DNA from: Rheinheimera sediminis
GTDB taxonomy: Bacteria > Pseudomonadota > Gammaproteobacteria > Enterobacterales > Alteromonadaceae
DNA: 64,000 nucleotides
Direction: 5' to 3'
Assembly (NCBI RefSeq): GCF_004005375.1
Contig: NZ_RZUF01000005.1
Location: 62,001-126,000 of the forward strand
The notes beneath the pieces were generated by a model. That model did not search any database, was not told the DNA's origin, and worked only from the letters and a program-made list of their open reading frames with translations. This document shows, one piece after another, positions 1 to 64,000 of the stretch. Positions within the stretch are counted from its first letter, which is position 1. Each line of letters starts with the position of its first letter. The position numbers and the translations under genes are program-made.

Positions 1-344
1 TACCCCGCTCGCCAAAACAAATGTACAACTTCCAGTTGTTCTACCAGGGTGATGAAATATCTACTGGTTTAACCTGGCAATATATTGGTCGTCAATTACT
101 GAGCTTAACCAGTGATAAATTAGATAAATACTTACAAGCACACCAGCAATTAGACTTGAACGTGACTTACCGCCAGGACGACTGGTCAGTCACAGCACAA
201 GTGCAAAATTTGCTTGATGATGAAGCCTTTTATAAAACTCTGGGGACAAGTAAAGACTATATGGGTAGTCAGGATGGTGGCGGTAACGGCTCCTATGTGG
301 AAACAGGCCGCACCTTAAAAGTATTCGCCTCTTATCAATTCTAA
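1..344 (+). CDS. TonB-dependent receptor, C-terminal fragment (5' end outside window)
   Basis: The frame is open from the left edge (reading ...RSPKQMYNFQ), so the ATG at 21 is internal and only the last ~114 residues are present. They show alternating beta-strand patterns, an LNVTYRQDDWSVTAQVQNLLDD segment split around a turn (typical of the penultimate barrel strands, 'V.NLLD.E.Y'), and end in the aromatic residue expected of an outer-membrane barrel (FASYQF). By family, an outer-membrane active transporter energised by TonB. The substrate cannot be read from this fragment. A strong terminator follows at 351, so it is probably the last gene of its unit. The PHP-type lipoprotein downstream may be functionally linked, but that is only proximity. 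Confidence 0.85.
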   Translation, partial: PRSPKQMYNFQLFYQGDEISTGLTWQYIGRQLLSLTSDKLDKYLQAHQQLDLNVTYRQDDWSVTAQVQNLLDDEAFYKTLGTSKDYMGSQDGGGNGSYVETGRTLKVFASYQF

Positions 345-350
345 AAGCAA

Positions 351-382
351 AAAGGGAACAATGCTGCATTGTTCCCTTTTTT
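351..382 (+). terminator. Rho-independent terminator after the partial TBDR
   Basis: Perfect 13-bp stem (351-363 with 367-379), three-base loop CTG, and a run of T at the 3' side. It lies 7 bases after the TBDR stop. Confidence 0.9.
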
Positions 383-433
383 ATGACTCAGAGAAACACA
401 GCTGTTTCATAAGAAAACCAAAGAGGAACGAAA

Positions 434-2008
434 GTGAAAATGACCAAACTTAGCACCTACCTGCTATTCGGCTTGCTGCCCAATTTAATCAGCTGTGCCA
501 CACCTCAAGCACCTGCAGAACAAGGACACTGGATAAAGGGAGACATGCATATTCACACCGCTTTGTCCGCAGATGCAAAATCTTCGTTGTCTCAGGTATT
601 GTCTGCAGGCTTTGAGCAATTTGATCTCGACTATATGGCCATCTCAAATCATCTGCGCAACAACAGCAGAGATAACTTTGGTCGGGAAAACATTCATTTG
701 CTGTTTTCAGATGCGATCGCAACATATGAACTGCCAGAGCTCCAAGGTATGCAAAAAAACTTTGCCAACAAGCTCATCATCAGTTCATTTGAGTGGGATG
801 CGCCTACCCATGAACATATGAATATAGGCAAACTGAGTTTTGGCGATGATTTCGAACAGACACTGGAGTTTACCCGCTATTTTGAATACCGCTTTGGAGC
901 GAAAAACACCCTGCATGATTTTCCCGCCGAGGTCATTGAGGCCTTCGAAAAACAAGGAGTACCCAGGCAAAACAGGACCCATCAGGATGCCATAAGCGCA
1001 CTTAGCTGGTTACAGCAACATCATCGTGATTCCAGCTACGCCACACTCAACCACCCAACACGTTATGCGACAAGTTACAAAATAAGCGATATCCGCGAAT
1101 TTAATGACGCAGCGCCTGATGTTTTATTTTTAGTCGAAGGGATGGTGGGAAATCAGTTTAACGGTGAGCGAGGCGACTACAGTAGCGCAAGTCGATCGGG
1201 TTTACTTGGTGGCACAGATCCTTTCGTAGCTGAGCTTGGCGGTAATTGGGATGCTTTACTAGGTGAAGGGCGCCACCTCTGGACTATCGCCAATTCCGAT
1301 CATCACTTCAAAATTTCACTGCCCTACAGCAGCGGCTACTTTCCGGGTGAGTATGCCAAAACCTATGTATGGTTGCCTGAAAATTCGCAGCAGCCCTTGC
1401 AAAAAAAAGCCTGGCTACAGGCCCTTAAAAGCGGCAACAGTTTCTCCGTTTTTGGCGACTTGATTAACGCGCTCGACTTTCATATTTCCAGCAAAACGAA
1501 TAAGGCCACTATGGGGCAAAGCTTAACTATCCAACCACAACAACGCATCGAAATAACTATACGATTCAAGCAGCCTGGGCATAATAATCAAGAGACACAA
1601 GTGGGTAATGGTCGGTACGAGGGTACTGTACCTAAACTACACCATATTGACCTGATTGCCGGCGATCTTGGTGAAAAAGCGCAGCCAGAGACCCCAGCCT
1701 ATAATCAGCCCTATAACCCTACTACAAAGGTCATTCATTCTTTCACTGCAGAAGAATGGCAGCTCGATAGCGAGGGGTACTACGTGATGCACTTTACCAT
1801 GACAGCAACACGCGCTCAGTATTTCCGACTCAGAGGAACCAACCTTGATTACAACGAAAAAGGCCTGACTATTGATGGAGAGCCTCAACCTTCAGCGGTC
1901 ATCAAACTCGACAACACAGGTGGACGCGCTTACTACCAGCGCATCAATGAGCGAAACTACAAGGACCTATGGTTTTACTCCAATCCTATTTTTACCCGTT
2001 TAGAGTAA
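434..2008 (+). CDS. PHP-domain lipoprotein, putative metal-dependent phosphoesterase/hydrolase
   Basis: 524 aa. A lipobox (NLISC, Cys21) gives a lipoprotein signal. The PHP-type metal-binding start is clear: GDMHIHT (D37, H39, H41). Other likely ligands are N72-H73 (usually TDH), E120 in SSFEWD, H126/H128, H207 in LNHPT and D289-H290-H291. This is the order seen in CehA/McbA-like PHP hydrolases. The C-terminal ~200 residues (LHHIDLIAGDLG onward) form an all-beta tail that such proteins often carry. The GTG at 434 is preferred over the ATG at 440 because AGAGGA lies 6 bases before the GTG. Substrate unknown; perhaps a phosphate- or phosphonate-linked compound taken up by the adjacent TBDR (inference). 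Confidence 0.8.
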   Translation: MKMTKLSTYLLFGLLPNLISCATPQAPAEQGHWIKGDMHIHTALSADAKSSLSQVLSAGFEQFDLDYMAISNHLRNNSRDNFGRENIHLLFSDAIATYELPELQGMQKNFANKLIISSFEWDAPTHEHMNIGKLSFGDDFEQTLEFTRYFEYRFGAKNTLHDFPAEVIEAFEKQGVPRQNRTHQDAISALSWLQQHHRDSSYATLNHPTRYATSYKISDIREFNDAAPDVLFLVEGMVGNQFNGERGDYSSASRSGLLGGTDPFVAELGGNWDALLGEGRHLWTIANSDHHFKISLPYSSGYFPGEYAKTYVWLPENSQQPLQKKAWLQALKSGNSFSVFGDLINALDFHISSKTNKATMGQSLTIQPQQRIEITIRFKQPGHNNQETQVGNGRYEGTVPKLHHIDLIAGDLGEKAQPETPAYNQPYNPTTKVIHSFTAEEWQLDSEGYYVMHFTMTATRAQYFRLRGTNLDYNEKGLTIDGEPQPSAVIKLDNTGGRAYYQRINERNYKDLWFYSNPIFTRLE

Positions 2009-2072
2009 AAGAATAATCAGAGTTCAAGGCCAAACTCTTGAGGTGAACAAAAGTCAGCCTAGGTTAACCAAA

Positions 2073-3068
2073 TTAGATAGAGATTGCAGAGTTACGCACT
2101 ACTAACTCAGGCTCAAATACGTTTTCTACTGCAATATCTTTGTTGTATAGATTTTTCAACAGCCACAAAGCGGCCATCTTGCCCATTTCATGAATAGGGT
2201 TATTGACTGTGGTCAATTTAGGCGATACGTAACGGGCAAAGGGAATATTGTCGTAACCGACAAAAGACAAGTCCTGCGGAATTTTCATACCCCGCTCCAG
2301 GCAAACCGAGATAGCGCCAGAGACCATTTGATCGTTGGCGCAGACCACTGCAGTAAATTTTTTGTCCAGACTGAGCAAGTAGTTCATGCCGTCTACACCG
2401 CTGTCTTCTTTGTAATCTCCCTCAAAACACAAAGCAGGATCAAAAGATACACCCACTTCGGCCAAAGCTCTTTTATGCCCCTCCAAACGCTCTATTGCAT
2501 CGTGTTTTTTCGCAGGGCCGGAAATATAGGCGATATCGCGGTGCCCTAACTCAATCAGATGCCGGGTCGCCAAATAACCACCCAGTTCATTGTTCAGGTA
2601 AATACAGCAATCGCTGATTTCAGCTATGTATCTGTTGATTAGCACTATAGGAGTTGAGCTCTGGCTCAATTTAATCAGGTATTCGTCTGAGATAGCTTCA
2701 ACATCGAGGATCAGTGCGTCGCAGCCTTTACTCAGCAGAAACTCCACACTATCAATTTCCTGTGCTGCATCACTATGACCCACAGCAATAATGACATGGC
2801 GGTTGTCCGCTCGCAGTGCAGCTTCAATTTCAGCCATCATAGGGCCGTAATAAGGACCATCTAGTTGGGAAACTAAAACCCCAACACTATTGGAGCAATT
2901 TGACGCTAAAGACTGAGCAAAAGTGTTGGGTCTGTAGCCCAGTTCAGCCATAGCGGCTAGCACTTTTTGTTTGGTCTTTTCACTGACATTGGTGTTTTTA
3001 TTCATTACTCTGGATACAGTGGCCAGAGATACACCTGCAAGCTGAGAAACGTCGTAAATAGTCGCCAT
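2073..3068 (-). CDS. LacI-family transcriptional regulator
   Basis: 331 aa from the ATG at 3068. A GTG 15 bases upstream is also open, but LacI proteins normally start 1-3 residues before the ATIYDV helix. The N-terminal HTH and hinge are textbook (ATIYDVSQLAGVSLATVSRV, then N.SEKT...V..A...LGYRPN). The rest is a periplasmic-binding-protein-like sensor with the C-terminal signature VVCANDQMVSGAI ... FVGYDNIPFARYVSPKLTTV. It is the last gene of a long minus-strand locus with a GPH symporter and GH1 glucosidase. It probably represses that locus through the LacI-type palindromes at 13284, 13397 and 5945. The effector is probably a glucoside or its breakdown product (inference). Confidence 0.95.
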   Translation of the reverse strand: MATIYDVSQLAGVSLATVSRVMNKNTNVSEKTKQKVLAAMAELGYRPNTFAQSLASNCSNSVGVLVSQLDGPYYGPMMAEIEAALRADNRHVIIAVGHSDAAQEIDSVEFLLSKGCDALILDVEAISDEYLIKLSQSSTPIVLINRYIAEISDCCIYLNNELGGYLATRHLIELGHRDIAYISGPAKKHDAIERLEGHKRALAEVGVSFDPALCFEGDYKEDSGVDGMNYLLSLDKKFTAVVCANDQMVSGAISVCLERGMKIPQDLSFVGYDNIPFARYVSPKLTTVNNPIHEMGKMAALWLLKNLYNKDIAVENVFEPELVVRNSAISI

Positions 3069-3168
3069 AAATAGTGCTGTCACTTCTGGTTAAGTCTAAG
3101 AAATTCGGGAGCTACAGAGTAATTCAGCAAAGACTAAATTGCTCTGTAGTCCGTCATATTATCAGCTT

Positions 3169-4500
3169 TTATTCTGCAGCTCTCTTCAATTCCAGGGTAA
3201 TTTCATCAACTTTTTGCGTATTTAGCTTATAAGCACCCATGGCAAAAGCCACAATCAACGACCCTATGGCCGGATACAAACTAAAAGCCAGTAAGAGTCC
3301 TGCTTTGGTTTCTTCGGTTTGAGCCACATCCGCCTGATAGCCCATACCTGCCAGCAACCAACCGCCTAAAGCTCCACCTATGGCTATGCCCATTTTGATA
3401 AAGAAGATAATAGAGGAATAGACCATACCAGCACTACGAACCCCAGTAAGCCATTGGCCATAATCCACTGTGTCAGCCATTTTCGCCCAGAGCAGCGGTG
3501 TTCCAGTGTTGAATACTAAATTCCACAGTACATACAAACCTATGGCCACAGTGACATTGTCTGCTGCGATAAAATAGCTGCTGGCACAAAGGGCTGCGGC
3601 TAAAATCTGTATGCCAATATAAAGTTTCACCTTGCAGTAACGTTTGGCCAGAGGCTGCGCAATAATACAGCCCACCATACTGCCAAGCATACCCAAAGTG
3701 ATAAACAAGGTGATGCTATCCGGCATGTCCAGATAGTACTTCACATAATAAATCGCCAGCGTGGTGCGAAGTACATAACCACTCAGCAGACATAAGGCTA
3801 CTAGTGCAAGAACACGCCATTGATCGTTTTGCCATAGCTGACGAAAGTTATCCATGTAGCTGCGGCTGACCGCTTCTTGAGGTGGGTTGACTCGTTCTTT
3901 AGTGCCATAAAAACAAGCTAAAAACATCAGCACGCCTAAAACACTCATCGCCATTATCGTCAACTGATAACCTTTGGCTTTATCGCCCTGACCAAAAAAC
4001 TCTACCAAAGGTAACGTTAAAGAGGTCACCATCAAACCACCTAGCATGGCAAAGACAAAACGATAGGACTGGACCGATACCCGCTCTTTAGGATCTGCGG
4101 TTAGTACAGCGCCTAAAGCGCAATAAGGGATATTAATGGCTGTATAGACCAGCATCAGTAAGGTGTAGGTGACAAAGGCATAGATCATTTTGCCTTCTTC
4201 GCCAAAATCAGGGGTGGTAAACGCCAATACACTGATCAAGCCAAAAGGCAAAGCAAACCAGAGTAAGTAAGGCCTGAACTTGCCATATTTACTTTGAGTA
4301 CGGTCAGCAAGAGCCCCCATCAAGGGGTCTGTTACCGCATCAATTATACGGACCACCAGAAACATGGTGCCGACAAAGGCAGGCGAAATGCCGTAGATAT
4401 CGGTATAAAAAAACGTCAAAAACAACATAACGGTCTGGAACACTATATTGCTTGCCGTATCCCCGAGGCCGTAAGCAATTTTCTCCTTTACACTAACCAT
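3169..4500 (-). CDS. GPH-family sugar:cation symporter (MelB/YicJ-like)
   Basis: 443 aa, about 12 hydrophobic segments. The N-terminus carries the GPH signature: KIAYGLGDTASN, then DAVTDPLMGALADRTQSKYGKFRPYLLW (read in two halves), with the conserved acidic and basic residues of the MelB cation site. By family it moves glycosides or short oligosaccharides into the cytoplasm with Na+ or H+. It lies directly downstream of the GH1 gene (50-base gap), so it most likely imports the beta-glucoside that GH1 cleaves. The ATG at 4500 follows GGAAGCG. No terminator is visible between it and GH1, so they are likely co-transcribed. Confidence 0.92.
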   Translation of the reverse strand: MVSVKEKIAYGLGDTASNIVFQTVMLFLTFFYTDIYGISPAFVGTMFLVVRIIDAVTDPLMGALADRTQSKYGKFRPYLLWFALPFGLISVLAFTTPDFGEEGKMIYAFVTYTLLMLVYTAINIPYCALGAVLTADPKERVSVQSYRFVFAMLGGLMVTSLTLPLVEFFGQGDKAKGYQLTIMAMSVLGVLMFLACFYGTKERVNPPQEAVSRSYMDNFRQLWQNDQWRVLALVALCLLSGYVLRTTLAIYYVKYYLDMPDSITLFITLGMLGSMVGCIIAQPLAKRYCKVKLYIGIQILAAALCASSYFIAADNVTVAIGLYVLWNLVFNTGTPLLWAKMADTVDYGQWLTGVRSAGMVYSSIIFFIKMGIAIGGALGGWLLAGMGYQADVAQTEETKAGLLLAFSLYPAIGSLIVAFAMGAYKLNTQKVDEITLELKRAAE

Positions 4501-4550
4501 GTCAGGCGCTTCCTATAAAGTGTTGATTTGAAATTATTGTTTTTTATAAC

Positions 4551-5879
4551 TTAACGATTACTTATTAAATTTTTATACGCCAGACCGCTGTTTTTCACAG
4601 TTCTTTGCTGGCTGTTGTAGTCGACATAGACAATACCAAAACGCTTTAAGTAGCCTTCAGCCCACTCAAAGTTGTCCATTAAACTCCAGGCAAAATAGCC
4701 CTGAATATCGACACCTTGCTCAACCGCCTGATGCACTGCATTTAAATGCGTTTGGTAATAAGACAAGCGCAGTTGATCATCAACCTCACCATTGTCCAGT
4801 TGATCAGCAGCAGCAGCTCCATTTTCAGTAATATAAACCGGAGGCAGTTTATAGTTCTGATGCAAAGACACTAACAGATCGGTAAAAGCTTGAGGGTAAA
4901 TTTCCCAGCCTATGTCTGTTTTAGGCGCGCCTACCATGTCGACTTCAATAAAGTCGCGGCCTTCAGCGGCTTTATACACAGTGCGGGTATAGAAATTAAC
5001 GCCTAAAAAGTCTAGCGGCGCTTTAATAATGTCAAAGTCACCTGCTTCAATCACTGGCTTGTCTTCATCCGCCAGCAAAGCGAATGAATCCGGGTAAGCG
5101 CCATCAAATACCGGTTTGATATACCACTGGTTAAAGTATTCGTCGGCAAGCTGGGCCGCTCTTATATCTGCCGCGCTGTCGGTCAATGGATAAGCTGGAG
5201 TGAAGTTCAGCACTAAACCATTCATACTAGTTGGGCTATTTTTCTGCAGTACCTGCATAGCCAAACCATGCGCTAGTAGTAAATGATGTGCTGACTGACG
5301 GCCATAGGCTTTTTTAGTTAAACCAGGCGCATGAATACCAGCCTCATAACCTAAATAGGAGCTGCAAAACGGCTCATTTAAGGTGGCATATGAATAGACT
5401 CTGTCACCAAAGGCTTTACTTAACTTGTCAGCATAATCCTGAAACAAATAGGCCGTGTTGCGATTCAGCCAGCCTCCCTGATCTTCAATATGTTGAGGTA
5501 AATCCCAGTGGTACAAAGTGACAAAAGATTTAATATTTTTTGCTTTCAGTTCATCCAGTATACCTATGTAAAAATCTACACCTTGCTGATTCAGGCTGCC
5601 GTCTTGATTCATTACCCTTGCCCAGGCAATAGATAAACGATAGGCGTCGACACCTAAGGAGCTGATCAGAGCGATATCGTCACGCCACAAGTGATAGTGA
5701 TCACAGGCCAGGTCGCCGTTGGAGCCATCTTTGACTTTACCTGGCGTGGCGCAAAAGGTATCCCAGATACAAGGCAGACGAGACTCAACTCCACCTTCAA
5801 TCTGGAAGGACGATGTAGCCACACCATAAGTAAATTCTTTCTTTAACAATCTTGAGCCTTTTGGCAATTCATAGTTCAT
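4551..5879 (-). CDS. GH1 beta-glucosidase, cytoplasmic
   Basis: 442 aa, the normal length for a bacterial family 1 glycosidase, with no signal peptide. Acid/base Glu169 is in YATLNEPF and nucleophile Glu352 in VYITENG. The N-terminal FTYGVATSSFQIEGG, the TLYHWDLPQ block and the C-terminal GYFAWSLMDNFEWAEGY aglycone-site motif are all intact. It should hydrolyse cellobiose or other beta-glucosides to glucose inside the cell. A LacI-type half-degenerate palindrome (5945-5958) lies ~65 bases upstream, suggesting its own regulated promoter for GH1-symporter-lacI. Confidence 0.96.
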   Translation of the reverse strand: MNYELPKGSRLLKKEFTYGVATSSFQIEGGVESRLPCIWDTFCATPGKVKDGSNGDLACDHYHLWRDDIALISSLGVDAYRLSIAWARVMNQDGSLNQQGVDFYIGILDELKAKNIKSFVTLYHWDLPQHIEDQGGWLNRNTAYLFQDYADKLSKAFGDRVYSYATLNEPFCSSYLGYEAGIHAPGLTKKAYGRQSAHHLLLAHGLAMQVLQKNSPTSMNGLVLNFTPAYPLTDSAADIRAAQLADEYFNQWYIKPVFDGAYPDSFALLADEDKPVIEAGDFDIIKAPLDFLGVNFYTRTVYKAAEGRDFIEVDMVGAPKTDIGWEIYPQAFTDLLVSLHQNYKLPPVYITENGAAAADQLDNGEVDDQLRLSYYQTHLNAVHQAVEQGVDIQGYFAWSLMDNFEWAEGYLKRFGIVYVDYNSQQRTVKNSGLAYKNLISNR

Positions 5880-5944
5880 CGTTATCTTCTTTTCATCTTT
5901 AAAATAGGAGGGTAAAAGTGTTATCTGTGCGACTAAAACAGCAA

Positions 5945-5958
5945 TGTAATCGCTTCCA
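5945..5958. promoter_or_regulatory. LacI-type operator, imperfect
   Basis: TGTAATCGCTTCCA matches the 14-bp LacI-family palindrome TGTAANCGNTTNCA; five of seven base pairs of the dyad are kept. It sits in the promoter region of GH1. Assignment to the local LacI protein is inferred. Confidence 0.6.
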
Positions 5959-6020
5959 TCTTTATTTTTGTTAAAGCCATACTCAGTTCCTTTTCAGCTG
6001 GTGTCACACAGGTTCCGGAT

Positions 6021-6734
6021 TTATACGAAATCGACAAACATATTGGCAGTTAAGCGCCCTGTGACAGCAGAGCTGTCTATATCTGTATTGATATCCACCA
6101 AAGTCGAATGCAGTAAATGACCTGGGTAAATGATCAGTCTGTTGGCCTGGTATGGGATCTGGTGGTACAACTCATAATGCTCATTCGTTTGCACCTGATA
6201 ACGCTGAGGTGGCGCGCCATGATTATCAATAAACCGCTGAGCAGACTGAAAATATTCTTGCCGTCTTTGATCCGTAACCCGTTCAAACCCAGTGGGCTTA
6301 TGGCGGAAAAAGCCAGTACTGCCATGAGGCGAATCATTCAGGTAATGCAACAGCGCAAAATAATAAGGGGCACTGGTATCAAAATGTGGCATACATTGCA
6401 GCGGAGCAAGACTATGTTCTGGCTGGGTAATCAGTGCATAAAACAGCATTTGCGGTTTTAAACGCAACTTTTCAGGCACCTGATACACCTGATAAATCAG
6501 CTGGTATAACGCATTTAAACTGGCTGCGACATAGGCTTTTGGTAAAACAGCACGCTGGCCGGGGTAATAAGTCTCGCTCTGCTGAGTAAAGCAACTCTTC
6601 AAGGCATACTGGCGCACAGCTGATAAATCCAATGCAAAATTATCTATCATAATCAATGGTGTTTTCTCCTGCCCAAGATAAATAATTTCGGGCCGGATGG
6701 CGGTATTGACCTGATAATTCAGCGCGTCCATCAT
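6021..6734 (-). CDS. DUF6445-type protein, 2OG-Fe(II)-oxygenase-like
   Basis: 237 aa, soluble. It has the facial-triad pattern of Fe(II)/2-oxoglutarate oxygenases: H117-x-D119 in CMPHFDTS and a distal His in IIYPGHLLHSTLVD (H206 or H209). GSTGFFRHKPTGFERV lies between them. I recognise this as the family annotated DUF6445, which often sits beside tryptophan-halogenase-like genes. It starts 7 bases after the halogenase stop, so it is in the same operon. Two consecutive ATGs (6734, 6731) follow AGCAGGCG; either may be used. Substrate unknown, and oxygenase activity is inferred from motifs only. Confidence 0.75.
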   Translation of the reverse strand: MMDALNYQVNTAIRPEIIYLGQEKTPLIMIDNFALDLSAVRQYALKSCFTQQSETYYPGQRAVLPKAYVAASLNALYQLIYQVYQVPEKLRLKPQMLFYALITQPEHSLAPLQCMPHFDTSAPYYFALLHYLNDSPHGSTGFFRHKPTGFERVTDQRRQEYFQSAQRFIDNHGAPPQRYQVQTNEHYELYHQIPYQANRLIIYPGHLLHSTLVDINTDIDSSAVTGRLTANMFVDFV

Positions 6735-6741
6735 CGCCTGC

Positions 6742-8235
6742 TCAGACCAAAGACGACTTGCAGTAATGCTGAATAAACTCCTGATGAGTCGGGAATTGAC
6801 TCACGGTGCGTCTCACATTGTGTTTAATGCTCATCAGGAAATCGTTTAATTCAGAATCCGGCATTAAATCGACAATAGGGTGGTACTGCTGCGGCATTAA
6901 GCCCTGGCCAATCAGCACCTGCAACCAGGAACTTTCGCCAAACAATTCCTGTGCAAACTTGTAGACTTTACCAGATTGTTTAAATAGCTCCATCCGGTGA
7001 GTCAGCGTCTCAGGAATATCCATATTTTTGCAGTAACGCCAGAACCTGGTGTCTGTTCGCTCTGTGGCTTTGTAGTGCAGGATAATAAAATCGCGGATAT
7101 TATCCATTTCAATTTTGGTTTGACGGTTAAACTCAGCCACATCAGCAGAGACTATGCCGTTTGATGGAAACATCTGCAGCAGACGAATAATACTGCGGTG
7201 GATCAGGTGGATACTGGTCGATTCTAAAGGCTCGAGAAAACCACTAGATAAACCAATGGCCACACAGTTTTTATTCCAATGCTGGCGGCGGGTGCCGGTT
7301 TTAAATTTAATCAGCCTTGGCTCAAACAGCATTTCCCCTTCGACATTGTCGATCAGAGTTTGTTTGGCTTCAGCTTCTGTCATAAATTTACTGCAAAACA
7401 CCAGACCATTTCCCACCCGACTTTGCAGTGGGATTTTCCATTGCCAGCCTGCGCCGCGGGCAATGGCTCTGGTGTAAGCCAAAGGTTCCTGCGTGGTTTT
7501 GGTTTGTACTGCATAAGCACTGTCACAAGGCAGCCAGTGACTCCAATCTTCAAAACCAGTGTTCAGCGTTTGTTCGATCAACAAAGCCCGGAAACCAGTG
7601 CAATCGATAAATAAATCGCCTTCCACCAGCTCGCCGGACTCAAGCAATAACGCACTGATAGCGCCATCCATATGCTGCTGTACTTCACGAATTTTGCCTT
7701 CAATACGTTTGATTCCGTGCTGCTCGGACAAACGGCGTAAAAACCCGGCATACAATGAGGCATCCATATGATAGGCATGGTTCAGGTCTTGATTTGGCAT
7801 CACCGCAAAACGGCCCTGACGAGCACCTAAATGCTCAACGCAATAGTCACCTATTTCAGTGGCTATGCCTTTTTGCCTGCCTTTGACCCAAAAATGCTGA
7901 AAACCACAAGCCCAGCAATCTTTGCCTAAAAAACCAAAGGAGTGAATATAGTCTTCGCCTAGTGTTTTCCAATTTTCAAACTGAATACCCAGTTTAAAAG
8001 TGGCATTGGTAGCGGCCATCACTTCGGATTCTTTGATGTTCAGTAAACGGTGAAAGATATGCAGCGTAGGGATAGTGGCCTCACCAACCCCCACAGTGCC
8101 AATATCATCAGACTCGACTAACACCACTTCGAGGTTTTTGCCAAGTAACTTGGTCAGGGCCACAGCCGTCATCCAGCCTGAAGTGCCACCTCCTGCTATC
8201 ACTACTTTTTTAATTCTGTTCTGCTCGTTGTTCAT
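6742..8235 (-). CDS. Flavin-dependent tryptophan-halogenase-family protein
   Basis: 497 aa. The FAD-binding GGGTSGW is at residues 15-21. GVGEATIP and the conserved Lys81 (ATFKLGIQF; the lysine of PrnA/RebH thought to carry or steer HOCl) are present, as is the halogenase hallmark WQWKIP at 264-269 (WxWxIP, which suppresses mono-oxygenation). SGFLEPLESTSIHL carries the active-site Glu region. All catalytic signatures are intact, so it should be a working halogenase rather than a decayed copy. It lies between a cupin/JmjC protein and DUF6445, downstream of a TBDR. Related proteins in this TBDR/SapC context (e.g. Brevundimonas BrvH) halogenate indoles in vitro, but the natural substrate is unknown. 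A flavin reductase is not encoded nearby. Confidence 0.93.
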   Translation of the reverse strand: MNNEQNRIKKVVIAGGGTSGWMTAVALTKLLGKNLEVVLVESDDIGTVGVGEATIPTLHIFHRLLNIKESEVMAATNATFKLGIQFENWKTLGEDYIHSFGFLGKDCWACGFQHFWVKGRQKGIATEIGDYCVEHLGARQGRFAVMPNQDLNHAYHMDASLYAGFLRRLSEQHGIKRIEGKIREVQQHMDGAISALLLESGELVEGDLFIDCTGFRALLIEQTLNTGFEDWSHWLPCDSAYAVQTKTTQEPLAYTRAIARGAGWQWKIPLQSRVGNGLVFCSKFMTEAEAKQTLIDNVEGEMLFEPRLIKFKTGTRRQHWNKNCVAIGLSSGFLEPLESTSIHLIHRSIIRLLQMFPSNGIVSADVAEFNRQTKIEMDNIRDFIILHYKATERTDTRFWRYCKNMDIPETLTHRMELFKQSGKVYKFAQELFGESSWLQVLIGQGLMPQQYHPIVDLMPDSELNDFLMSIKHNVRRTVSQFPTHQEFIQHYCKSSLV

Positions 8236-8279
8236 AGACTTCCCCTGTTGCCTGACACTATTTTTGTTTTAGCTTGTGG

Positions 8280-9302
8280 TCAGCGTTTTAATTTATTCAA
8301 TAAATCAGCTCTGATCTGACGGGCATTTAACTCATCCAGTGGCTTGGTCAGCATGTTTAAAGCCTCTGGCTGAATATGCTCCTGCGAGACATCGTCATGC
8401 TCAAAAATATAGTAATCAAAAATGGCTTTCCAGGCCTGGCGCTGGGCTTTTGGCAAACTACGTAAACTCAACACTGCCATAGATAACGCATTGTTTGGCC
8501 GACCTAAAAATGCAGGAGTATCACGCCACCAGTGGCTGATCAGCACATTAAAAGCATCCTGAGCTTCAACATGGTGCCACCACATACTCGGGATAAATAA
8601 CAGATCACCAGGTTCAAGCTGAGCAATCTGAGCATGCTGTAAGGCTTCGGCAAACTTAGGAAAACGCTCAAAATCGGGCGCGGCAAAATCCACCATACTG
8701 ACATCCTGCCCCCCTGGAGCAAACTCCATAGGACCAGGGTACAAGTTACCAATTTGCTCAGGAGGAAATAAGGTGAAAACGCGGTGCCCTACTGCATTAC
8801 AGGCCAGATTTTGTGGGAAATCATAATGAGCTGCGATGCGGGATCTATTGCCAAGCCAGACACTGGTCAGTGGAGTAATACCCTCCAGCTGTAAAGAATT
8901 GTGCTGTGCTAAGCCCGGAAACCAGTTATTGATTTCGGTCGACCCCATGTAGTAGGTAGGCGCATTATCCTGGCTGTTTAATGCAAAAAGGCGGTCCAGC
9001 AACTGATTAAAATCAATTTTACCGCCTTGATAGTTAAAGCCATTTTGTGCTGCGTTATAGAATACTCTGCCCTGATGTTCTGGCTCTATATAACAGGCGC
9101 TGACAGGAAGGCCCTGGTAAAACTGTCGTAAATAATCTGCGGCAGAGGCGTCGGATAGCAAACCCGCTTTGACTAAAGGCCAATCTTTACACAAGCCTTT
9201 GAATATGATCGGGGAATCAGCAGCGTGAATAAAGCTCAATACATCAGCTAAGCTCAATCCCTGCAGAGTTTTTACTTGTGCTAATGACGTTGTGCTTTGC
9301 AT
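8280..9302 (-). CDS. Cupin-like (JmjC / cupin_8) protein, putative Fe(II)/2OG hydroxylase
   Basis: 340 aa, soluble. Resembles FIH-type JmjC hydroxylases. N-terminal SPIIFKGLCKDWPLV is the usual cupin_8 opening. H159-x-D161 (AAHYDFPQN) and the distal His of MWWHHVEA (H243/H244) form the iron triad, with PGDLLFIPSMWWH as the classic strand before it. It ends 13 bases upstream of... in transcription order it follows SapC (13-base gap) and precedes the halogenase (44-base gap), so they are probably co-transcribed. In other species this family accompanies SapC and TBDRs. It could hydroxylate a protein or small molecule; nothing here tells which. Confidence 0.88.
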   Translation of the reverse strand: MQSTTSLAQVKTLQGLSLADVLSFIHAADSPIIFKGLCKDWPLVKAGLLSDASAADYLRQFYQGLPVSACYIEPEHQGRVFYNAAQNGFNYQGGKIDFNQLLDRLFALNSQDNAPTYYMGSTEINNWFPGLAQHNSLQLEGITPLTSVWLGNRSRIAAHYDFPQNLACNAVGHRVFTLFPPEQIGNLYPGPMEFAPGGQDVSMVDFAAPDFERFPKFAEALQHAQIAQLEPGDLLFIPSMWWHHVEAQDAFNVLISHWWRDTPAFLGRPNNALSMAVLSLRSLPKAQRQAWKAIFDYYIFEHDDVSQEHIQPEALNMLTKPLDELNARQIRADLLNKLKR

Positions 9303-9315
9303 TAGGATTCAGACC

Positions 9316-10041
9316 TTACTCAAACTGCTTGTTTTTTAACTGCAGTAAATGACGGATGTTCGCCTGAGAGGCTATCGCCATATAAATCGCCTGCAAATAG
9401 CCTTTTTGATGCAGCTGACTCAGAACTTCTGGCGATAATGCCGCCAGATTATCTTCATGGATAGTGTAGAAACCTGCCAGCTGTTGCTTCTGACCATTAC
9501 TGAAGGTCAAATCCAAAGTGAAGGATTCAAGCAACTGATGCTCAAGTAACAAGCCGATAAAGGCTTTGCTATCGAGCATGCCAAAATGAATAGTTTCCAG
9601 CATGCTGGCTACTTCATCCAGATAAGGGCTATTACCACCAAAAGGTAAAAATAAGCTTTCGCCTTCAGTGCTGCTGACTCGTGGATTATTCAGGTCGATA
9701 TGAATAACACGTTGTGTTCTTTCCATACCGTCTTCACGCACCTGCTGCTGACCAATCAAGAAAGGCTGGCGTCTGAGCATCAATGGTACATAGCAGCCCC
9801 GCCAGTTATCCTGCTGCAAAAACAGGTTTTCCTGATCCTGAAAACCAAAAAGGGTCACGGCAAAAAACTGATTACTCTGGCTGTCTTTATGAAAAAAAAT
9901 CGGATAGTGGGCCTGAACTGTACGAAATTCTTGAGGAAAAGTGACGGCGAACCAGACCGCATCGCCATATTGTGCGCCTCTGGCTGTTATCACCTTCAGC
10001 TCTTTGTGTTCAACACTGTTTAGTAAAACATTGTGACTCAT
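9316..10041 (-). CDS. SapC-family protein
   Basis: 241 aa, no signal peptide. Recognised as the SapC family by HNVLLNSVEHKELKVI.ARGAQYGD at the N-terminus, FPQEFRTVQAHYPIFFHKD, DNWRGCYVPLMLRRQPFLIG, and the C-terminal LSPEVLSQLHQKGYLQAIYM. The name comes from a Campylobacter S-layer-associated gene, but the biochemical role in TBDR loci is not established. Here it is the first gene after the 988-aa TBDR, separated by two hairpins (10156-10215), and is followed by cupin and halogenase genes. Likely co-regulated with sugar uptake. Confidence 0.9.
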   Translation of the reverse strand: MSHNVLLNSVEHKELKVITARGAQYGDAVWFAVTFPQEFRTVQAHYPIFFHKDSQSNQFFAVTLFGFQDQENLFLQQDNWRGCYVPLMLRRQPFLIGQQQVREDGMERTQRVIHIDLNNPRVSSTEGESLFLPFGGNSPYLDEVASMLETIHFGMLDSKAFIGLLLEHQLLESFTLDLTFSNGQKQQLAGFYTIHEDNLAALSPEVLSQLHQKGYLQAIYMAIASQANIRHLLQLKNKQFE

Positions 10042-10155
10042 ATTGTATCCCGGTCTGTTGTCTGTATTTTTTAGTTTTAGTTTGTCTGGAGCATGCGACC
10101 CGAAATCAGGACCGCACTTTATTACTTATTCATAGGGCAGAATTGATCAAGATAT

Positions 10156-10215
10156 AGCATCTTCATCTAAGGTTGAAGATGCTGATGTAGCTATGGGCCA
10201 TATCCTTATGGCCCA
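10156..10215. other. Two intercistronic hairpins between TBDR and sapC
   Basis: Hairpin 1 (TBDR-proximal) has arms 10194-10201 and 10208-10215, TGGGCCAT, with a 6-base loop. Hairpin 2 has 10-bp arms 10156-10165 and 10174-10183 (AGCATCTTCA). Neither has a clear U-tract on the minus strand. They could protect the TBDR mRNA 3' end or attenuate expression of the downstream genes. Confidence 0.6.
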
Positions 10216-10223
10216 GTCTAAGT

Positions 10224-13190
10224 TTAGAAGCTGTAACGAGCCCCCAGACTGTAACGGGCGCCAGACTCAATCAGACTCAGTACCTGCTCTTTGGCACGAC
10301 CATGCACACGAATATGTTCATCTGTGATGTTCAGCGCTTCGACAAAAACAGTTAAGCCTTCCACTTGTGGTAAGTCATAGCTGACTGACATATCAATTTG
10401 ATGGTACGCCTCAGTGTATTTCGGATGAGCACCAGTATCATGACCTCTGGAATTCAGGAACTGATCACGCCAGTTATAGGCGATACGAGCCTGAAAACCA
10501 TCCATCTCGTAAAACAGAATGGCGTTGGCGGTGTCACTTAAACCAATCAGAGCAGGCTGATCCTGTAACAGGAAGTTATTATATTGTGTTTCGCTGTCTA
10601 CCATAGTGTAGTTCGCAATAGCACCAAAACCTGTTTCACCAAAAGCGTGCTGAACCGCAAATTCCCAGCCATCTATAACTTCAGAATCAGTACCGTTGGA
10701 TGGAGTATTGATATCAAATATCAGGGCTTCATCTTCACCAGCAACACCATCAATAGTTTTGTTGGCTACATTGACACCAGGGGCATTTGGATAATTAGCA
10801 AAAATCCAGTTACGAATTGCACTTGCGTCATTACCAACGGCAGCTACAGCTTCATCATATTTTTTACCATCCACAGGGTTAGGAATGCTATAGATGGTCG
10901 ATTTAACAATGGCGTTGCTGATAAAGTTACTGGTATCTTTGCGGAAATAACCTAAAGAAACGTAACTGGCTGGTGCGTAGTACCATTCAGCCGAAAGGTC
11001 GATATTTTTTGATTCTAAAGGCAACAAGCTAGGGTTACCTGAATTACCACCACCACCAGCGCGGTTGGCTATAGTGGCCACCACTGTCCCCCCCTGAATG
11101 GCAACGTAATCAGGACGACCTATGGTTTCGCTGTAGGCAGCACGTAACATTACATCATCCACTACCTCGATGTTGAAGTTCAGGCTAGGTAATAGATAGT
11201 CGTAATCACCGCTTTTTGTCTGGAATTCGCGCTGTCCACTGGCTTGCAGTACCACTTCAGTATCGGCAACCCAACGAGCACCGTTGTATGATGCCACTGC
11301 TGAAGTTGAAGTGACGTCTGTTTGCTCGTAACGCACGCCGACATGAAGATCGTACGGCATGCCAGAGATTTCATTTTCATAGTTGTACTGCACATAAGCA
11401 GAACGTGACTCTTCCTTAGTGTAACGGTTTACGTCGCTGTCATAGTCAGTGGAAGGGCAGAAGTTGGTGCCGCAGTCACCGGCGCCAACAAAACCAGCTG
11501 GTGTATACAACTGTTCAGCTCTGGCACGCACAGTATTGAAATCCCAGAAGAAAATAGTATCCAGAACTTCAAAATCACGATCAGGCATTAAGGAAAAATC
11601 ACCTTTACCTGCATTAAATTTGTCATGGATGGTACCAGCAGGGAAGTAGGAATCATCAAAATCGCCCGCTTGACCAACGCCACCCCAATCGTTACGTTGT
11701 ACATTGACAGATTTTGAGTGGTTGTCGACATTTGTGATAGCAATGCCAAAATCTATACTGCCCGCGTTTTCAAATACATATTCGCCATCAAACTGATACT
11801 GATCAATTTCAGACTTGTTGGTCGAATTACCGAACACGCTGCCTGTGACTATCATATCGGAAGGACGAACAGCATTACCGCCTTCCACCGCCAACAATGG
11901 TAAATCACCGGTAAAATCTGTAGCAGCACTCTGACGGATAAAAGCCGCAGTACTTAAAGTATTGCTTGAACCTAACTCATGGTTTGGCTTGAATTCAGCA
12001 TCTGATTGGTGCGCATCAAAACTCAGTGTTAAGTTGTCTGTTGCTTGCCATTCCAGATTCAAACCCAAAGAACCACTTTGGTTACGCACACCATAATCAC
12101 CAGCCCCCATAGACAAGTCTGCAGGACTATTACCATAGTCTTCTGAATAAATCAGCGGTGATGATACAGGGCCATCTGTCCAGACGCTTTGTGAAGGCAC
12201 ATAGGTATACCAGGCAGACACATCATTGTATTGAGTGTCTATATCATTGCGCATGTAGGTATAGTCTAAGGATGCGGTCAAATTGTCAGTAGGAGCATAT
12301 TGCAGCACTAACTGGCCGTTGGTGCGGGCGCGTTGCTGCTCTTCAAATTTGTAAATGGTGGTTTGTGGCACAGAATACACATCACTGGCACCAGGACGAT
12401 TTACCTGATTATCATTGGGGATACTACCCCACTGACCTGAAGTGATATCGACTGAACCTGGAAAACTGCGCCAGCCCGTACCTACGTTGGCCTGCTGGCT
12501 GCCACTTTCACGCTCCTGATAACTGGCAGATACTAACACGCCAAACTTATCATCATTAAAAGTGGTAGAGTACAAAGCTGCTAATTCCGGAGTAGCACTG
12601 CCTTCTTCGGTTGATCTGTCATCAACCATAGCCGCACTGAATACGGCTTTTTCGCCGCCAGCGTTTAAAGGTTTTAAGGTTTGAACATCAATAACAGAAC
12701 CTATGCCACCAGTAGGATTCGCAGCAAAACTGGTTTTATTGACTTCAACACCGCTGATGGTGTCCGCAGAAATATTGGCGAAATCAAAAGAACGCGAGCC
12801 TGTAGTCACAGGCATTTGACGGCCGTTCAGCGTCACTAAGTTAAAATCCGGACCGAAACCACGGACAGAAACTCTGCTGCCTTCACCGTTGACACGGTCA
12901 ATAGACACGCCGCTGATACGTTGCAGTGATTCTGCCAGGTTGGTATCAGGGAATTTACCTATATCTTCTGCTGAAATGGCATCCACAATACCAGTGGATG
13001 AACGTTTGGTATCCATAGATTTAATCAGACTACCGCGAATACCTGTGACGCTGATCACTTCAATTTTTTCTTCAGCTTTAGCGTTTTGCTCCTGAGCGTC
13101 ATCCGCAAAAGCAGGCATAACAACGCCTACTCCAAGCACTAATGACAGACTGGTGGCGAGTCTGGTCTTTTTGAATGTTTTGGATTTCAT
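10224..13190 (-). CDS. TonB-dependent receptor, Xanthomonas/Caulobacter type, for a carbohydrate
   Basis: 988 aa. Signal peptide (charged KSKTFKKTR then a hydrophobic stretch ending PAFADD). TonB box and plug opening IEVISVTGIRGSL, then DAISAEDIGKFPDTNLAESL and the ISGVSIDRV plug core. This is the large oligosaccharide-type TBDR subfamily (TIGR01782-like). The barrel runs to the C-terminal Phe (YSLGARYSF). By family it imports oligosaccharides across the outer membrane. It is divergent from GH3 and carries a perfect LacI-type operator (13284) ~95 bases before its ATG, so it probably brings in beta-glucans or cello-oligosaccharides trimmed by GH3 and GH1 (inference). Confidence 0.95.
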   Translation of the reverse strand: MKSKTFKKTRLATSLSLVLGVGVVMPAFADDAQEQNAKAEEKIEVISVTGIRGSLIKSMDTKRSSTGIVDAISAEDIGKFPDTNLAESLQRISGVSIDRVNGEGSRVSVRGFGPDFNLVTLNGRQMPVTTGSRSFDFANISADTISGVEVNKTSFAANPTGGIGSVIDVQTLKPLNAGGEKAVFSAAMVDDRSTEEGSATPELAALYSTTFNDDKFGVLVSASYQERESGSQQANVGTGWRSFPGSVDITSGQWGSIPNDNQVNRPGASDVYSVPQTTIYKFEEQQRARTNGQLVLQYAPTDNLTASLDYTYMRNDIDTQYNDVSAWYTYVPSQSVWTDGPVSSPLIYSEDYGNSPADLSMGAGDYGVRNQSGSLGLNLEWQATDNLTLSFDAHQSDAEFKPNHELGSSNTLSTAAFIRQSAATDFTGDLPLLAVEGGNAVRPSDMIVTGSVFGNSTNKSEIDQYQFDGEYVFENAGSIDFGIAITNVDNHSKSVNVQRNDWGGVGQAGDFDDSYFPAGTIHDKFNAGKGDFSLMPDRDFEVLDTIFFWDFNTVRARAEQLYTPAGFVGAGDCGTNFCPSTDYDSDVNRYTKEESRSAYVQYNYENEISGMPYDLHVGVRYEQTDVTSTSAVASYNGARWVADTEVVLQASGQREFQTKSGDYDYLLPSLNFNIEVVDDVMLRAAYSETIGRPDYVAIQGGTVVATIANRAGGGGNSGNPSLLPLESKNIDLSAEWYYAPASYVSLGYFRKDTSNFISNAIVKSTIYSIPNPVDGKKYDEAVAAVGNDASAIRNWIFANYPNAPGVNVANKTIDGVAGEDEALIFDINTPSNGTDSEVIDGWEFAVQHAFGETGFGAIANYTMVDSETQYNNFLLQDQPALIGLSDTANAILFYEMDGFQARIAYNWRDQFLNSRGHDTGAHPKYTEAYHQIDMSVSYDLPQVEGLTVFVEALNITDEHIRVHGRAKEQVLSLIESGARYSLGARYSF

Positions 13191-13283
13191 CTTAGTTCCC
13201 TGTCGACTGTTTTTGGCTTTTTACTTTTTTAAGAAAATGATTGGTACGCCTGGCAGCTAGCTGAACTACTCCCCAAAACCAAC

Positions 13284-13297
13284 TGTAAGCGCTTACA
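13284..13297. promoter_or_regulatory. LacI-type operator, perfect palindrome
   Basis: TGTAAGCGCTTACA, fully symmetric, ~95 bases upstream of the TBDR start. It matches the consensus of LacI-family sugar regulators. It is the best candidate site for the LacI protein at 2073-3068. Confidence 0.85.
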
Positions 13298-13396
13298 CAA
13301 ACTTAGGTGATTTTTTTTAACTCGTCAATACAGAAAAACTAATTCTTGCAATTTGGTTAAAAAACAGTTGGCAATAAGCGCGTTATCAGTTAAAAA

Positions 13397-13410
13397 TGAA
13401 ACCGCTTACA
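13397..13410. promoter_or_regulatory. Second LacI-type operator in TBDR/GH3 divergent region
   Basis: TGAAACCGCTTACA; five of seven dyad pairs are kept and the right half is identical to the perfect site. Centre-to-centre distance to the first site is 113 bases. It could serve GH3 or support looping. Confidence 0.7.
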
Positions 13411-13510
13411 ATTGCTTTATGGCAGGGTTGATCAAAGTGTTGTGCTTTCCTTGCTTGAGATAATGCAATGTGCATTTAAAACAATAATAAGCAAATCATA
13501 GATTTGCATT

Positions 13511-13533
13511 CCGGAGCTTTAGATAAAGCCCGG
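13511..13533 (+). other. Imperfect hairpin in the GH3 5' leader region
   Basis: CCGG-A-GCTTTA / TAAAGC-C-CCGG dyad. The 13411-13710 stretch between the operator and the GH3 start otherwise shows no convincing gene; the open minus frame there has no coding features. The stretch may be a long leader. Confidence 0.35.
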
Positions 13534-13710
13534 AGGACACGGGGATAAATCATCAAGCACTCATTAGGGCCTTTGTATGTTTTTACGGCTACAAGGTTCT
13601 GATTTGCCTGCCAAGCCCCGCCGATCAAAACGCTGCTGATACCTTTTAAAGCTCCGACTTTCAGGCGGACAAGGACACAAAGACAGACAGCGCTCAACAG
13701 GACGAACATT

Positions 13711-16260
13711 ATGTTTAGATTTACACCATTGGCGTTGTTATGCAGTGCAGCCCTTGTGACAACCCTATCTGGTTGCGGCCAACAAAATACGGCTACTGAG
13801 AAAACGGCAGAAGTCAAAGTGGCTCCGGCTGAAGGTCTGGATCTGTGGCCAGAATTAAAAAGCCCTTTAGCCAACCACGAGTCAGAACAAAAAATACAAC
13901 AACTGCTGTCCGCTATGACCATAGAGCAAAAAGTAGCTCAACTGATCCAGCCGGATATCCGCTGGATGACTGTAGAAGATATGCGTCAGTATGGTTTTGG
14001 CTCCTATTTAAATGGTGGTGGTGCTTATCCAAAGGACAATAAAAAATCCACTGCAGCAGATTGGGTAGCTTTAGCTCAGGCCTATTACGATGCAGGCGTG
14101 GACTCAAGTAAAGATGGCAGCTCTATTCCACCAATTTGGGGCACAGATGCTGTACATGGCCATAACAATGTATTTGGCGCTACCGTCTTTCCACACAATA
14201 TAGGTTTAGGTGCCGCCAACAACACAGAATTAGTGGAAGCTATAGGCAAAGCCACAGCAGTGGAAGTGGCTGCCACTGGTATCAACTGGATATTTGCACC
14301 TACAGTGGCTGTAGCCAGGGATGACCGCTGGGGTCGCAGTTATGAAAGTTATTCGGAAGACCCAACTATTGTGAAAGAGTTAGGCGCAGCATTGGTCAAA
14401 GGTATTCAGGGCAATGTTGGCTCTGACTTTATGCACAACGGCCGCTTAATAGCCACAGCGAAGCATTATCTGGGGGATGGCGGCACTGAAAATGGTAAAG
14501 ATCAGGGCAACAACCTGAACACCGAAGCCGATTTAGTCCGCTTACATGCTCAGGGTTATATCAGTAGCCTGAATGCAGGTGTGCAAACCGTGATGGCCAC
14601 CTTTAACAGCTGGCATGGCGAGAAAATACATGGCAGTCACTATCTGCTTACTACTGTTTTAAAAGAGCGTATGGGGTTTGATGGTTTAGTGGTGGGAGAC
14701 TGGAACGGTCACGGCCAGATTCCGGGCTGCACCAATAATAACTGCGCCGCGGCAGTCAATGCAGGTGTGGATATTTTAATGGCACCGGAAGACTGGAAGC
14801 TACTGTATCAAAATACTCTGGCTCAGGCCAAAGCCGGTGAAATATCTGCTGCTCGTTTGGATGACGCTGTCAGCCGTATTTTAAGAGTGAAAATCCGTGC
14901 GGGTTTATTTGAACGCGGCAATCCGGCGCAGTCGGAACTGGCTGGTAAATCAGAACTGATAGGCCATGCTGATCATCAGGCTATTGCAGCCCAGGCCGTG
15001 CGTGAATCTTTAGTAATGTTGAAAAACAACAATCAATTGCTGCCTTTAGCACCTCAGCAAAAAGTGCTGGTAACAGGCGATGGTGCCGACAATATTGGTA
15101 AACAAAGTGGTGGCTGGACTTTAACCTGGCAAGGTACAGGCAACACCAATGCCGATTTCCCGAATGGGCGCTCCATTTATTCAGGCATACAGCAACAGGT
15201 TGAAGCAGCTCAGGGCTATGTAGAATTAAGCGTCGATGGCAGTTATCAGCAAAAGCCTGACGTTGCTATTGTAGTGATAGGTGAAAACCCATATGCCGAA
15301 TTTGACGGCGATATCCGTACTCTGGATTATCAGGCTGGTAAAAATACCGATCTGGAATTACTGAAAAAACTCAAAGCGGACGGCATTCCTGTAGTCACTG
15401 TATTTTTAACAGGTAGGCCTTTATGGGTGAACCCTGAATTAAATCAGTCCGATGCTTTTGTTGCGGCCTGGTTGCCGGGTACTGCAGGTCAAGCGGTGGC
15501 TGACGTTTTATTTAAAACTCAAGCTGGTGAAATTCAGTATGATTTTAAAGGAAAACTGCCATTCTCCTGGCCTAAAAATGCGGATCAATCCCCGTTAAAT
15601 CAAGGAGATAGCAACTACGATCCGCTTTTTACCCTGGGTTATGGTCTGACCTATCAGGACAACACCACTATCGCCAATGATTTATCCGAACAAATCAACA
15701 GTGCAACCAGCGCCAGCAATGAGAGCTTAAGTTTATTTGAGCGCCGTCCGGCTTCAGGTTACAGCCTGTTGCTGCAGGATGAACAAGGTATGGTCACAGT
15801 CACAGGCAACAAAGCCAAGAGTACCGACCAAAGCCTGAGCTTAGCCGCAGTGAACTGGCAAAAGCAGGAAGATGCCTTATTGCTCGACTGGGCTGCGAAT
15901 TCAAAAGCTAAGTTGGTGCTGCAGGCTGCAGTGCCACTGGATGCCAGTGCTTATGGTCAGTTGGTGGTGGATATGAAATGGAGTTCACCACCAACAGCAG
16001 CTGTGACTTTAGCTCAATCCTGTGGTTCAGGCTGTGGTGGCACTTTGGATTTGGCACCACTTATCAGCGGCAAAGCAGCTGGCCAGTGGCACAAAGTAGT
16101 GATTGATTTAAGCTGTTTTGCTGCCAAAGGCGCAGCACTGAATCATCTACAGCAGCCTTTTGTATTACACAGCGAAGCAGCTTATCAGTTAAGTATTTCC
16201 AATATCCGACTGACCCCTGCCACAGCAACGGCCGATCTGAGCTGCCCTGCGGCTCAATAG
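13711..16260 (+). CDS. GH3 beta-glucosidase/exo-glucanase lipoprotein (ExoP-like)
   Basis: 849 aa. Lipobox TLSGC (Cys22) predicts membrane anchoring on the periplasmic or outer face. GH3 barrel: GTDAVHGHNNVFGATVFPHN (~145-163), DDRWGRSYESYSEDP, KHYLGDGGTENGKDQG (~251), and nucleophile Asp330 in LVVGDWNGHG. The (alpha/beta)6 domain follows with GDGADNIGKQSGGWTLTWQG and GENPYAEFDGD. A C-terminal ~180-residue beta domain (from ~670) matches the extra domain of marine ExoP glucanases. It should release glucose from beta-glucans or cello-oligosaccharides before uptake. AGGACG lies just upstream of the ATG. It is followed by a sugar transporter gene, apparently in one unit. Confidence 0.95.
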   Translation: MFRFTPLALLCSAALVTTLSGCGQQNTATEKTAEVKVAPAEGLDLWPELKSPLANHESEQKIQQLLSAMTIEQKVAQLIQPDIRWMTVEDMRQYGFGSYLNGGGAYPKDNKKSTAADWVALAQAYYDAGVDSSKDGSSIPPIWGTDAVHGHNNVFGATVFPHNIGLGAANNTELVEAIGKATAVEVAATGINWIFAPTVAVARDDRWGRSYESYSEDPTIVKELGAALVKGIQGNVGSDFMHNGRLIATAKHYLGDGGTENGKDQGNNLNTEADLVRLHAQGYISSLNAGVQTVMATFNSWHGEKIHGSHYLLTTVLKERMGFDGLVVGDWNGHGQIPGCTNNNCAAAVNAGVDILMAPEDWKLLYQNTLAQAKAGEISAARLDDAVSRILRVKIRAGLFERGNPAQSELAGKSELIGHADHQAIAAQAVRESLVMLKNNNQLLPLAPQQKVLVTGDGADNIGKQSGGWTLTWQGTGNTNADFPNGRSIYSGIQQQVEAAQGYVELSVDGSYQQKPDVAIVVIGENPYAEFDGDIRTLDYQAGKNTDLELLKKLKADGIPVVTVFLTGRPLWVNPELNQSDAFVAAWLPGTAGQAVADVLFKTQAGEIQYDFKGKLPFSWPKNADQSPLNQGDSNYDPLFTLGYGLTYQDNTTIANDLSEQINSATSASNESLSLFERRPASGYSLLLQDEQGMVTVTGNKAKSTDQSLSLAAVNWQKQEDALLLDWAANSKAKLVLQAAVPLDASAYGQLVVDMKWSSPPTAAVTLAQSCGSGCGGTLDLAPLISGKAAGQWHKVVIDLSCFAAKGAALNHLQQPFVLHSEAAYQLSISNIRLTPATATADLSCPAAQ

Positions 16261-16286
16261 TTTTTAACCAGACCAAATAATAATAA

Positions 16287-16306
16287 AGGCCGTCAACCGA
16301 CGGCCT
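16287..16306 (+). other. Hairpin between GH3 and the sugar transporter
   Basis: Perfect 8-bp stem AGGCCGTC/GACGGCCT with AACC loop and no T-run. It ends one base before an ATG at 16308, which argues that the functional start is the ATG at 16320. Probably an mRNA-stability or attenuation element. Confidence 0.6.
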
Positions 16307-16319
16307 GATGGGGAAGAGA

Positions 16320-17540
16320 ATGCAAACGATTCACAACACAGAAATAAAGGGTTCCAGCGCACCAATCAGCAGCTGGGCTCTGCCAACCTTAACGTTTTTA
16401 TTTTTTATCTGGGGCTTTATTACTTGTCTGAATGACATTTTAATTCCGCATTTAAAAGCCGTCTTCGACCTGACCTACACTCAGGCCATGTTGATCCAAT
16501 TCTGCTTCTTTAGTGCTTATTTTGTGGTGTCTTTACCTGCAGGAGCCTTGATTAATAAGCTGGGTTATCAAAAAGGCATAGTGATAGGTTTAGCTATTGC
16601 TGGTTTTGGCACGCTGAACTTTATTCCGGCAGCAAGCTTTCACAGTTACGCCTGGTTTTTAGCGGCTTTATTTGTGCTGGCATCCGGCATTACTATTTTG
16701 CAAGTGGCCGCCAACCCTTATGTCACAGTACTGGGCAATCCAAAAACCGCCTCCAGCCGATTGACCATGACGCAAGCTTTTAACTCTTTAGGCACTACTG
16801 TCGCACCTATGATTGGCGCGGCCTTGATCCTCAGTCAGCTCGACAGCACCGAAGGCGCAGACGCAGTACAACTGCCTTATCTGGTGCTGACCATTGCCTT
16901 ATTTGCGGTAGCTTTTATCTTTTCACGGCTGAACTTACCTGTAGTTGAAAACACCACTGCGGCAGAAAAAATTTCCATTAAAGCCCTGCTGCCATACAAC
17001 CATTTATGGCTCGGTGCTTTAGGCATATTTATGTATGTTGGCGCTGAAGTGGCTATAGGTTCAGTGATGGTCAACTTTATTGCTCTGCCTGAAATTACCG
17101 GGCTGCCGATCGCCGAAGCAGCTCACTATGTAACCTGGTATTGGTTTGGCGCTATGATCGGCCGTTTTGCCGGTGCTGTGTTGATGCAACGTATTAACCC
17201 AGGTTTATTGCTGACCATTCACGCTGTTGCCGCCATACTGTTGCTGGTGCTGGTCATTACAGGTCAGGGTCAACTGGCGTTATTTGCACTACTGCTTGTA
17301 GGTGTTGCCAACTCCATTATGTTCCCAACCATCTTTAGTCTGGCGTTACATGGCTTAGGAAAATACACCAGTCAGGGTGCAGGTTTATTGTGTCTGGCGA
17401 TAGTGGGCGGTGCTTTAGTACCGGTTGCTCAGGGCATGTTAGCCGACTCATTTGGTTTGGCTTTGTCTTTTATCTTGCCAGTATTTTGTTACTTCTATAT
17501 CTGCTACTTCGGTTTACGTAGTCGCAAAGTAACCAGTTAA
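16320..17540 (+). CDS. FucP/GluP-family MFS sugar transporter
   Basis: 406 aa from the ATG at 16320; GGGGAAGAG immediately precedes it, while the ATG at 16308 abuts a hairpin and has no ribosome site. About 12 membrane segments. Family marks: FFIWGFITCLNDILIPHLK in TM1, LGYQKGIVIGL, LQVAANPYVTVLG and SRLTMTQAFNSLGT.VAP, typical of the glucose/galactose and fucose:H+ symporters. It lies 60 bases after the GH3 gene, so its likely cargo is glucose released by GH3. Confidence 0.93.
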   Translation: MQTIHNTEIKGSSAPISSWALPTLTFLFFIWGFITCLNDILIPHLKAVFDLTYTQAMLIQFCFFSAYFVVSLPAGALINKLGYQKGIVIGLAIAGFGTLNFIPAASFHSYAWFLAALFVLASGITILQVAANPYVTVLGNPKTASSRLTMTQAFNSLGTTVAPMIGAALILSQLDSTEGADAVQLPYLVLTIALFAVAFIFSRLNLPVVENTTAAEKISIKALLPYNHLWLGALGIFMYVGAEVAIGSVMVNFIALPEITGLPIAEAAHYVTWYWFGAMIGRFAGAVLMQRINPGLLLTIHAVAAILLLVLVITGQGQLALFALLLVGVANSIMFPTIFSLALHGLGKYTSQGAGLLCLAIVGGALVPVAQGMLADSFGLALSFILPVFCYFYICYFGLRSRKVTS

Positions 17541-17552
17541 GGCGCAAGCCGG

Positions 17553-17590
17553 GGCAAGGCAGTTGTTTTCCCGGTTTGGCCTTGCCTGTT
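17553..17590 (+). terminator. First of two tandem terminators after the sugar transporter
   Basis: Arms GGCAAGGC (17553-17560) and GCCTTGCC (17579-17586) followed by TGTTTT. Confidence 0.6.
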
Positions 17591-17600
17591 TTAACCTCTC

Positions 17601-17628
17601 AGGCTGAGCTAAACCTCAGCCTTTTTTT
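17601..17628 (+). terminator. Rho-independent terminator overlapping the mdtC 3' end
   Basis: 8-bp stem AGGCTGAG/CTCAGCCT, loop CTAAAC, seven T. It acts on the plus strand. Its right arm lies inside the convergent mdtC coding sequence, which ends at 17609. Confidence 0.88.
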
Positions 17629-20600
17629 GATTACTATGCTCAGACATCAACAGGTCTTCTGCTGTTTTCCTGCGGAATTTACTTAATGCCAGATACACAG
17701 CTGGCGTGCTGTAGAGCGTCAGCAACTGACTGACCAGCAAGCCACCTACTATGGTAATTCCTAAAGGCTGGCGTAACTCTGAGCCTTCGCCCATACCAAA
17801 GAGCAGAGGCACAGCGCCCAACAAAGCCGCAAAGTTGGTCATTAAAATAGGACGCAAACGTTGCGCTGCCGCCAAAGCGACCGCCTCTTTCGGCGATAAG
17901 CCGAGATCTCGTTCAGCATGCAAGGCAAAATCGACCAGTAAGATAGCGTTTTTCATCACTATACCTATCAGTAAAAACAGCCCCAGCAAAGCTATCAGGT
18001 TAAAGTCGGTGTTACTGACATACAGCGCCAGCAGAGCCCCTAAACCAGCACAAGGTAAGGTCGATAAAATGGTGATCGGCTGGATGGTACTTTCATACAA
18101 CACGCCAAGCAGCAGATAGACAGTGAGAATCACGCCAATAATCAACCACAGCTGATCGCCGGTTTTAAACATAGCGTTACGCTGATCTTCACCATTGATG
18201 GTATGAATACCGCTGGGCACCATAGCCAGAGCCAGCACCCGATCAATAGCAGCCGATGCCTGTTGTGCAGTCACTCCAGGAGCCAAACCATAACCTATGC
18301 CCACAGAAGCAAACTGACCATCGCGGCGAATACGATCATTGGCCAGACTGTACTGATAACTGGCAATACTGGATAAAGGCACCCTACTACCGTCTGCCGT
18401 CACTAATTGCAACTGCTTTAATACTTCAGGCTGAGCTGTGTAGCCTGGGCTAAGCTCCATCACCACCCGATATTGATTCATCTCATCGTATAAAGTGGCC
18501 ACCTGCCGCTGCGAAAAAGAGTTATTCAGTAAGGTGGCAATAGTACGCATATCGACACCTAAGCGCTGCGCCGCTTCGCGGTCTATCGTCAGCGAGATTT
18601 GCTGTGCATCTTCACCACTGGGCGTGTCCACATCCACCAGCTCTGGCAGTTCCTGCATTTTTTCGGCGACTTGTTTGCTCCATTTGCGCAGCAATTGCAA
18701 ATCACCGGATAACATCAATAGTTCATAGTCGCTGCGGCCAAAAGGCGAAGACAATCGAATATCCTGATCGACATTTAAAAACACCATGCCACCTGGCACT
18801 TTAGGCGCCGTAGCACGAATACGATCGACCACTTGCTGGGCTGATATTTTACGCTCTGCCAAAGGTTTTAACCGCACCCGCATCCAACTGTTGCTCAAAC
18901 CTGTATCACCGCCACTGGAGCCAGTCACGTCGGCTATAGCAGGATCTTTTAAGATGTGCTGGCGAAAGGCTTTTATTTTCGGCTGCATAATCTGAAACGA
19001 AAAACCATCGTCACCACGGACAAAGCCGTTTAGCTGGCCAGTATCCTGATTCGGTAGCAAACCTGTAGGAACCTGTTTGTACAACCAGGCATTAGCAGCA
19101 AACAATAGCACCAAAGCAGCCAAAAACCAGCGGTAATGACTTAAGCTCCAATTCACACTCTGGTGATACTTGTACTGAAATCTCTGGAAAGCTCCGGCCT
19201 CTCTTTCTTCCGGCTTTTTAGCTTTAAGCAACAGCGCTGACAGACTCGGAGTCAGGGTTAACGACACCACCAGGCTAATGGTCATAGCAGCAGCCAGAGT
19301 GATGGAAAACTCACGGAATAAACGCTCGACCAAACCACCCATAAATAAAATCGACAGGAAAATAACCACTAAAGCCAGGTTCATCGCCAACAAGGTAAAA
19401 CCCACTTCAGATGCGCCTAGTCTTGCCGCGGCTAAAGGCGTTAAACCGCGTTCTATATGGCGTTTTATATTTTCCACCACCACTATGGCGTCATCCACCA
19501 CTAAACCTGTCGCAACAATGAGTGCCATCACAGACAAGTTATTCAGCGAAAAATCACAGAGATACATCACGGTAAAGGAGCCAACCAAAGACACAGGAAT
19601 AGCCAGACTTGGGATCAAAGCGCTACGCAGGCTGCCTAAAAAGGCCCAAACGACCAGTACCACTAATACCACAGCAATCAACAAGCTGATTTGAGCTTCA
19701 GTTAAAGTGGCGCGTATCACCGGACTGCGGTCCATCACCACAGCTAAATCAGCGTCTGCCGGTATCAAGGCCCGCAGCAAAGGCATTTGCTGATAAATAG
19801 CATCTATGGTTTCAACAATATTGGCACCGGTGCGACGACTGACCAGCAATATCACCGCGTTTTTATCGTTATGAAAACCTGCGCTGTAGCGATTTTCGGT
19901 GGAGTCAGTCACCAAAGCCACATCAGATAAACGAATAGGAGCGCCGTTGACATACTTCACCACTAAAGACTGATAATCCGAAGCCTGACGCAAGGTTTGA
20001 CTGGTTGCCAGTTGCCAGCGCTGATCGTTGCTTTCCAATACCCCCAAAGGCACAGCAGCGTTTGCACCGCTGATAGCAGCGCGCACCTCATCCAAAGCCA
20101 CCCCATAGTGAGTCAACATGCCAGGATTGAGCTGCACCCGTACAGCAGGCAATGAAGCCCCTGTTACTTCCACTTCGCCCACACCGTTAATAGCGGCCAA
20201 TTTTTGCGCCAATACAGTAGAAGCGGCATCGTATAAAGCGCTGGATGCGAGGTGCTCAGAACTCAACGCCAGCGCCATCACAGGAGCTTGTGACGGGTTA
20301 AATTTACGGTAACTTGGATTACGGGGCATACCGGATGGCAACTGGCTGCGGGCTGCATTAATAGCAGCCTGTACTTCCCGGGCCGCTTCATCTACATTGC
20401 GGTCCAAATCAAACTCCAGTCTGATCTGCGTTGAACCTTGATTACTGCTGGAGCTGATACGGTTGATACCTGCGATACTACCCAAAGCCCGCTCCAGCGG
20501 AGTCGCCACAGTAGAAGCCATACTTTCAGGGCTGGCACCTGGTAAACTGGCAGTGACCACTATCATAGGGAAATCGACAGCAGGCAGAGGCGATACCGGC

Positions 20601-20695
20601 AATAAACGCCAGCACAACATGCCCAGCAACAAAATAGCAGTGGCAATTAAGCCACTGGCGACAGGGCGCTGAATAAAAGGCTGAGCTAAATTCAT
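17609..20695 (-). CDS. mdtC: RND multidrug efflux permease, MdtC type
   Basis: 1028 aa, 12 membrane segments in the RND layout (one, large loop, six, large loop, five). The opening [20 protein letters not shown] and [20 protein letters not shown], then [19 protein letters not shown], match the MdtC side of the two-permease MdtBC pump rather than AcrB. The proton-relay aspartate pair is in [17 protein letters not shown]. Its start overlaps the mdtB stop by 4 bases (ATGA), so translation is coupled. MdtB and MdtC are known to work as a heterotrimer that exports bile salts, novobiocin and similar compounds. Confidence 0.95.
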
Positions 20696-23600
20696 AGCGT
20701 TTTCGCCTCAGCTTCGATCTGGTTTTCTTTGTGGCCTTCTTTGCTACCCTCTTTGCCACTGAAGTGACGGTCAAACCACAAATACACTACGGGTGTAGTA
20801 AATAGCGTCAGCACCTGACTGACCAATAAACCACCCACCATCACCAAACCTAAAGGCTGGCGTAATTCAGCACCTGAACCGCTGGCCAACAACAATGGCA
20901 CTGCACCAAATAACGCCGCCAGAGTAGTCATTAAAATAGGTCGGAAACGCATTAAAGCCGCCTGATAAATAGCATCTCGTGGTGACAAGCCCTGATTACG
21001 CTGCGCATCCAGGGCAAAGTCGACCATCATAATGCCGTTTTTCTTCACTAACCCTATCAGCAGCACTATGCCGATCACCGCTATTAAATCCAGCGGCTGA
21101 TTAGCAATCAGCAACGCCAGCAAAGCGCCCACAGTGGCTGAAGGCAAAGTCGACAATATGGTGACCGGATGAATTAAGCTCTCGTACAAAATGCCCAACA
21201 CTATATACATAGTGACCACAGCGGCCAGCACCAGCCAAAGCGTATTACTCAGCGACGCCCTAAAGGCTTCAGCAGCGCCCTGGAAAGTCAGTTCCACTTC
21301 GGCAGGCAGTTGTAATTGCTGCTGCACTTCTTCAATAGCGGCTACTGCTTCACCCAGCGAATAACCTTCTGCCAGATTAAAAGACAAAGTCACGGACGGG
21401 AACTGGCCCTGATGGTTAATCAGTAACTTAGCAGGTCGTTGTGTCACTTTTGCCACAGCAGATAAAGGCACTGGAGTGCCAGAGCCTGAGCTGATGTAGA
21501 GTTTATTCAGCGCATCAACGCCCTTGATCTGATCCGGGTCTACTTCAAGAATGACCCGATATTGATTGGCCTGAGTAAATAAGGTCGTTACCTGCCGCTG
21601 GCTGTAAGCACTTTGCAGTACAGTACTGATTTGCGACACATTAATACCTAAACGGGCAGCGGCTGTGCGGTCTATGTCGATATAAGCCTGCAGGCCCTGT
21701 TGCTGTAAATCATGGGCGACTTCAGATAATTCAGGCCGTTGTTGCAAAGCTTCGACTAAATCCGGTAACCACTGATTCAGTACCTCCTGATCCGGCGTGG
21801 TTAAGCTGAATTGATACTGAGTCCGGCTGACTCTATCCTCGATACTCAATTCCTGCACCGGCTGAAACCAGCCTTTAATACCAGGTACAACCTGAACTTG
21901 TTGCTCCAGCTGGCGGATCACCTCCATAGCAGACAACTCTCGTTCACCATGTTGCTTCAGATTGATTTGAATACGGCCACTGTTAATGCTGGTATTGCTG
22001 CCATCCACCCCAATAAAAGACGACAAACTGCTGACATCCGGATGCTGCAGAATATTTTCTGCCAGTTCCTGCTGGCGTGAAGCCATAGCCTGAAACGAGA
22101 TATCCTGAGGTGCTTCTGTCACTACCTGGATCACACCACTGTCTTGCAATGGGAAAAAGCCTTTGGGTACAGCAAGATACAACAGAGCTGTTAAAGCTAC
22201 TGTCGCCAGCATACTGAACATAGCTAAGGTTTGATGACGTAACACCCACTGCAAACAACGGCCATAAGAGGCAATAATGCGGTCCATCAGGCCATTTTGA
22301 TCATGATGTTCCGGCAGAGTTTTTAATAAACGCGCGCAGAGCATAGGGGTCAGCGTTAAAGACACCACTAACGAAATCAGAATGGCCACAGCGAGAGTTA
22401 CAGCAAATTCAAAAAAGAGCCGGCCGACCACATCTGCCATAAAGAGCAGAGGGATCAGCACGGCAATCAGCGAAAAGGTTAGTGAAATCAGCGTAAAACC
22501 TATTTCTTTGGCACCTTTCAGTGCTGCTTCCATAGGTGAAGCACCCTGTTCACGGTGCCGCGCCACGTTTTCCAGCATGACAATGGCGTCATCCACCACA
22601 AAACCAGTGGCTATGGTCAGCGCCATTAAGGTCAGGTTATTGACGGAGAAATCCAGCAACACCATCACAGCGAAAGTACCAATCAGGGATAAAGGCACAG
22701 CCAGACTGGGGATAATAGTAGCGGGAATACTGCGCAAAAAAGCAAAAGTCACCAGTACTACCAGCACTATGGCAAATACCAGTTCTTTTTGTACATCACG
22801 CACCGAAGCTCTAATACTGTGGGTGCGGTCTGTTAAGACTTCAACTTTCACAGCCGCAGGCATAGTGGCGGTCAGTTGAGGTAACAGCTCCTGTACTCTG
22901 TCGGCTACATCAATGACGTTAGCACCCGGCTGGCGCTGAATGTTGACTAAGACTGCGGCTTGCTGATTGGCCCAGGCGGCAAGAAATCTATCTTCAGCAC
23001 CATCTTCAATCTTCGCCACATCTTTTAAGCGGATAGGCGCACCTGCACGGTAAGCAATAATCAACTCTTCGTATTCGTCTGTGCTGCGAATTTGATCATT
23101 GGCCTCAAGCATAGTAGAGCGAAAATCACCATCAAAGCTGCCCTTAGGCTGATTGGTGTTGGCGGCAGCTATAGCACTACGCAAGCTTTCCACACTTAAA
23201 TCCAGACTGGCTAAAGCAGCAGGATTGGCTTTGATCCTAATAGCAGGACGCTGACCGCCTGCCAGGCTGACCATCCCCACACCTGTCAGCTGTGCCAGCT
23301 TCTGAGCCATGCGGGTGTCCACTAAATCGTAAACCGCAGGCAAGGGCAGAGTATCAGAACTGACAGCTAAGGTCAGAATAGGTGCATCTGCCGGATTGAC
23401 CTTACGGTAGATAGGGGGTGTAGGTAAATCACTGGGCAATAATGAGGATGCAGTATTGATAGCGGCTTGCACTTCCTGCTCTGCCACGCCCATATCCACC
23501 ACTAAGGCAAACTGTAAGGTAATGACTGAGGCACCGGCTGAGCTGTTGGACGACATTTGTTTTAAGCCTGGAATTTGCCCCAAGCGCCGCTCCAAAGGTG

Positions 23601-23796
23601 CAGTAACAGTGCGAGCCATAATGTCCGGGCTGGCACCAGGGTTAAAGCTAAACACCTGAATAATAGGGTAATCGACCTGTGGCAAAGCAGCCACAGGTAA
23701 CAAACGCCAGCTTAAAATACCGGCAATTAAAATCGCCAGCATTAATAACGACGTAGCGACAGGGCGTAAAATAAAAGGCTTGGACAGGTTCATCAT
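20692..23796 (-). CDS. mdtB: RND multidrug efflux permease, MdtB type
   Basis: 1034 aa. The N-terminus [41 protein letters not shown], and [18 protein letters not shown] are close to E. coli Mdt[18 protein letters not shown] carries the proton-relay Asp pair and [16 protein letters not shown] is family-typical. The ATG follows the mdtA stop with no gap (TAAATGATG). Together with MdtC it forms the inner-membrane part of the pump. Confidence 0.95.
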
Positions 23797-25026
23797 TTAC
23801 CCCTTAGGCGCGTCCTGGATCACCTCAACCTCACGGTCAGGGCGCAAACGGTCCAGACCTTCCAGCACCACTTTATCACCTGCCTTTAAACCTTCTTCCA
23901 CTGCCACTAAGCCATTATCTACAGCACCTAATTTCAGCAAACGGATTTGCGCTTTATTGTTGTCATCGATCATATATACGTAAGTACCCTGGGAGCCATA
24001 TTGCACAGCGTCCTGTGGAATAGTCACAGCGCCACTTTGTACCGCAACATTTAAACGCACATTGACAAATTGATTTGGAAATAGCTCTTCGTTTTGGTTA
24101 GCAAATTCGGCTTTGAGCTTCAAAGTGCCGGTCGATATATCGATCTGGTTATCTAAAGTCGTTAAAGTACCGCTGGCCAGAGGCATCTGCTCCGCCCTAT
24201 CCCAGGCTTCTACCGATAAAGCAGCACCAGCGCGAAAAGCGGTGCGCACTTGCTGCAACTGAGTTTCGGGAATAGTGAATACGACTGCGATAGGCGAGCT
24301 CTGGGTAATAGTCACTAAACCTTCAGCACTATTGGCCTGTATTAAATTCCCCGGGTCGACCGCACGTAAGCCCAGGCGGCCACTGATAGGTGCTTTGATT
24401 TGGGTATAAGACAATTGCAAGGCTGCAGCATCAATAGCGGCCTGATTCGACTTAATAGCGCCTTTAAGTTGACTCACTAAGGCTTGCTGCGCATTTATTT
24501 GCTGTGCAGCTATGGTATTTTGTTCCTTCAGCTTGGTAAAACGTTCTAAATCCTGCTCCGCACTTTTTAGCAAAGCCACATTTTGTTCTTTTTGGCCCTG
24601 CACCTGCGCCAGTTCCGTTTTGTAATCGGCGGGATCAATCTGAGCCAGTAGTTGCCCAACTTCTACTTTTTCACCTTCTTTAAAATGCAACTGCTGGAGT
24701 GGGCCAGAGACGCGACTTTGCACCAACACAGTGTTCAAGGGGGTCACTGTGCCTATGGCTTTAATCTGCACTTTTAAATCTGTAGATCCGGCTTCAATCA
24801 CCCTTACAGGCACAGGCATAGCCCAAGGATTAGTGACTGCACCAGCGCCTGCCGGGCGAGGGCCACCTGGTCTTTGTCCACCCGGTCTTTGCCCTGCCCC
24901 TGGTTTACCTGCTACTGCCTGACCTTCCACAGCAGCAGATTCGGCACCAGGCCAGAACCAATAGACAGCGGCGACGGCAACAGCCAAACCAGCAGCTAAA
25001 ACAAAAGGCTTTTTCAGCAAAGACAT
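23797..25026 (-). CDS. mdtA: RND periplasmic adaptor, MdtA type
   Basis: 409 aa. One N-terminal membrane anchor (PFVLAAGLAVAVAAVYWFWP), then an unusual Gly/Pro/Arg-rich linker (residues ~38-65, repeats of GQRPGG), then lipoyl/hairpin/barrel domains: GTVTPLNTVLVQSRVSGPLQ, a coiled-coil section (KTELAQVQGQKEQNVALLKS), SYTQIKAPISGRLGLRAVDP. First gene of the mdtABC operon. No outer-membrane TolC-type channel is encoded here, so it probably uses a distant one. No regulator gene is adjacent. Confidence 0.94.
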   Translation of the reverse strand: MSLLKKPFVLAAGLAVAVAAVYWFWPGAESAAVEGQAVAGKPGAGQRPGGQRPGGPRPAGAGAVTNPWAMPVPVRVIEAGSTDLKVQIKAIGTVTPLNTVLVQSRVSGPLQQLHFKEGEKVEVGQLLAQIDPADYKTELAQVQGQKEQNVALLKSAEQDLERFTKLKEQNTIAAQQINAQQALVSQLKGAIKSNQAAIDAAALQLSYTQIKAPISGRLGLRAVDPGNLIQANSAEGLVTITQSSPIAVVFTIPETQLQQVRTAFRAGAALSVEAWDRAEQMPLASGTLTTLDNQIDISTGTLKLKAEFANQNEELFPNQFVNVRLNVAVQSGAVTIPQDAVQYGSQGTYVYMIDDNNKAQIRLLKLGAVDNGLVAVEEGLKAGDKVVLEGLDRLRPDREVEVIQDAPKG

Positions 25027-25597
25027 AATCTATCCCTGTAACAAAATTTAGGTTAAGTAAAACGGCCCTACTCTAATTCAGCCGGTAAAGTGCCGCAATG
25101 AAGCAAGTGTCAAGATTGAGTAAAGATGGCCTGACTTTCGGTCAGACGTCTGTTTAAAGCGACAAAGGACCTCAGCCCAAATCAGATACAGAGACAAAAG
25201 ACAAAAGGATCAACTGAACTCTCATTCGCCCAGTACCATCATCCCACTTTGACTTAGTGCAGCCGCCAAAGTAGCTGCTAACAGAAGTTTCATAAATTTT
25301 AATCCAAGACTGATGCCATAAGGCTCAGGTAAAATGGAGCACAGCTGAAGCAGCGAGACGTCGTTATTTTCAACAAAAGAATAGCCGGAATAACCAAAGC
25401 TCAGACCGATTCTATGAGATGGACGCCTCAGCTTTTGCTCAAGGCCAGCACTGAAACGCATGGGCATCCTGCCGGCATGGGCTGCAACAGCTGCAACGAA
25501 AATACCAGCGTCTGATGCAAGTACTGACGAAAGAGCACCATAAGTTCAACTTCCGCTGAATGCAGCGTCATTTATCTGCAGTCTTAGGCATAAGCCG
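25027..25597. other. 571-base gap between mdtA and the receiver gene
   Basis: Contains the mdtA promoter region (right up to ~25200), a short dyad CTGAC/GTCAG near 25131-25145, and one weak minus-strand frame (25222-25467, listed separately). I see no repeat or RNA gene. Confidence 0.4.
25222..25467 (-). CDS. Doubtful small ORF, possibly a gene remnant
   Basis: 81 codons. The first ~58 residues contain IGLSFGYSGYSFVENNDVS and end ...GISLGLKF, which resembles the last strands of an outer-membrane barrel. They run without a stop into MKLLLAATLAAALSQSG, which resembles a short signal peptide, and stop 7 residues later. The ribosome site is weak. It may be the relic of two eroded genes or chance. 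No function assigned. Confidence 0.2.
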   Translation of the reverse strand: MPMRFSAGLEQKLRRPSHRIGLSFGYSGYSFVENNDVSLLQLCSILPEPYGISLGLKFMKLLLAATLAAALSQSGMMVLGE

Positions 25598-26044
25598 TCA
25601 ATCCTGAGCTGAAATCTCAGCAAACTGCTTTAATAAGTCCTGTTGTAGCTTAAGTTTTAACTGAGTTTTTATTCTGTGTTTTAAAGTCACAGCATTCACA
25701 GGTTTGATCACAAAATCAGCACCTCCAGCTTCCCAGCATAAAACCTCCTCCTCAGGGTTTTGTACACCACTGACAAAAATCACTGGTATATCCGCAAGGT
25801 CAGGTATTTGTTTTAATAAACGGCAGGTAGTTAAACCATCAGGTTCTGGCATTACCACATCTAATAAAATCAGGTCAGGTGGGTTGCTTTGACACAAAGT
25901 GAGTGCCTGAGACCCCGAGGTCGCCATAAACACCTGATAATCAGCGTTTAGCATCTGATGAATAATCTGAATATTTACCGGCTGATCGTCGACCACTAGT
26001 ATCCTGGCTTTATCGGTATTCTGTAACGGGCTGACACTCATCAA
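25598..26044 (-). CDS. Stand-alone receiver-domain response regulator
   Basis: 148 aa, a single receiver domain. Acidic pair in ILVVDDQPVN (D19/D20), phospho-acceptor Asp62 in LILLDVVMPEPDG, and conserved Lys114 in DFVIKPV. There is no output domain; the last ~25 residues (LKHRIKTQLKLKLQQDLLKQ) form a basic coiled tail. It begins 3 bases after the stop of the giant hybrid kinase, so it is its likely phosphorelay partner. Similar receivers act through protein contacts or feed a diguanylate cyclase. Confidence 0.92.
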   Translation of the reverse strand: MMSVSPLQNTDKARILVVDDQPVNIQIIHQMLNADYQVFMATSGSQALTLCQSNPPDLILLDVVMPEPDGLTTCRLLKQIPDLADIPVIFVSGVQNPEEEVLCWEAGGADFVIKPVNAVTLKHRIKTQLKLKLQQDLLKQFAEISAQD

Positions 26045-26047
26045 TAA

Positions 26048-29000
26048 CTACCTTTTCAGTAGGGTTTGATACTGCTCTGTAAACAACAAAGCCTGTATAA
26101 AATTCAGTTGTTCTAAAGCACTCTCAAGTTGGCTCAGCCATTCAGGATTCAAACGATACAAAGCACCTTTCAACTCAGCAAACTGGTCCAGCGCATTCAT
26201 ATTAAAACTTTGCAGAGCAGAATGCAGTTGCTCAAGCTGCACAACTGTATCAGTGTCATCTGACGAAACAGATACAACCGGCTCAGCTGTAGGTGCTGTT
26301 CCGGCCAGCAGGAATGGTGCAAAAGCGGTGAAAGCTTGCGCATCAGCGACAAAACGCCCCAAAGATCTAGGTAAATCCAGCACTGTTTTTTGCTTAATGG
26401 AATGCTCGATAGCAGCAGCAGGTTCGGATAAACATACAATACCTAAAGAACTGGCTGAACCTTTGAGCGAATGCGCCAGCAGATAAAGTTCCTTTTCCGT
26501 CAAAACCATTGGAACTGCTTTTAACTTCAGCAGCGCATTATCCAACTCGACCAAAAAAGACTTCAGTGTTTTATGGTAGACAACCACAGAATTGCCTAAA
26601 CGCTTTAATGCAGTGTTCAGTTGCACTCCATGGATCAACGCTTCCGCGACCAGCGTTGGGTTCAGCGCAGTCTGCCTGACTGTGGCCTGGAGCGACTTCG
26701 GATCATCAGGCGTTTTTGACCATTTCAGTATGGTTTGAACCAAAGCGTCTATGGCAAAAGGTTTCGCGACATGATCATTCATGCCTGCTTCCAGACAAGC
26801 TTGTTTATCTGACAACATCGCATTGGCTGTCATCGCTATTATAGGCAAAGCCAGCATAGATGCTTTACTGCGGATCCGTCTGGTGGTTTCATAACCATCC
26901 AAATCCGGCATCTGTATATCCATCAACACCATATCATATTTATCGGCTTCCTGTTCCAGCATAGCCAGAGCAAAAGTACCGCCAGGCGCTATATCTACTG
27001 AAGCCCCCTCATTCGCCAACAATTCGGATGCCACTATCTGATTGGTCGGATTATCTTCGACTAATAACAGTCGCAGACCGTGCAGCCTGCTTTGGCCCAA
27101 GGCTCTGTGTTGTTGACTGTTAGAAAGCATCTTTTTACCTGCCAGTACATCCAGGACCGCATCTAATAAGCGGCTGGGGGTAACAGGCTTAACAATAAAA
27201 CCATTGAGTAGATGCTGGCGCTGATCTTCCTGTTGTTTTTGCGCCAGGCATTCCCGGCCATGTGCCGTTACCATAATCACTAGGGGCATTTCAGGCCCCT
27301 GCACCAACTGACGAATTTTTTCAGCGGTCTGCCACCCATCCAGACCTGGCATCAGCCAGTCAAGCAACACCAACTTATAGCTATTTTTCTGTTCAAGCAG
27401 TTGTAGTGCCTGTTCACCACTGCTGGCTAAATCAACCTGGCAACCGTAGTGAAGCATCACCTCAGATAAAATTTGCCTTGATTGCTGGTTATCATCTACC
27501 ACCAGCACCTTCAGATCCTGCAATAAACTTAAATCGGCCTGAGCAGCGAAAAGATTGAGGAAATTAAACCAGAGCTCAAATTCAAAGCTACTGCCAAAGC
27601 CGAACTTACTCTCAACAGAGAGCTGCCCTCCCATAAGCTCAACCAAGCCTTTGCTGATCGCCAGGCCTAAACCTGTGCCCCCGTAACGACGGCTGATGGA
27701 AGATTCCGCCTGGCTGAAGCTTTGAAAAATAACAGCCAGTTGCTGCTCTGTCATGCCAATACCAGTATCCTTTACCCTGAACCTGATTTTGGCCGCCTCG
27801 GCAGTACGCTCTGTGACTTCAAGACTGACAACAACTTCACCTTTCTCAGTAAACTTAATGGCATTACCGGTCAGATTTAGCAGCACTTGCTTCAATCTCA
27901 AACTATCACCCACCACAAGCTGTGGCAAGTCATCGGCAAACTGATACAAAACTTCGACATCTTTACTGCCCAGATTTGCCGACAAAATAGTGCCTAAATC
28001 TTCCATCAGAGCAGAAAGCTCAAAACTATGGCTATCCATCTCCAACTTACCGGCTTCCACTTTAGAGAAATCCAAAATATCGTTCAGAATGGCTAACAAA
28101 GACTTGGCTGCCACTTCAGTCTGACGGATATAATCTTCTTGCCTGTTTGTCAGGCTTGTTTGCTGCACCAGTTGTAACATCCCCAGAATGGCATTCATTG
28201 GAGTGCGGATTTCATGACTCATATTGGCCAAAAATGATGACTTAGCGTCATTCGCCGCATCAGCCAATTGCCTTGCCTGTGCCAGTTCTTGCTCTCTCCT
28301 GTGTTGTTCTGACCTGTCCCTTGCCACCAGATAAAAATAACTGCGTTGCTCAAAACGGATCCAGCACAAATTCACAGAGAAGGGTATGACTCTGCCTTCT
28401 GAGTCTTCAAACTGACTTTCAAACTGCACGCTACGTTTTTTTTCTGGGTTTTGCATCAGCTGCGGCAATCTGTCACCAACCAACTGTAAGGCGATATCGG
28501 TCAGGCTTAAACTGCCTGCACAGCAGGCCAAAGCAGCGGGATTAGCTTTGATCACATCTGCGCTGTCCGTTAACCAGAACACGAGGTCCGGACTCTGCTC
28601 TGTAGACACTTTAGCTAGCGCCAGCTCAAACTCCAGCTCCTTTTGCAGGGTTAAGTCTCGGGCAATGCCTAAATAACCTACCACCAGTTTTTGCTGATCC
28701 AACAGCGCAGTGACTGCCAGTTGCACAGGGCAACGACTGCCATCTTTGCGGATATAAATCCATTCTCTGTTATCAGTTTTTCCCTGCTTGGGCTTAGCGA
28801 CAAAAACAGAAAAATCAGGCTCTACCTGATAACCAAGCTGCTGAGAGAGTTGATCGGCATAGTCCGCCACTTCGGCCTGATCGTGGAAAATAGCAGTACT
28901 GTGACATCCAACCAATTCCTGCGCCTGATACCGCAACATAGTTTCAGCTGCCGGATTAAAAGACGTGATGACTCCATTTAAATCTGTGGTGATAATGGCG

Positions 29001-30511
29001 TAGTTGGCATTGCTCAGAATGCTGCGCTGCAAGGCTGAGACACGCTCAATTTCAGCAGTGCGCAATTCCACCTGATGCTCCAGCTCCTCATTGGCTTGTT
29101 GCAACTTTTGCTCTGCCTCTTTGATATGGCTAATGTCGTTTACCGTGAGAGCAGAACCGATAAACAGGCCTTTTTCATCCAGAATGGGCGACAAATTTAA
29201 CGATACCGCATGCAGATCACCATACAGGTCCTGACGCTCTGTCTGCACATAACGTATTTTCTGACCACTACGAACCCTTTGCTCCAATTGTAACTGCTCT
29301 GGCTTTAAATCAGCCGGCACTATAAGTTCAGCAATAGTCCGCCCTAGAGCATCTTCTTCAGCGTAACCAAACATTTGTTCTGCAGCTGGGTTCCAACTGC
29401 TAATAAGGCCTGCTTGGTCAGACCCAATCACAGCTTCATTGGCGTTTTCTACTATGGCCGCCAAAACCGCCCTGTGTCTGGACAATTGCAAACGTCTGAT
29501 TAACGCCAATTGGAAAGACGCGATAATTAAGATGATCAAAGCGCAGATCCCCAAAGAGGTATAAAACACCTGCTGTGGCTCCTGAAGCTGAAGTTGGGTT
29601 ATAAACACTTGACCAGCTACCAGTCGGACCTGCCAGTTACGGCCAAAGAGGGGAAATTCAGTTTTTGCCTGCAATGCAGTTAACCTGGTATCCACTGCAG
29701 ATCGGATAAAAAATGGCTGCTGAGGTGCGGCATCTAAATCAACTACCTCAAGCTGGATGCCTTCATCCGCGCTATGAATACTGAACAAAATTTCATCAAT
29801 CAATAAGGGGGCATAAGCAAAACCATACAAGGCTTGATACCGCGCTTCAGCTAATTCAGAAGCAGGAGTTTGCTGGTAAATTGGCATCAGCAATAGAAAT
29901 CCATGGGATTTTTTATTTTGCGCCTGCACCAGTGTAATAGGCTCGGTTAACACAGCTTTATTCTGCAAAGCAGCAGACATTGCTGCTTCATAGCGTATTT
30001 TTTCTGATGAAATATCCAACCCAACAGCACTGGCGTTATCAGCCAGAGGCTCAATATATTGAATCACAAACAAGTCATGCTGATGAGGACTGTACTGACT
30101 TAAGTTAAACTCCTGACCTCTGTCTGCTGCGCTCTTTTGTAAGAAATCCTGCAATTGATTCTGGGTCACTTTACGAATAACGCCAAAACCGCGCGCCCCT
30201 GGGAACTCCAGGCTCAAATCGCGGCTCTGGCTATAAGCCAACATGTTTCTATAACTGAAGTTCTCTGGTCCGGCGCTTAACACTGCACCGCGCATACCAC
30301 GTAAACCATATTGATAAATAGTCATTTTTTCGGCAATAGCCGTAGCAAGCTGAGTGGCTTTTGCATCAAGACTTTGCTGAATACGTTGCTCGTTTTGCTG
30401 TTGCTGCTGTTGCTCAAAATGCAGAGATAAATAAAAACTGAGGACTACCAACACCAGAGCAGGAACCACTATAAATGCTAGATCCTGCAGATTACGTTTC
30501 AGCCACTCCAT
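26048..30511 (-). CDS. Hybrid sensor histidine kinase: CHASE-PAS-PAS-PAS-HK-REC-REC-HPt
   Basis: 1487 aa. TM1 (~12-31), a periplasmic CHASE-type sensor (~45-300; [14 protein letters not shown] and GFGVIRKV), TM2 (~318-338), three PAS domains (~350-740; [40 protein letters not shown], then a third), HisKA with phospho-His ~763 in [16 protein letters not shown], HATPase ([30 protein letters not shown]). Receiver 1 (Asp ~1050, [10 protein letters not shown]), receiver 2 (Asp ~1197, [10 protein letters not shown]), and a C-terminal HPt (His ~1345, [12 protein letters not shown]). All phosphorelay residues are present. It overlaps the upstream HPt gene by one base (TAATG). CHASE sensors bind small extracellular molecules; the ligand here is unknown. 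Confidence 0.95.
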
Positions 30512-31086
30512 TATTCAGCCTCCTTTACGTGCCTGTTCAGACTCTGCTTCAGACGAGCCGCTACAGCCACAAAATTTAACATCAGCATGTCCTGCTCCAT
30601 CAGCACAAAATCTTCAGGCCCCAAATAGGCTATCCAGCCAGCTCTTTGTAACTGAAATAAGCTATAGGCTTGCATGTCATTATTTTCAAGGTACTGAATA
30701 AACAGGGGAACATCGGGCAAATTGGAATTTGAGCTGACATTGAACTGACTCAACCATAACTCCAGAGCAAGAGCTGTTTGGTTAAGGCATTCCAGATAAA
30801 GCTCAAAGTCAGCAGTGGCAGGCAATTGCCCTTGTTGCTGCAGCCTTTGCTCCAAAATACGGGACAATTCAGGCAAAGCCAGGGCACCCAAAGTAGCGTA
30901 GCTGCCCCGTAACTTGTGTAATAACTGCTCAAGAGCTTTGTGATCCTGTCGCTGATAACACAGAGTCAACTGCTGAATTTCAGATTGCGTGGATGCAATC
31001 AATTGAGCTATGGCAGGGGACAGGTGTGCAAATGCTTCAGGGGAAAAGCCTATTAACTGCTCAAGTACTTTAAAATTAAACAACAT
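30511..31086 (-). CDS. Separate HPt-domain phosphotransfer protein
   Basis: 191 aa. HPt signature [20 protein letters not shown] with phospho-His57. The remaining C-terminal half (~105-191) is helical with no recognised domain; it may dock the kinase or receiver. First gene of the HPt-kinase-receiver unit on the minus strand, divergent from the GGDEF-EAL gene (122-base shared promoter region). The following kinase already has its own HPt, so this is a second phosphotransfer node. Confidence 0.85.
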
Positions 31087-31208
31087 AACTCGTCACCCTA
31101 ATGATTTGTCTCAGCATAATTGGCTTTGACTGAAAAATCCCCTGCTTTGTCTGGTTATTTTTTCGACTACACTAGACTTGGGACATACAGAAAACAGGGA
31201 ATAATCTG

Positions 31209-33305
31209 ATGCAAAGTACTCAGTCGGACGGGCTGGCCGCAAAAATTTTGTTGGTTGATGACCAAACATCTTCTTTGCTGCTGTTACGAGAGCTCTTACA
31301 CAATTTGGCCACGTTGTATTTTGCTACAAATGGCCCTCATGCCCTCGAACTGGCTCGTCAGCATCGCCCTGAACTGATAGTACTGGATATTGAAATGCCT
31401 GGTATGGATGGTTTTGCTGTATGCAGGGCCTTAAAGGCAGATCCAATCACCAGTGACATAGCAATTGTATTCATGACATCCCATATCGATATAGAACATG
31501 AAATCACCTCTCTATCTGAAGGTGGCATAGACTTTTTACGTAAGCCTTTGCATGCGGTATCCAGCCGGATCCGAATTAAGAATTTATTGGATTTAAGCCG
31601 CTACAGCCGTCAAGTGGTGGCAGAAAAAGAGTGGTTAAAAGTCACACTGGATTCCATTGGTGATGCCGTGATAGCCACAGATCTGGATGGCAAAATCAGC
31701 TTTATGAACCCTATTGCTGAACGTATGACAGGCTGGTTAGCCAGAGAAGTATTAGGCAGGCCTATAGAAGAAGTAATGCAACTGCGGGATGCTCATACTT
31801 TAGAGCCACACTGGAATCCGATTTATTTTGCGTTAAAAGAACAACGGGTAGTGGCCATGGCATTAAATTGCCAGCTGGTGTCACGTTCAGGACAACTGTT
31901 TCAGGTGGAAGATTCTGCAGCTCCTATTATAGATCGCAATGGCCAGTGCCATGGCAGTATAGTGGTATTCCATGATGTCAGTGAAAGTATGGCGCTGGCA
32001 TTAAAAATGAGCCATCTAGCCAATCATGATCCTTTGACAAACTTACCGAACAGAGTGCTGCTTTACGATCGCATAGAGCAAGCTCTAAAAAGAGCAGAGC
32101 AGCTACACCACAAATCGGCGTTACTGTTGATTGATCTGGATAACTTTAAATACATCAATGACTCCATAGGTCACAATCTGGGTGATTTACTGATAAAACA
32201 TGTCTCTGAGCGTTTGAGTTCGATTTGCGCTGCAGGCACTACACTGGCTCGTTTAGGAGGTGATGAATTTGTGCTGGTGCTACAGGAGCTGTGGTCCGTG
32301 GAGGAGGTGAGTTTGTTTGCCAGCCAGGTACATAGTCAGTTTCAGCAGGCTTTTGTATGGGAAGATAAAAAATACCAGATGACGGTCAGTATTGGCGTCA
32401 GCATTTTTCCGGACGACGCCCAAACCATCGAAATGTTAATGCGCCATGCCGATGTGGCTATGTTTAAAGCAAAATCTGAGGGCCGCAACAGAACCAGTTT
32501 TTTCTCCGAAGAGCTGGAACAACATATGATTCATCGTCATCAGCTTGAACTGCTGCTGCGCGATACCTTAGCTAACCAACAACTCCAGGTGCATTACCAG
32601 CCCAAACTTTGTTTAAAAACAGGAAAGTTGTTAGGTGCTGAAGCTTTGGCACGCCTGAAAAATCAGCAGGGGCACTGGGTATCACCTGTTGAATTTATTC
32701 CACTAGCCGAAGAGACAGGTTTAATCACTGAACTAGGGCTACAAGTGCTGCGCCGCGCTTGTAAAGAGTGTCTGAGCTGGCGGCAACTAGGTTTTCAGGT
32801 TCCTGTATCTGTCAATATTGCTGCACCTCAGTTTGCTAACCCCCAACTGGTGAGGCAAATTTTAAACTTGCTGACAGAATTACAATTACCAGCCAGTATG
32901 CTAGAGCTGGAAGTCACTGAAAGTGCACTGATGCTTGATGTCAGTAAAACCCAAAACATACTGAGCCAGCTCAAGGCAGCCGGTATTTGTATTTCGATAG
33001 ACGACTTTGGCACTGGCTACTCAAGCTTGTCTTATTTGAAAAAATTTCAGGTAGATGTCCTGAAAATAGACAAATCCTTTGTGCATGAAATGTTAACCGA
33101 CAAAGGTGATATGGAAATAGTTAAAGCCGTGATCTCTCTGGCTCAGTCGATGAATTTACAGCTCGTAGCCGAAGGCATCGAACTCGAAGCGCAAACACAC
33201 AAACTGCTGGAACTGGGCTGCCAGGTTGGACAAGGCTTCTTTTACAGCAAACCTCTGTCGGCGAAAGATTTTAAAGCCTATTTGCAGCAAAAAACCACAG
33301 CATAG
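31209..33305 (+). CDS. REC-PAS-GGDEF-EAL cyclic-di-GMP protein
   Basis: 698 aa. Receiver (~12-130; KILLVDDQTS, LIVLDIEMPGMDG, FLRKPL), PAS (~145-260; DSIGDAVIATDLDGKISFMN), GGDEF (~275-430, intact RLGGDEF at ~350, no upstream RxxD inhibitory site), EAL (~445-690, EALARL at ~476, then SVNIAAPQF, LEVTES, DDFGTGYSSLSYLKKF, KIDKSFV, LVAEGIE). All phosphodiesterase residues are present, so it may both make and degrade c-di-GMP. It faces the HPt-kinase-receiver operon, which could phosphorylate its receiver (inference). AGGGAATAAT precedes the ATG. Confidence 0.95.
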   Translation: MQSTQSDGLAAKILLVDDQTSSLLLLRELLHNLATLYFATNGPHALELARQHRPELIVLDIEMPGMDGFAVCRALKADPITSDIAIVFMTSHIDIEHEITSLSEGGIDFLRKPLHAVSSRIRIKNLLDLSRYSRQVVAEKEWLKVTLDSIGDAVIATDLDGKISFMNPIAERMTGWLAREVLGRPIEEVMQLRDAHTLEPHWNPIYFALKEQRVVAMALNCQLVSRSGQLFQVEDSAAPIIDRNGQCHGSIVVFHDVSESMALALKMSHLANHDPLTNLPNRVLLYDRIEQALKRAEQLHHKSALLLIDLDNFKYINDSIGHNLGDLLIKHVSERLSSICAAGTTLARLGGDEFVLVLQELWSVEEVSLFASQVHSQFQQAFVWEDKKYQMTVSIGVSIFPDDAQTIEMLMRHADVAMFKAKSEGRNRTSFFSEELEQHMIHRHQLELLLRDTLANQQLQVHYQPKLCLKTGKLLGAEALARLKNQQGHWVSPVEFIPLAEETGLITELGLQVLRRACKECLSWRQLGFQVPVSVNIAAPQFANPQLVRQILNLLTELQLPASMLELEVTESALMLDVSKTQNILSQLKAAGICISIDDFGTGYSSLSYLKKFQVDVLKIDKSFVHEMLTDKGDMEIVKAVISLAQSMNLQLVAEGIELEAQTHKLLELGCQVGQGFFYSKPLSAKDFKAYLQQKTTA

Positions 33306-33323
33306 GCTCTTCGGGCTAGCTGC

Positions 33324-33878
33324 TTATCTCTGATGTTTTAACTGTCTGAGTACTTGTCTTGTTAAGAGGCTCACAAGTAATGCAGCGACAACAGCTACAG
33401 GCGTTAACCAAGCTCCAAGTAATTCCTGTTCAGCCGGATAAGGCTTAGCCAAGAAACCAATAGCCATACTGTTGCCATTGCCAGCAGACCAAACCCCTAC
33501 CGAATCCGGCATAAACACCTCAGCTCCGGCAACAAAAATCAGCGCAACAGCAATGCTGAAACCAAATACGGCCATGGCGTAGAACAAAGTCGCGGTCACT
33601 CCCTGTTTTACTTTTTGAATGGCTTTAAAACCAGCAGGAGGTGGCGCGCCATCCGTGATATGAGCGACATAGGCAAAGGCCAACTGACGAGGCTCACCAA
33701 AACCCCGCAAAATTGTGCTGGCATCCTCAACCTGGTCTGAACTTTGTTGCTGCTCCAGCGCATCAAAAATATGACTTTCAATTTCCTTTAGGACTTCCTG
33801 CGCTTGTGCCTTCTCCAATCTGGCCAGGTAACGCTCCAGCTCTTTCAGGTACTTATAAATGAGATCTCGTTGTTCCAT
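33324..33878 (-). CDS. HAAS-domain membrane protein, PadR partner
   Basis: 184 aa. N-terminal ~75 residues are helical and charged (YLKELERYLARLEKAQAQEV, then GFGEPRQLAFAY), the HAAS/DUF1700 pattern. Two or three membrane helices follow (~97-117, ~158-173). It starts 2 bases after the PadR stop, and PadR/HAAS pairs of this type are common. The HAAS protein is thought to transduce an envelope or membrane signal. Exact function unknown. Confidence 0.75.
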   Translation of the reverse strand: MEQRDLIYKYLKELERYLARLEKAQAQEVLKEIESHIFDALEQQQSSDQVEDASTILRGFGEPRQLAFAYVAHITDGAPPPAGFKAIQKVKQGVTATLFYAMAVFGFSIAVALIFVAGAEVFMPDSVGVWSAGNGNSMAIGFLAKPYPAEQELLGAWLTPVAVVAALLVSLLTRQVLRQLKHQR

Positions 33879-33880
33879 TG

Positions 33881-34267
33881 TTATTCTCCTTGAACAGGTA
33901 AAATGGCAGGGCCCGGATGAGCCAATAAGAATTCAATATCAAGCACGGACTGACGCCATAAAGTAACCAAGTCAGCCAGTTTATGGTGGCCAGTGGCGGT
34001 CAGACTGTAGTACTTACGTGGTCTGGTATCGCCGTCCTGCACCCACTGTGCATCCACAATGCCTTCACGTTTCAGCCTGTCTAACAGCGGATATAAAGTG
34101 CCTTCGGTAATGGCGGCACTTTTGAAACTTTGCAGCAGCTTTAACAGCTCCAGACCATACAAAGTACGGTGTTGCAGGGCAGCTAAAATCACCAGCTCCA
34201 GCGTGCCTTTACGCAACTGTACTTCCCACTTTTCCTGAATTTTTTCTTCTTTCTCTTCTGTTGTCAT
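33881..34267 (-). CDS. PadR-family transcriptional regulator
   Basis: 128 aa. Winged helix: RKGTLELVILAALQHRTLYG, LLKLLQSFKSAAITEGTLYP, LLDRLKREGIVDAQW, RKYYSLTATGHHKLADL. The short form lacks a long ligand domain. First gene of a two-gene unit with the HAAS protein. A 7-bp inverted repeat lies ~32 bases upstream (34299-34316), so autoregulation is likely. Confidence 0.93.
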   Translation of the reverse strand: MTTEEKEEKIQEKWEVQLRKGTLELVILAALQHRTLYGLELLKLLQSFKSAAITEGTLYPLLDRLKREGIVDAQWVQDGDTRPRKYYSLTATGHHKLADLVTLWRQSVLDIEFLLAHPGPAILPVQGE

Positions 34268-34298
34268 AAAGTAACCATGCGATAAAGCATACCTTGCA

Positions 34299-34316
34299 AT
34301 ACATAGTAATATGTAT
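34299..34316. promoter_or_regulatory. Probable PadR operator
   Basis: ATACATA-GTAA-TATGTAT, a perfect 7-bp dyad with a 4-base spacer, placed just upstream of padR. Assignment by position; the spacing differs from the classical PadR ATGT/ACAT box. Confidence 0.5.
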
Positions 34317-34392
34317 AACAGATCATATTAGAGGTTAGCAAGCGGAAATTTTGAACACTTTTGAGAGGATATATGCTGCAGATCACTATACG

Positions 34393-34425
34393 AATGAAGC
34401 CGCACTAATGCGGCTTCATTTCTTT
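34393..34425. terminator. Strong hairpin, probable terminator
   Basis: Perfect 12-bp stem (34393-34404 and 34409-34420), loop CTAA, followed by TCTTTA on the plus strand and weak T content on the minus strand. It insulates padR from the YeeE-type genes. Confidence 0.7.
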
Positions 34426-34552
34426 ATACTCAAGACACTTGAAGGTTCGGCGAGGCGACAAGCCAGTGAGACCCCAGGAGCATAGTAAACCTATGTGAGT
34501 GGGGCGAGAGGGCGTAGTCAACAAAGCAGCAACTTCAAGGACGACGGGTATA
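34425..34552. repeat. Long palindromic intergenic repeat (YPAL/ERIC-like)
   Basis: About 128 bases. Outer arms TATACTCAAGAC..CTTGAAG and CTTCAAGGACGACGGGTATA, inner arms ACCCCAGGAGCATAG and CTATGTGAGTGGGG. The design (CTTGAAG ends, CCCC/GGGG core, TATACCC-type border) is that of the palindromic intergenic elements seen in Enterobacteria, Vibrio and Alteromonadales. Transcribed, it would fold into one long imperfect hairpin. Confidence 0.7.
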
Positions 34553-34590
34553 GGTGTATTGCGACAGAGCTATAAGGTGAAACTGACTGT

Positions 34591-35022
34591 TTAACTCAGT
34601 CTGGCCTGTACGACATCTGCCAACCGAAAACCAATCAACATAAAAACGACAAAAATTAGCCCCTCTATAGCTCCTGAACCTGCCAATACCAGAGCAGGGC
34701 CAGGGCACAGACCCACTAAGCCCCAGCCTAAACCAAATAAGGTGCTGCCGATCAGCAAAGGTCGGGTAATAGCAGTCGCATCAGGCCAGTTGAACTTAGT
34801 TTGTAACAGACTTTGCGGCATTTTTTTGCTGATGGTAAAAGCGATAAAAGTCACTACTATGCCGCCAACCATCACCAACGCCAAAGACGGATCCCATAAG
34901 CCTGCGATATCTAAAAACCCCAGCACTTTGGCAGGATTTGCCATGCCAGCCATGAGTAAACCCAAACCAAACAGCAGACCGCAGATAAAAGCGCTCGCGG
35001 ATATAAACCAGTTTTTTCGCAT
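34591..35022 (-). CDS. YeeE/YedE-family transporter subunit (DUF6691 type)
   Basis: 143 aa from the ATG at 35022, chosen because AAGGAA lies 7 bases upstream; an upstream ATG (35043) would overlap the preceding gene. Four membrane segments, with LLFGLGLLMAGMANPAKVLGFLD and LFGLGWGLVGLCPGPALVLAG, the conserved Cys-containing motif of this half. The full-length TsuA/YeeE protein imports thiosulfate. In many proteobacteria it is split into two half-size genes, as here. It follows the other half with a 10-base gap. Confidence 0.9.
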   Translation of the reverse strand: MRKNWFISASAFICGLLFGLGLLMAGMANPAKVLGFLDIAGLWDPSLALVMVGGIVVTFIAFTISKKMPQSLLQTKFNWPDATAITRPLLIGSTLFGLGWGLVGLCPGPALVLAGSGAIEGLIFVVFMLIGFRLADVVQARLS

Positions 35023-35032
35023 AGATTTTTCC

Positions 35033-35458
35033 TTAGACGACATGCCGCACAACAAAAACTGTGCCCATAGCCACTGTCATAAAAGTCACAGTAGCAACCA
35101 AAGAACGTCCTGACAGACGGGATAAACCACAGACGCCGTGACCGCTGGTACAGCCAGAGCCTAAACGAGCACCAAAGCCAACCAACAAACCCGCCAAAGC
35201 TAATAGCTGGTAATTAGACGTGACCACCACTTCAGGCAAGGGAGCCAGCATTAACCAAATCCAGGAAGACGATACCAGGCCCAAAACAAAAGCCAGCCGC
35301 CACTGTCGCTCAGCGCCAACAGAAGTCAAAGCTCCGGCCGCAATACCGCTAATTCCGGCAATACGACCATTTAGCAACCAAAGCAGAGCGGTCGCAAAGC
35401 CAATAATCAGTCCACCTGATAAAGCCGACTGCGGTGTAAAATGCGTCCAATCAATCAT
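35033..35458 (-). CDS. YeeE/YedE-family transporter subunit, N-terminal-half type
   Basis: 141 aa, four membrane segments. GLIIGFATALLWLLNGRIAG, then GFGARLGSGCTSGHGVCGLSR, the Cys motif that relays thiosulfate or sulfur in YeeE-type channels. It forms a pair with the downstream half. The cargo is probably a reduced sulfur species (thiosulfate, persulfide), inferred from the family. Confidence 0.92.
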   Translation of the reverse strand: MIDWTHFTPQSALSGGLIIGFATALLWLLNGRIAGISGIAAGALTSVGAERQWRLAFVLGLVSSSWIWLMLAPLPEVVVTSNYQLLALAGLLVGFGARLGSGCTSGHGVCGLSRLSGRSLVATVTFMTVAMGTVFVVRHVV

Positions 35459-35573
35459 AAGTCCCCTCTCGTGCTACTAGTGGTCTCAATAAATAGTGGT
35501 CGCAACAAAAGACCTGCTCATTTTACAACCAAACCCCAAACTTATAGATATAAGCATATACCACTTTGATATA

Positions 35574-35587
35574 TTAGTGAACACTAA
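35574..35587. promoter_or_regulatory. Palindrome upstream of the YeeE-type pair
   Basis: TTAGTG-AA-CACTAA, 6-bp arms, ~115 bases before the start at 35458, in a very AT-rich stretch. It could be an operator for a sulfur-responsive repressor; no such gene is present nearby. Confidence 0.35.
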
Positions 35588-35657
35588 ATAAATAAGTTAA
35601 AAGCTGCGAAAAAAGCCGGCTTTGTATTGAGTCATATACATTTTATTTTCTAGCCAA

Positions 35658-35684
35658 TAAAAAAGCCCGAACAAGCCGGGCCTT
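35658..35684 (-). terminator. Terminator of glmS
   Basis: On the minus strand, a GC-rich stem GCCCG/CGGGC followed by CTTTTTTATT, about 20 bases after the glmS stop. Confidence 0.75.
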
Positions 35685-35705
35685 AAAACAAATGAAAAAC
35701 TTCCT

Positions 35706-37535
35706 TTACTCTACAGTCACCGACTTGGCCAAGTTACGTGGCTGGTCTACGTCTGTGCCTTTGATAATGGCAACGTAGTAGCTTAATAACTGCAGCGGGA
35801 TAGTGTAGATGATTGGTGCAATAAGCGGGTGCACGTGTGGCACGCTGATCACACGCTGCGTCGCGTCTGATTTAAAGTGCGCATCCACATCAGCGAAGAT
35901 GTACATAATACCGCCACGGGCGCGCACTTCTTCCACGTTTGACTGCAGCTTTTCCAGCAGTTCGTTGTTTGGCGCTACCACAATAATTGGCATATCGGCG
36001 TCTATCAGCGCTAACGGGCCGTGTTTCAGCTCGCCTGCGGCATAAGCTTCAGCGTGAATGTAAGAAATTTCTTTCAGTTTCAGCGCGCCTTCCATAGCGA
36101 TAGGGTACTGATCGCCACGGCCTAAGAACAAAGAGTGGTGCTTGTCAGCGAACTCTGTCGCCAAAGCTTCGATTTTTGGCGCCAGCGTTAAGGTTTCTTC
36201 CAGTTTGGCTGGCAGAGTTTTTAAGGCCTGTACCATGTCCTGTTGCTGCTCAACCGTTAAACCATTGTATTTACCAATAGCCAAAGTCAGCATAGACAAA
36301 CCAACCAGCTGAGTGGTGAAGGCTTTAGTGGAAGCCACACCAATTTCAGCACCAGCACGGGTCATAAAAGCCAGATCAGATTCACGTACCAGCGAAGAAC
36401 CCGCTACGTTACAAATAGTTAAGCTGCCGATATAACCTGCTTCTTTGGCTAAACGTAAGGCTGCTAAGGTATCTGCAGTTTCACCTGACTGGGAAATGCT
36501 GACCAACAGGCTGCCAGGCTGGACAAAAGATTTGCGGTAACGGAATTCAGAGGCAATTTCGACGTTACAGGAAATGCCAGCTAAAGATTCCAGCCAGTAA
36601 CGGGCCACCATACCTGAGTGATACGAAGTACCGCAGGCGACGATTTGCACATGACGTACTTTTTTGAACAATTCAGCAGCGCCGTTACCAAAGGTTTCAT
36701 CCAATACTGAATCAGAACCTAAACGACCTTCCAGCGTGTTATTAATGGCGTGTGGCTGTTCGTAGATTTCTTTCAGCATAAAGTGGCGATACTGACCTTT
36801 ATCACCGGCATCATAGCTGGCGGTGGATTCAGTGATAGTGCGCTCTACTTGTTTGCCGTTTTTGTCGAACACAGTGACGCCAAAGCGGGTAATTTCGGCC
36901 ACATCGCCTTCTTCTAAAAACATAAAACGACGAGTCACTGGCAACAGCGCTAACTGATCCGAAGCGATAAAGTTTTCGCCGATACCAAAGCCAATCACCA
37001 ATGGGCTGCCTGAACGGGCGACAACTAAATGGCTTGGGTCGTTTTGGTCCATCAATACAGTGCCGTACGCGCCGTTAAATTGTTTTACCGCAGTTTGTAC
37101 TGCAGCTAACAAAGAACCCGCAGTTTTCATTTCTTCAGCCACTAAGTGCGCTATGACTTCGGTGTCAGTGTCTGAATTAAACACATAACCTTTGGCTTTT
37201 AACATTTCACGCAGCGGGCCGTGGTTTTCGATAATGCCGTTGTGCACTACAGAGATATTGCCTGAAACGTGTGGGTGAGCGTTACGCTCTGAAGGTTCGC
37301 CATGCGTAGCCCAGCGGGTGTGCGCAATACCAGTGCCGCCAACAACAGGGGTTAATTTTACCGCGTCAGACAGTTCTTTTACTTTACCTAAGCGGCGGAT
37401 ACGTTGTAATTCGCCTGTTGGGCTTATCACAGCCACACCAGCTGAGTCATAACCGCGGTATTCCAGACGGCGTAAGCCTTCTACCAGAATGTCTACTACG
37501 TCACGTTGCGCTACAGCACCTACTATTCCACACAT
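35706..37535 (-). CDS. glmS: Glutamine--fructose-6-phosphate aminotransferase (isomerising)
   Basis: 609 aa, full length. Makes glucosamine-6-phosphate from fructose-6-P and glutamine, the first step to UDP-GlcNAc. The N-terminal nucleophile Cys follows the initiator Met ([13 protein letters not shown]). The glutaminase domain has [13 protein letters not shown] and HNGIIENH. Two SIS domains follow ([31 protein letters not shown]). The C-terminal isomerase tail [11 protein letters not shown] is intact. It starts 6 bases after the DeoR-type gene, so the two are co-transcribed. No glmS ribozyme is expected in this group and none is seen. Confidence 0.98.
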
Positions 37536-37541
37536 AAAGTC

Positions 37542-38321
37542 TTACTCCACTGAGCCAAGGGGGGCGCAAATCACCTTCACGCCTTGTTGTTCTATTTGTT
37601 GTTTTGCGCTGGCGGGTAACTTGTCGTCTGTTACCAGTATTTTAATAGACGACCAGGGCAATTCTAAGTTATGGATTTTCCGACCTATTTTGTCGGATTC
37701 CACCATCACCACCACTTCACGCGCCACCTCGGCCATGACACGGCTTAAGTTGGTCAGCTCATTAAAAGTAGTAGTACCACGCTGCAGATCAATGCCATCG
37801 GCACCAATAAACAGCTGATCAAAATCGTATGCACGTAACACCTGCTCCGCCAGCTGGCCCTGAAAAGCCTCAGACTGCGGATCCCAACTGCCACCTGTCA
37901 TCAACAGCGTAGGCTCGTTTTCAAGTTCACGTAAGGCATTGGCAATAGACAAGGAGTTGGTCATCACCACTAAACCTTGTTTATGTGACAATTCAGGCAA
38001 TAAAGCGGCCGTGGTGCTGCCGCTGTCGAGAATAATGCGGTTGTGGTCGCGAATCAGCTCTGCCGCTGCTTTCGCCAGAATTTGCTTTCGTTCCGAAACC
38101 TTTTCGACCGCAGCTTCCTGGATTAATTCTTGTGGTACCTGCACAGCACCACCGTAGCGCCGCAATAGTAGACCATTGTCTTCCAGCGCAGATAAGTCTT
38201 TACGAATAGTCACTTCAGAGGTTTCAAAATGATGAGCCAACTGATCCACACTGACTTCGCCCTGCTGGTTGAGCAGGTCAAGAATAGCGCGGCGACGTTG
38301 TTGGGTGTTTCGTTTGTTCAT
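37542..38321 (-). CDS. DeoR-family transcriptional regulator upstream of glmS
   Basis: 259 aa from the ATG at 38321, where the canonical DeoR N-terminus begins (NKRNTQQRRRAILDLLNQQG, SEVTIRKDLSALEDNGLLLRRYGGA); the longer open frame adds 20 non-homologous residues. The C-terminal sugar-phosphate sensor has ILDSGSTTAAL, VVMTNSLSIANAL and FIGADGID. It probably senses an amino-sugar phosphate and controls glmS and itself through the TTTCGTTT repeats just upstream (inference). Confidence 0.93.
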   Translation of the reverse strand: MNKRNTQQRRRAILDLLNQQGEVSVDQLAHHFETSEVTIRKDLSALEDNGLLLRRYGGAVQVPQELIQEAAVEKVSERKQILAKAAAELIRDHNRIILDSGSTTAALLPELSHKQGLVVMTNSLSIANALRELENEPTLLMTGGSWDPQSEAFQGQLAEQVLRAYDFDQLFIGADGIDLQRGTTTFNELTNLSRVMAEVAREVVVMVESDKIGRKIHNLELPWSSIKILVTDDKLPASAKQQIEQQGVKVICAPLGSVE

Positions 38322-38337
38322 CTGCAAACCACTTAAG

Positions 38338-38370
38338 TTTCGTTTCGAAAGGCATTTTACAGAAACGAAA
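38338..38370. promoter_or_regulatory. Putative DeoR operator (inverted TTTCGTTTC repeat)
   Basis: TTTCGTTTC at 38338-38346 and GAAACGAAA at 38362-38370 form a perfect 9-bp inverted repeat with a 15-base spacer, directly upstream of the deoR start. A third TTTCGTTT lies at 38308-38315, inside the first codons. DeoR-family proteins often bind such repeated short units. Confidence 0.6.
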
Positions 38371-38457
38371 GGTAAGTGCAAGAGTGAAAGTTAAATTCAA
38401 CTATTGTGGGTTAGATTTTTGGTGAAGAAGGTATCGGGGCATATTAAATAAAAAATG

Positions 38458-38604
38458 CAGGGGCGGTTCTTGTACCCGCACGTCTAATGATACCGCGGTG
38501 CAGATGGACGGGCCGGGACAAGCCACGGCCCCTACAACCCGCCCGGTTAATGATACCGAGGTGCGCATGGCAAGGCAGGAGCAAGCCTGCGCCCCTATTA
38601 CAAC
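38458..38604. repeat. GC-rich tandem palindromic repeats
   Basis: Two units at a 63-base period share TAATGATACCG(C/A)GGTGC (from 38485 and 38548). They alternate with small inverted cores of the type GGGCCGGGACAAGCC..GGCCCC and GCAGGAGCAAGCCTGCGCCCC. GC content is well above the flanks. Related units occur at 39696 (palindromic core) and 52436 (TAATGATACCGCG). REP-like element. Confidence 0.65.
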
Positions 38605-39366
38605 TTAATGGTGATGTGAGGCTTCAGGACCGAGAAGCAACAGCATTAATAGCACTCCAAAACCCATCATCAAGCTATGTAACCAAAATGGTTGATCGAC
38701 ATTTTTACGTAATAGTGGCATTAAGTCTGCACTGGCTAAATAAATAAAAGCGCCAGCAGTAATAGCCAATAAGATATTTAAATTAGGGGTTAACCAATGA
38801 CTAATGGTTAAAGTGGCCACAGCACCTAAAACACAAGCGCTGGCCGATAGCAGGTTATACAACAGAGCTTTTTTGCGGTTAAAACCAGCGTGCAGCAATA
38901 CAGCGACATCAGCAATTTCCTGTGGAATTTCGTGGATCAGAATAGCCACAGTGGTCGTCACCCCCAATAAAGGGTCGACCAAAAAACTGCCTGCTATCAA
39001 TACACCATCAATAAAATTATGAACTCCATCAGCCACCAGATTCACTTTACCGTAACTGGCTGTGCTTATTGCCTGATCAGGGAGTTGCGGATGACCATGT
39101 TGCAGCGCACGCTCCAGAAAATAAAAACCTAATAAACCAGCTAACACCCAGCCAAAGAGTTCGCGCGGTGAGTCCTGATGGTGCAGGGCATCAGGCAACA
39201 AATGCAAAAAGGCATTCGATAGCAATACACCTACGGCCAGGCTTAAAATCAGTGGTAAAAAACGTTGGAGTTTGCTTTGCGGCAGCAGAAATAACACGGC
39301 CCCGGACAGGGATACCAGCATCACCAAAAAGGCAGCCAGCAGGATAAACAAAGTTAACATATACAA
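38605..39366 (-). CDS. ZIP-family divalent metal transporter
   Basis: 253 aa, about 8 membrane segments. The ZIP metal-site motifs are clear: DGVHNFIDGVLIAG (TM4) and LIHEIPQEIADVAVLLHAGF (TM5). The variable loop is His-rich (ALQHGHP) and the C-terminus ends in HHH. It probably imports zinc (or another divalent metal) into the cytoplasm. A Zur-like box lies ~75-90 bases upstream of the start, supporting zinc-repressed expression. Monocistronic, as the upstream region contains terminators. Confidence 0.93.
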   Translation of the reverse strand: MYMLTLFILLAAFLVMLVSLSGAVLFLLPQSKLQRFLPLILSLAVGVLLSNAFLHLLPDALHHQDSPRELFGWVLAGLLGFYFLERALQHGHPQLPDQAISTASYGKVNLVADGVHNFIDGVLIAGSFLVDPLLGVTTTVAILIHEIPQEIADVAVLLHAGFNRKKALLYNLLSASACVLGAVATLTISHWLTPNLNILLAITAGAFIYLASADLMPLLRKNVDQPFWLHSLMMGFGVLLMLLLLGPEASHHH

Positions 39367-39436
39367 TCCTGTCCTATGGGTAATAACAGCAGATAAAGAT
39401 GATCAGGGCCAGGCAGCCAAAGCCAAGCTAAAAACC

Positions 39437-39455
39437 TGTGACATTATAACGTTTT
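39437..39455. promoter_or_regulatory. Zur-like operator upstream of the ZIP gene
   Basis: On the minus strand, AACGTTATAATGTCACA closely resembles the gammaproteobacterial Zur box (consensus core GTTATAATATAAC). I count about 16 of 23 consensus positions from memory of that consensus. Confidence 0.55.
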
Positions 39456-39485
39456 TTCCCCGATATAATCTTTGTTTTTTAAAGA

Positions 39486-39508
39486 AAAAATCGTCAGGAA
39501 CGATTTTT
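39486..39508. terminator. Hairpin with A/T tracts
   Basis: Perfect 9-bp stem AAAAATCGT/ACGATTTTT, loop CAGGA. It can act on either strand. It lies upstream of the ZIP promoter. Confidence 0.6.
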
Positions 39509-39631
39509 AACAATGCCAAGCATTGGCCCGAAGGGCGAAGCCGGAAATAGCATTGCCAACAGTTTGGCAATGTCCGGATGAGCGCCAGTGGCTCAGTCCA
39601 CTGGCCGGAATGCGCCACGGATGGCTGCGAA
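39509..39631. repeat. Cluster of small palindromes, REP-like
   Basis: Three successive perfect dyads: CAATGC-CAA-GCATTG, ATTGCCAA-CAG-TTTGGCAAT, CCAGTGG-CTCAGT-CCACTGG, plus the near-direct repeat CCGGATGAGCGCCA / CCGGAATGCGCCA. No coding signal. A bacterial interspersed palindromic element is most likely. Confidence 0.6.
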
Positions 39632-39664
39632 TAAAAAAACCACCTGTCTTCCCAGCAGGTGGTT
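39632..39664 (-). terminator. Terminator of the Fur-regulated TBDR
   Basis: On the minus strand, a 9-bp stem AACCACCTG/CAGGTGGTT, a 9-base loop, then seven T. It lies ~85 bases after the TBDR stop. Between them is another GC-rich dyad (GGGCGCGG/CCGCGCCC, 39696-39716). Confidence 0.92.
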
Positions 39665-39748
39665 GAGCATCTCTCAAAAGACCAGGGTAATGTAGGGGCG
39701 CGGTTTATCCGCGCCCGTCTGGAGCTTTCATCCAATATCAGCAAAGAT

Positions 39749-42079
39749 TTAGAAACTATAACTGACACTCAACTTGGCATAACGGCCTGGTTCGCTATAC
39801 CTCTGGATACCATCGGCACTAATATTGTTCCGTGTGCTGGCGGCATAACGAATACGCTCCCAGCGGTAGTATTCTTTATCCAGCAGGTTATAAACACCAA
39901 GATTCAGTAACCAGTTGTCGCCAAACTCCATAGTGCTGACGACATCCACTACCGTGGCACTATTTGGTAGGTAGGTGACTAATTGGGTTTGAGTGCCGTC
40001 TTCTTCAGTTTCATACGCATCTTTGGCTTTGACTTCAGAGCTGTAGCTTAAATTAGTCGCAAGACTCCACCAGTCGGTGGCGCGGTAGCTAACACCAGCA
40101 ACCAGTTTGTCTGGGCTTATAGTGATCAGCGGGTCGCCATTTTCTTTTTCACCTTCATGATGGCTATAAGAGAACTGAGCACTCCAGTTTTGATTAAAGC
40201 GCCAGGCGCCTTGCAGCTCGACTCCTGCCACATCTACATCACCGACGTTTTCGTTGATGGTATAAGGGTTGCCTTGAGTGACAGTACAGCCGAAGCTGGT
40301 GCAGCTTTCATACACTGTGTCTGGGTTTTGTACTTTGGTGACATTTTCAATCATATCGCGGTAGTTATCTTTAAACACCGCCACTTTGATCCTGCTATTG
40401 TTACCTTGCCACTGATAAGCCAGTTCCAGATTAGTACTGTACTCAGCTTCTAAATTGGGGTTAGATAAAGAACCATATAAACCTGTCACTACTTTACCAG
40501 TGGCTTGTTCAGTGCGGCTGACGGATGAGGTCTGGAAATACATTTCTTCTGTACTTGGTGCACGGAAGCCACGGCCTAACTGCAGCGCTACACTTTGCTG
40601 ATCTGTCAGCTGATAGTGACCCACTATCTGACCTGTCACTGCGCTGAAGCTACTGTCCTGCACTGTGCCTGTCGCATCGGTAAAACCAGTATTTAACTGA
40701 GGTTTGTATGACAGATGATCGTAACGCAGGCCACTAGTTAAGCTAAAAGCACTGTTATTAAATTTAATACTGTCGCGTACATACAGGTGCCATAAGTCAG
40801 CATCAGTCTCTGGTACAAAATCCGGATCTATATCTTGCCGGGCAATTTCCATAGTTTGGCCAACGTAGCTAGTATCAATGGCAGAGAAATCAACCGACTT
40901 TTGCTCCAAAGCACCGCCGTACACCAGTTGATGGCTGCTACCCTGAGTTTGCAGTTCTTTATCCAAGGCAAAAGCCCACTTCAGCAAGTCCTGCTGGTAA
41001 TCCCGGTCTTCACTGCGGTAACAAGGGCCGGTAGTACATAAACGGGCTACACTGGCAGGGGCAAGCATCAGGGTGAAAGCGTCATTGTTGGTTTTCTGAT
41101 AATCCAGGCTGGTTGCCAACCCATCAAAAAGTGGATGACCGGCTAACCAATTGTATTTCAGACCAATACGGCTGCGTTCCTGCTGGTCGTCACTGGTACG
41201 GGTCAGGTAACTGCGGCTTAACCAGGATAAGTTGTTGGTATCTATATCTGCTTTAAATAACTCAGCGGTCAGGCCAATATCCTGAGCCTCTGTCAGTTGG
41301 TACTTTAATTTGGTCAGTATATTGTGGCTGTTATTGTCCTGAGGATCTGCAACAGGGCGGCCAGAGCCTGTAATGGCCTGGCGTTCGGCTGAGTCGGCAT
41401 AGTTTTCCATTTCGTGACCTTCACGCTTGGTCAGCACGGCCAAAGCTTCCAGTTTACCACTACGGTTTGCCACAGTCACAGTGCCCTGAGTTTCATCATT
41501 GGCGCCACTGTAAGCCGCTTTTAACCGGACAAAAGTGTCGTTGCCTTCTGGTTCTAAGTAGTCTGCTGCATCTTTAGTGACGAAAAGCACGGCGCCACCT
41601 AAAGAGCCACTGCCTGCAGCTATGGCATCAGCACCTTTGACGATTTCAATTTGTTTTACCGCATCCGGGTCTATACCACCACGGCCGGCCGCAAAGAAAT
41701 CATAAAAGGCATAAGTGGGCGGGTTTAAGGTTTCACCGACTGACAAACCGTCGACCGTAATTGCGACCTGATTGCCTTCCAGGCCACGGATGTTAAAGCC
41801 AGCAGAACCAAAACGGCCCTGGTCAGTTAAGCTGACGCCCGGGATATAACGCACCATGTCTTCTAAACGCTGTACCTGCTGCTGTTCCAGCTGCTTGGCT
41901 TTGAGCACTGTGCTATTGGCTGTGGTCGATTTTTTATCTTCAAGTGCTGTAGCTGTAACTGTCACAGCATCCAGTTGCGACAAATCTTTTGCGGCCTCTT
42001 CTGCTGCAACTTCTGCCAACAGGGAAGTGGAAAATAAGCTGCTAATAGCAACAGCAATTACAGTTTTAGAACAGGGCAT
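39749..42079 (-). CDS. TonB-dependent receptor of the heme/hemoglobin/siderophore type, Fur-regulated
   Basis: 776 aa. Signal peptide ending near SLLAEVAA, TonB box DAVTVTAT, plug MVRYIPGVSLTDQGRFGSAG with NIRGLEGNQVAITVDG. The barrel has both FRAP (~506) and NPNL, the motif pair of hemoglobin/transferrin-family receptors. There is, however, no His between FRAP and NPNL, where heme receptors usually carry one. It ends LSVSYSF. A Fur box lies ~65 bases upstream. So iron-linked uptake is well supported, but heme as the ligand is uncertain. Its own terminator follows. Confidence 0.92.
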   Translation of the reverse strand: MPCSKTVIAVAISSLFSTSLLAEVAAEEAAKDLSQLDAVTVTATALEDKKSTTANSTVLKAKQLEQQQVQRLEDMVRYIPGVSLTDQGRFGSAGFNIRGLEGNQVAITVDGLSVGETLNPPTYAFYDFFAAGRGGIDPDAVKQIEIVKGADAIAAGSGSLGGAVLFVTKDAADYLEPEGNDTFVRLKAAYSGANDETQGTVTVANRSGKLEALAVLTKREGHEMENYADSAERQAITGSGRPVADPQDNNSHNILTKLKYQLTEAQDIGLTAELFKADIDTNNLSWLSRSYLTRTSDDQQERSRIGLKYNWLAGHPLFDGLATSLDYQKTNNDAFTLMLAPASVARLCTTGPCYRSEDRDYQQDLLKWAFALDKELQTQGSSHQLVYGGALEQKSVDFSAIDTSYVGQTMEIARQDIDPDFVPETDADLWHLYVRDSIKFNNSAFSLTSGLRYDHLSYKPQLNTGFTDATGTVQDSSFSAVTGQIVGHYQLTDQQSVALQLGRGFRAPSTEEMYFQTSSVSRTEQATGKVVTGLYGSLSNPNLEAEYSTNLELAYQWQGNNSRIKVAVFKDNYRDMIENVTKVQNPDTVYESCTSFGCTVTQGNPYTINENVGDVDVAGVELQGAWRFNQNWSAQFSYSHHEGEKENGDPLITISPDKLVAGVSYRATDWWSLATNLSYSSEVKAKDAYETEEDGTQTQLVTYLPNSATVVDVVSTMEFGDNWLLNLGVYNLLDKEYYRWERIRYAASTRNNISADGIQRYSEPGRYAKLSVSYSF

Positions 42080-42141
42080 GGCGCTCTCCTTGACGAGCTA
42101 AACAGTTGTGGTAAGTCCACAGGATGGCGTCATGCTAGATC

Positions 42142-42161
42142 AAATGAGAACTATTCTCAAC
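42142..42161. promoter_or_regulatory. Fur box upstream of the TBDR
   Basis: AAATGAGAACTATTCTCAAC, with the dyad TGAGAA/TTCTCA. Matches the AATGAGAAT..ATTCTCATT form of Fur site. Confidence 0.85.
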
Positions 42162-42212
42162 AATAAAAATGAAATTATTTTTATATTTTTCAACAGCTTA
42201 AAATTAAAAATA

Positions 42213-42242
42213 CAAAAAGCTCCCTACTCAAAGAATAGGGAG
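42213..42242 (-). terminator. Terminator of the DUF4198/EF-hand/DUF2271 operon
   Basis: On the minus strand, stem CTCCCTA/TAGGGAG followed by CTTTTTG, ~50 bases after the DUF2271 stop. Confidence 0.85.
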
Positions 42243-42289
42243 AACAACAGGAGTTGGCAGGCAACTCGACAGGAATAGCGACTACAAAC

Positions 42290-43618
42290 TTAGCCGTCTT
42301 TACTGTGCAATTGCAGGCGCACCACGCCCAGTTCAGCTGCACCTTGCCGCTGCACAGGCTGCAGATCGGCTTGCCAGTTCAAAGGCAGAGTTAAATGTTC
42401 ATGACCACCATGTTCACGCGCCACTTCCAGATGCAATTGATACTGGCCCCAGGGCACCACAGCACCTTGTTGATCACGGCCATCCCACTGCAACTGGTAA
42501 GTACCGGGCTTTTGGGTAGCACCAGCGATCTGATCTATTTGTTCAGGGTTTTTCCGACCCAACCTACGCCACCAGTGATTCAGCTCCTGATACCAGCGAC
42601 TTTGCTGGCCGACCAAACTAAGCTGGCGCACAGGTTTTTTCTGCTGATCGGTCAGCCAAACCGAAACATAAGGTCTTTTGTAATTACCATCAGTGAATTT
42701 GGGTAACTGATAGCTAATCTCTAGCCTCTGGTGCTGGCTTTGGTTTTTATCCGCCAGATAGCCATACCAGGAATTGGACGCATACCAGTTGGCTGAATCA
42801 GTTCTAATTAAAGCTGCGGCTTGCTGTTGTTCAGTAAGCTGCAGGCCTTGCTTCAGATCGAGCACCGCCAAACTTTGCGCCAGTAAATAGGCTGTGACAG
42901 CATCTTTAGCCAGCACAGTGGCTGTTGGGCTGTATTCGACAGGCCAGCCTTCTGCCGGGTTCAGCAGCGGGCTAAAAGTCCGGTACGATACTTTGTAGCC
43001 CTGCTGTGTTTTGGCGGTTTCGGTCTGAGCTAAAGCAATCGAACTTAGCTGCAGTTGCTGTAACAACGGTTGTTCAGTGCCCAGACTCAGCTTTGTGCTG
43101 AGCGCATCAGACCATAACACCCGGCTGACACCAGATTGTAAATCTATCTGCTTTAACGCTGGGAACCAGCTTTTTAGCAGTGTAGTAACATCGTCCAGCA
43201 AGCGGGCATTGGCTAAGCCGTCTAGCTGCCATACTTGCGTATTGTAATTAGCAGCTGAAACAGCTTGCTGTTCTATGGCTCTGGTTTGACGGCGTAGCTC
43301 CACTCTGTCTGGTAATACCTGGTTTTTTACCGCTTGTTGCCATTGCTGGGCTATAGCGCCCAGCCGGCAGCTATAGCTATGCTGGCTTAGTGTGCGCCAT
43401 TCTTCGCAGAGCTGAATTAACTCGTGCTGTTTTGGTTGAGCAGCGGCTAACCAGTGCTGAAACTGGGGTAGTCTGGCCTGCCAGTCCTTTTGGCTGACGC
43501 CTTCCAGTTGCAGTTTCAGCTGCTTCCCTGCAACATCCTGTTGGAAGCTGACAGGGGTTGCCAGCACCATCAAAGGAACCAAGGTTAATAGCGTCAAAGG
43601 CCAGACAAAACTCTTCAT
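42290..43618 (-). CDS. Degenerate ApbE-like domain fused to DUF2271, exported
   Basis: 442 aa with signal peptide (ends near LMVLATPV). Residues ~20-290 follow the ApbE flavin-transferase layout: SYSCRLGAIAQQWQ, QLDGLANARLLDDV, then NPAEGWPVEYSPTATVLAKD in the place of ApbE DPRTG.P...TV.A. Key ApbE residues are changed (the Asp of DPRTG is Asn, and the usual His before it is absent), so FMN transfer may be lost. Residues ~310-430 are DUF2271: PYVSVWLTDQQKKPVRQLSL, then AGATQKPGTYQLQWDGRDQQ. Last gene of a Fur-boxed operon, overlapping the EF-hand stop by one base (TAATG). Confidence 0.75.
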   Translation of the reverse strand: MKSFVWPLTLLTLVPLMVLATPVSFQQDVAGKQLKLQLEGVSQKDWQARLPQFQHWLAAAQPKQHELIQLCEEWRTLSQHSYSCRLGAIAQQWQQAVKNQVLPDRVELRRQTRAIEQQAVSAANYNTQVWQLDGLANARLLDDVTTLLKSWFPALKQIDLQSGVSRVLWSDALSTKLSLGTEQPLLQQLQLSSIALAQTETAKTQQGYKVSYRTFSPLLNPAEGWPVEYSPTATVLAKDAVTAYLLAQSLAVLDLKQGLQLTEQQQAAALIRTDSANWYASNSWYGYLADKNQSQHQRLEISYQLPKFTDGNYKRPYVSVWLTDQQKKPVRQLSLVGQQSRWYQELNHWWRRLGRKNPEQIDQIAGATQKPGTYQLQWDGRDQQGAVVPWGQYQLHLEVAREHGGHEHLTLPLNWQADLQPVQRQGAAELGVVRLQLHSKDG

Positions 43619-44529
43619 TACTCAGCCGTACCTTTGGTTTGTTCGTTGTTAATAACAGGCAAAGCTTCAGCCATAGTCACTTGCTGGTTTAGATCTGTAT
43701 CCCAGCGTTTGAACATACGCTCACCTGAAGCATTAAACTCGGCACTGCTGACTTGCTGATTATTGTCTTTGTCCAAAGCTTTAAAGCGCACTGCAGCCTG
43801 CTTTAACTGGGCGGTTCGGGTTTTCGCGATTTGGCGATCCAGACGGTCTACAAACTCGCTCAGGTATTCATCGCTGCTCAGCTCGTCGTTTTTGTCCAGA
43901 TCGGTACGGGCGAAAGCGGCATCACGTTGTTGCTGGTATTCAACTTTGTCGACTTGACCGTCGCCATTCTGGTCATACATAGCCAGCATACCGTCCACAC
44001 TGTGTGTCGTTGGCATCACTAAGGCCGGGCGGGCTCGTACTCTTTGGTTGGCGTCGGGTTTACGCTCGCGCTCTGGCAGCGGATCGGCTTTGCTGATTAC
44101 CCCATCTTTATTGGTGTCGATGTAGGCAAAAGCTTTATCACCTGAGGCATTGTATTCGTCCTGCCCTATGGCTTTGCTTTTGTTGGTATCAAGCGCTTCA
44201 ATCCGCACCAGCGTTTGTTTAATTTGGCCTGTGCGTTCGGTCTCGAGTTTTTTATCCAAGCGACCGGCGTATTCATTAACGTATTCGTCCACTGACACCT
44301 GACCATCCTGATTTTCATCCATGGCGCCGTAACGTTGCTGCCGTACCTGCTCAAATTCGGCCTGACTGACAGTGCCGTCTTTATTCAAATCATAATCCTG
44401 AATAAAACTGGCTTTGCCCTGAGCTGTAGGCTGATGAGCCGGTTTTTTTGGCGCTTTTTCATCAGCAGCTAAATAACAGCTGCTGATGGCTAAAAATAAA
44501 GTGAGGGCTGTGCTTCTTCGTTGCATCAT
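43618..44529 (-). CDS. Exported EF-hand protein with eight calcium-loop motifs
   Basis: 303 aa, signal peptide ending near SSCYLAADE. Eight EF-hand loops are visible: DLNKDGTVSQAE, DENQDGQVSVDE, DTNKSKAIGQDE, DTNKDGVISKAD, DQNGDGQVDKVE, DLDKNDELSSDE, DKDNNQQVSSAE, DTDLNQQVTMAE. They form two homologous halves of four. Loops 1, 2, 4 and 5 are canonical; 3, 6, 7 and 8 lack the Gly at position 6. A periplasmic or surface calcium-binding scaffold. It starts 9 bases after the DUF4198 gene and is in the Fur-boxed operon. Confidence 0.9.
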   Translation of the reverse strand: MMQRRSTALTLFLAISSCYLAADEKAPKKPAHQPTAQGKASFIQDYDLNKDGTVSQAEFEQVRQQRYGAMDENQDGQVSVDEYVNEYAGRLDKKLETERTGQIKQTLVRIEALDTNKSKAIGQDEYNASGDKAFAYIDTNKDGVISKADPLPERERKPDANQRVRARPALVMPTTHSVDGMLAMYDQNGDGQVDKVEYQQQRDAAFARTDLDKNDELSSDEYLSEFVDRLDRQIAKTRTAQLKQAAVRFKALDKDNNQQVSSAEFNASGERMFKRWDTDLNQQVTMAEALPVINNEQTKGTAE

Positions 44530-44538
44530 CTACTCCTG

Positions 44539-45327
44539 TTATTCAGTCACTTCAACTACAGCGCTATAGCTGTAACTGTAGGTTGGGGCTTTGGCACCTG
44601 CTGGTGCATCGGTACGAAAACGGGTCAGCAGCAAATAGGTACCGGCTTTATCCAATTCAAAATTCAGCTGACCTTCTTTGTCCGTCATCAGTTCTTTGGA
44701 AGCTTTGGTTTCAGCTTCTGGCGAGTCGGCTGGATACACCTGCACTTTTTGTTCAGCCAAAGCTTTGCCGTTATAAAGCACAGTGGCTTTGATCGGGCTT
44801 TGGATATACAAATCGTTTGGATGACTTTGGAATACCAGCTCCAGCCCTTGATTGCTTGGTTTTAATGCAGTTTGACTTGGCGCACCTTTGCTGACATAAG
44901 TTTCAGACAAGGTCACCGACTGGAAATGCGCCGTTAATTTCGCACCAGCAGGAATTTGTTCCTTTGGATCTCTGCTATTGTGGGTTTTGCCGTCTTGTTG
45001 CCAGCTACGAAATACAGCACCAAAACGTTGGCCTGTGCTGAATTTATAAGTGCCGTCTTGCTCCAACTGATGAGCCACCGCAGTGCGGGTTTTACCTACA
45101 AACAGCTCTTTTGGGGTAACAGCTTTGCCATCGGGTTGCAGCACTTGAAATTCGCTTTGATCAAAGGCTACTTCGGGTACAAAAAACTTCTCAGCAAAAG
45201 CAGCGTCCAGCGTGACCCAGCCAGCCAAAGGCTCAAAGCTGGCTGGTGCCAGATAGGGTGTGTGTGCTGTCGCAGTAAAAGCCAACAACAAAGGGGCTGA
45301 ACAAAGCAGGGGTTTTAGTTTAAACAT
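44539..45327 (-). CDS. DUF4198 periplasmic protein
   Basis: 262 aa. Signal peptide with cleavage predicted after TATA, which leaves His as the first mature residue (HTPYLAP). The family usually starts mature chains AH(D/x) in this way. Two Ig/CopC-like beta domains follow; the second has SPIKATVLYNGKALAEQKVQ, TDKEGQLNFELDKAGTYLLL. Family members are annotated as nickel/cobalt or copper-related periplasmic proteins, with little biochemistry. First gene of the Fur-boxed operon; two Fur boxes lie upstream, so a link to iron is likelier than nickel here. Confidence 0.85.
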   Translation of the reverse strand: MFKLKPLLCSAPLLLAFTATAHTPYLAPASFEPLAGWVTLDAAFAEKFFVPEVAFDQSEFQVLQPDGKAVTPKELFVGKTRTAVAHQLEQDGTYKFSTGQRFGAVFRSWQQDGKTHNSRDPKEQIPAGAKLTAHFQSVTLSETYVSKGAPSQTALKPSNQGLELVFQSHPNDLYIQSPIKATVLYNGKALAEQKVQVYPADSPEAETKASKELMTDKEGQLNFELDKAGTYLLLTRFRTDAPAGAKAPTYSYSYSAVVEVTE

Positions 45328-45341
45328 AGGGCGCTCCAGTT

Positions 45342-45360
45342 AATGAGAATAGATCTCATT
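45342..45360. promoter_or_regulatory. Fur box 1 upstream of the DUF4198 operon
   Basis: AATGAGAATAGATCTCATT, dyad AATGAGA/TCTCATT, 15 bases from the start codon. Confidence 0.85.
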
Positions 45361-45385
45361 TAATTCATAGGCGCCACTCTAAATC

Positions 45386-45404
45386 AAATGAGAATCATTT
45401 GCAA
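45386..45404. promoter_or_regulatory. Fur box 2 upstream of the DUF4198 operon
   Basis: AAATGAGAATCATTTGCAA, containing the canonical TGAGAATCATT core; 44 bases upstream of box 1. Confidence 0.85.
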
Positions 45405-45436
45405 CTGGATCGGTTTATCTTTACGCTGAACAGGCT

Positions 45437-45460
45437 AAAAGGCCCTCCAATTGGGGCCTT
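45437..45460 (-). terminator. Terminator of the DUF1439 gene
   Basis: On the minus strand, stem AAGGCCC/GGGCCTT followed by TTAG, ~16 bases past the stop at 45477. The short T-run makes it moderate. Confidence 0.65.
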
Positions 45461-45476
45461 GCTGGTAAAGCAGTGG

Positions 45477-46061
45477 TTACTGAGCAGAGTAGTTAGGCTT
45501 TAACAGCAGCTCGCCCGGTTGCAACACTAAAGTTAAAGGCATGCCACATAAGACTTTTTCTGTCACTTTGCTGCAATCGAGCTTATAAATCGGCTGGCGG
45601 TTCAGTACTTCGCTCAGTATGGCTTTGGCTTCGTTGCTTAATGGGGCAAGTTTGAGCTGAGAACTGCCACTACCAACACTGGAATCCAAAATGTTTAAAT
45701 TTTTCAGATAAATGGCGTTTTTTTCATCGTCAAAATAGGGTAAAGCCGATAAGTGTAATTTCAGATCCGTATGCAAGGGTTTAAATAAGGCGTCCACCTC
45801 AGCCCCAAGCGCCAGTTTTAATTCGATCTGCTGCTTATTGTCCGGAGCCAAATGCAACTCCAGTTGCTGGACTGTTAAGGTCAAAGGCAAACCCAGCATT
45901 TTACCTTTGCCTTGTTGTTGCTCTAACTGTTCCAAGATTACAGTCTGCAATTCCTGTTGTTTCAGACTGAACATATCGATGCGATTTAATTGGGTACAGG
46001 AGGCTAAGAGCAGCAGCGCAAGCGTCAAAATCTTTTGTTTTTTCAAGGTGATGTTATCCAT
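45477..46061 (-). CDS. DUF1439 lipoprotein (YceB-like)
   Basis: 194 aa from the ATG at 46061; a TTG at 46091 would add residues before the signal. Lipobox LLLASC (Cys22). The mature part matches the YceB/DUF1439 fold: MFSLKQQELQTVILEQLEQQ, PLTLTVQQLELHL, LSALPYFDDEKNAIYLKNLN and the C-terminal PIYKLD. A periplasm-facing lipoprotein of a lipid-binding-like (TULIP-type) fold. Biological role not established. Single gene. Confidence 0.8.
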   Translation of the reverse strand: MDNITLKKQKILTLALLLLASCTQLNRIDMFSLKQQELQTVILEQLEQQQGKGKMLGLPLTLTVQQLELHLAPDNKQQIELKLALGAEVDALFKPLHTDLKLHLSALPYFDDEKNAIYLKNLNILDSSVGSGSSQLKLAPLSNEAKAILSEVLNRQPIYKLDCSKVTEKVLCGMPLTLVLQPGELLLKPNYSAQ

Positions 46062-46192
46062 TTTATGCAGCTTTGGCGCGAACTCTAGCAAGTTCGGCTG
46101 AACCTATGCTGATTTTTTTTCGTATAGCTTCCAACTATTGTCGTCACAAGTCCGACTTAGTATCAGAACATCAGGGAAACGGCAGGCACAGC

Positions 46193-46378
46193 ATGAAAAC
46201 ACCAGAACAAATCAAGTTACCAGGTCTACGGCAACTTACTACGGCATTTATCGTGCTGGTGCTGGTTCTATTGGTTTTTGATTCGGTATTGCAGTGGCTA
46301 AGTTTCAATTTACATCAGCAGCCTCTGGTCGCTCCGTATTTATTGTTCCCCATCCGCTGGCTGGAGATTTTATTTTAA
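46193..46378 (+). CDS. Small single-pass membrane protein
   Basis: 61 aa (ATG at 46193 after GGCAGG). Charged N-terminus KTPEQIKLPGLRQL, a hydrophobic helix TAFIVLVLVLLVFDSVLQWL, then a short amphipathic tail ending WLEILF. No homologue recognised. It precedes another small membrane protein by 82 bases. Confidence 0.45.
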   Translation: MKTPEQIKLPGLRQLTTAFIVLVLVLLVFDSVLQWLSFNLHQQPLVAPYLLFPIRWLEILF

Positions 46379-46460
46379 ATTTTTGTTAAATAGTTGGATT
46401 AACTTGATTTTCCTGTGTATTTTTATCCGGCTGAGTGTAACAGAAAACAGGAAGTAATGG

Positions 46461-46901
46461 ATGACATTTAAACAAATATTGGCAGATAAAAAGGCAAAGC
46501 GCTGGGCTTTTTTAAGTTGGAGTGGAAGTGCTCTGCTGTTGCTAAGTATGTTTTACGTTGAGCTGGGTCAACTCTGGTTTACTCCTTTTGTGTATTCGAT
46601 TCTGCTTGCTGTACTGCCTTTTAGCAACAACAACAAAAATCACCAGCTGTTTCCAGAATTTTTTGACGACCCGTTCAGCCAATTGCGGCTGGAAGGCGAA
46701 ATGCTTCACGTGAAACAACATCAGGTGGAAGCTGTAAATGTCAAAAAAGTTGCCATTGATAAACTGGATGACACCAAAGCTTTTATAGATTTTCCCTACA
46801 CTATGTATGGTAAGTTGAAATTCAGTTTTCCGCTGGAGCAGCTACCGGCAGTGAAAGCTTTTTTTCATCAGCGCTGCCCTCAAATTGAAATTATCAGCTA
46901 A
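46461..46901 (+). CDS. Hypothetical membrane protein, two TM segments
   Basis: 146 aa. Basic N-terminus (ADKKAKRW), two close hydrophobic stretches (AFLSWSGSALLLLSMFYVEL and VYSILLAVLP), then a soluble domain (LEGEMLHVKQHQVEAVNVKK ... FIDFPYTMYGKLKFSFP) resembling small bacterial PH-like membrane-bound domains. Function not recognised. It is convergent with glmU, with a shared terminator at 46917. Confidence 0.75.
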   Translation: MTFKQILADKKAKRWAFLSWSGSALLLLSMFYVELGQLWFTPFVYSILLAVLPFSNNNKNHQLFPEFFDDPFSQLRLEGEMLHVKQHQVEAVNVKKVAIDKLDDTKAFIDFPYTMYGKLKFSFPLEQLPAVKAFFHQRCPQIEIIS

Positions 46902-46916
46902 AAAGTAAAATGCCCA

Positions 46917-46955
46917 AAACGCAAAACCCGCCAGAAAGACGGGTTTTTGTTTTGC
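46917..46955. terminator. Bidirectional terminator between 46461 gene and glmU
   Basis: Stem AAAACCCG/CGGGTTTT (46923-46930, 46940-46947) with A-rich left and T-rich right flanks, so it can stop transcripts from both sides. Confidence 0.88.
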
Positions 46956-46963
46956 TCAACAGC

Positions 46964-48331
46964 TCATTTTTTGCTAATTTTCAGAGGTCTTTTCCAACCA
47001 CTAATATGACGCTGTTTAGAACGAGCAACGACCAGCTCATCGGCAGCGACACTGGCTGTAACTACAGAACCTGCACCAACAGTAGAGTTTTGTCCTAAAG
47101 TGACAGGAGCCACTAAAGAGCTGTTGGAGCCGACAAAAACACCGTCTTCAATAGTGGTAACAAACTTGTTGGCGCCATCGTAGTTACAGGTAATAGTGCC
47201 AGCGCCCACGTTTACTTTGCTGCCAATTACTGCATCACCTAAATAGGTTAAATGGTTGGCCTTAGAACCCACACCTAAAGTAGTTTTTTTCAGTTCAACA
47301 AAGTTACCTACATGGCTGTCGTCGGCTAATACTGAATCCGGACGGATACGCGCATAAGGACCGACAGAGCAGCCAACTCCAACAGTGGATTTTTCAATCA
47401 TACTGTTGGCTTTCACTTCAGTGTTATCTCCTATCACTGCATCTTTTATCACGCAGTTAGGGCCAATAATAACGCCATTGCCCAGCACCACTTTGCCTTC
47501 AAAAATCACGTTGATGTCGATCATTACGTCGTTGCCGACTGTGACGTCACCCCGTATATCAATACGGGCAGGATCACGCAGGTTAGCGCCGTTTAACATC
47601 AGCTCTTCTGCTTTACGCGCCTGATATGCCCGTTCCAACTGTGCCAGTTGCACACGGTTATTGGCGCCTTCAGTTTCAATGGCAGTGGCAGGATGAGCCG
47701 TTGTAATGTCCACGCCTTCTTTATGCGCCATAGCGATAATATCGGTCAGGTAAAATTCGCCCTGAGCATTGTTGTTCTGTAACTGGCTTAACCACTTTTT
47801 CAGTTGTTTGCCAGGTACAGCCATAATACCGCTGTTTACTTCAGTAATTTTCAGCTGTTCGGCGTTGGCATCTTTTTGCTCGACAATACCCACCACTTTA
47901 CCGTTTTCACGCACCATACGGCCATAACCTGTAGGGTTTGCCAGATGCACAGTCAGCACAGCTAAACCATCGGCAGATTTCGCGGCCAGCAGTTGCTCTA
48001 AAGTTTCTTTACGGGTTAAAGGCACATCACCGTACAGCACCAGCACAGTGTCGTTATCTGCGATATGAGGCACAGCCTGCTGCACCGCATGGCCAGTACC
48101 TAATTGTTCGGCTTGTAATACCCAGTGTAAATCCTGTTCACCTAAAGCAGATTTCAGCTGGTCTGCGCCATAGCCATAGACCAGGTTAACAGACTCTGCG
48201 CCCAATGAACGGGCCGTGTCGATCACATGCTGCACCATAGAGCGTTCAGCCACCTTGTGCAGTACTTTAGGTAAAGCAGATTTCATCCGCGTGCCTTTAC
48301 CGGCCGCTAGGATCACAACATTTAAAGCCAT
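46964..48331 (-). CDS. glmU: Bifunctional GlmU (GlcN-1-P acetyltransferase / GlcNAc-1-P uridylyltransferase)
   Basis: 455 aa from the ATG at 48331 (an ATG at 48343 is also possible; neither has a clear ribosome site). The nucleotidyltransferase has [37 protein letters not shown]. The C-terminal left-handed beta-helix has repeated hexapeptides ([20 protein letters not shown] and on) and the acetyltransferase residues in [12 protein letters not shown] and CNYDGANKF. Makes UDP-GlcNAc for peptidoglycan and LPS. It lies ~9 kb from glmS rather than beside it. Confidence 0.98.
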
Positions 48332-48428
48332 AAAAAAATCCATGTAATTTCGATGCGGTTATTCTAATAGATAATGCAGCAGATTACAGGAGCAGGGTGA
48401 AATTTAGCTGAACGACAGGGCTGACTGT

Positions 48429-48563
48429 CTAAGCAAAAAACATCAGGCTGTGTAATAAGCCTAAATTCGCAACCATCCAGACAGTCAACCATATACCACT
48501 GATAATAAACATGTTTTTGTATTCTTGCACTGACTTAGTGCGGCATAGCAACACATTACTCAT
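48429..48563 (-). CDS. Small single-pass membrane protein
   Basis: 44 aa from the ATG at 48563 (upstream AGGTTGG is a modest ribosome site). Polar N-terminus SNVLLCRTKSVQEYKN, then one helix IISGIWLTVWMVANLGLLHS. A longer frame starts at 48611. Coding status rests only on the clean helix and start. Confidence 0.4.
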   Translation of the reverse strand: MSNVLLCRTKSVQEYKNMFIISGIWLTVWMVANLGLLHSLMFFA

Positions 48564-48674
48564 AGACACCAACCTATCAATCCAGTGCAGAGAATCATAA
48601 CCCCCACTCACGTCTAATGCGGCTCATGGGGGATACTAACTGCTAAAATTTTGCTAACTCTGCCCCAAAAAAAC

Positions 48675-49562
48675 CTACAAGCTGAGCTGCTCCAACTTGT
48701 AACCAGCCTGCTGCAATAATGTCAATACACTGTGCTCACCCGCCAAATGGCCACCTCCAACCAGCACCAACTCTTTACTGCTGTTGCCAAACATCTGTTC
48801 AATCTGTGGCAACCAGTTTTGATTACGCTGAACAAATAAAGCCTGATATAGCTTTGGATCCAACTGCCGGGCGGGTTCAACTGCAAGAGTGTTCAATTCA
48901 GCCATATCTCCGGCTCGCCAGGCGTCGATCATTGCGGAGAAATACTGCTTAAAGTCGCTAAACTGTTCCAGATTCATTTTCATAAAGGCATCTTCATACC
49001 CTTCGCCCATATTCGCCAACAAATTAATCTGACTCTCTACGGTCTCAAGATACAGTATTGATTTACCGTCAGTTTGTGCCAGCTTATCAAAGTAACTATC
49101 AACCCCTTCACCCGCCATCTGTGCTTTCATCATTTCCAGCGCCAACATCTGAATCATAATAAAGCTGGGTTTATAACCATCAAGTTGCTGTAGCTGCACA
49201 CCGTAAGGTGCGAAGTAGTCACTCACCTGCTTGTAGACTTCAGGCGACAACACTTTAGATAAGCTTCTGCTATCGCTGTAAGACATAGCCTTTAACATCA
49301 CAGTTTGAAATTCGGTATCTGTGGGTTCTGGTATTTTAGTCTCTAACACCAGAGTGTCGGAGTCTGCATAAGCTTTGCCAAATTCCGCCGGCAATGGAAA
49401 AGCTGACTCAGGTAACAGGTGCACTGTGCCGCCAAGATACAGATAATCATTACCTTTACTCACCTTCCAGACGGAAGTTTCAGCCAGAGCTGAGGGCGAT
49501 GCCAAAGCTGACGTCAGTACAAATGCGCTTAAACTTGTTTTAAATAACCTTGTTAGTTTCAT
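48675..49562 (-). CDS. TraB/GumN-family protein, exported
   Basis: 295 aa. Signal peptide (TSALASPSALAE). Family motifs: YLYLGGTVHLLP near the N-terminus (GTxH), VLETKI, and the C-terminal ELVLVGGGHLAGEHSV (GGGH) with QQAGY. The TraB/TIKI fold includes metal-dependent proteases in animals; in bacteria the role is unproven. Monocistronic, or with the small secreted protein upstream (66-base gap). Confidence 0.9.
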   Translation of the reverse strand: MKLTRLFKTSLSAFVLTSALASPSALAETSVWKVSKGNDYLYLGGTVHLLPESAFPLPAEFGKAYADSDTLVLETKIPEPTDTEFQTVMLKAMSYSDSRSLSKVLSPEVYKQVSDYFAPYGVQLQQLDGYKPSFIMIQMLALEMMKAQMAGEGVDSYFDKLAQTDGKSILYLETVESQINLLANMGEGYEDAFMKMNLEQFSDFKQYFSAMIDAWRAGDMAELNTLAVEPARQLDPKLYQALFVQRNQNWLPQIEQMFGNSSKELVLVGGGHLAGEHSVLTLLQQAGYKLEQLSL

Positions 49563-49628
49563 AGTAATAGTCCTGAAAGTGTATGTTGAACTTATACAGG
49601 CCGATTGACAGCCTTTTGGTTTTTGGTA

Positions 49629-49889
49629 TTAACGCAACGAGGGCTGAATCGACTCAACTGAATGACTCAAGGCCATGTTTACTTGATGCTTAATGTTGTG
49701 ATTCAATTGAGCTCTAAGGTCCTGAACAACTGACTCACTTATTGTATTGAACCGAACCATAGCTTCAGGTTGAGGTTGAGGTTGAACCACCTCAGTTGTC
49801 TGCTCTGAGCCCTGAGCCAGTGCCGCAGCGCTGATGAATAATGTAGCCATGATAAAGACACGTATGCTTGCTTGTTTGATTTTTTTCAT
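49629..49889 (-). CDS. Small exported protein
   Basis: 86 aa. Signal peptide FIMATLFISAAALAQ, then a Gln/Pro stretch (VVQPQPQPEAM) and a C-terminal amphipathic helix region (VVQDLRAQLNHNIKHQVNMA). AGAAGGG precedes the ATG. No family recognised; it may be co-transcribed with the TraB-type gene. Confidence 0.6.
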   Translation of the reverse strand: MKKIKQASIRVFIMATLFISAAALAQGSEQTTEVVQPQPQPEAMVRFNTISESVVQDLRAQLNHNIKHQVNMALSHSVESIQPSLR

Positions 49890-50198
49890 CTTGTTAGCCC
49901 TTCTATTGCTTCAGTAAGTGACATTTTGTCTGCTGACAACACCGGACTTACTGCCTGTCCGTCAGGTTGTTGAGCTCAATCTAGCCAACAAATCTAAGAA
50001 AGTCTCTTATCTGGATCTAAGCAATTTATTGGTAAGAAAAAACAACGTAAGCAATTGTTTTTAATTAACTTAATAAAACCTTATGAAAATCTTATGGCGA
50101 AATAATAAGGTTTTTCAGGACCCCGCTTATTTCACTTGAATCAGAAGTTGCATCTGTTAAAGTTACATCTGGTTAAAAAATGGAAGAATAATTAACAG
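49890..50198. other. 309-base divergent promoter region
   Basis: AT-rich region between the small exported protein and the winged-helix regulator. It contains no convincing gene, repeat or terminator. Presumably it holds two back-to-back promoters. Confidence 0.4.
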
Positions 50199-52352
50199 AT
50201 GGATAAGATGCAGCTGGGACCATGGACTTTTACACCAGACGATTACAGCATTCATGACAAGGCTCAACGGATAGAGCTGGAACCTCTGTTATCTAAACTA
50301 CTGCATTATTTTACTGAACATCCCGGCAAAATAATCTCCCGCCAACAGCTTGTCGACGCTATATGGCAGCAAAGTTATGTGGATGACAACGCGATCAACC
50401 GCGCCATATCAGAACTTCGAAAAGCGTTGCAACATCCTGAAGTACCGCAGTCACTGATTAAAACTCACCATCGCAAAGGGTATAGCCTGCAGTTACCGCA
50501 TCAAACAAACATCAACATTGAACAAGTCACTAACGATGGAAGCATTGTCTTAGATCAAGCCACACCATATAGACGACGCTTCCCGCTTTGGTTTATTGCA
50601 CTAACCACTTTGCTACTAGCCACAACAGCAGTCATTTTTTATTTTTTTAACCCAAAGCCAGCTTTACCCCTTGAGAGTTCAAAGCAGGATGACAAACCCC
50701 GGCTAGTCGAAATGGAACTTGTCACCAGACAAAAAGTGACCTGGTTTAAAGGCATTGAATCGCGGCCTTTGTTGTCCCCGGATAAACAACTACTAGCCTA
50801 CAGCCACTCACAACCGGATGGCACTTTGCGAGTCGTAGTACGTAAGTTGGGTATAGGCACAGGCAGCGCTTTGCAAGAAGTTGTGATTGAAGGGAACAAC
50901 AATCTGTATAACATTCAAAACTGGCAACCATTAAGCCGCAATTTGTTAATTCAGGTCATAGGCAAAGATGGCCAGGATTGTAAATACCAGAATTATGATT
51001 TCAGCAAGTACCCGCAGTATCAGGTCACCACATTAACCTCTTGCTCAGGCCTTAACTTTGGCACAGCACAACAAAGTGCAGATGGACAATGGCTGTATTA
51101 CAGTAAAAGCAATGGCGGCTTGTATTCCAGCAATGCCCTGCTGGCTGAAAATCTGGCTAGTGGCACAGTACAAACCTTGCTAGCGGCTCCCTCAGCTGGT
51201 CTTGGCGTTACTATAGTGGCTTTGTCTGCGGATGGCAGCAAACTGGCCTATATTCTGATGCCAGAATCCAATAAACCCGATATCTACATCTATGAGCCCA
51301 GCACCAGAGAACATACCAGAGTAGCGAGCTTACCCTTTCCTTTGATTCTATTAGGTTTAGATTGGAGCATTGATCAGGCTAGTCTCATTTTACCTGGTGG
51401 CGATGGCATATTGCAGCTGAATATAACAGATAAAAGTAAGAGCCTGATTAAGCTTCCTGAGGGCGTAACTCTGGGAGAGTTGACTATGCTCGCAGAAGAT
51501 CAAGCTTATATATCTGGCTTTACCGCAGGCAACGCCACCCAAAATTCTATGCAACTGATTAAAATAGAGCGGCCTTTTGATGCTACAGAGCGGAAAATCA
51601 CCTTGCTTGATGATGTTGCAGGAAGTGCTGCAGATCTGGCTGTCTCACCAGTAGATAGCAGCAGCTATGCATTCTCCGCCAATTGGACAGGTAGCTGGCA
51701 GCTATGGCTGCATAAAAAGGGGCAGAATGTGCAACTGACAGAGTTTGCTCCGGACGATCAGCGTCTTGGCGGTATCAACTGGTCGGGTGATGGTCGCTAT
51801 ATTGCTTTCCATAAACAAGGTAACTTGCATTTATATGACAACCAGCGCCAGCAATTAATCAACAAACTGGAAAGTAATGACGTTGGCCAGGCGGTATGGC
51901 TGCCTGATAACAGCGGTCTGGTACTGACCAGACTCCAAGACAACAGCCAGAATCTGTGGCAATTGGATTTAATCAGCAACGAGTTAACGCAATTGACCTT
52001 TTCTGCAGGCACTTTTGCGCAGTTCGATGCTCACGGACAATTGCATTATCACCGTGACGGCAAGTTGATACGTTATATTGATGGTGGAAAAAGTGACATA
52101 GAACTCAAAACATCAAGTGATGCAAACCTGGTAGCTCTTTGGTTATTACAGGGACAGCAACACTATCGTTTCGGCATGTTGGGGCATCTTGAGCGACATA
52201 ATATTGTCACAGGTGAAACACAATTGAGCCAACTGCCTTATCAATTATTAGGCATACATCTGGATCCACATAATCCAGACCAGCTCTATGCAACAGTATT
52301 TGTCACGCCAGAGCTGGCGCTGGAATTTATTCAGTGGAAACACAAGCCCTGA
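50199..52352 (+). CDS. Membrane-anchored winged-helix regulator with beta-propeller sensor (CadC/TolB-like)
   Basis: 717 aa. Cytoplasmic OmpR/CadC-type DNA-binding domain (~1-105): QRIELEPLLSKLLHYFTEHP, IISRQQLVDAIWQQSYVDDN, AINRAISELRKAL, HHRKGYSL. One membrane helix (~129-149, WFIALTTLLLATTAVIFYFF). Periplasmic region with WD40/PD40-like blades (SPDKQLLAYSHS, SADGSKLAYIL, SGDGRYIAFHKQGN). It converges on the peptide/ABC operon downstream and has the same architecture and length as the regulator at 60922, so it probably senses an envelope or extracellular signal for this locus (inference). Confidence 0.9.
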   Translation: MDKMQLGPWTFTPDDYSIHDKAQRIELEPLLSKLLHYFTEHPGKIISRQQLVDAIWQQSYVDDNAINRAISELRKALQHPEVPQSLIKTHHRKGYSLQLPHQTNINIEQVTNDGSIVLDQATPYRRRFPLWFIALTTLLLATTAVIFYFFNPKPALPLESSKQDDKPRLVEMELVTRQKVTWFKGIESRPLLSPDKQLLAYSHSQPDGTLRVVVRKLGIGTGSALQEVVIEGNNNLYNIQNWQPLSRNLLIQVIGKDGQDCKYQNYDFSKYPQYQVTTLTSCSGLNFGTAQQSADGQWLYYSKSNGGLYSSNALLAENLASGTVQTLLAAPSAGLGVTIVALSADGSKLAYILMPESNKPDIYIYEPSTREHTRVASLPFPLILLGLDWSIDQASLILPGGDGILQLNITDKSKSLIKLPEGVTLGELTMLAEDQAYISGFTAGNATQNSMQLIKIERPFDATERKITLLDDVAGSAADLAVSPVDSSSYAFSANWTGSWQLWLHKKGQNVQLTEFAPDDQRLGGINWSGDGRYIAFHKQGNLHLYDNQRQQLINKLESNDVGQAVWLPDNSGLVLTRLQDNSQNLWQLDLISNELTQLTFSAGTFAQFDAHGQLHYHRDGKLIRYIDGGKSDIELKTSSDANLVALWLLQGQQHYRFGMLGHLERHNIVTGETQLSQLPYQLLGIHLDPHNPDQLYATVFVTPELALEFIQWKHKP

Positions 52353-52435
52353 TACTTATTCTTAAATGGCTGTATCTTTTGGATCTAGCCACACAGCCTG
52401 AGTTTTTAGGGTCTGATTGTGATTGTTGTGTCCTT

Positions 52436-52484
52436 TAATGATACCGCGTGACATGCCAGTGTAAAAGCTCTGCATGCGGTATTA
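52436..52484. repeat. Inverted repeat of the TAATGATACCG family
   Basis: Left arm TAATGATACCGCG..ACATGC and right arm GCATGCGGTATTA around a short spacer. It shares TAATGATACCGCG with the units at 38485 and 38548. Its end touches the stop of the ABC permease. May serve as a transcript end between convergent genes. Confidence 0.55.
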
Positions 52485-54890
52485 CTCATTACGCAAAGCT
52501 TTGATCGGATCGCCCAACAACACCCTCCGTAATGGCACAAAGCTACACAACAGAGTGGCAATGGCCAACAGCAACAACACCGCAAAAACCAGCCTCCAAT
52601 CGGCTTGATACATCAGCTCAGGCTGAATCCGGCTTATTCCTGTTACAAAATAAAAGCAAGAAAACCCCAGTAGCAGCGCCCCCGCCAGCGGTTGGACTAG
52701 CTTTAGCAAGTTATCACGCAGCAACTGATGGATACTGGCCCCCATTGCCATCTCTACACCCAACTGATAGCGACGAGCCTGCACCAGATAGCTGACAATA
52801 CCAGCCACTCCAGCCAGCACAGTGAGTAAACTCATCAGTGCCAAGGTGGCCGATAACGCAGCAGCCAAACGGTGGGCCAGTGAAAAATGGGCAAATGCGG
52901 CATTTAACGTGGTCAACTGCTGCAAATCCAGCCTTGGGTCTTGCTGTCTCAACAGCTCCAGCACGGCGGCATCAGTCAGTACAGCTCCAGAGCTTAGTTT
53001 CAGCAAATAACTGTATTCACGACGACCAGTGTTTTCAACCGGGTAAAACACTTCATCAACTTCAAAATCGGGGGCTCCAGGAAAGTTAGTATTGGCAACC
53101 ACACCTATAATCTGCCGCTGAATGCTGCTGTCACTCAAAGCTATGCTTTGCCCCAAAGCGGGTTTTCCGTTCAACCGGGCAATGCGATCAGCCAAGCGCT
53201 GGTTTACGATCACAGGATGATGCTCCAACCCGACCTGCTCAGCGCTAAAGTCCTGCCCCGAAAGCTCTAATCCATACAATTGAAAGTACCCTGGCAACAC
53301 ACCAATTTGTCGTGCTGCAGAGATCACCTCTCCTTGTGTATTACTGATCCTGTCCTGATTGCGTACCCTTGGTACCCTTGGTTCAGAAACAGGCGTCACT
53401 TGTTGCACTTGTGGTAAGGCCGCCAGACTTTGTAATAATGCTCGATGGTAATTTTGTTGCTGCTCACTATTGTCTACATCGGCATAATTCACCGTTAAAG
53501 ACCAAAGATCAGTGGAATTCAATCCGGTTGGACGACTAGCTTCAGACCAGGCCGCTGCAAATACGTGTACAGTTGCCAACAATACCAACAGAGATAATAA
53601 CAACTGCACACCAATTAGACTGTGAGCTGTTCCCTGACGCAGCTGTTTCCCTGCGCCTTTACCACTGCTTTGCAAACTTGCCATTAGCTGCATCTCCCGC
53701 ACTCCGCTGAGCTCAATCCAGCTAAACAGCAATGCAATACCCAACAACACTAAGGCGGTAAGACATAATATAAAACCATCTATCCGCAGCACGCTAAGCC
53801 GCGGTAGTTGCTCTGCAGCAACCTCGATAATCACGCCAAAACTCAGCGATGTTAGCAACAATGCAAAGATGCCTGCGCTGGCTAACAAAGTCGCATTATG
53901 GCGAAACACCTGATAAAACATTTGTTTTTTACTAGCGCCAAAGGCATAGCAGACTGCCAGTGGCTGCAACCGCTTTACGGCTCTGGCCAATTGCATACTA
54001 CATAAATTAACCAAAGCAATCAGAGTGAGTAGTGATACACCGGCCAACAGCATCAATACCAGACGACCAGAATCGCCCTGAATTTGCTGACGTAACGGCA
54101 CTGCTTTGCCGTTATAATCAAACATATGCTGTAAATCCGGATGGCGTTCGGCCGACGCCTGCTTCATTAGTTTCGAGACTTCATTACTAGCTTGTTGCTG
54201 GGTCACACCTGTTTTTAAGCGGCCTAAAGCGGAAAAGTTTGCGTTGTAGCCGTCAATGCCACGAATATTAACTGTCTCATCCATATCCAAAGGTAGCCAG
54301 ATCGCTTGATGAGCTTGATGAAAGCCAGGTAATTCCAACTCCTGCTTAAGTACACCTATTACCGTAAATTGGCGCTGATTGAGCTGAATACTCTGGCCGA
54401 CAATATCACTGCGACCTTGATAATACTGTCGCCATACCGCCTGACTTAGTATCGCCGAGGGTTGCTTATTACCCACCTGTTCCTGCTCATTAAATAGCCG
54501 GCCTAAGAATGGGTCAACTCCCATAACTTCAAAAATATTATGGGCACCCAAAAGCACCTGTACCTCGGGCCGCTGCGGTAAATCTACCAGTTGGTACTCT
54601 GTTTGAAGGCCAAAATATACGGCCATCTGTTCCAGCAACTGGCTTTTTTGCTGCAAATCAAACAATCCCTGAATATGAGTTTGTTGATGCAAGGCTCCCT
54701 GATAATTCAACTCGCCACCTATATAATAAAGTTCAGTATCTTTTTTATAAGGTAGGGGCGCAAAGAAGGTGATGTTAACCAGACTCAACACACTAAAGAG
54801 TAAAGTTAGAGTGAACACCAGGCTCAATACCACAGTGATATAGTATTGCCGGGCATGGTAAATAGTGCGCCAGATCATTTGCCAATTCAT
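52482..54890 (-). CDS. MacB/FtsX-type ABC transporter permease
   Basis: 802 aa. N-terminal helix, a large periplasmic MacB-like core (LYYIGGELNYQG ... LGRLFNEQEQVG), an FtsX helix bundle (~280-400), a second periplasmic core and a second FtsX bundle (GVAGIVSYLVQARRYQLGVE, MAMGASIHQLL), ending PLRRVLLGDPIKALRNE. Mechanotransmission-type permeases like this do not move substrate through the membrane but drive periplasmic export or lipoprotein release. Its start overlaps the ATPase stop by 4 bases. Last gene of the long minus-strand operon. Confidence 0.93.
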   Translation of the reverse strand: MNWQMIWRTIYHARQYYITVVLSLVFTLTLLFSVLSLVNITFFAPLPYKKDTELYYIGGELNYQGALHQQTHIQGLFDLQQKSQLLEQMAVYFGLQTEYQLVDLPQRPEVQVLLGAHNIFEVMGVDPFLGRLFNEQEQVGNKQPSAILSQAVWRQYYQGRSDIVGQSIQLNQRQFTVIGVLKQELELPGFHQAHQAIWLPLDMDETVNIRGIDGYNANFSALGRLKTGVTQQQASNEVSKLMKQASAERHPDLQHMFDYNGKAVPLRQQIQGDSGRLVLMLLAGVSLLTLIALVNLCSMQLARAVKRLQPLAVCYAFGASKKQMFYQVFRHNATLLASAGIFALLLTSLSFGVIIEVAAEQLPRLSVLRIDGFILCLTALVLLGIALLFSWIELSGVREMQLMASLQSSGKGAGKQLRQGTAHSLIGVQLLLSLLVLLATVHVFAAAWSEASRPTGLNSTDLWSLTVNYADVDNSEQQQNYHRALLQSLAALPQVQQVTPVSEPRVPRVRNQDRISNTQGEVISAARQIGVLPGYFQLYGLELSGQDFSAEQVGLEHHPVIVNQRLADRIARLNGKPALGQSIALSDSSIQRQIIGVVANTNFPGAPDFEVDEVFYPVENTGRREYSYLLKLSSGAVLTDAAVLELLRQQDPRLDLQQLTTLNAAFAHFSLAHRLAAALSATLALMSLLTVLAGVAGIVSYLVQARRYQLGVEMAMGASIHQLLRDNLLKLVQPLAGALLLGFSCFYFVTGISRIQPELMYQADWRLVFAVLLLLAIATLLCSFVPLRRVLLGDPIKALRNE

Positions 54891-55588
54891 GCAACCTGCT
54901 CCAGCTGTTCTGCCGAAACTACCTGGCCATCCAATAAATGAATTTGCCTGTGTGCCATAGTGGCATAACGCGGATCATGGGTGACCAGACAAATGGTGGT
55001 TCCCTGAGCATGCAATTCGGCCAGCAAAGCCATCACCGCATCGCCATTTTTTGAGTCAAGGTTACCGGTTGGCTCGTCGACCAGCATAATACCCGAATCA
55101 GCGGCAAGAGCCCGAGCTATGGACACCCTCTGCTGTTGTCCGCCAGACAATTGATTGGGGAAAAGAGCAGCTTTATCAGATAAGCCAACTTTTTCCAGAC
55201 ACTGTAGCGCCCTTGCCTGACGCTGTTTGAGGCTATCCCCCCGATATTTGAGCGGCAAGGCGACATTATCCAGCACAGTGTATTCGTCTATCAGGTTAAA
55301 AGCCTGAAATACAAAACCAATGCGGCGACTACGCATCTGTGCCCGCTGCTCGGCATTCATATCAGAGACCAGTAAACCGTCGATATAATATTCACCGCTA
55401 TCTGCGGTATCAAGTAAACCTAAAATATTCAATAAGGTCGATTTGCCACAACCCGAAGGACCACAAATAGCGACATATTCGCCTTCATGCACACTAAAAC
55501 TAACACCGTTAAGCACTGTTTGCTGCTGCTGACCAGATTGAAAGCTTTTTTTAAGGTGTTTGACTTTAAGTACATCTGTTTTCATCAT
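54887..55588 (-). CDS. MacB/LolD-type ABC transporter ATPase
   Basis: 233 aa. Walker A GPSGCGKST (~43), signature LSGGQQQRVSIARALA (~149), Walker B and catalytic Glu MLVDEPTGNLD (~168), H-loop LVTHD. The sequence NAEQRAQMRSRRIGFVFQAFNLI is typical of the MacB/LolD class. It powers the adjacent FtsX-type permease and starts 8 bases after the MacA-like gene. Confidence 0.95.
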   Translation of the reverse strand: MMKTDVLKVKHLKKSFQSGQQQQTVLNGVSFSVHEGEYVAICGPSGCGKSTLLNILGLLDTADSGEYYIDGLLVSDMNAEQRAQMRSRRIGFVFQAFNLIDEYTVLDNVALPLKYRGDSLKQRQARALQCLEKVGLSDKAALFPNQLSGGQQQRVSIARALAADSGIMLVDEPTGNLDSKNGDAVMALLAELHAQGTTICLVTHDPRYATMAHRQIHLLDGQVVSAEQLEQVA

Positions 55589-55596
55589 TGCAATCC

Positions 55597-56826
55597 TTAT
55601 TGAGTCAATTTTAGTTGCGCAACAGAGTTTTCAATCTGAAGGTCACTGACAATAATACGGTCACCTGGTGCCAGGCCCGATATCACTTCGATTTGCTGAC
55701 CTGAGGCCTTGCCGAACTGCACGGGCACCTTGGTTGCAACTTGAAAAGTATCTACCTTAAATAACTCTATTTCCGTATCCTCAGCCACTCCAACTGGCCG
55801 GTCGACAAAGTTTACCTGACCTCGGCTTTGTCCACGGATCCGGGCATCCACCATCTGCATAGGGCGGATATCAGCACTTAAATTTTCCGGTAATAGAATA
55901 TCTACCTGAACTGCACCATCTGCGACCACCGGATCAATCCGCAATACCTGCCCAGTCACAATGCCATGCCGGGTATCCACTTCGGCACTTGCGCCTGGTT
56001 GTAATAAACGTACTTGCATTTGTGGCACTTTCACTTCAGCGATAAGCGGCGATAAGCTGCCAACCAGTGCCAGTTCTTCGCCAATATTTACACTCTGTCC
56101 CAAACTGACAGGTAAGCGTTGCAACACGCCAGCAATCCCAGCTCGCACCACAAGCAGTTGCTGTTGGTTAGTGGCATTACTAAACTCAGCTTCAGCTTGT
56201 TGAATTTCTTCTTGCAGGATCAGCAAATGTTCCTGATGCACTTCTTGCAAGGTATCAAATTTTTGTTTCTCTAATTGGTAACGCTCTTTCAGTTGCTCGG
56301 CTTTGGCTCTACTGCGTCTGGCATCCATTGCCGAGATAATACCTGCGTCAGCCAGCGGCGCTTCAGCCTCGACTTGTAGCCCAGCAAGTTCAGCTTCAGA
56401 TTTAAATTCGGACAAACGTGAACGCTGATCCAATAGTTCGCGCTGCTGTTCCAATGACAGTTTACGACCGTTGGTTTTTTTATTGTGAACATTGGCCATC
56501 GCCTGTTGCACAGCTATTTCCAGTGTCGGGTTTTTTAACGTCAGAATAATGCTGTCAGGCTCAACGACCGCACCAGGGCGCAACTTAATTTCATCCACAG
56601 TCGCTGCGCTGCTGGCTGTGATCATACGTTGGTTCTGCGACTGCAAACTGCCATAGCCAGTAACTCTTTGGGTAAAGTTGCCGCTTTGTACTGTAGCTAT
56701 GCTGACAGACGACAAACTCATGTATTGCATGCCTCCAGCAAAACCAATACTCCAACCGCTGATTAAAAGCAGTACCGATATCAGCCCAATGGCACTATAA
56801 ACCAGTGTGCTCAGATTTTTTTTCAT
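55597..56826 (-). CDS. MacA-like periplasmic adaptor
   Basis: 409 aa. One N-terminal membrane anchor (VYSAIGLISVLLLISGWSIG), lipoyl half-motif (VTGYGSLQSQNQRMITASSA ... VDEIKLRPGAVVEPD), a long coiled-coil hairpin (~105-225; RELLDQRSRLSEFKSEAEL, QLKERYQLEKQKFDTLQEV), the second lipoyl half (VVRAGIAGVLQRLPVSLGQS) and a C-terminal barrel/MP domain. Joins the FtsX-type ABC pump to an outer-membrane channel; no TolC gene is in the window. It lies 14 bases after the C39-ABC gene, making this the second adaptor in the operon. Confidence 0.92.
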   Translation of the reverse strand: MKKNLSTLVYSAIGLISVLLLISGWSIGFAGGMQYMSLSSVSIATVQSGNFTQRVTGYGSLQSQNQRMITASSAATVDEIKLRPGAVVEPDSIILTLKNPTLEIAVQQAMANVHNKKTNGRKLSLEQQRELLDQRSRLSEFKSEAELAGLQVEAEAPLADAGIISAMDARRSRAKAEQLKERYQLEKQKFDTLQEVHQEHLLILQEEIQQAEAEFSNATNQQQLLVVRAGIAGVLQRLPVSLGQSVNIGEELALVGSLSPLIAEVKVPQMQVRLLQPGASAEVDTRHGIVTGQVLRIDPVVADGAVQVDILLPENLSADIRPMQMVDARIRGQSRGQVNFVDRPVGVAEDTEIELFKVDTFQVATKVPVQFGKASGQQIEVISGLAPGDRIIVSDLQIENSVAQLKLTQ

Positions 56827-56840
56827 AATTCATCCTATCT

Positions 56841-58946
56841 TCATGCTCTTGCCATAGTGGCAATCAACTCGGTTAAATCAATAACCCGATCTGCCGCCGC
56901 AATAGTCTCTTTGCGGTGCGCCACACTGATACGCGTCATGTTTTTTTGTTTCAGGTACTGATTTACACGTTGTTCGCTCACGCTATCAAGATGGCTGGTT
57001 GCTTCATCCAGGAATAAAATTTTGGGTTGGGTATAAAATGCACGAGCCAACAGGATGCGCTGTTTTTGCCCGCCAGATAGCGCACTTCCCAGATCCCCTA
57101 CCTGAGTATGCAAGCCCATGGGCATAGCCTGTATTTCATCCCAGATAGCAGCACCTTTAAGAGCTTCTTTGACTAATTCAAGATGGGGGGAAGGTTCAAA
57201 AAAAGTGATGTTTTCCAGTAAAGAACCGTTGAGCAACTGGTCATTTTGCATCACTGTTGCACAACATTGGCGAAATTGGCGGAACCCTAATGATTTAACA
57301 GGCATGCCATCCAGCAACAAGTCGCCTTGCTGTGGCGGTATTAAGCCAGTCATGATTTTTAACAGCGTCGATTTACCTAAACCTGAGCGCCCAATTATTG
57401 CAACGGACTCACCAGCCTCCACCCGAAAACTGAGCGCCTGATACAGCCAGGGGGTACTGTCGCTGTAACGAAAATGCAGATTTCGCACTTCCAGAGCACC
57501 AATTATCTGCTCTGATTTAAGCGCTACCCTGACTTGGTCCTGTTCCGGCACCTGCATAACGATATCGGACATACGACGCAGATAGGTACCCGCAATCCGA
57601 AAACGGAAGATGTTATCAACTAAAGACTGGGCGCTATCGGCAAATTGCTGGCGGTAGGCCAAATAAGCCAGAAACATGCCCAGGCTAAGCGCTCCTTCAA
57701 TAATAAAAGAGGCACTAATCATCACAATAATCAAATATTCAATTCGGCCAAGTGCGTTTTGGGTAACATCGCTGGCAATGGTTACTTTCTCTCGTTGGAT
57801 ACTGGAGTTTAGTGTATCGGCATAAAGGTTCATCCAACTTGATAAACGGTTATTCTCTTTCGCAAAACTTTTAATCGGCATAATGGCCCGAATAGTTTCA
57901 ATAAAATGACTATTTTCCTTGGCGTGTTTACTAAGCTGCTGCTCCAGGTGCTCATTTTCTTTGTTGGTCAGGAAAAATCTGATCAAATACAGTGCAACCA
58001 GAAAGCAAACCGAAACCAGTGCGAGAGTCTTGTTGTAGTAAAACATGATGGTTAGCGTTGTGATGCTCAATAGTCCATCGACTATAGCCGTAATAAAGCC
58101 TCTGCTAATCATACGCTGAACTTCATTAAATGCTTCGAATCTGGACTTGATATCCCCTACATGGCGACTTTCAAAAAAACTGAGCGGCAAATGCAAAAGA
58201 TGGCGTTGTATATTGGCTTTGACCTGAAAGCTCAGGTTCTTATCCAAATACATTATGGCGGCCGAACGAATAATCTGGGCCAATACAGACAGCATCAACA
58301 CCAATGAAAAACCGATAAAAACAGACCAGAGCATACTGGTTTGGCCTGAGTTAATCCCTTTATCTATAACAACCCGAATGTAATAGGGAGAGAGCAGTAA
58401 TAACCCCTGCAACAACAGCGCAATGACCAGAATTTTTCCGAGTGATGCCCATAGGCCATCCACTTTACCTATAAAGTGGCGCAGCGGTATACGAATCCGT
58501 TCATCTTTGCGGGCAAAATCACTCGATGGGACCAGTTCAATGACTATACCAGTGAAAGATTCAGAGACCTGATTCCAATCCAGATTTAAGCGTCCTTTTG
58601 CCGGATCATGAATAGTGATCCCTTTGCTGTTCACTTTCGCAAGCGTGACGAAGTGATTAAAGTTCCAGTGTAGAATTGCCGGCTTTTTGACTTTTGCCAG
58701 TTGCCCGAGATCAAGTTTCAGTACTCGTGCAGACAGGCCTAATTCATCGGCAATATTGACGATTTGTTTTACCGTAACCCCGTGTAAACCAGCGGGGTAT
58801 TTCTGCCGCATAGCAAGCATATTGGTTTTAAATCCATGGTAGCAAGCCACCATGGCAATACAGGTAATGCCACACTCAGCCACTTCACTTTGCAGATAAA
58901 CTGGTAGTTGCTGGCTTCTGAATTGAATATAATCAGCAATAAGCAT
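56841..58946 (-). CDS. Peptidase (C39)-containing ABC exporter for double-glycine peptides
   Basis: 701 aa, the full bacteriocin-exporter length. The N-terminal C39 protease has catalytic Cys25 (VAECGITCIAMVACYHG), His98 (NFNHFVTLAKV) and Asp114 (HDPAKG), all present, so it should cut leaders after Gly-Gly. The TM domain is ~160-450. The ATPase has Walker A IIGRSGLGKSTLLK (~515), LSGGQKQRILLARAF (~625), Walker B ILFLDEATSHLD (~645). It resembles CvaB/LagD-type exporters. A double-Gly peptide gene (59774-59935) lies two genes upstream, and the adaptor ends 2 bases before its start. Confidence 0.95.
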   Translation of the reverse strand: MLIADYIQFRSQQLPVYLQSEVAECGITCIAMVACYHGFKTNMLAMRQKYPAGLHGVTVKQIVNIADELGLSARVLKLDLGQLAKVKKPAILHWNFNHFVTLAKVNSKGITIHDPAKGRLNLDWNQVSESFTGIVIELVPSSDFARKDERIRIPLRHFIGKVDGLWASLGKILVIALLLQGLLLLSPYYIRVVIDKGINSGQTSMLWSVFIGFSLVLMLSVLAQIIRSAAIMYLDKNLSFQVKANIQRHLLHLPLSFFESRHVGDIKSRFEAFNEVQRMISRGFITAIVDGLLSITTLTIMFYYNKTLALVSVCFLVALYLIRFFLTNKENEHLEQQLSKHAKENSHFIETIRAIMPIKSFAKENNRLSSWMNLYADTLNSSIQREKVTIASDVTQNALGRIEYLIIVMISASFIIEGALSLGMFLAYLAYRQQFADSAQSLVDNIFRFRIAGTYLRRMSDIVMQVPEQDQVRVALKSEQIIGALEVRNLHFRYSDSTPWLYQALSFRVEAGESVAIIGRSGLGKSTLLKIMTGLIPPQQGDLLLDGMPVKSLGFRQFRQCCATVMQNDQLLNGSLLENITFFEPSPHLELVKEALKGAAIWDEIQAMPMGLHTQVGDLGSALSGGQKQRILLARAFYTQPKILFLDEATSHLDSVSEQRVNQYLKQKNMTRISVAHRKETIAAADRVIDLTELIATMARA

Positions 58947-58948
58947 AA

Positions 58949-59653
58949 CTAGCCCTCCTTGATCAGTGCAAAGAAGTTATTACGCTTCACATTGAGCTCA
59001 AGCCGAACGTCTGCGGATGGATGAAGCACGCCAGGCTCATAAGGCAGCTGAAGCTGTATCCCCACATTAATTCTGCCTTGCTGAAAAGGTCCAATCACAG
59101 AGTGAACTTTTCCCCTGGCCCACAGTGACCCGGCGCGCAGATTTACGACTTGCCCAGGTTGTATCTGATCAGGCTTAGTTCCTGTTAACGAGAAAAAAAA
59201 CAAATGGTCTTCATTAATTCGCAATACTTTGGCAATGGTTTGAAAAGCCAGAGCAGTAGAGCCTGAGTTCACCATCGCAAAGTAGGTTCCAGACTCACTG
59301 CTTTTCAACAAATCAACTTGCTCAAGCTGACTTTTAGAATCGAAAGATCGCACTTGTACTATCACTTGCTCACGATTTATTCGACTGCCATCCATATTCA
59401 GATGACGTTCCACAACCACAGGTACAGGAGAAACAATAGGAAAATAGTTTGATTCATGAGCTGCCAGGTTTAATTGTTCGCGACTGACAAAGGGATACAC
59501 CAAAGCGAAAAAAATAAGCAGACCAAAAGCAATGAACATAATGACTATTGCTTTATCCAACAGATGTGACTGCTGAATAACAGATTTACCAAACTCTTGA
59601 GTTTGGTACTGATGCCGCAAAGCCTCTTTCCGAAATAGTTTGAGATAAGACAT
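58949..59653 (-). CDS. Short HlyD-type adaptor lacking the coiled-coil hairpin
   Basis: 234 aa from the ATG at 59653; AGAAGG lies 6 bases before it, and the in-frame ATG at 59656 is too close. Basic N-terminus (YLKLFRKEALRHQYQTQE), one membrane helix (AIVIMFIAFGLLIFFALVYP), then periplasmic beta domains: FPIVSPVPVVVER, ESGTYFAMVNSGSTALAFQT in the place of the lipoyl motif, QIQPGQVVNLRAGSL, barrel ending LELNVKRNNFF. CvaA-type partners of C39 exporters are usually ~400 aa with a long alpha-hairpin; that hairpin is missing here. It is next to the C39 exporter, so it is its likely adaptor. Confidence 0.8.
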   Translation of the reverse strand: MSYLKLFRKEALRHQYQTQEFGKSVIQQSHLLDKAIVIMFIAFGLLIFFALVYPFVSREQLNLAAHESNYFPIVSPVPVVVERHLNMDGSRINREQVIVQVRSFDSKSQLEQVDLLKSSESGTYFAMVNSGSTALAFQTIAKVLRINEDHLFFFSLTGTKPDQIQPGQVVNLRAGSLWARGKVHSVIGPFQQGRINVGIQLQLPYEPGVLHPSADVRLELNVKRNNFFALIKEG

Positions 59654-59796
59654 CATAAGCCTTCTAATGCATGCAATACCGCCACATTTGGACCAATCAT
59701 TGGCGCCATCAGCCATTCGGTGACCCCATCAGACATTGCAACTATCTGAGTACCCAAAGCATTTATGTTGTGACTAAAATTTCGCAGATTCATCAT
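59653..59796 (-). CDS. Overlapping 47-aa ORF, candidate second peptide
   Basis: Found by hand. ATG-ATG at 59796/59793 lies inside the end of the double-Gly peptide gene in another frame, and the stop TGA overlaps the adaptor start (ATGA). This gives a chain of overlaps. The product is MMNLRNFSHNINALG... with a hydrophobic, Met-rich second half containing TEWLMAPMIGPNVAVLHALEGL split by Pro-Met-Ile-Gly. No clear ribosome site, so it would depend on translational coupling. It may be a partner peptide, an immunity-type peptide or just an open frame. Confidence 0.35.
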   Translation of the reverse strand: MMNLRNFSHNINALGTQIVAMSDGVTEWLMAPMIGPNVAVLHALEGL

Positions 59797-59935
59797 TCAG
59801 TTCAATGTAAACATCTTCCGGATTCAGCAAACCACCCACAATCTTATCCAGTTCATCCAAAGCAGTGACTTCAATAAAGCCTTCTGCTGTGATGGTTGCG
59901 GCTAGTGGTTCTTCCAAAGCTATATGATTTTTCAT
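59774..59935 (-). CDS. Double-glycine-leader peptide precursor
   Basis: 53 aa from the ATG at 59935, with a strong ribosome site (GAGGTG, 5 bases away). The leader ends ALDELDKIVGG; relative to the cut it has E-8, L-7, I-4, G-2, G-1, the consensus read by C39 peptidases (ELxxIxGG). The predicted released peptide is the 18-mer LLNPEDVYIELNDESAKF, acidic (five D/E, one K) and without Cys. It could be a bacteriocin/microcin, a signal peptide or a substrate for modification; no modification enzyme is in the operon. The N-terminal leader part (HIALEEPLAATITAEGFIEV) is longer than in most class II bacteriocins. Confidence 0.7.
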   Translation of the reverse strand: MKNHIALEEPLAATITAEGFIEVTALDELDKIVGGLLNPEDVYIELNDESAKF

Positions 59936-60043
59936 GCTGCACCTCATAGACAAATTTGCCAGCCAGACTATGGATGCTAACCACTGGATATCACCATCAC
60001 TGTGCTGTGTTTTTTTTATCACCAAAAAATAACCATAAAAAAA

Positions 60044-60676
60044 CTAAATATTATTCATGTAGTTATGAATGAGTTGTTGCCTGTTTGCGCTACCTGTTTT
60101 TTGCATACTGTTAGTCAGATGAAAATTCACAGTCCGCTCTGTAATACTGAGAATCCGGCTGATTTCCCAAGAGGTTTTTCCATGAGCAGCCCAGTGAACA
60201 CATTCAATCTCACGAGGAGTCAGACGCACCTCGACGTCAGGTTCTGTTTCATTTAACCGTCGATAAGTGTCGTAAACGTAAGTACCTACAATTTGCCAAA
60301 ACCAACCTAGCTTCTCGGCAAACTTTGGCTCTACGTCTTGATTGGTAAACCCCAGAATCAGGCATGCATGATCTGGACGGGAAGTGACAATAGGGATCAG
60401 CAGACTGGCTTGTGGTAAAGCTACTTTGGTCAATTTCTCTGAACCAGACCAGCATGGTTTATAGCAATGCAGACATAGCTGTTTAAGTGCTGCGAAGGTA
60501 AGCTTTTGCTTGACTCCATCTGGCACTGAACCTATATAGGAGGTACTGTCTCGATGAACAATAAAGCAGCACCAGTCTATATGAGGCAGTTCTGAGAATT
60601 GAATCAAATAACGTTCTAACTGAATCAATGTTTCTACCTGATCCAGTTCAGCCAAAGTTTGCTCAAAGAAACTCAT
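60044..60676 (-). CDS. LuxR-type transcriptional regulator
   Basis: 210 aa from the ATG at 60676 with AGGGAGG just upstream (a TTG at 60697 is less likely). The C-terminal LuxR HTH is complete: LTPREIECVHWAAHGKTSWE, ISRILSITERTVNFHLTNSM, QKTGSANRQQ, closest to the SdiA/QscR group. The N-terminal ~140 residues occupy the place of an autoinducer domain (WCCFIVHRDSTSYIGSVPDG ... LLIPIVTSRPDHACLILGF) but I cannot match the usual Trp/Tyr/Asp acyl-homoserine-lactone residues. No luxI is in the window. It precedes the precursor gene by 108 bases, so it likely controls the export operon. Confidence 0.88.
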   Translation of the reverse strand: MSFFEQTLAELDQVETLIQLERYLIQFSELPHIDWCCFIVHRDSTSYIGSVPDGVKQKLTFAALKQLCLHCYKPCWSGSEKLTKVALPQASLLIPIVTSRPDHACLILGFTNQDVEPKFAEKLGWFWQIVGTYVYDTYRRLNETEPDVEVRLTPREIECVHWAAHGKTSWEISRILSITERTVNFHLTNSMQKTGSANRQQLIHNYMNNI

Positions 60677-60693
60677 AGTGCCTCCCTGAACCT

Positions 60694-60822
60694 TCAATCA
60701 ATATCGCAGCTACTGGTCAATTTACACCAGGACAATGGTGGAACAGTTTCACTCTCAGAATTACTCTCAGCCATCAATGCTGAAGGAAATATGAGTACAA
60801 ACGCAATAACAATGACTTTCAT
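60694..60822 (-). CDS. 42-aa Sec-secreted peptide with two cysteines
   Basis: Found by hand. The ATG at 60822 has a strong ribosome site (AAGGGGA, 6 bases away). Signal peptide MKVIVIAFVLIFPSALMA, predicted cut after LMA, then a 24-residue mature peptide: ESNSESETVPPLSW, then CKLTSSCDID. The two Cys, five apart, could form a small disulfide ring. It lies 17 bases before the LuxR-type gene and 99 bases after the winged-helix regulator, all on the same strand. It has no Gly-Gly leader, so it would use Sec rather than the C39 exporter. A plausible signal or effector peptide; function unknown. Confidence 0.6.
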   Translation of the reverse strand: MKVIVIAFVLIFPSALMAESNSESETVPPLSWCKLTSSCDID

Positions 60823-60921
60823 GAAATTCCCCTTTATTAGTAGTGAAGTCAGGGAAATTTTGAATGAGAAACAGCGCGGGGGAAATAACGAGAATCTAAT
60901 TTTACTGTGGTTAATTTATCA

Positions 60922-63063
60922 CTACTTTATAAGGTAAACAGATAAATCAATGCCACTGAGGCTTGTCATGCGTGTCCCTCGGCTGCTGTAAAGCACAAGA
61001 CTCCCATTTTGATTAATCGCAAAACGAGGCCGCATTTTTTCGTAAGGAAAACTGGTTTGCCGAAACTCGCCACTGACAAAATCCAACTGGTTTAACCATG
61101 TTGATACAAAATCAAAATCGCTCCAAATCAAGGTCTGGTTTTTGACGTACCAGCGGCTAATAAATTCGGTGTTAATGCTATATCCGAGAGCACGAACCTG
61201 CCGCAACCCGGTGTCTAACTGATGTAACGCACCGTTTTCAGTCACAGCAATAAAGCCATTGCTGTATTCTCTGGCAGACCTGTAGCCTAACGCGAGTCTT
61301 TTGCTACGCTGACTAACACGGTCAAATTGGTGCAATTCCCAATCTCCGACGATCAATTGGCCAAAATAGACTCTTTGACCATCCGATGAAAACGCAGCCT
61401 GGCTATCCAGAAGACTTTTCGATGAAGATACTATCTCCACAGAACTTTTGGATACATTCACCACCAGAAGTTGCTCTCCCACATGTAATAACAAGACCCC
61501 CTGTTCAGGATGAATATCCAGTAACTCGAGCTTCTTATGGGTGCTAAAAAGAGTTTCTTTATTACCACTGCTTTGATCATACTTCACCAGCATACGTTTA
61601 TTCTGATCACTGACAACGGCATAATATATATGGTCATGTTCGGAATAGCTCATCATGAGCGTTCCACTGGCAGCGTTAACAATCCGTCCTTCGGACAATT
61701 CAGGGGTAAGAATCAGCTCACGAAAAACTGGCTCAACAGCATCTGAATTACGCAATAAATACAATCTGTTATCTGTATTAGCAATTGAGAAATCCGTAAT
61801 CTGATCTTCAGCCTGCTCCAACAAAATCTGCTCGCTGCCCGACGATAAGCTAACGACACTAAGTTGCTGTTCATCCAGTTTCATCAACGAATTACCGTTC
61901 AGCCATTCCAATCGACCAACACGGGCTTGTGTGGCTTTTGAATACACTGTACGCTGCGAGCTTACCTCTTGAATTTCCAACCAATATTCCTGACCACTAC
62001 GCAAAATAGCACTTGCCAGCCACTGACCATCCAGGGAATGTACTGAATGATAAATGTGATCCAGAGCGCTGCTGCGAGCTTGCACTCGTTCTAAAGTATT
62101 TGACTGACTTTGCCAGCGGTATAGCATGGCTGTTCCTTGCTCTGCTTCCATTGCATTAATAAACAACTCTCCTTGTTGTTGACCAGGGCTTACCCGGAAA
62201 ATCATGAAAAAATTGACAAGAGACTGTTCGCTGACAACGCGCTTATTCTCATCGAGCAGTAAAAGATAGACCGAAGAGTTACCCACCACTTCATCGACAA
62301 CAAAAAGTGAGTTGTCATTATTAAATTCCAGCATTGATGGTTGCTGTGCACTGGTAGACAAAAGGTGAATATCTTTGGTTTTGCGGTTTTTCAGATAAAT
62401 TTGCCAAGGTTCACTCTGGTTTAAACGACCAATAAAAGCCAGATATCGCCCATCCGGAGAGACTGTCAGCCCCTTTTTCTCGCCAGCTATGGTCGTAATC
62501 ACCTGACTGGGTAGATGCCAAAGCTCAGAAATATCAGATTCAGTTTTTCCTCTTGGAAAAAAGAACAGTAAGAGAATAACCAAGACACCAAAAACAACAA
62601 AGCCCGCTATAGTGAGGATTTTAGCGGGCTGAAAAGCAATTGGCTCAAACTGTTCCGGCCTTGCGGTATAACCACCCGACACTTCAGCCATACCCGCTAT
62701 CATTGTAGTTGCGATCAACTTCGGATGATCTGGGGTGACAAGGTCCGTATCTTCACTGATATAGCAAATCAACTTATAGCCACGTTTTGATAGCGATTTA
62801 ATGTATTTGGGGTCAGCGACATTAGTATCGTCAAACAGGTTTCTGAGTTTTTTGATTGTTCCTCTGACAGCAGTATCACTGACTACACGACCAGACCAGA
62901 CATGTTGATGCAATTCCTGCAAGCTGATATAACGATCACGATGTAAATACAAGTAAGCAAGCAGCTCCAATACCTGAGGCTCGGCTTCTAACTCTTTTTC
63001 GCCAGAAAACAAAACTTTGCTACTGGTATCGAAAATAAACTCTCCAAGAATAACCTTAGACAT
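60922..63063 (-). CDS. Membrane-anchored winged-helix regulator with beta-propeller sensor
   Basis: 713 aa from the ATG at 63063 (a TTG at 63072 is less likely). CadC/OmpR-type DNA-binding domain ~1-108 (EAEPQVLELLAYLYLHRDRY, SDTAVRGTIKKLRNLFDD, YIKSLSKRGYKLICY), a membrane helix ~146-168 (ILTIAGFVVFGVLVILLLFF), and a periplasmic region with PD40-like blades (VSPDGRYLAFIGRLNQSEPW, FSSDGQRVYFGQLIVGDWEL). First gene of the apparent peptide/export operon. Its architecture parallels the regulator at 50199. Confidence 0.9.
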   Translation of the reverse strand: MSKVILGEFIFDTSSKVLFSGEKELEAEPQVLELLAYLYLHRDRYISLQELHQHVWSGRVVSDTAVRGTIKKLRNLFDDTNVADPKYIKSLSKRGYKLICYISEDTDLVTPDHPKLIATTMIAGMAEVSGGYTARPEQFEPIAFQPAKILTIAGFVVFGVLVILLLFFFPRGKTESDISELWHLPSQVITTIAGEKKGLTVSPDGRYLAFIGRLNQSEPWQIYLKNRKTKDIHLLSTSAQQPSMLEFNNDNSLFVVDEVVGNSSVYLLLLDENKRVVSEQSLVNFFMIFRVSPGQQQGELFINAMEAEQGTAMLYRWQSQSNTLERVQARSSALDHIYHSVHSLDGQWLASAILRSGQEYWLEIQEVSSQRTVYSKATQARVGRLEWLNGNSLMKLDEQQLSVVSLSSGSEQILLEQAEDQITDFSIANTDNRLYLLRNSDAVEPVFRELILTPELSEGRIVNAASGTLMMSYSEHDHIYYAVVSDQNKRMLVKYDQSSGNKETLFSTHKKLELLDIHPEQGVLLLHVGEQLLVVNVSKSSVEIVSSSKSLLDSQAAFSSDGQRVYFGQLIVGDWELHQFDRVSQRSKRLALGYRSAREYSNGFIAVTENGALHQLDTGLRQVRALGYSINTEFISRWYVKNQTLIWSDFDFVSTWLNQLDFVSGEFRQTSFPYEKMRPRFAINQNGSLVLYSSRGTRMTSLSGIDLSVYLIK

Positions 63064-63249
63064 ACACCCCAAATAGGCACAAAAAACCTAATGGCATTAT
63101 TGTCTGTAAAAACTTACAGGGCAAGAAAATTATCCGTAGCAGGTAAAATTGTAAAGATTTAGTTTATATGCAGAGTTTTACGTCGTATAAGACGATCTGC
63201 TGCATAGCTTAGGAAACGACGATGAAACAGAGTAAGGCAAAGGCTTTGC

Positions 63250-64000
63250 CTATTTTCTGGCTGAATGCTGATTAACCTGCGCACACTGCCGTAACCAATC
63301 CGATTGAGCAACAAGCATTTGTTGAATGGTTTCTTTATAACGGTAGGCATGTCGTTCATTATTCAATAATAACAACTTGGCAGGTACGTGATGGGCTTTT
63401 AATGCCTGAAACATCATTTCAGATTGTAATGGAGCTGTACCTGGGTTTTCATCAGCCAAACCGTGGATCAGTAATACAGGGGTTTTTATCTTGTCCGCAT
63501 GGAAAAATGGGGATAGTTGCTGATATAAATCAGGTACCTGCCACAAGGTTCGTTTTTCTCCCTGAAAACCCAAGGGGGTCAGCGATCTATTGTAAGCACC
63601 ACTTCGTGCTATTGCACAGCGAAAATCTGTGCGTTCTGTCAGCAAGCTTAAAACACTAAAAGCACCGTAAGAGTGTCCCATCAATACCAGCCGGGTAGTA
63701 TCAATACGGCCGGTCTGTTCCAGGGTTTTAATCAAAGACGACATGTTAAGTTGCTGCTGACTCATAAAAGTATCATTTGGTTCTTGACCGTTCTGGCGGA
63801 CTATAGGGATCTGACTGGCATCCACAACCGCATAGCCATCTAATAGTGCAATCTCAGGTCCTTGCGGATCAAGAAGCTTAAATCCAAGGTGTTGTGATGG
63901 TTTTACTTGTTGCTGATGACTATGATACTCGCGAGGGTAAAGCCAAATCACTGCGGGTAACAACTCATTACTCTGCCTTTTCGGCAGATACAGCTGGCTG
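63250..64000 (-). CDS. S9-family (prolyl-oligopeptidase-like) serine peptidase, C-terminal part
   Basis: The frame is open to the right edge (…LYLPKRQSNELLPAVIWLYP), so the 5' end is outside; 249 residues are seen. Alpha/beta-hydrolase catalytic triad: Ser in LVLMGHSYGAFSVLSLL, Asp in LLIHGLADENPGTAPLQ, His in NNERHAYRYK. Gly-His-Ser-Tyr-Gly-Ala and the ending pattern resemble the glutamyl-peptidase-like S9 group. By family it cleaves short peptides after Pro or acidic residues. A role in degrading the acidic peptide made nearby is only speculation. Confidence 0.9.
   Translation of the reverse strand, partial: SQLYLPKRQSNELLPAVIWLYPREYHSHQQQVKPSQHLGFKLLDPQGPEIALLDGYAVVDASQIPIVRQNGQEPNDTFMSQQQLNMSSLIKTLEQTGRIDTTRLVLMGHSYGAFSVLSLLTERTDFRCAIARSGAYNRSLTPLGFQGEKRTLWQVPDLYQQLSPFFHADKIKTPVLLIHGLADENPGTAPLQSEMMFQALKAHHVPAKLLLLNNERHAYRYKETIQQMLVAQSDWLRQCAQVNQHSARK

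What the first reader, a model, noticed from the sequence alone, without database searches (positions are those of the whole stretch)
52482..63063. Candidate undescribed peptide production, export and sensing operon
Ten genes on one strand with short gaps or overlaps: membrane one-component regulator, 42-aa secreted Cys peptide, LuxR-type regulator, 53-aa double-Gly precursor, 47-aa overlapping ORF, hairpin-less HlyD adaptor, intact C39-ABC exporter, MacA-like adaptor, MacB-type ATPase and permease. Two export machines, two kinds of small secreted product and two regulators in one unit is not a layout I know as a named system. The seen parts are the motifs and spacing; the joint function is inference.
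Basis: partly seen in the sequence, partly recalled or inferred. Interest (0 to 1): 0.8.

Follow-up and report, generated by a model that had tools for sequence, protein, structure and literature searches.

The report
Peptide factory with its own peptide switch
In a Rheinheimera bacterium this stretch is most of a gene cluster that makes, trims and exports small peptides, and it is run by a three-gene control cassette carrying a tiny exported peptide with two cysteines, which may be an unrecognised bacterial signal.

Summary
The operon is real and conserved in four other Rheinheimera genomes and in Alishewanella. Nine of the ten listed genes are supported; the 47-aa ORF is not. The unit continues past the window edge on the same strand: an S9 prolyl oligopeptidase, a second double-Gly precursor with two Cys and a radical SAM enzyme. 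Much the same set recurs, rearranged, in Pseudoalteromonas and, as far as fetched, Colwellia. Best reading: a radical-SAM RiPP cluster with two precursors, a C39 exporter with a hairpin-less adaptor, a prolyl peptidase and a MacA/ATPase/ADOP-type pump. The surprising part is the control cassette: CadC-type membrane regulator, small Sec-type peptide ending in C-x(3-6)-C, LuxR with a quorum-sensing fold. A rule (made after the first examples) finds the peptide in 28 of 29 such loci, in 2 of 182 control gaps, and in both fresh loci (counted among the 29). It is under purifying selection (omega about 0.2). The cassette occurs in seven named genera beside different peptide clusters (lanthipeptide, ATP-grasp, radical SAM). 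I infer that the peptide is a ligand, possibly a pheromone, of the CadC propeller; this is untested. Ten literature searches listed no paper on it.

The parts
60922..63063 (-). CadC/ToxR-type membrane one-component regulator: N-terminal winged helix, TM segment (read from sequence), periplasmic TolB/WD40-like beta-propeller (PD40)
   Evidence: Pfam Trans_reg_C and PD40; profile of 23 homologues matches CadC and ToxR wHTH and TolB/WD40 propellers in the PDB
60694..60822 (-). 42-aa Sec-type small peptide with C-terminal C-x5-C (WCKLTSSCDID): candidate signal/ligand of the cassette
   Evidence: Rule met in 22 of 23 CadC-LuxR gaps vs 2 of 182 control gaps and in 6 of 6 further trio loci, two of them from genomes not seen before; omega 0.21
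60044..60676 (-). LuxR-type regulator with quorum-sensing (RhlR/QscR/SdiA) fold but no Autoind_bind hit
   Evidence: Pfam GerE, no Autoind_bind at E up to 1; AlphaFold model pLDDT 84.9, Foldseek E about 1e-10 to RhlR/QscR/SdiA
60012..60044 (-). candidate operator in front of the precursor gene: GTTTT/GTTAT/GTGAT boxes 11 bp apart (the first starts at the last base of the luxR stop codon), followed by AAAAAA
   Evidence: 13 of 15 consensus positions, shuffled mean 9.0; 12 in L105 but 9 in L106; GGTGATAAAAAA also lies between CadC and MacA in L083/L084 (sequence printed); one match at up to 1 mismatch in the window, chance mean 0.58. Suggestive only; consensus chosen by eye
59774..59935 (-). 53-aa double-Gly precursor (leader ..LDELDKIVGG, core LLNPEDVYIELNDESAKF)
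   Evidence: omega 0.11; homologues with a ..G(F/L)IE(V/I)T.L..LD..VGG leader in Alishewanella, Pseudoalteromonas and Colwellia, Pro at core position 4 in 14 of 14 cores tabulated, near-copies included
59653..59796 (-).
   Evidence: omega 0.81, no counterpart in L105 and L106
58949..59653 (-). 234-aa hairpin-less periplasmic adaptor
   Evidence: no Pfam family reaching its cutoff; weak HlyD profile match E 0.16; AlphaFold model best matches BesA, then MexA, ZneB and others including MacA
56841..58946 (-). C39 peptidase-containing ABC exporter
   Evidence: Peptidase_C39, ABC_membrane, ABC_tran; 67-68% identical to L115, L117, L120, L135, 41-42% to L108, L114, L123
55597..56826 (-). MacA-like periplasmic adaptor
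   Evidence: HlyD_3, HlyD_D23; RND_mfp 94.7 of 94.9 bits
54887..55588 (-). MacB/DarD-type ATPase
   Evidence: ABC_tran; MacB ATPase 242.7 bits, DarD 231.3 bits, both below cutoffs
52482..54890 (-). ADOP-type duplicated MacB/FtsX permease
   Evidence: two MacB_PCD and two FtsX stretches; TIGR03434 over its whole length, below cutoff
63250..64000 (-). 3' part of S9 prolyl oligopeptidase gene (whole gene G000:C46:125250-127688, 812 aa, hydrophobic N-terminus); second GG precursor (C46:128060-128230) and radical SAM gene (C46:128407-130056) follow beyond the window
   Evidence: Pfam Peptidase_S9 and Radical_SAM on the genome's own proteins; S9 full-length in exactly the 5 of 22 Rheinheimera genomes with the operon

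Best explanation
A radical-SAM RiPP cluster with its own control cassette. Shown by sequence: two double-Gly precursors, a radical SAM enzyme, a C39 exporter with a hairpin-less adaptor, an S9 prolyl oligopeptidase, a MacA/ATPase/ADOP-type pump, and a CadC-type regulator, small exported CxnC peptide and LuxR. Inferred working: the radical SAM enzyme modifies the Cys-containing precursor; the C39 exporter cuts both precursors after GG and, because its adaptor lacks the hairpin used to reach TolC, delivers them to the periplasm; the S9 peptidase trims them after the conserved Pro (GG-xxxP or GG-xxP); MacA/ATPase/ADOP then pumps the product out through TolC or protects the producer. The small peptide is exported by Sec, closes a disulfide loop and binds the periplasmic propeller of CadC, which then switches on the peptide-luxR pair and the precursor operon. 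LuxR adds a second, unknown input.
For: Gene set and order in relatives. S9 full-length in exactly the 5 of 22 Rheinheimera genomes with the operon; in the 4 other operon genomes searched (G524, G560, G802, G815) the best S9 match lies in the locus. Short adaptor in 15 of 395 family genomes, 14 of them LuxR-positive against 32 of 395 overall, Fisher p 3e-16. Peptide family: 22 of 23 gaps vs 2 of 182, 11 of 2300 resampled gaps, 6 of 6 further loci; omega 0.20-0.21. None within 1.5 kb after CadC in 12 fetched CadC loci without LuxR, one with only 167 bp downstream. Precedents: GG cut by exporter then a second protease, and Pro-cutting FlaP (PMC10885120, passages).
Against: No transcript, peptide or binding data. 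The peptide rule was fixed after seeing examples; only 2 fresh trio loci tested it, one nearly identical to a known one. L077 has a strong CadC and a truncated LuxR match but no such peptide. The operator repeats are weak in the window's own CadC-peptide gap. The window's radical SAM is only about 30% identical to those of L105, L106 and the other genera, so the modification may differ. Thalassomonas has the trio and a short adaptor without C39 or MacA among the labelled genes; L107 has trio plus pump without C39; G560 has no labelled ADOP between ATPase and S9. In G624 adaptor and LuxR lie about 3 Mb apart. The peptide is missing where LuxR is missing, so it may serve LuxR rather than CadC.
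Confidence: 0.55

Rival explanations
1. The small CxnC peptide is not a diffusible signal but a periplasmic partner that holds CadC off or stabilises it, as ToxS does for ToxR (recalled comparison); the real signal is envelope stress or the exported RiPP.
For: Peptide lies between the membrane regulator and the second regulator in the trio loci; CadC/ToxR-type wHTH.
Against: Peptides are only 42-70 aa with fast-changing tails (36-43% identity where C39, MacA, ATPase and ADOP keep 76-93%); three tandem copies in G053 fit a dose-dependent product better than a fixed subunit.
Confidence: 0.3
2. The small peptide is itself a secreted effector (for example a bacteriocin-like product) co-expressed with LuxR, and not a regulator ligand.
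For: Small secreted Cys peptides next to peptide-export genes are commonly products (general knowledge); sequence variation between species.
Against: The adjacent RiPP genes change between loci (lanthipeptide, ATP-grasp, radical SAM, pump only) while the peptide stays between the two regulators; it has a Sec-type N-terminus, not a GG leader.
Confidence: 0.15
3. MacA/ATPase/ADOP is an immunity or general envelope-defence pump under CadC control and plays no part in export; the C39 exporter works with TolC on its own.
For: CadC + MacA + ATPase + ADOP without peptides in G438 and G492; pump without C39 in L107.
Against: In the 16 loci where hairpin-less adaptor and C39 adjoin, MacA follows (L135 adaptor), while six trio loci with a full-length HlyD show no MacA/ADOP in the fetched stretch (L090, L108, L109, L110, L114, L116).
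Confidence: 0.35
4. Separate neighbouring transcription units that only happen to lie together.
For: About 100-bp gaps before the small peptide and before the precursor; halves occur apart.
Against: Synteny across genera with regulators moved to a divergent position yet retained; co-occurrence statistics.
Confidence: 0.05

Closest known systems
Radical SAM RiPP clusters of the PapB / TIGR04463 (Cys-rich) kind
   Same: radical SAM enzyme near a GG precursor with Cys and acidic residues, C39 exporter
   Different: all NCBIfam models score far below cutoffs; two precursors, S9 peptidase, ADOP-type pump and CadC/peptide/LuxR cassette
Class II microcin export (CvaA/CvaB type)
   Same: double-Gly leader, C39-ABC exporter plus HlyD-like adaptor (family features recalled)
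   Different: adaptor lacks the hairpin; extra MacA/ATPase/ADOP pump; radical SAM gene; short acidic core
Darobactin/dynobactin operons (DarA-E)
   Same: peptide precursor, radical SAM, adaptor, MacB-type ATPase and permease (operon make-up recalled)
   Different: DarB, DarC, DarD models match far below cutoffs; darobactin operons have no C39 exporter as I recall
BesA adaptor of Borrelia
   Same: hairpin-less fold, best structural match (PMC3807786 highlights)
   Different: BesA belongs to an RND-type efflux system (PMC2279261, title in the listing); this one is encoded next to a C39-ABC exporter
CadC / ToxR membrane one-component regulators
   Same: wHTH, TM, periplasmic domain
   Different: periplasmic part is a TolB/WD40-like propeller; neighbours are a CxnC peptide and a LuxR
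Quorum-sensing LuxR proteins (RhlR, QscR, SdiA, CviR)
   Same: HTH and overall fold
   Different: no Autoind_bind hit, protein shorter (210 aa); genomic partners are CadC and a peptide
Gram-positive GG-peptide pheromone loci (ComC/ComAB, PCAT loci)
   Same: small exported peptide, PCAT, sensor and regulator in one locus (recalled; PMC7018657 abstract start seen)
   Different: signal candidate uses a Sec-type signal peptide and CxnC loop; sensor is a one-component membrane protein

Membership tests
rSAM RiPP biosynthetic cluster | radical SAM enzyme with CxxxCxxC adjacent to a short precursor | tested here: met
   C46:128407-130056 with CNLRCPYC and GGEP, precursor C46:128060-128230; Pfam Radical_SAM 42.1 bits, cutoff 29.5
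PapB-type ranthipeptide / TIGR04463 maturase | NCBIfam curated cutoff | tested here: not met
   118.8 of 340 and 123.8 of 525 bits for orthologue L102
PCAT / double-Gly export | C39 domain plus GG leader | tested here: met
   Peptidase_C39 106 bits; LDELDKIVGG leader, omega 0.11
PCAT / double-Gly export | cleavage and export of the precursor | not testable with these tools
   needs biochemistry
Class II microcin | full-length CvaA-type adaptor (recalled) | tested here: not met
   234-aa adaptor with BesA-like, hairpin-less model
Darobactin export DarBCD | NCBIfam cutoffs for DarB, DarC, DarD | tested here: not met
   25.5/700, 60.8/450, 231.3/375 bits
ADOP duplicated permease | TIGR03434 cutoff | tested here: not met
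   413.1 of 622.3 bits although aligned over 7-802
CadC/ToxR one-component regulator | OmpR-type wHTH, TM, periplasmic sensor | tested here: met
   the TM is read from sequence
AHL-responsive LuxR receptor | autoinducer-binding domain | tested here: inconclusive
   fold similar to LasR LBD (TM by target about 0.6) but no Pfam Autoind_bind at E up to 1
Peptide quorum sensing | exported peptide encoded with its receptor | tested here: inconclusive
   co-location by rule in 28 of 29 trio loci, the 29th by eye; binding and density dependence untested
Peptide quorum sensing | peptide in medium induces the regulon | not testable with these tools
   needs experiment

The most novel reading that the evidence does not exclude
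A ribosomal peptide pheromone system of Gram-negative bacteria: a Sec-exported peptide with a C-x(3-6)-C disulfide loop is sensed by the periplasmic propeller of a CadC-type one-component regulator, together with a LuxR whose fold is that of AHL receptors, as a portable switch for many kinds of RiPP cluster across Alteromonadales-type bacteria; in this cluster the product is exported in two steps, C39 exporter into the periplasm, Pro-specific trimming, then a MacAB-like pump.
Probability: 0.3. Interest if true: 0.9.

Novelty: new variant of a known kind. Interest (0 to 1): 0.7.

Why it matters
Peptide pheromones are textbook Gram-positive signals; convincing ribosomal peptide signalling circuits in Gram-negative bacteria are few (my general knowledge, not searched exhaustively). 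A small, conserved, experimentally tractable cassette found beside lanthipeptide, ATP-grasp and radical SAM clusters would give a handle for switching on silent peptide clusters in marine bacteria. The pairing of a hairpin-less adaptor with a MacAB-like pump makes two-step peptide export directly testable.

Tried and rejected
orf47 as a second product: rejected (omega 0.81; no counterpart in L105, L106). Membership in darobactin export and PapB families: cutoffs not met; microcin: adaptor differs. Sigma-70 and terminator scan: 18 promoter-like sites vs 19.3 expected, 15 terminator-like vs 11.2, so no transcript limits were drawn. Operator search: the consensus GTTAT was picked by eye from the same sequences; over 22 regions the 11-bp repeat is best of 14 spacings (mean 10.82 vs 8.77-9.73; shuffles at 11 bp 8.86 sd 0.18), but Pseudoalteromonas loci drive it; the window's own peptide gap scores 10 only with boxes reaching into CadC, L102, L105 and L106 score 9, 8, 9, and the stretches upstream of CadC and the divergent regions (8-11) are mostly near their shuffled means. 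Kept as suggestive. Loop class against CadC tree: 4 changes vs 11.2 shuffled, but near-copies inflate this. A sister LuxR clade (weak CadC, 78-118 bits, 180-220-aa ORF between in most) lacks the peptide by the rules: L130, L133, L136-L140, L142, L145-L147, L152, and L228, L231, L240 from fresh genomes; however one of the two control hits is a 41-aa ORF just upstream of LuxR in L147, not reported for its relative L146. Borderline loci left out of the 29: L127 (Sessilibacter, CadC 360 bits, CX2C peptide), L128 (peptide with CX6C, no CadC called), L077 (LuxR truncated, no peptide). Rows dropped: 12 of 79 loci had no LuxR gene of 90 aa or more and others lacked a strong CadC upstream; only loci with CadC over 600 bits of my own profile (built partly from these loci) and adjacent LuxR entered the 23 gaps. 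Adaptor loci G533 and G624 were not inspected.
Full report
What is there. On the minus strand from 63,063 to 52,482 lie a CadC-type regulator, a 42-aa exported Cys peptide, a LuxR, a 53-aa double-Gly precursor, a 234-aa adaptor, a C39-ABC exporter, a MacA-like adaptor, a MacB-type ATPase and an 802-aa duplicated permease. The 47-aa ORF is not supported. The genes from the adaptor onward are spaced by 14 bases or less or overlap.

The unit is larger. Directly upstream on the same strand is an S9 prolyl oligopeptidase gene that leaves the window at 64,000 (C46:125250-127688), then a 56-aa double-Gly precursor ending ..DEISGG-TNPEQADDSECIGFACGSYKESQQVE (C46:128060-128230), then a 549-aa radical SAM protein (C46:128407-130056) (Pfam on both proteins). 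Of 22 Rheinheimera genomes, the 5 that carry the operon, and only these, have the full-length S9 gene at E up to 1e-50; one other has a partial match, E 1e-57. Alishewanella aestuarii and a Rheinheimera MAG (L105) have a similar layout with a shorter radical SAM enzyme and their own Cys-containing second precursor.

Distant relatives. In Pseudoalteromonas (L117-L121, L135, G802, G815, G560) and Colwellia (L115) the trio CadC / small peptide / LuxR is divergent from an operon: homologue of the 53-aa precursor, in most an unknown gene (286-376 aa; none called in L115 and L120), a second precursor with Cys, radical SAM, short adaptor, C39 exporter, MacA, ATPase where the stretch reaches, and, where fetched, ADOP (G815, G802; none labelled in G560) and S9 peptidase (G815, G802, G560). 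The second precursor was read in the seven loci. The C39 exporters of L115, L117, L120 and L135 are 67-68% identical to the window's; those of L108, L114 and L123 41-42%. The 14 cores of the 53-aa family that I tabulated, near-copies included, all have Pro at position 4 after GG. The radical SAM of L105 and L106 is 54-64% identical to those of L115, L117, L120 and L135, whereas that of the window's subgroup is only about 30%: a replacement is likely.

The control cassette. I searched the LuxR profile in 395 genomes of the family (32 positive at 1e-40), in 108 genomes of the Pseudoalteromonas group (38 positive at 1e-55) and in genome contigs (best 80 of 214 relatives kept, 78 loci). Where a CadC homologue over 600 bits lies directly upstream of an intact LuxR, a small Sec-type ORF with C-x(3-6)-C near its end lies between. 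With one rule this holds in 22 of 23 gaps, in 2 of 182 other co-directional gaps and in 11 of 2300 first-order resampled gaps, and in six further loci (L076, L078, L095, L100; L229, L232): 28 of 29. The one miss, L122, has such a peptide with extra Cys in the signal part. L100 has three tandem copies. The rule was fixed after the first examples, and the CadC profile was built partly from these loci; the only fresh test is 2 of 2 loci (L229, L232), and L232 is nearly L119. The peptide genes are under purifying selection (omega 0.21 and 0.20). In 12 fetched CadC loci without LuxR (L079, L080, L083-L086, L088, L091-L093, L096, L098) no copy of CadC is followed within 1.5 kb by such a peptide (L080 and one copy in L093 have under 200 bp downstream). 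L077 has a strong CadC, a truncated LuxR match and no peptide.

The cassette is portable. It occurs in loci named Rheinheimera, Alishewanella, Arsukibacterium, Pseudoalteromonas, Colwellia, Thalassomonas and Thalassotalea. Genes beside it include class III lanthipeptide synthetase + C39 + HlyD (L108-L110, L116; Pfam on L108 and L116), ATP-grasp enzymes with GG precursors, plus radical SAM in two (L112-L114), ABC pumps (L107, L122), the present radical SAM cluster, and in Thalassomonas a short adaptor and GCS2/AstE-like enzymes. Peptide loop length follows the CadC tree (4 changes, shuffled mean 11.2), though close relatives inflate this. Against Alishewanella and L105, C39, MacA, ATPase and ADOP keep 76-93% identity, the adaptor 68-71%, LuxR 64-68%, the CadC periplasmic part 52-54% and the peptide 36-43%: compatible with ligand-receptor divergence, and equally with relaxed constraint.

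Structure. LuxR models as a quorum-sensing LuxR (RhlR, QscR, SdiA) but Pfam finds no autoinducer domain. CadC has the CadC/ToxR wHTH and a TolB/WD40-like propeller by profile. The short adaptor's best match is BesA, described as lacking the alpha-hairpin (PMC3807786, highlights in the listing). Where short adaptor and C39 adjoin (16 loci: window, L102-L106, L115, L117-L121, L135, L248, L250, L252), MacA follows; in six trio loci with full-length HlyD no MacA/ADOP was seen in the fetched stretch. In Thalassomonas the short adaptor stands without C39 or MacA among the labelled genes. Over 395 genomes the short adaptor occurs in 15, 14 of them LuxR-positive (Fisher p 3e-16), but in G624 the two are about 3 Mb apart.

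Mechanism. Most likely this is a RiPP factory: modification of the Cys precursor, GG cleavage with export into the periplasm, Pro-specific trimming, expulsion by the MacAB-like pump, under a CadC/peptide/LuxR switch. Two-step proteolysis after PCAT cleavage (LicP removing NDVNPE) and an S9 enzyme cutting after Pro (FlaP) are described in PMC10885120 (passages). Possible operators, GTTAT repeats every 11 bp, precede the small peptide in several loci and the precursor in the window, but the window's own peptide gap has no clear copy. Every functional step is inference.

Novelty. Ten searches of the open-access library (one search was for BesA) listed no paper whose title or abstract start describes this cassette or cluster; I saw listings, and passages of one review only, and most subscription journals are not held. 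As a biosynthetic cluster it is a new variant of a known kind; the regulatory peptide family would be a new kind if the ligand role is proven.

Noticed in passing
window 50199-52352 (+): Second CadC-type regulator with PD40 propeller, convergent with the permease gene; other genes follow the permease in L105/L106.
   Followed up: partly
L100 (G053), 13418, 13196, 12982 (-): Three tandem copies of the exported CxnC peptide (tail CILLPQLC) between CadC and LuxR.
   Followed up: partly
L117 4977-6095 (-), L119 4831-5961 (-): 372-376-aa protein without Pfam hit between the two GG precursors of the Pseudoalteromonas cluster; could be a second modifying enzyme.
   Followed up: partly
L105 2425-3066 (+): DsbA-like gene between the Cys precursor and the radical SAM gene.
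   Followed up: no
L113 10061-12890; L114 10168-12023: Arrays of short GG precursors (for example VSGGFICGGLCIAGAAFAAGALFG) with ATP-grasp genes, and radical SAM in L113, downstream of the same cassette.
   Followed up: no
L133, L136-L140, L142, L145-L147, L152: Sister LuxR clade in Pseudoalteromonas with a weakly similar CadC and mostly a 180-220-aa ORF where the CxnC peptide would be; several lie beside C39, LanKC-like or radical SAM genes.
   Followed up: partly
L249 9359-12952 (+): 1197-aa protein joining ABC2 membrane and M1 peptidase domains near the Thalassomonas cassette.
   Followed up: no
L083 12330-12471, L084 3282-3421: CadC followed directly by MacA/ATPase/ADOP with GGTGATAAAAAA in the gap, as before the precursor in the window.
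   Followed up: partly
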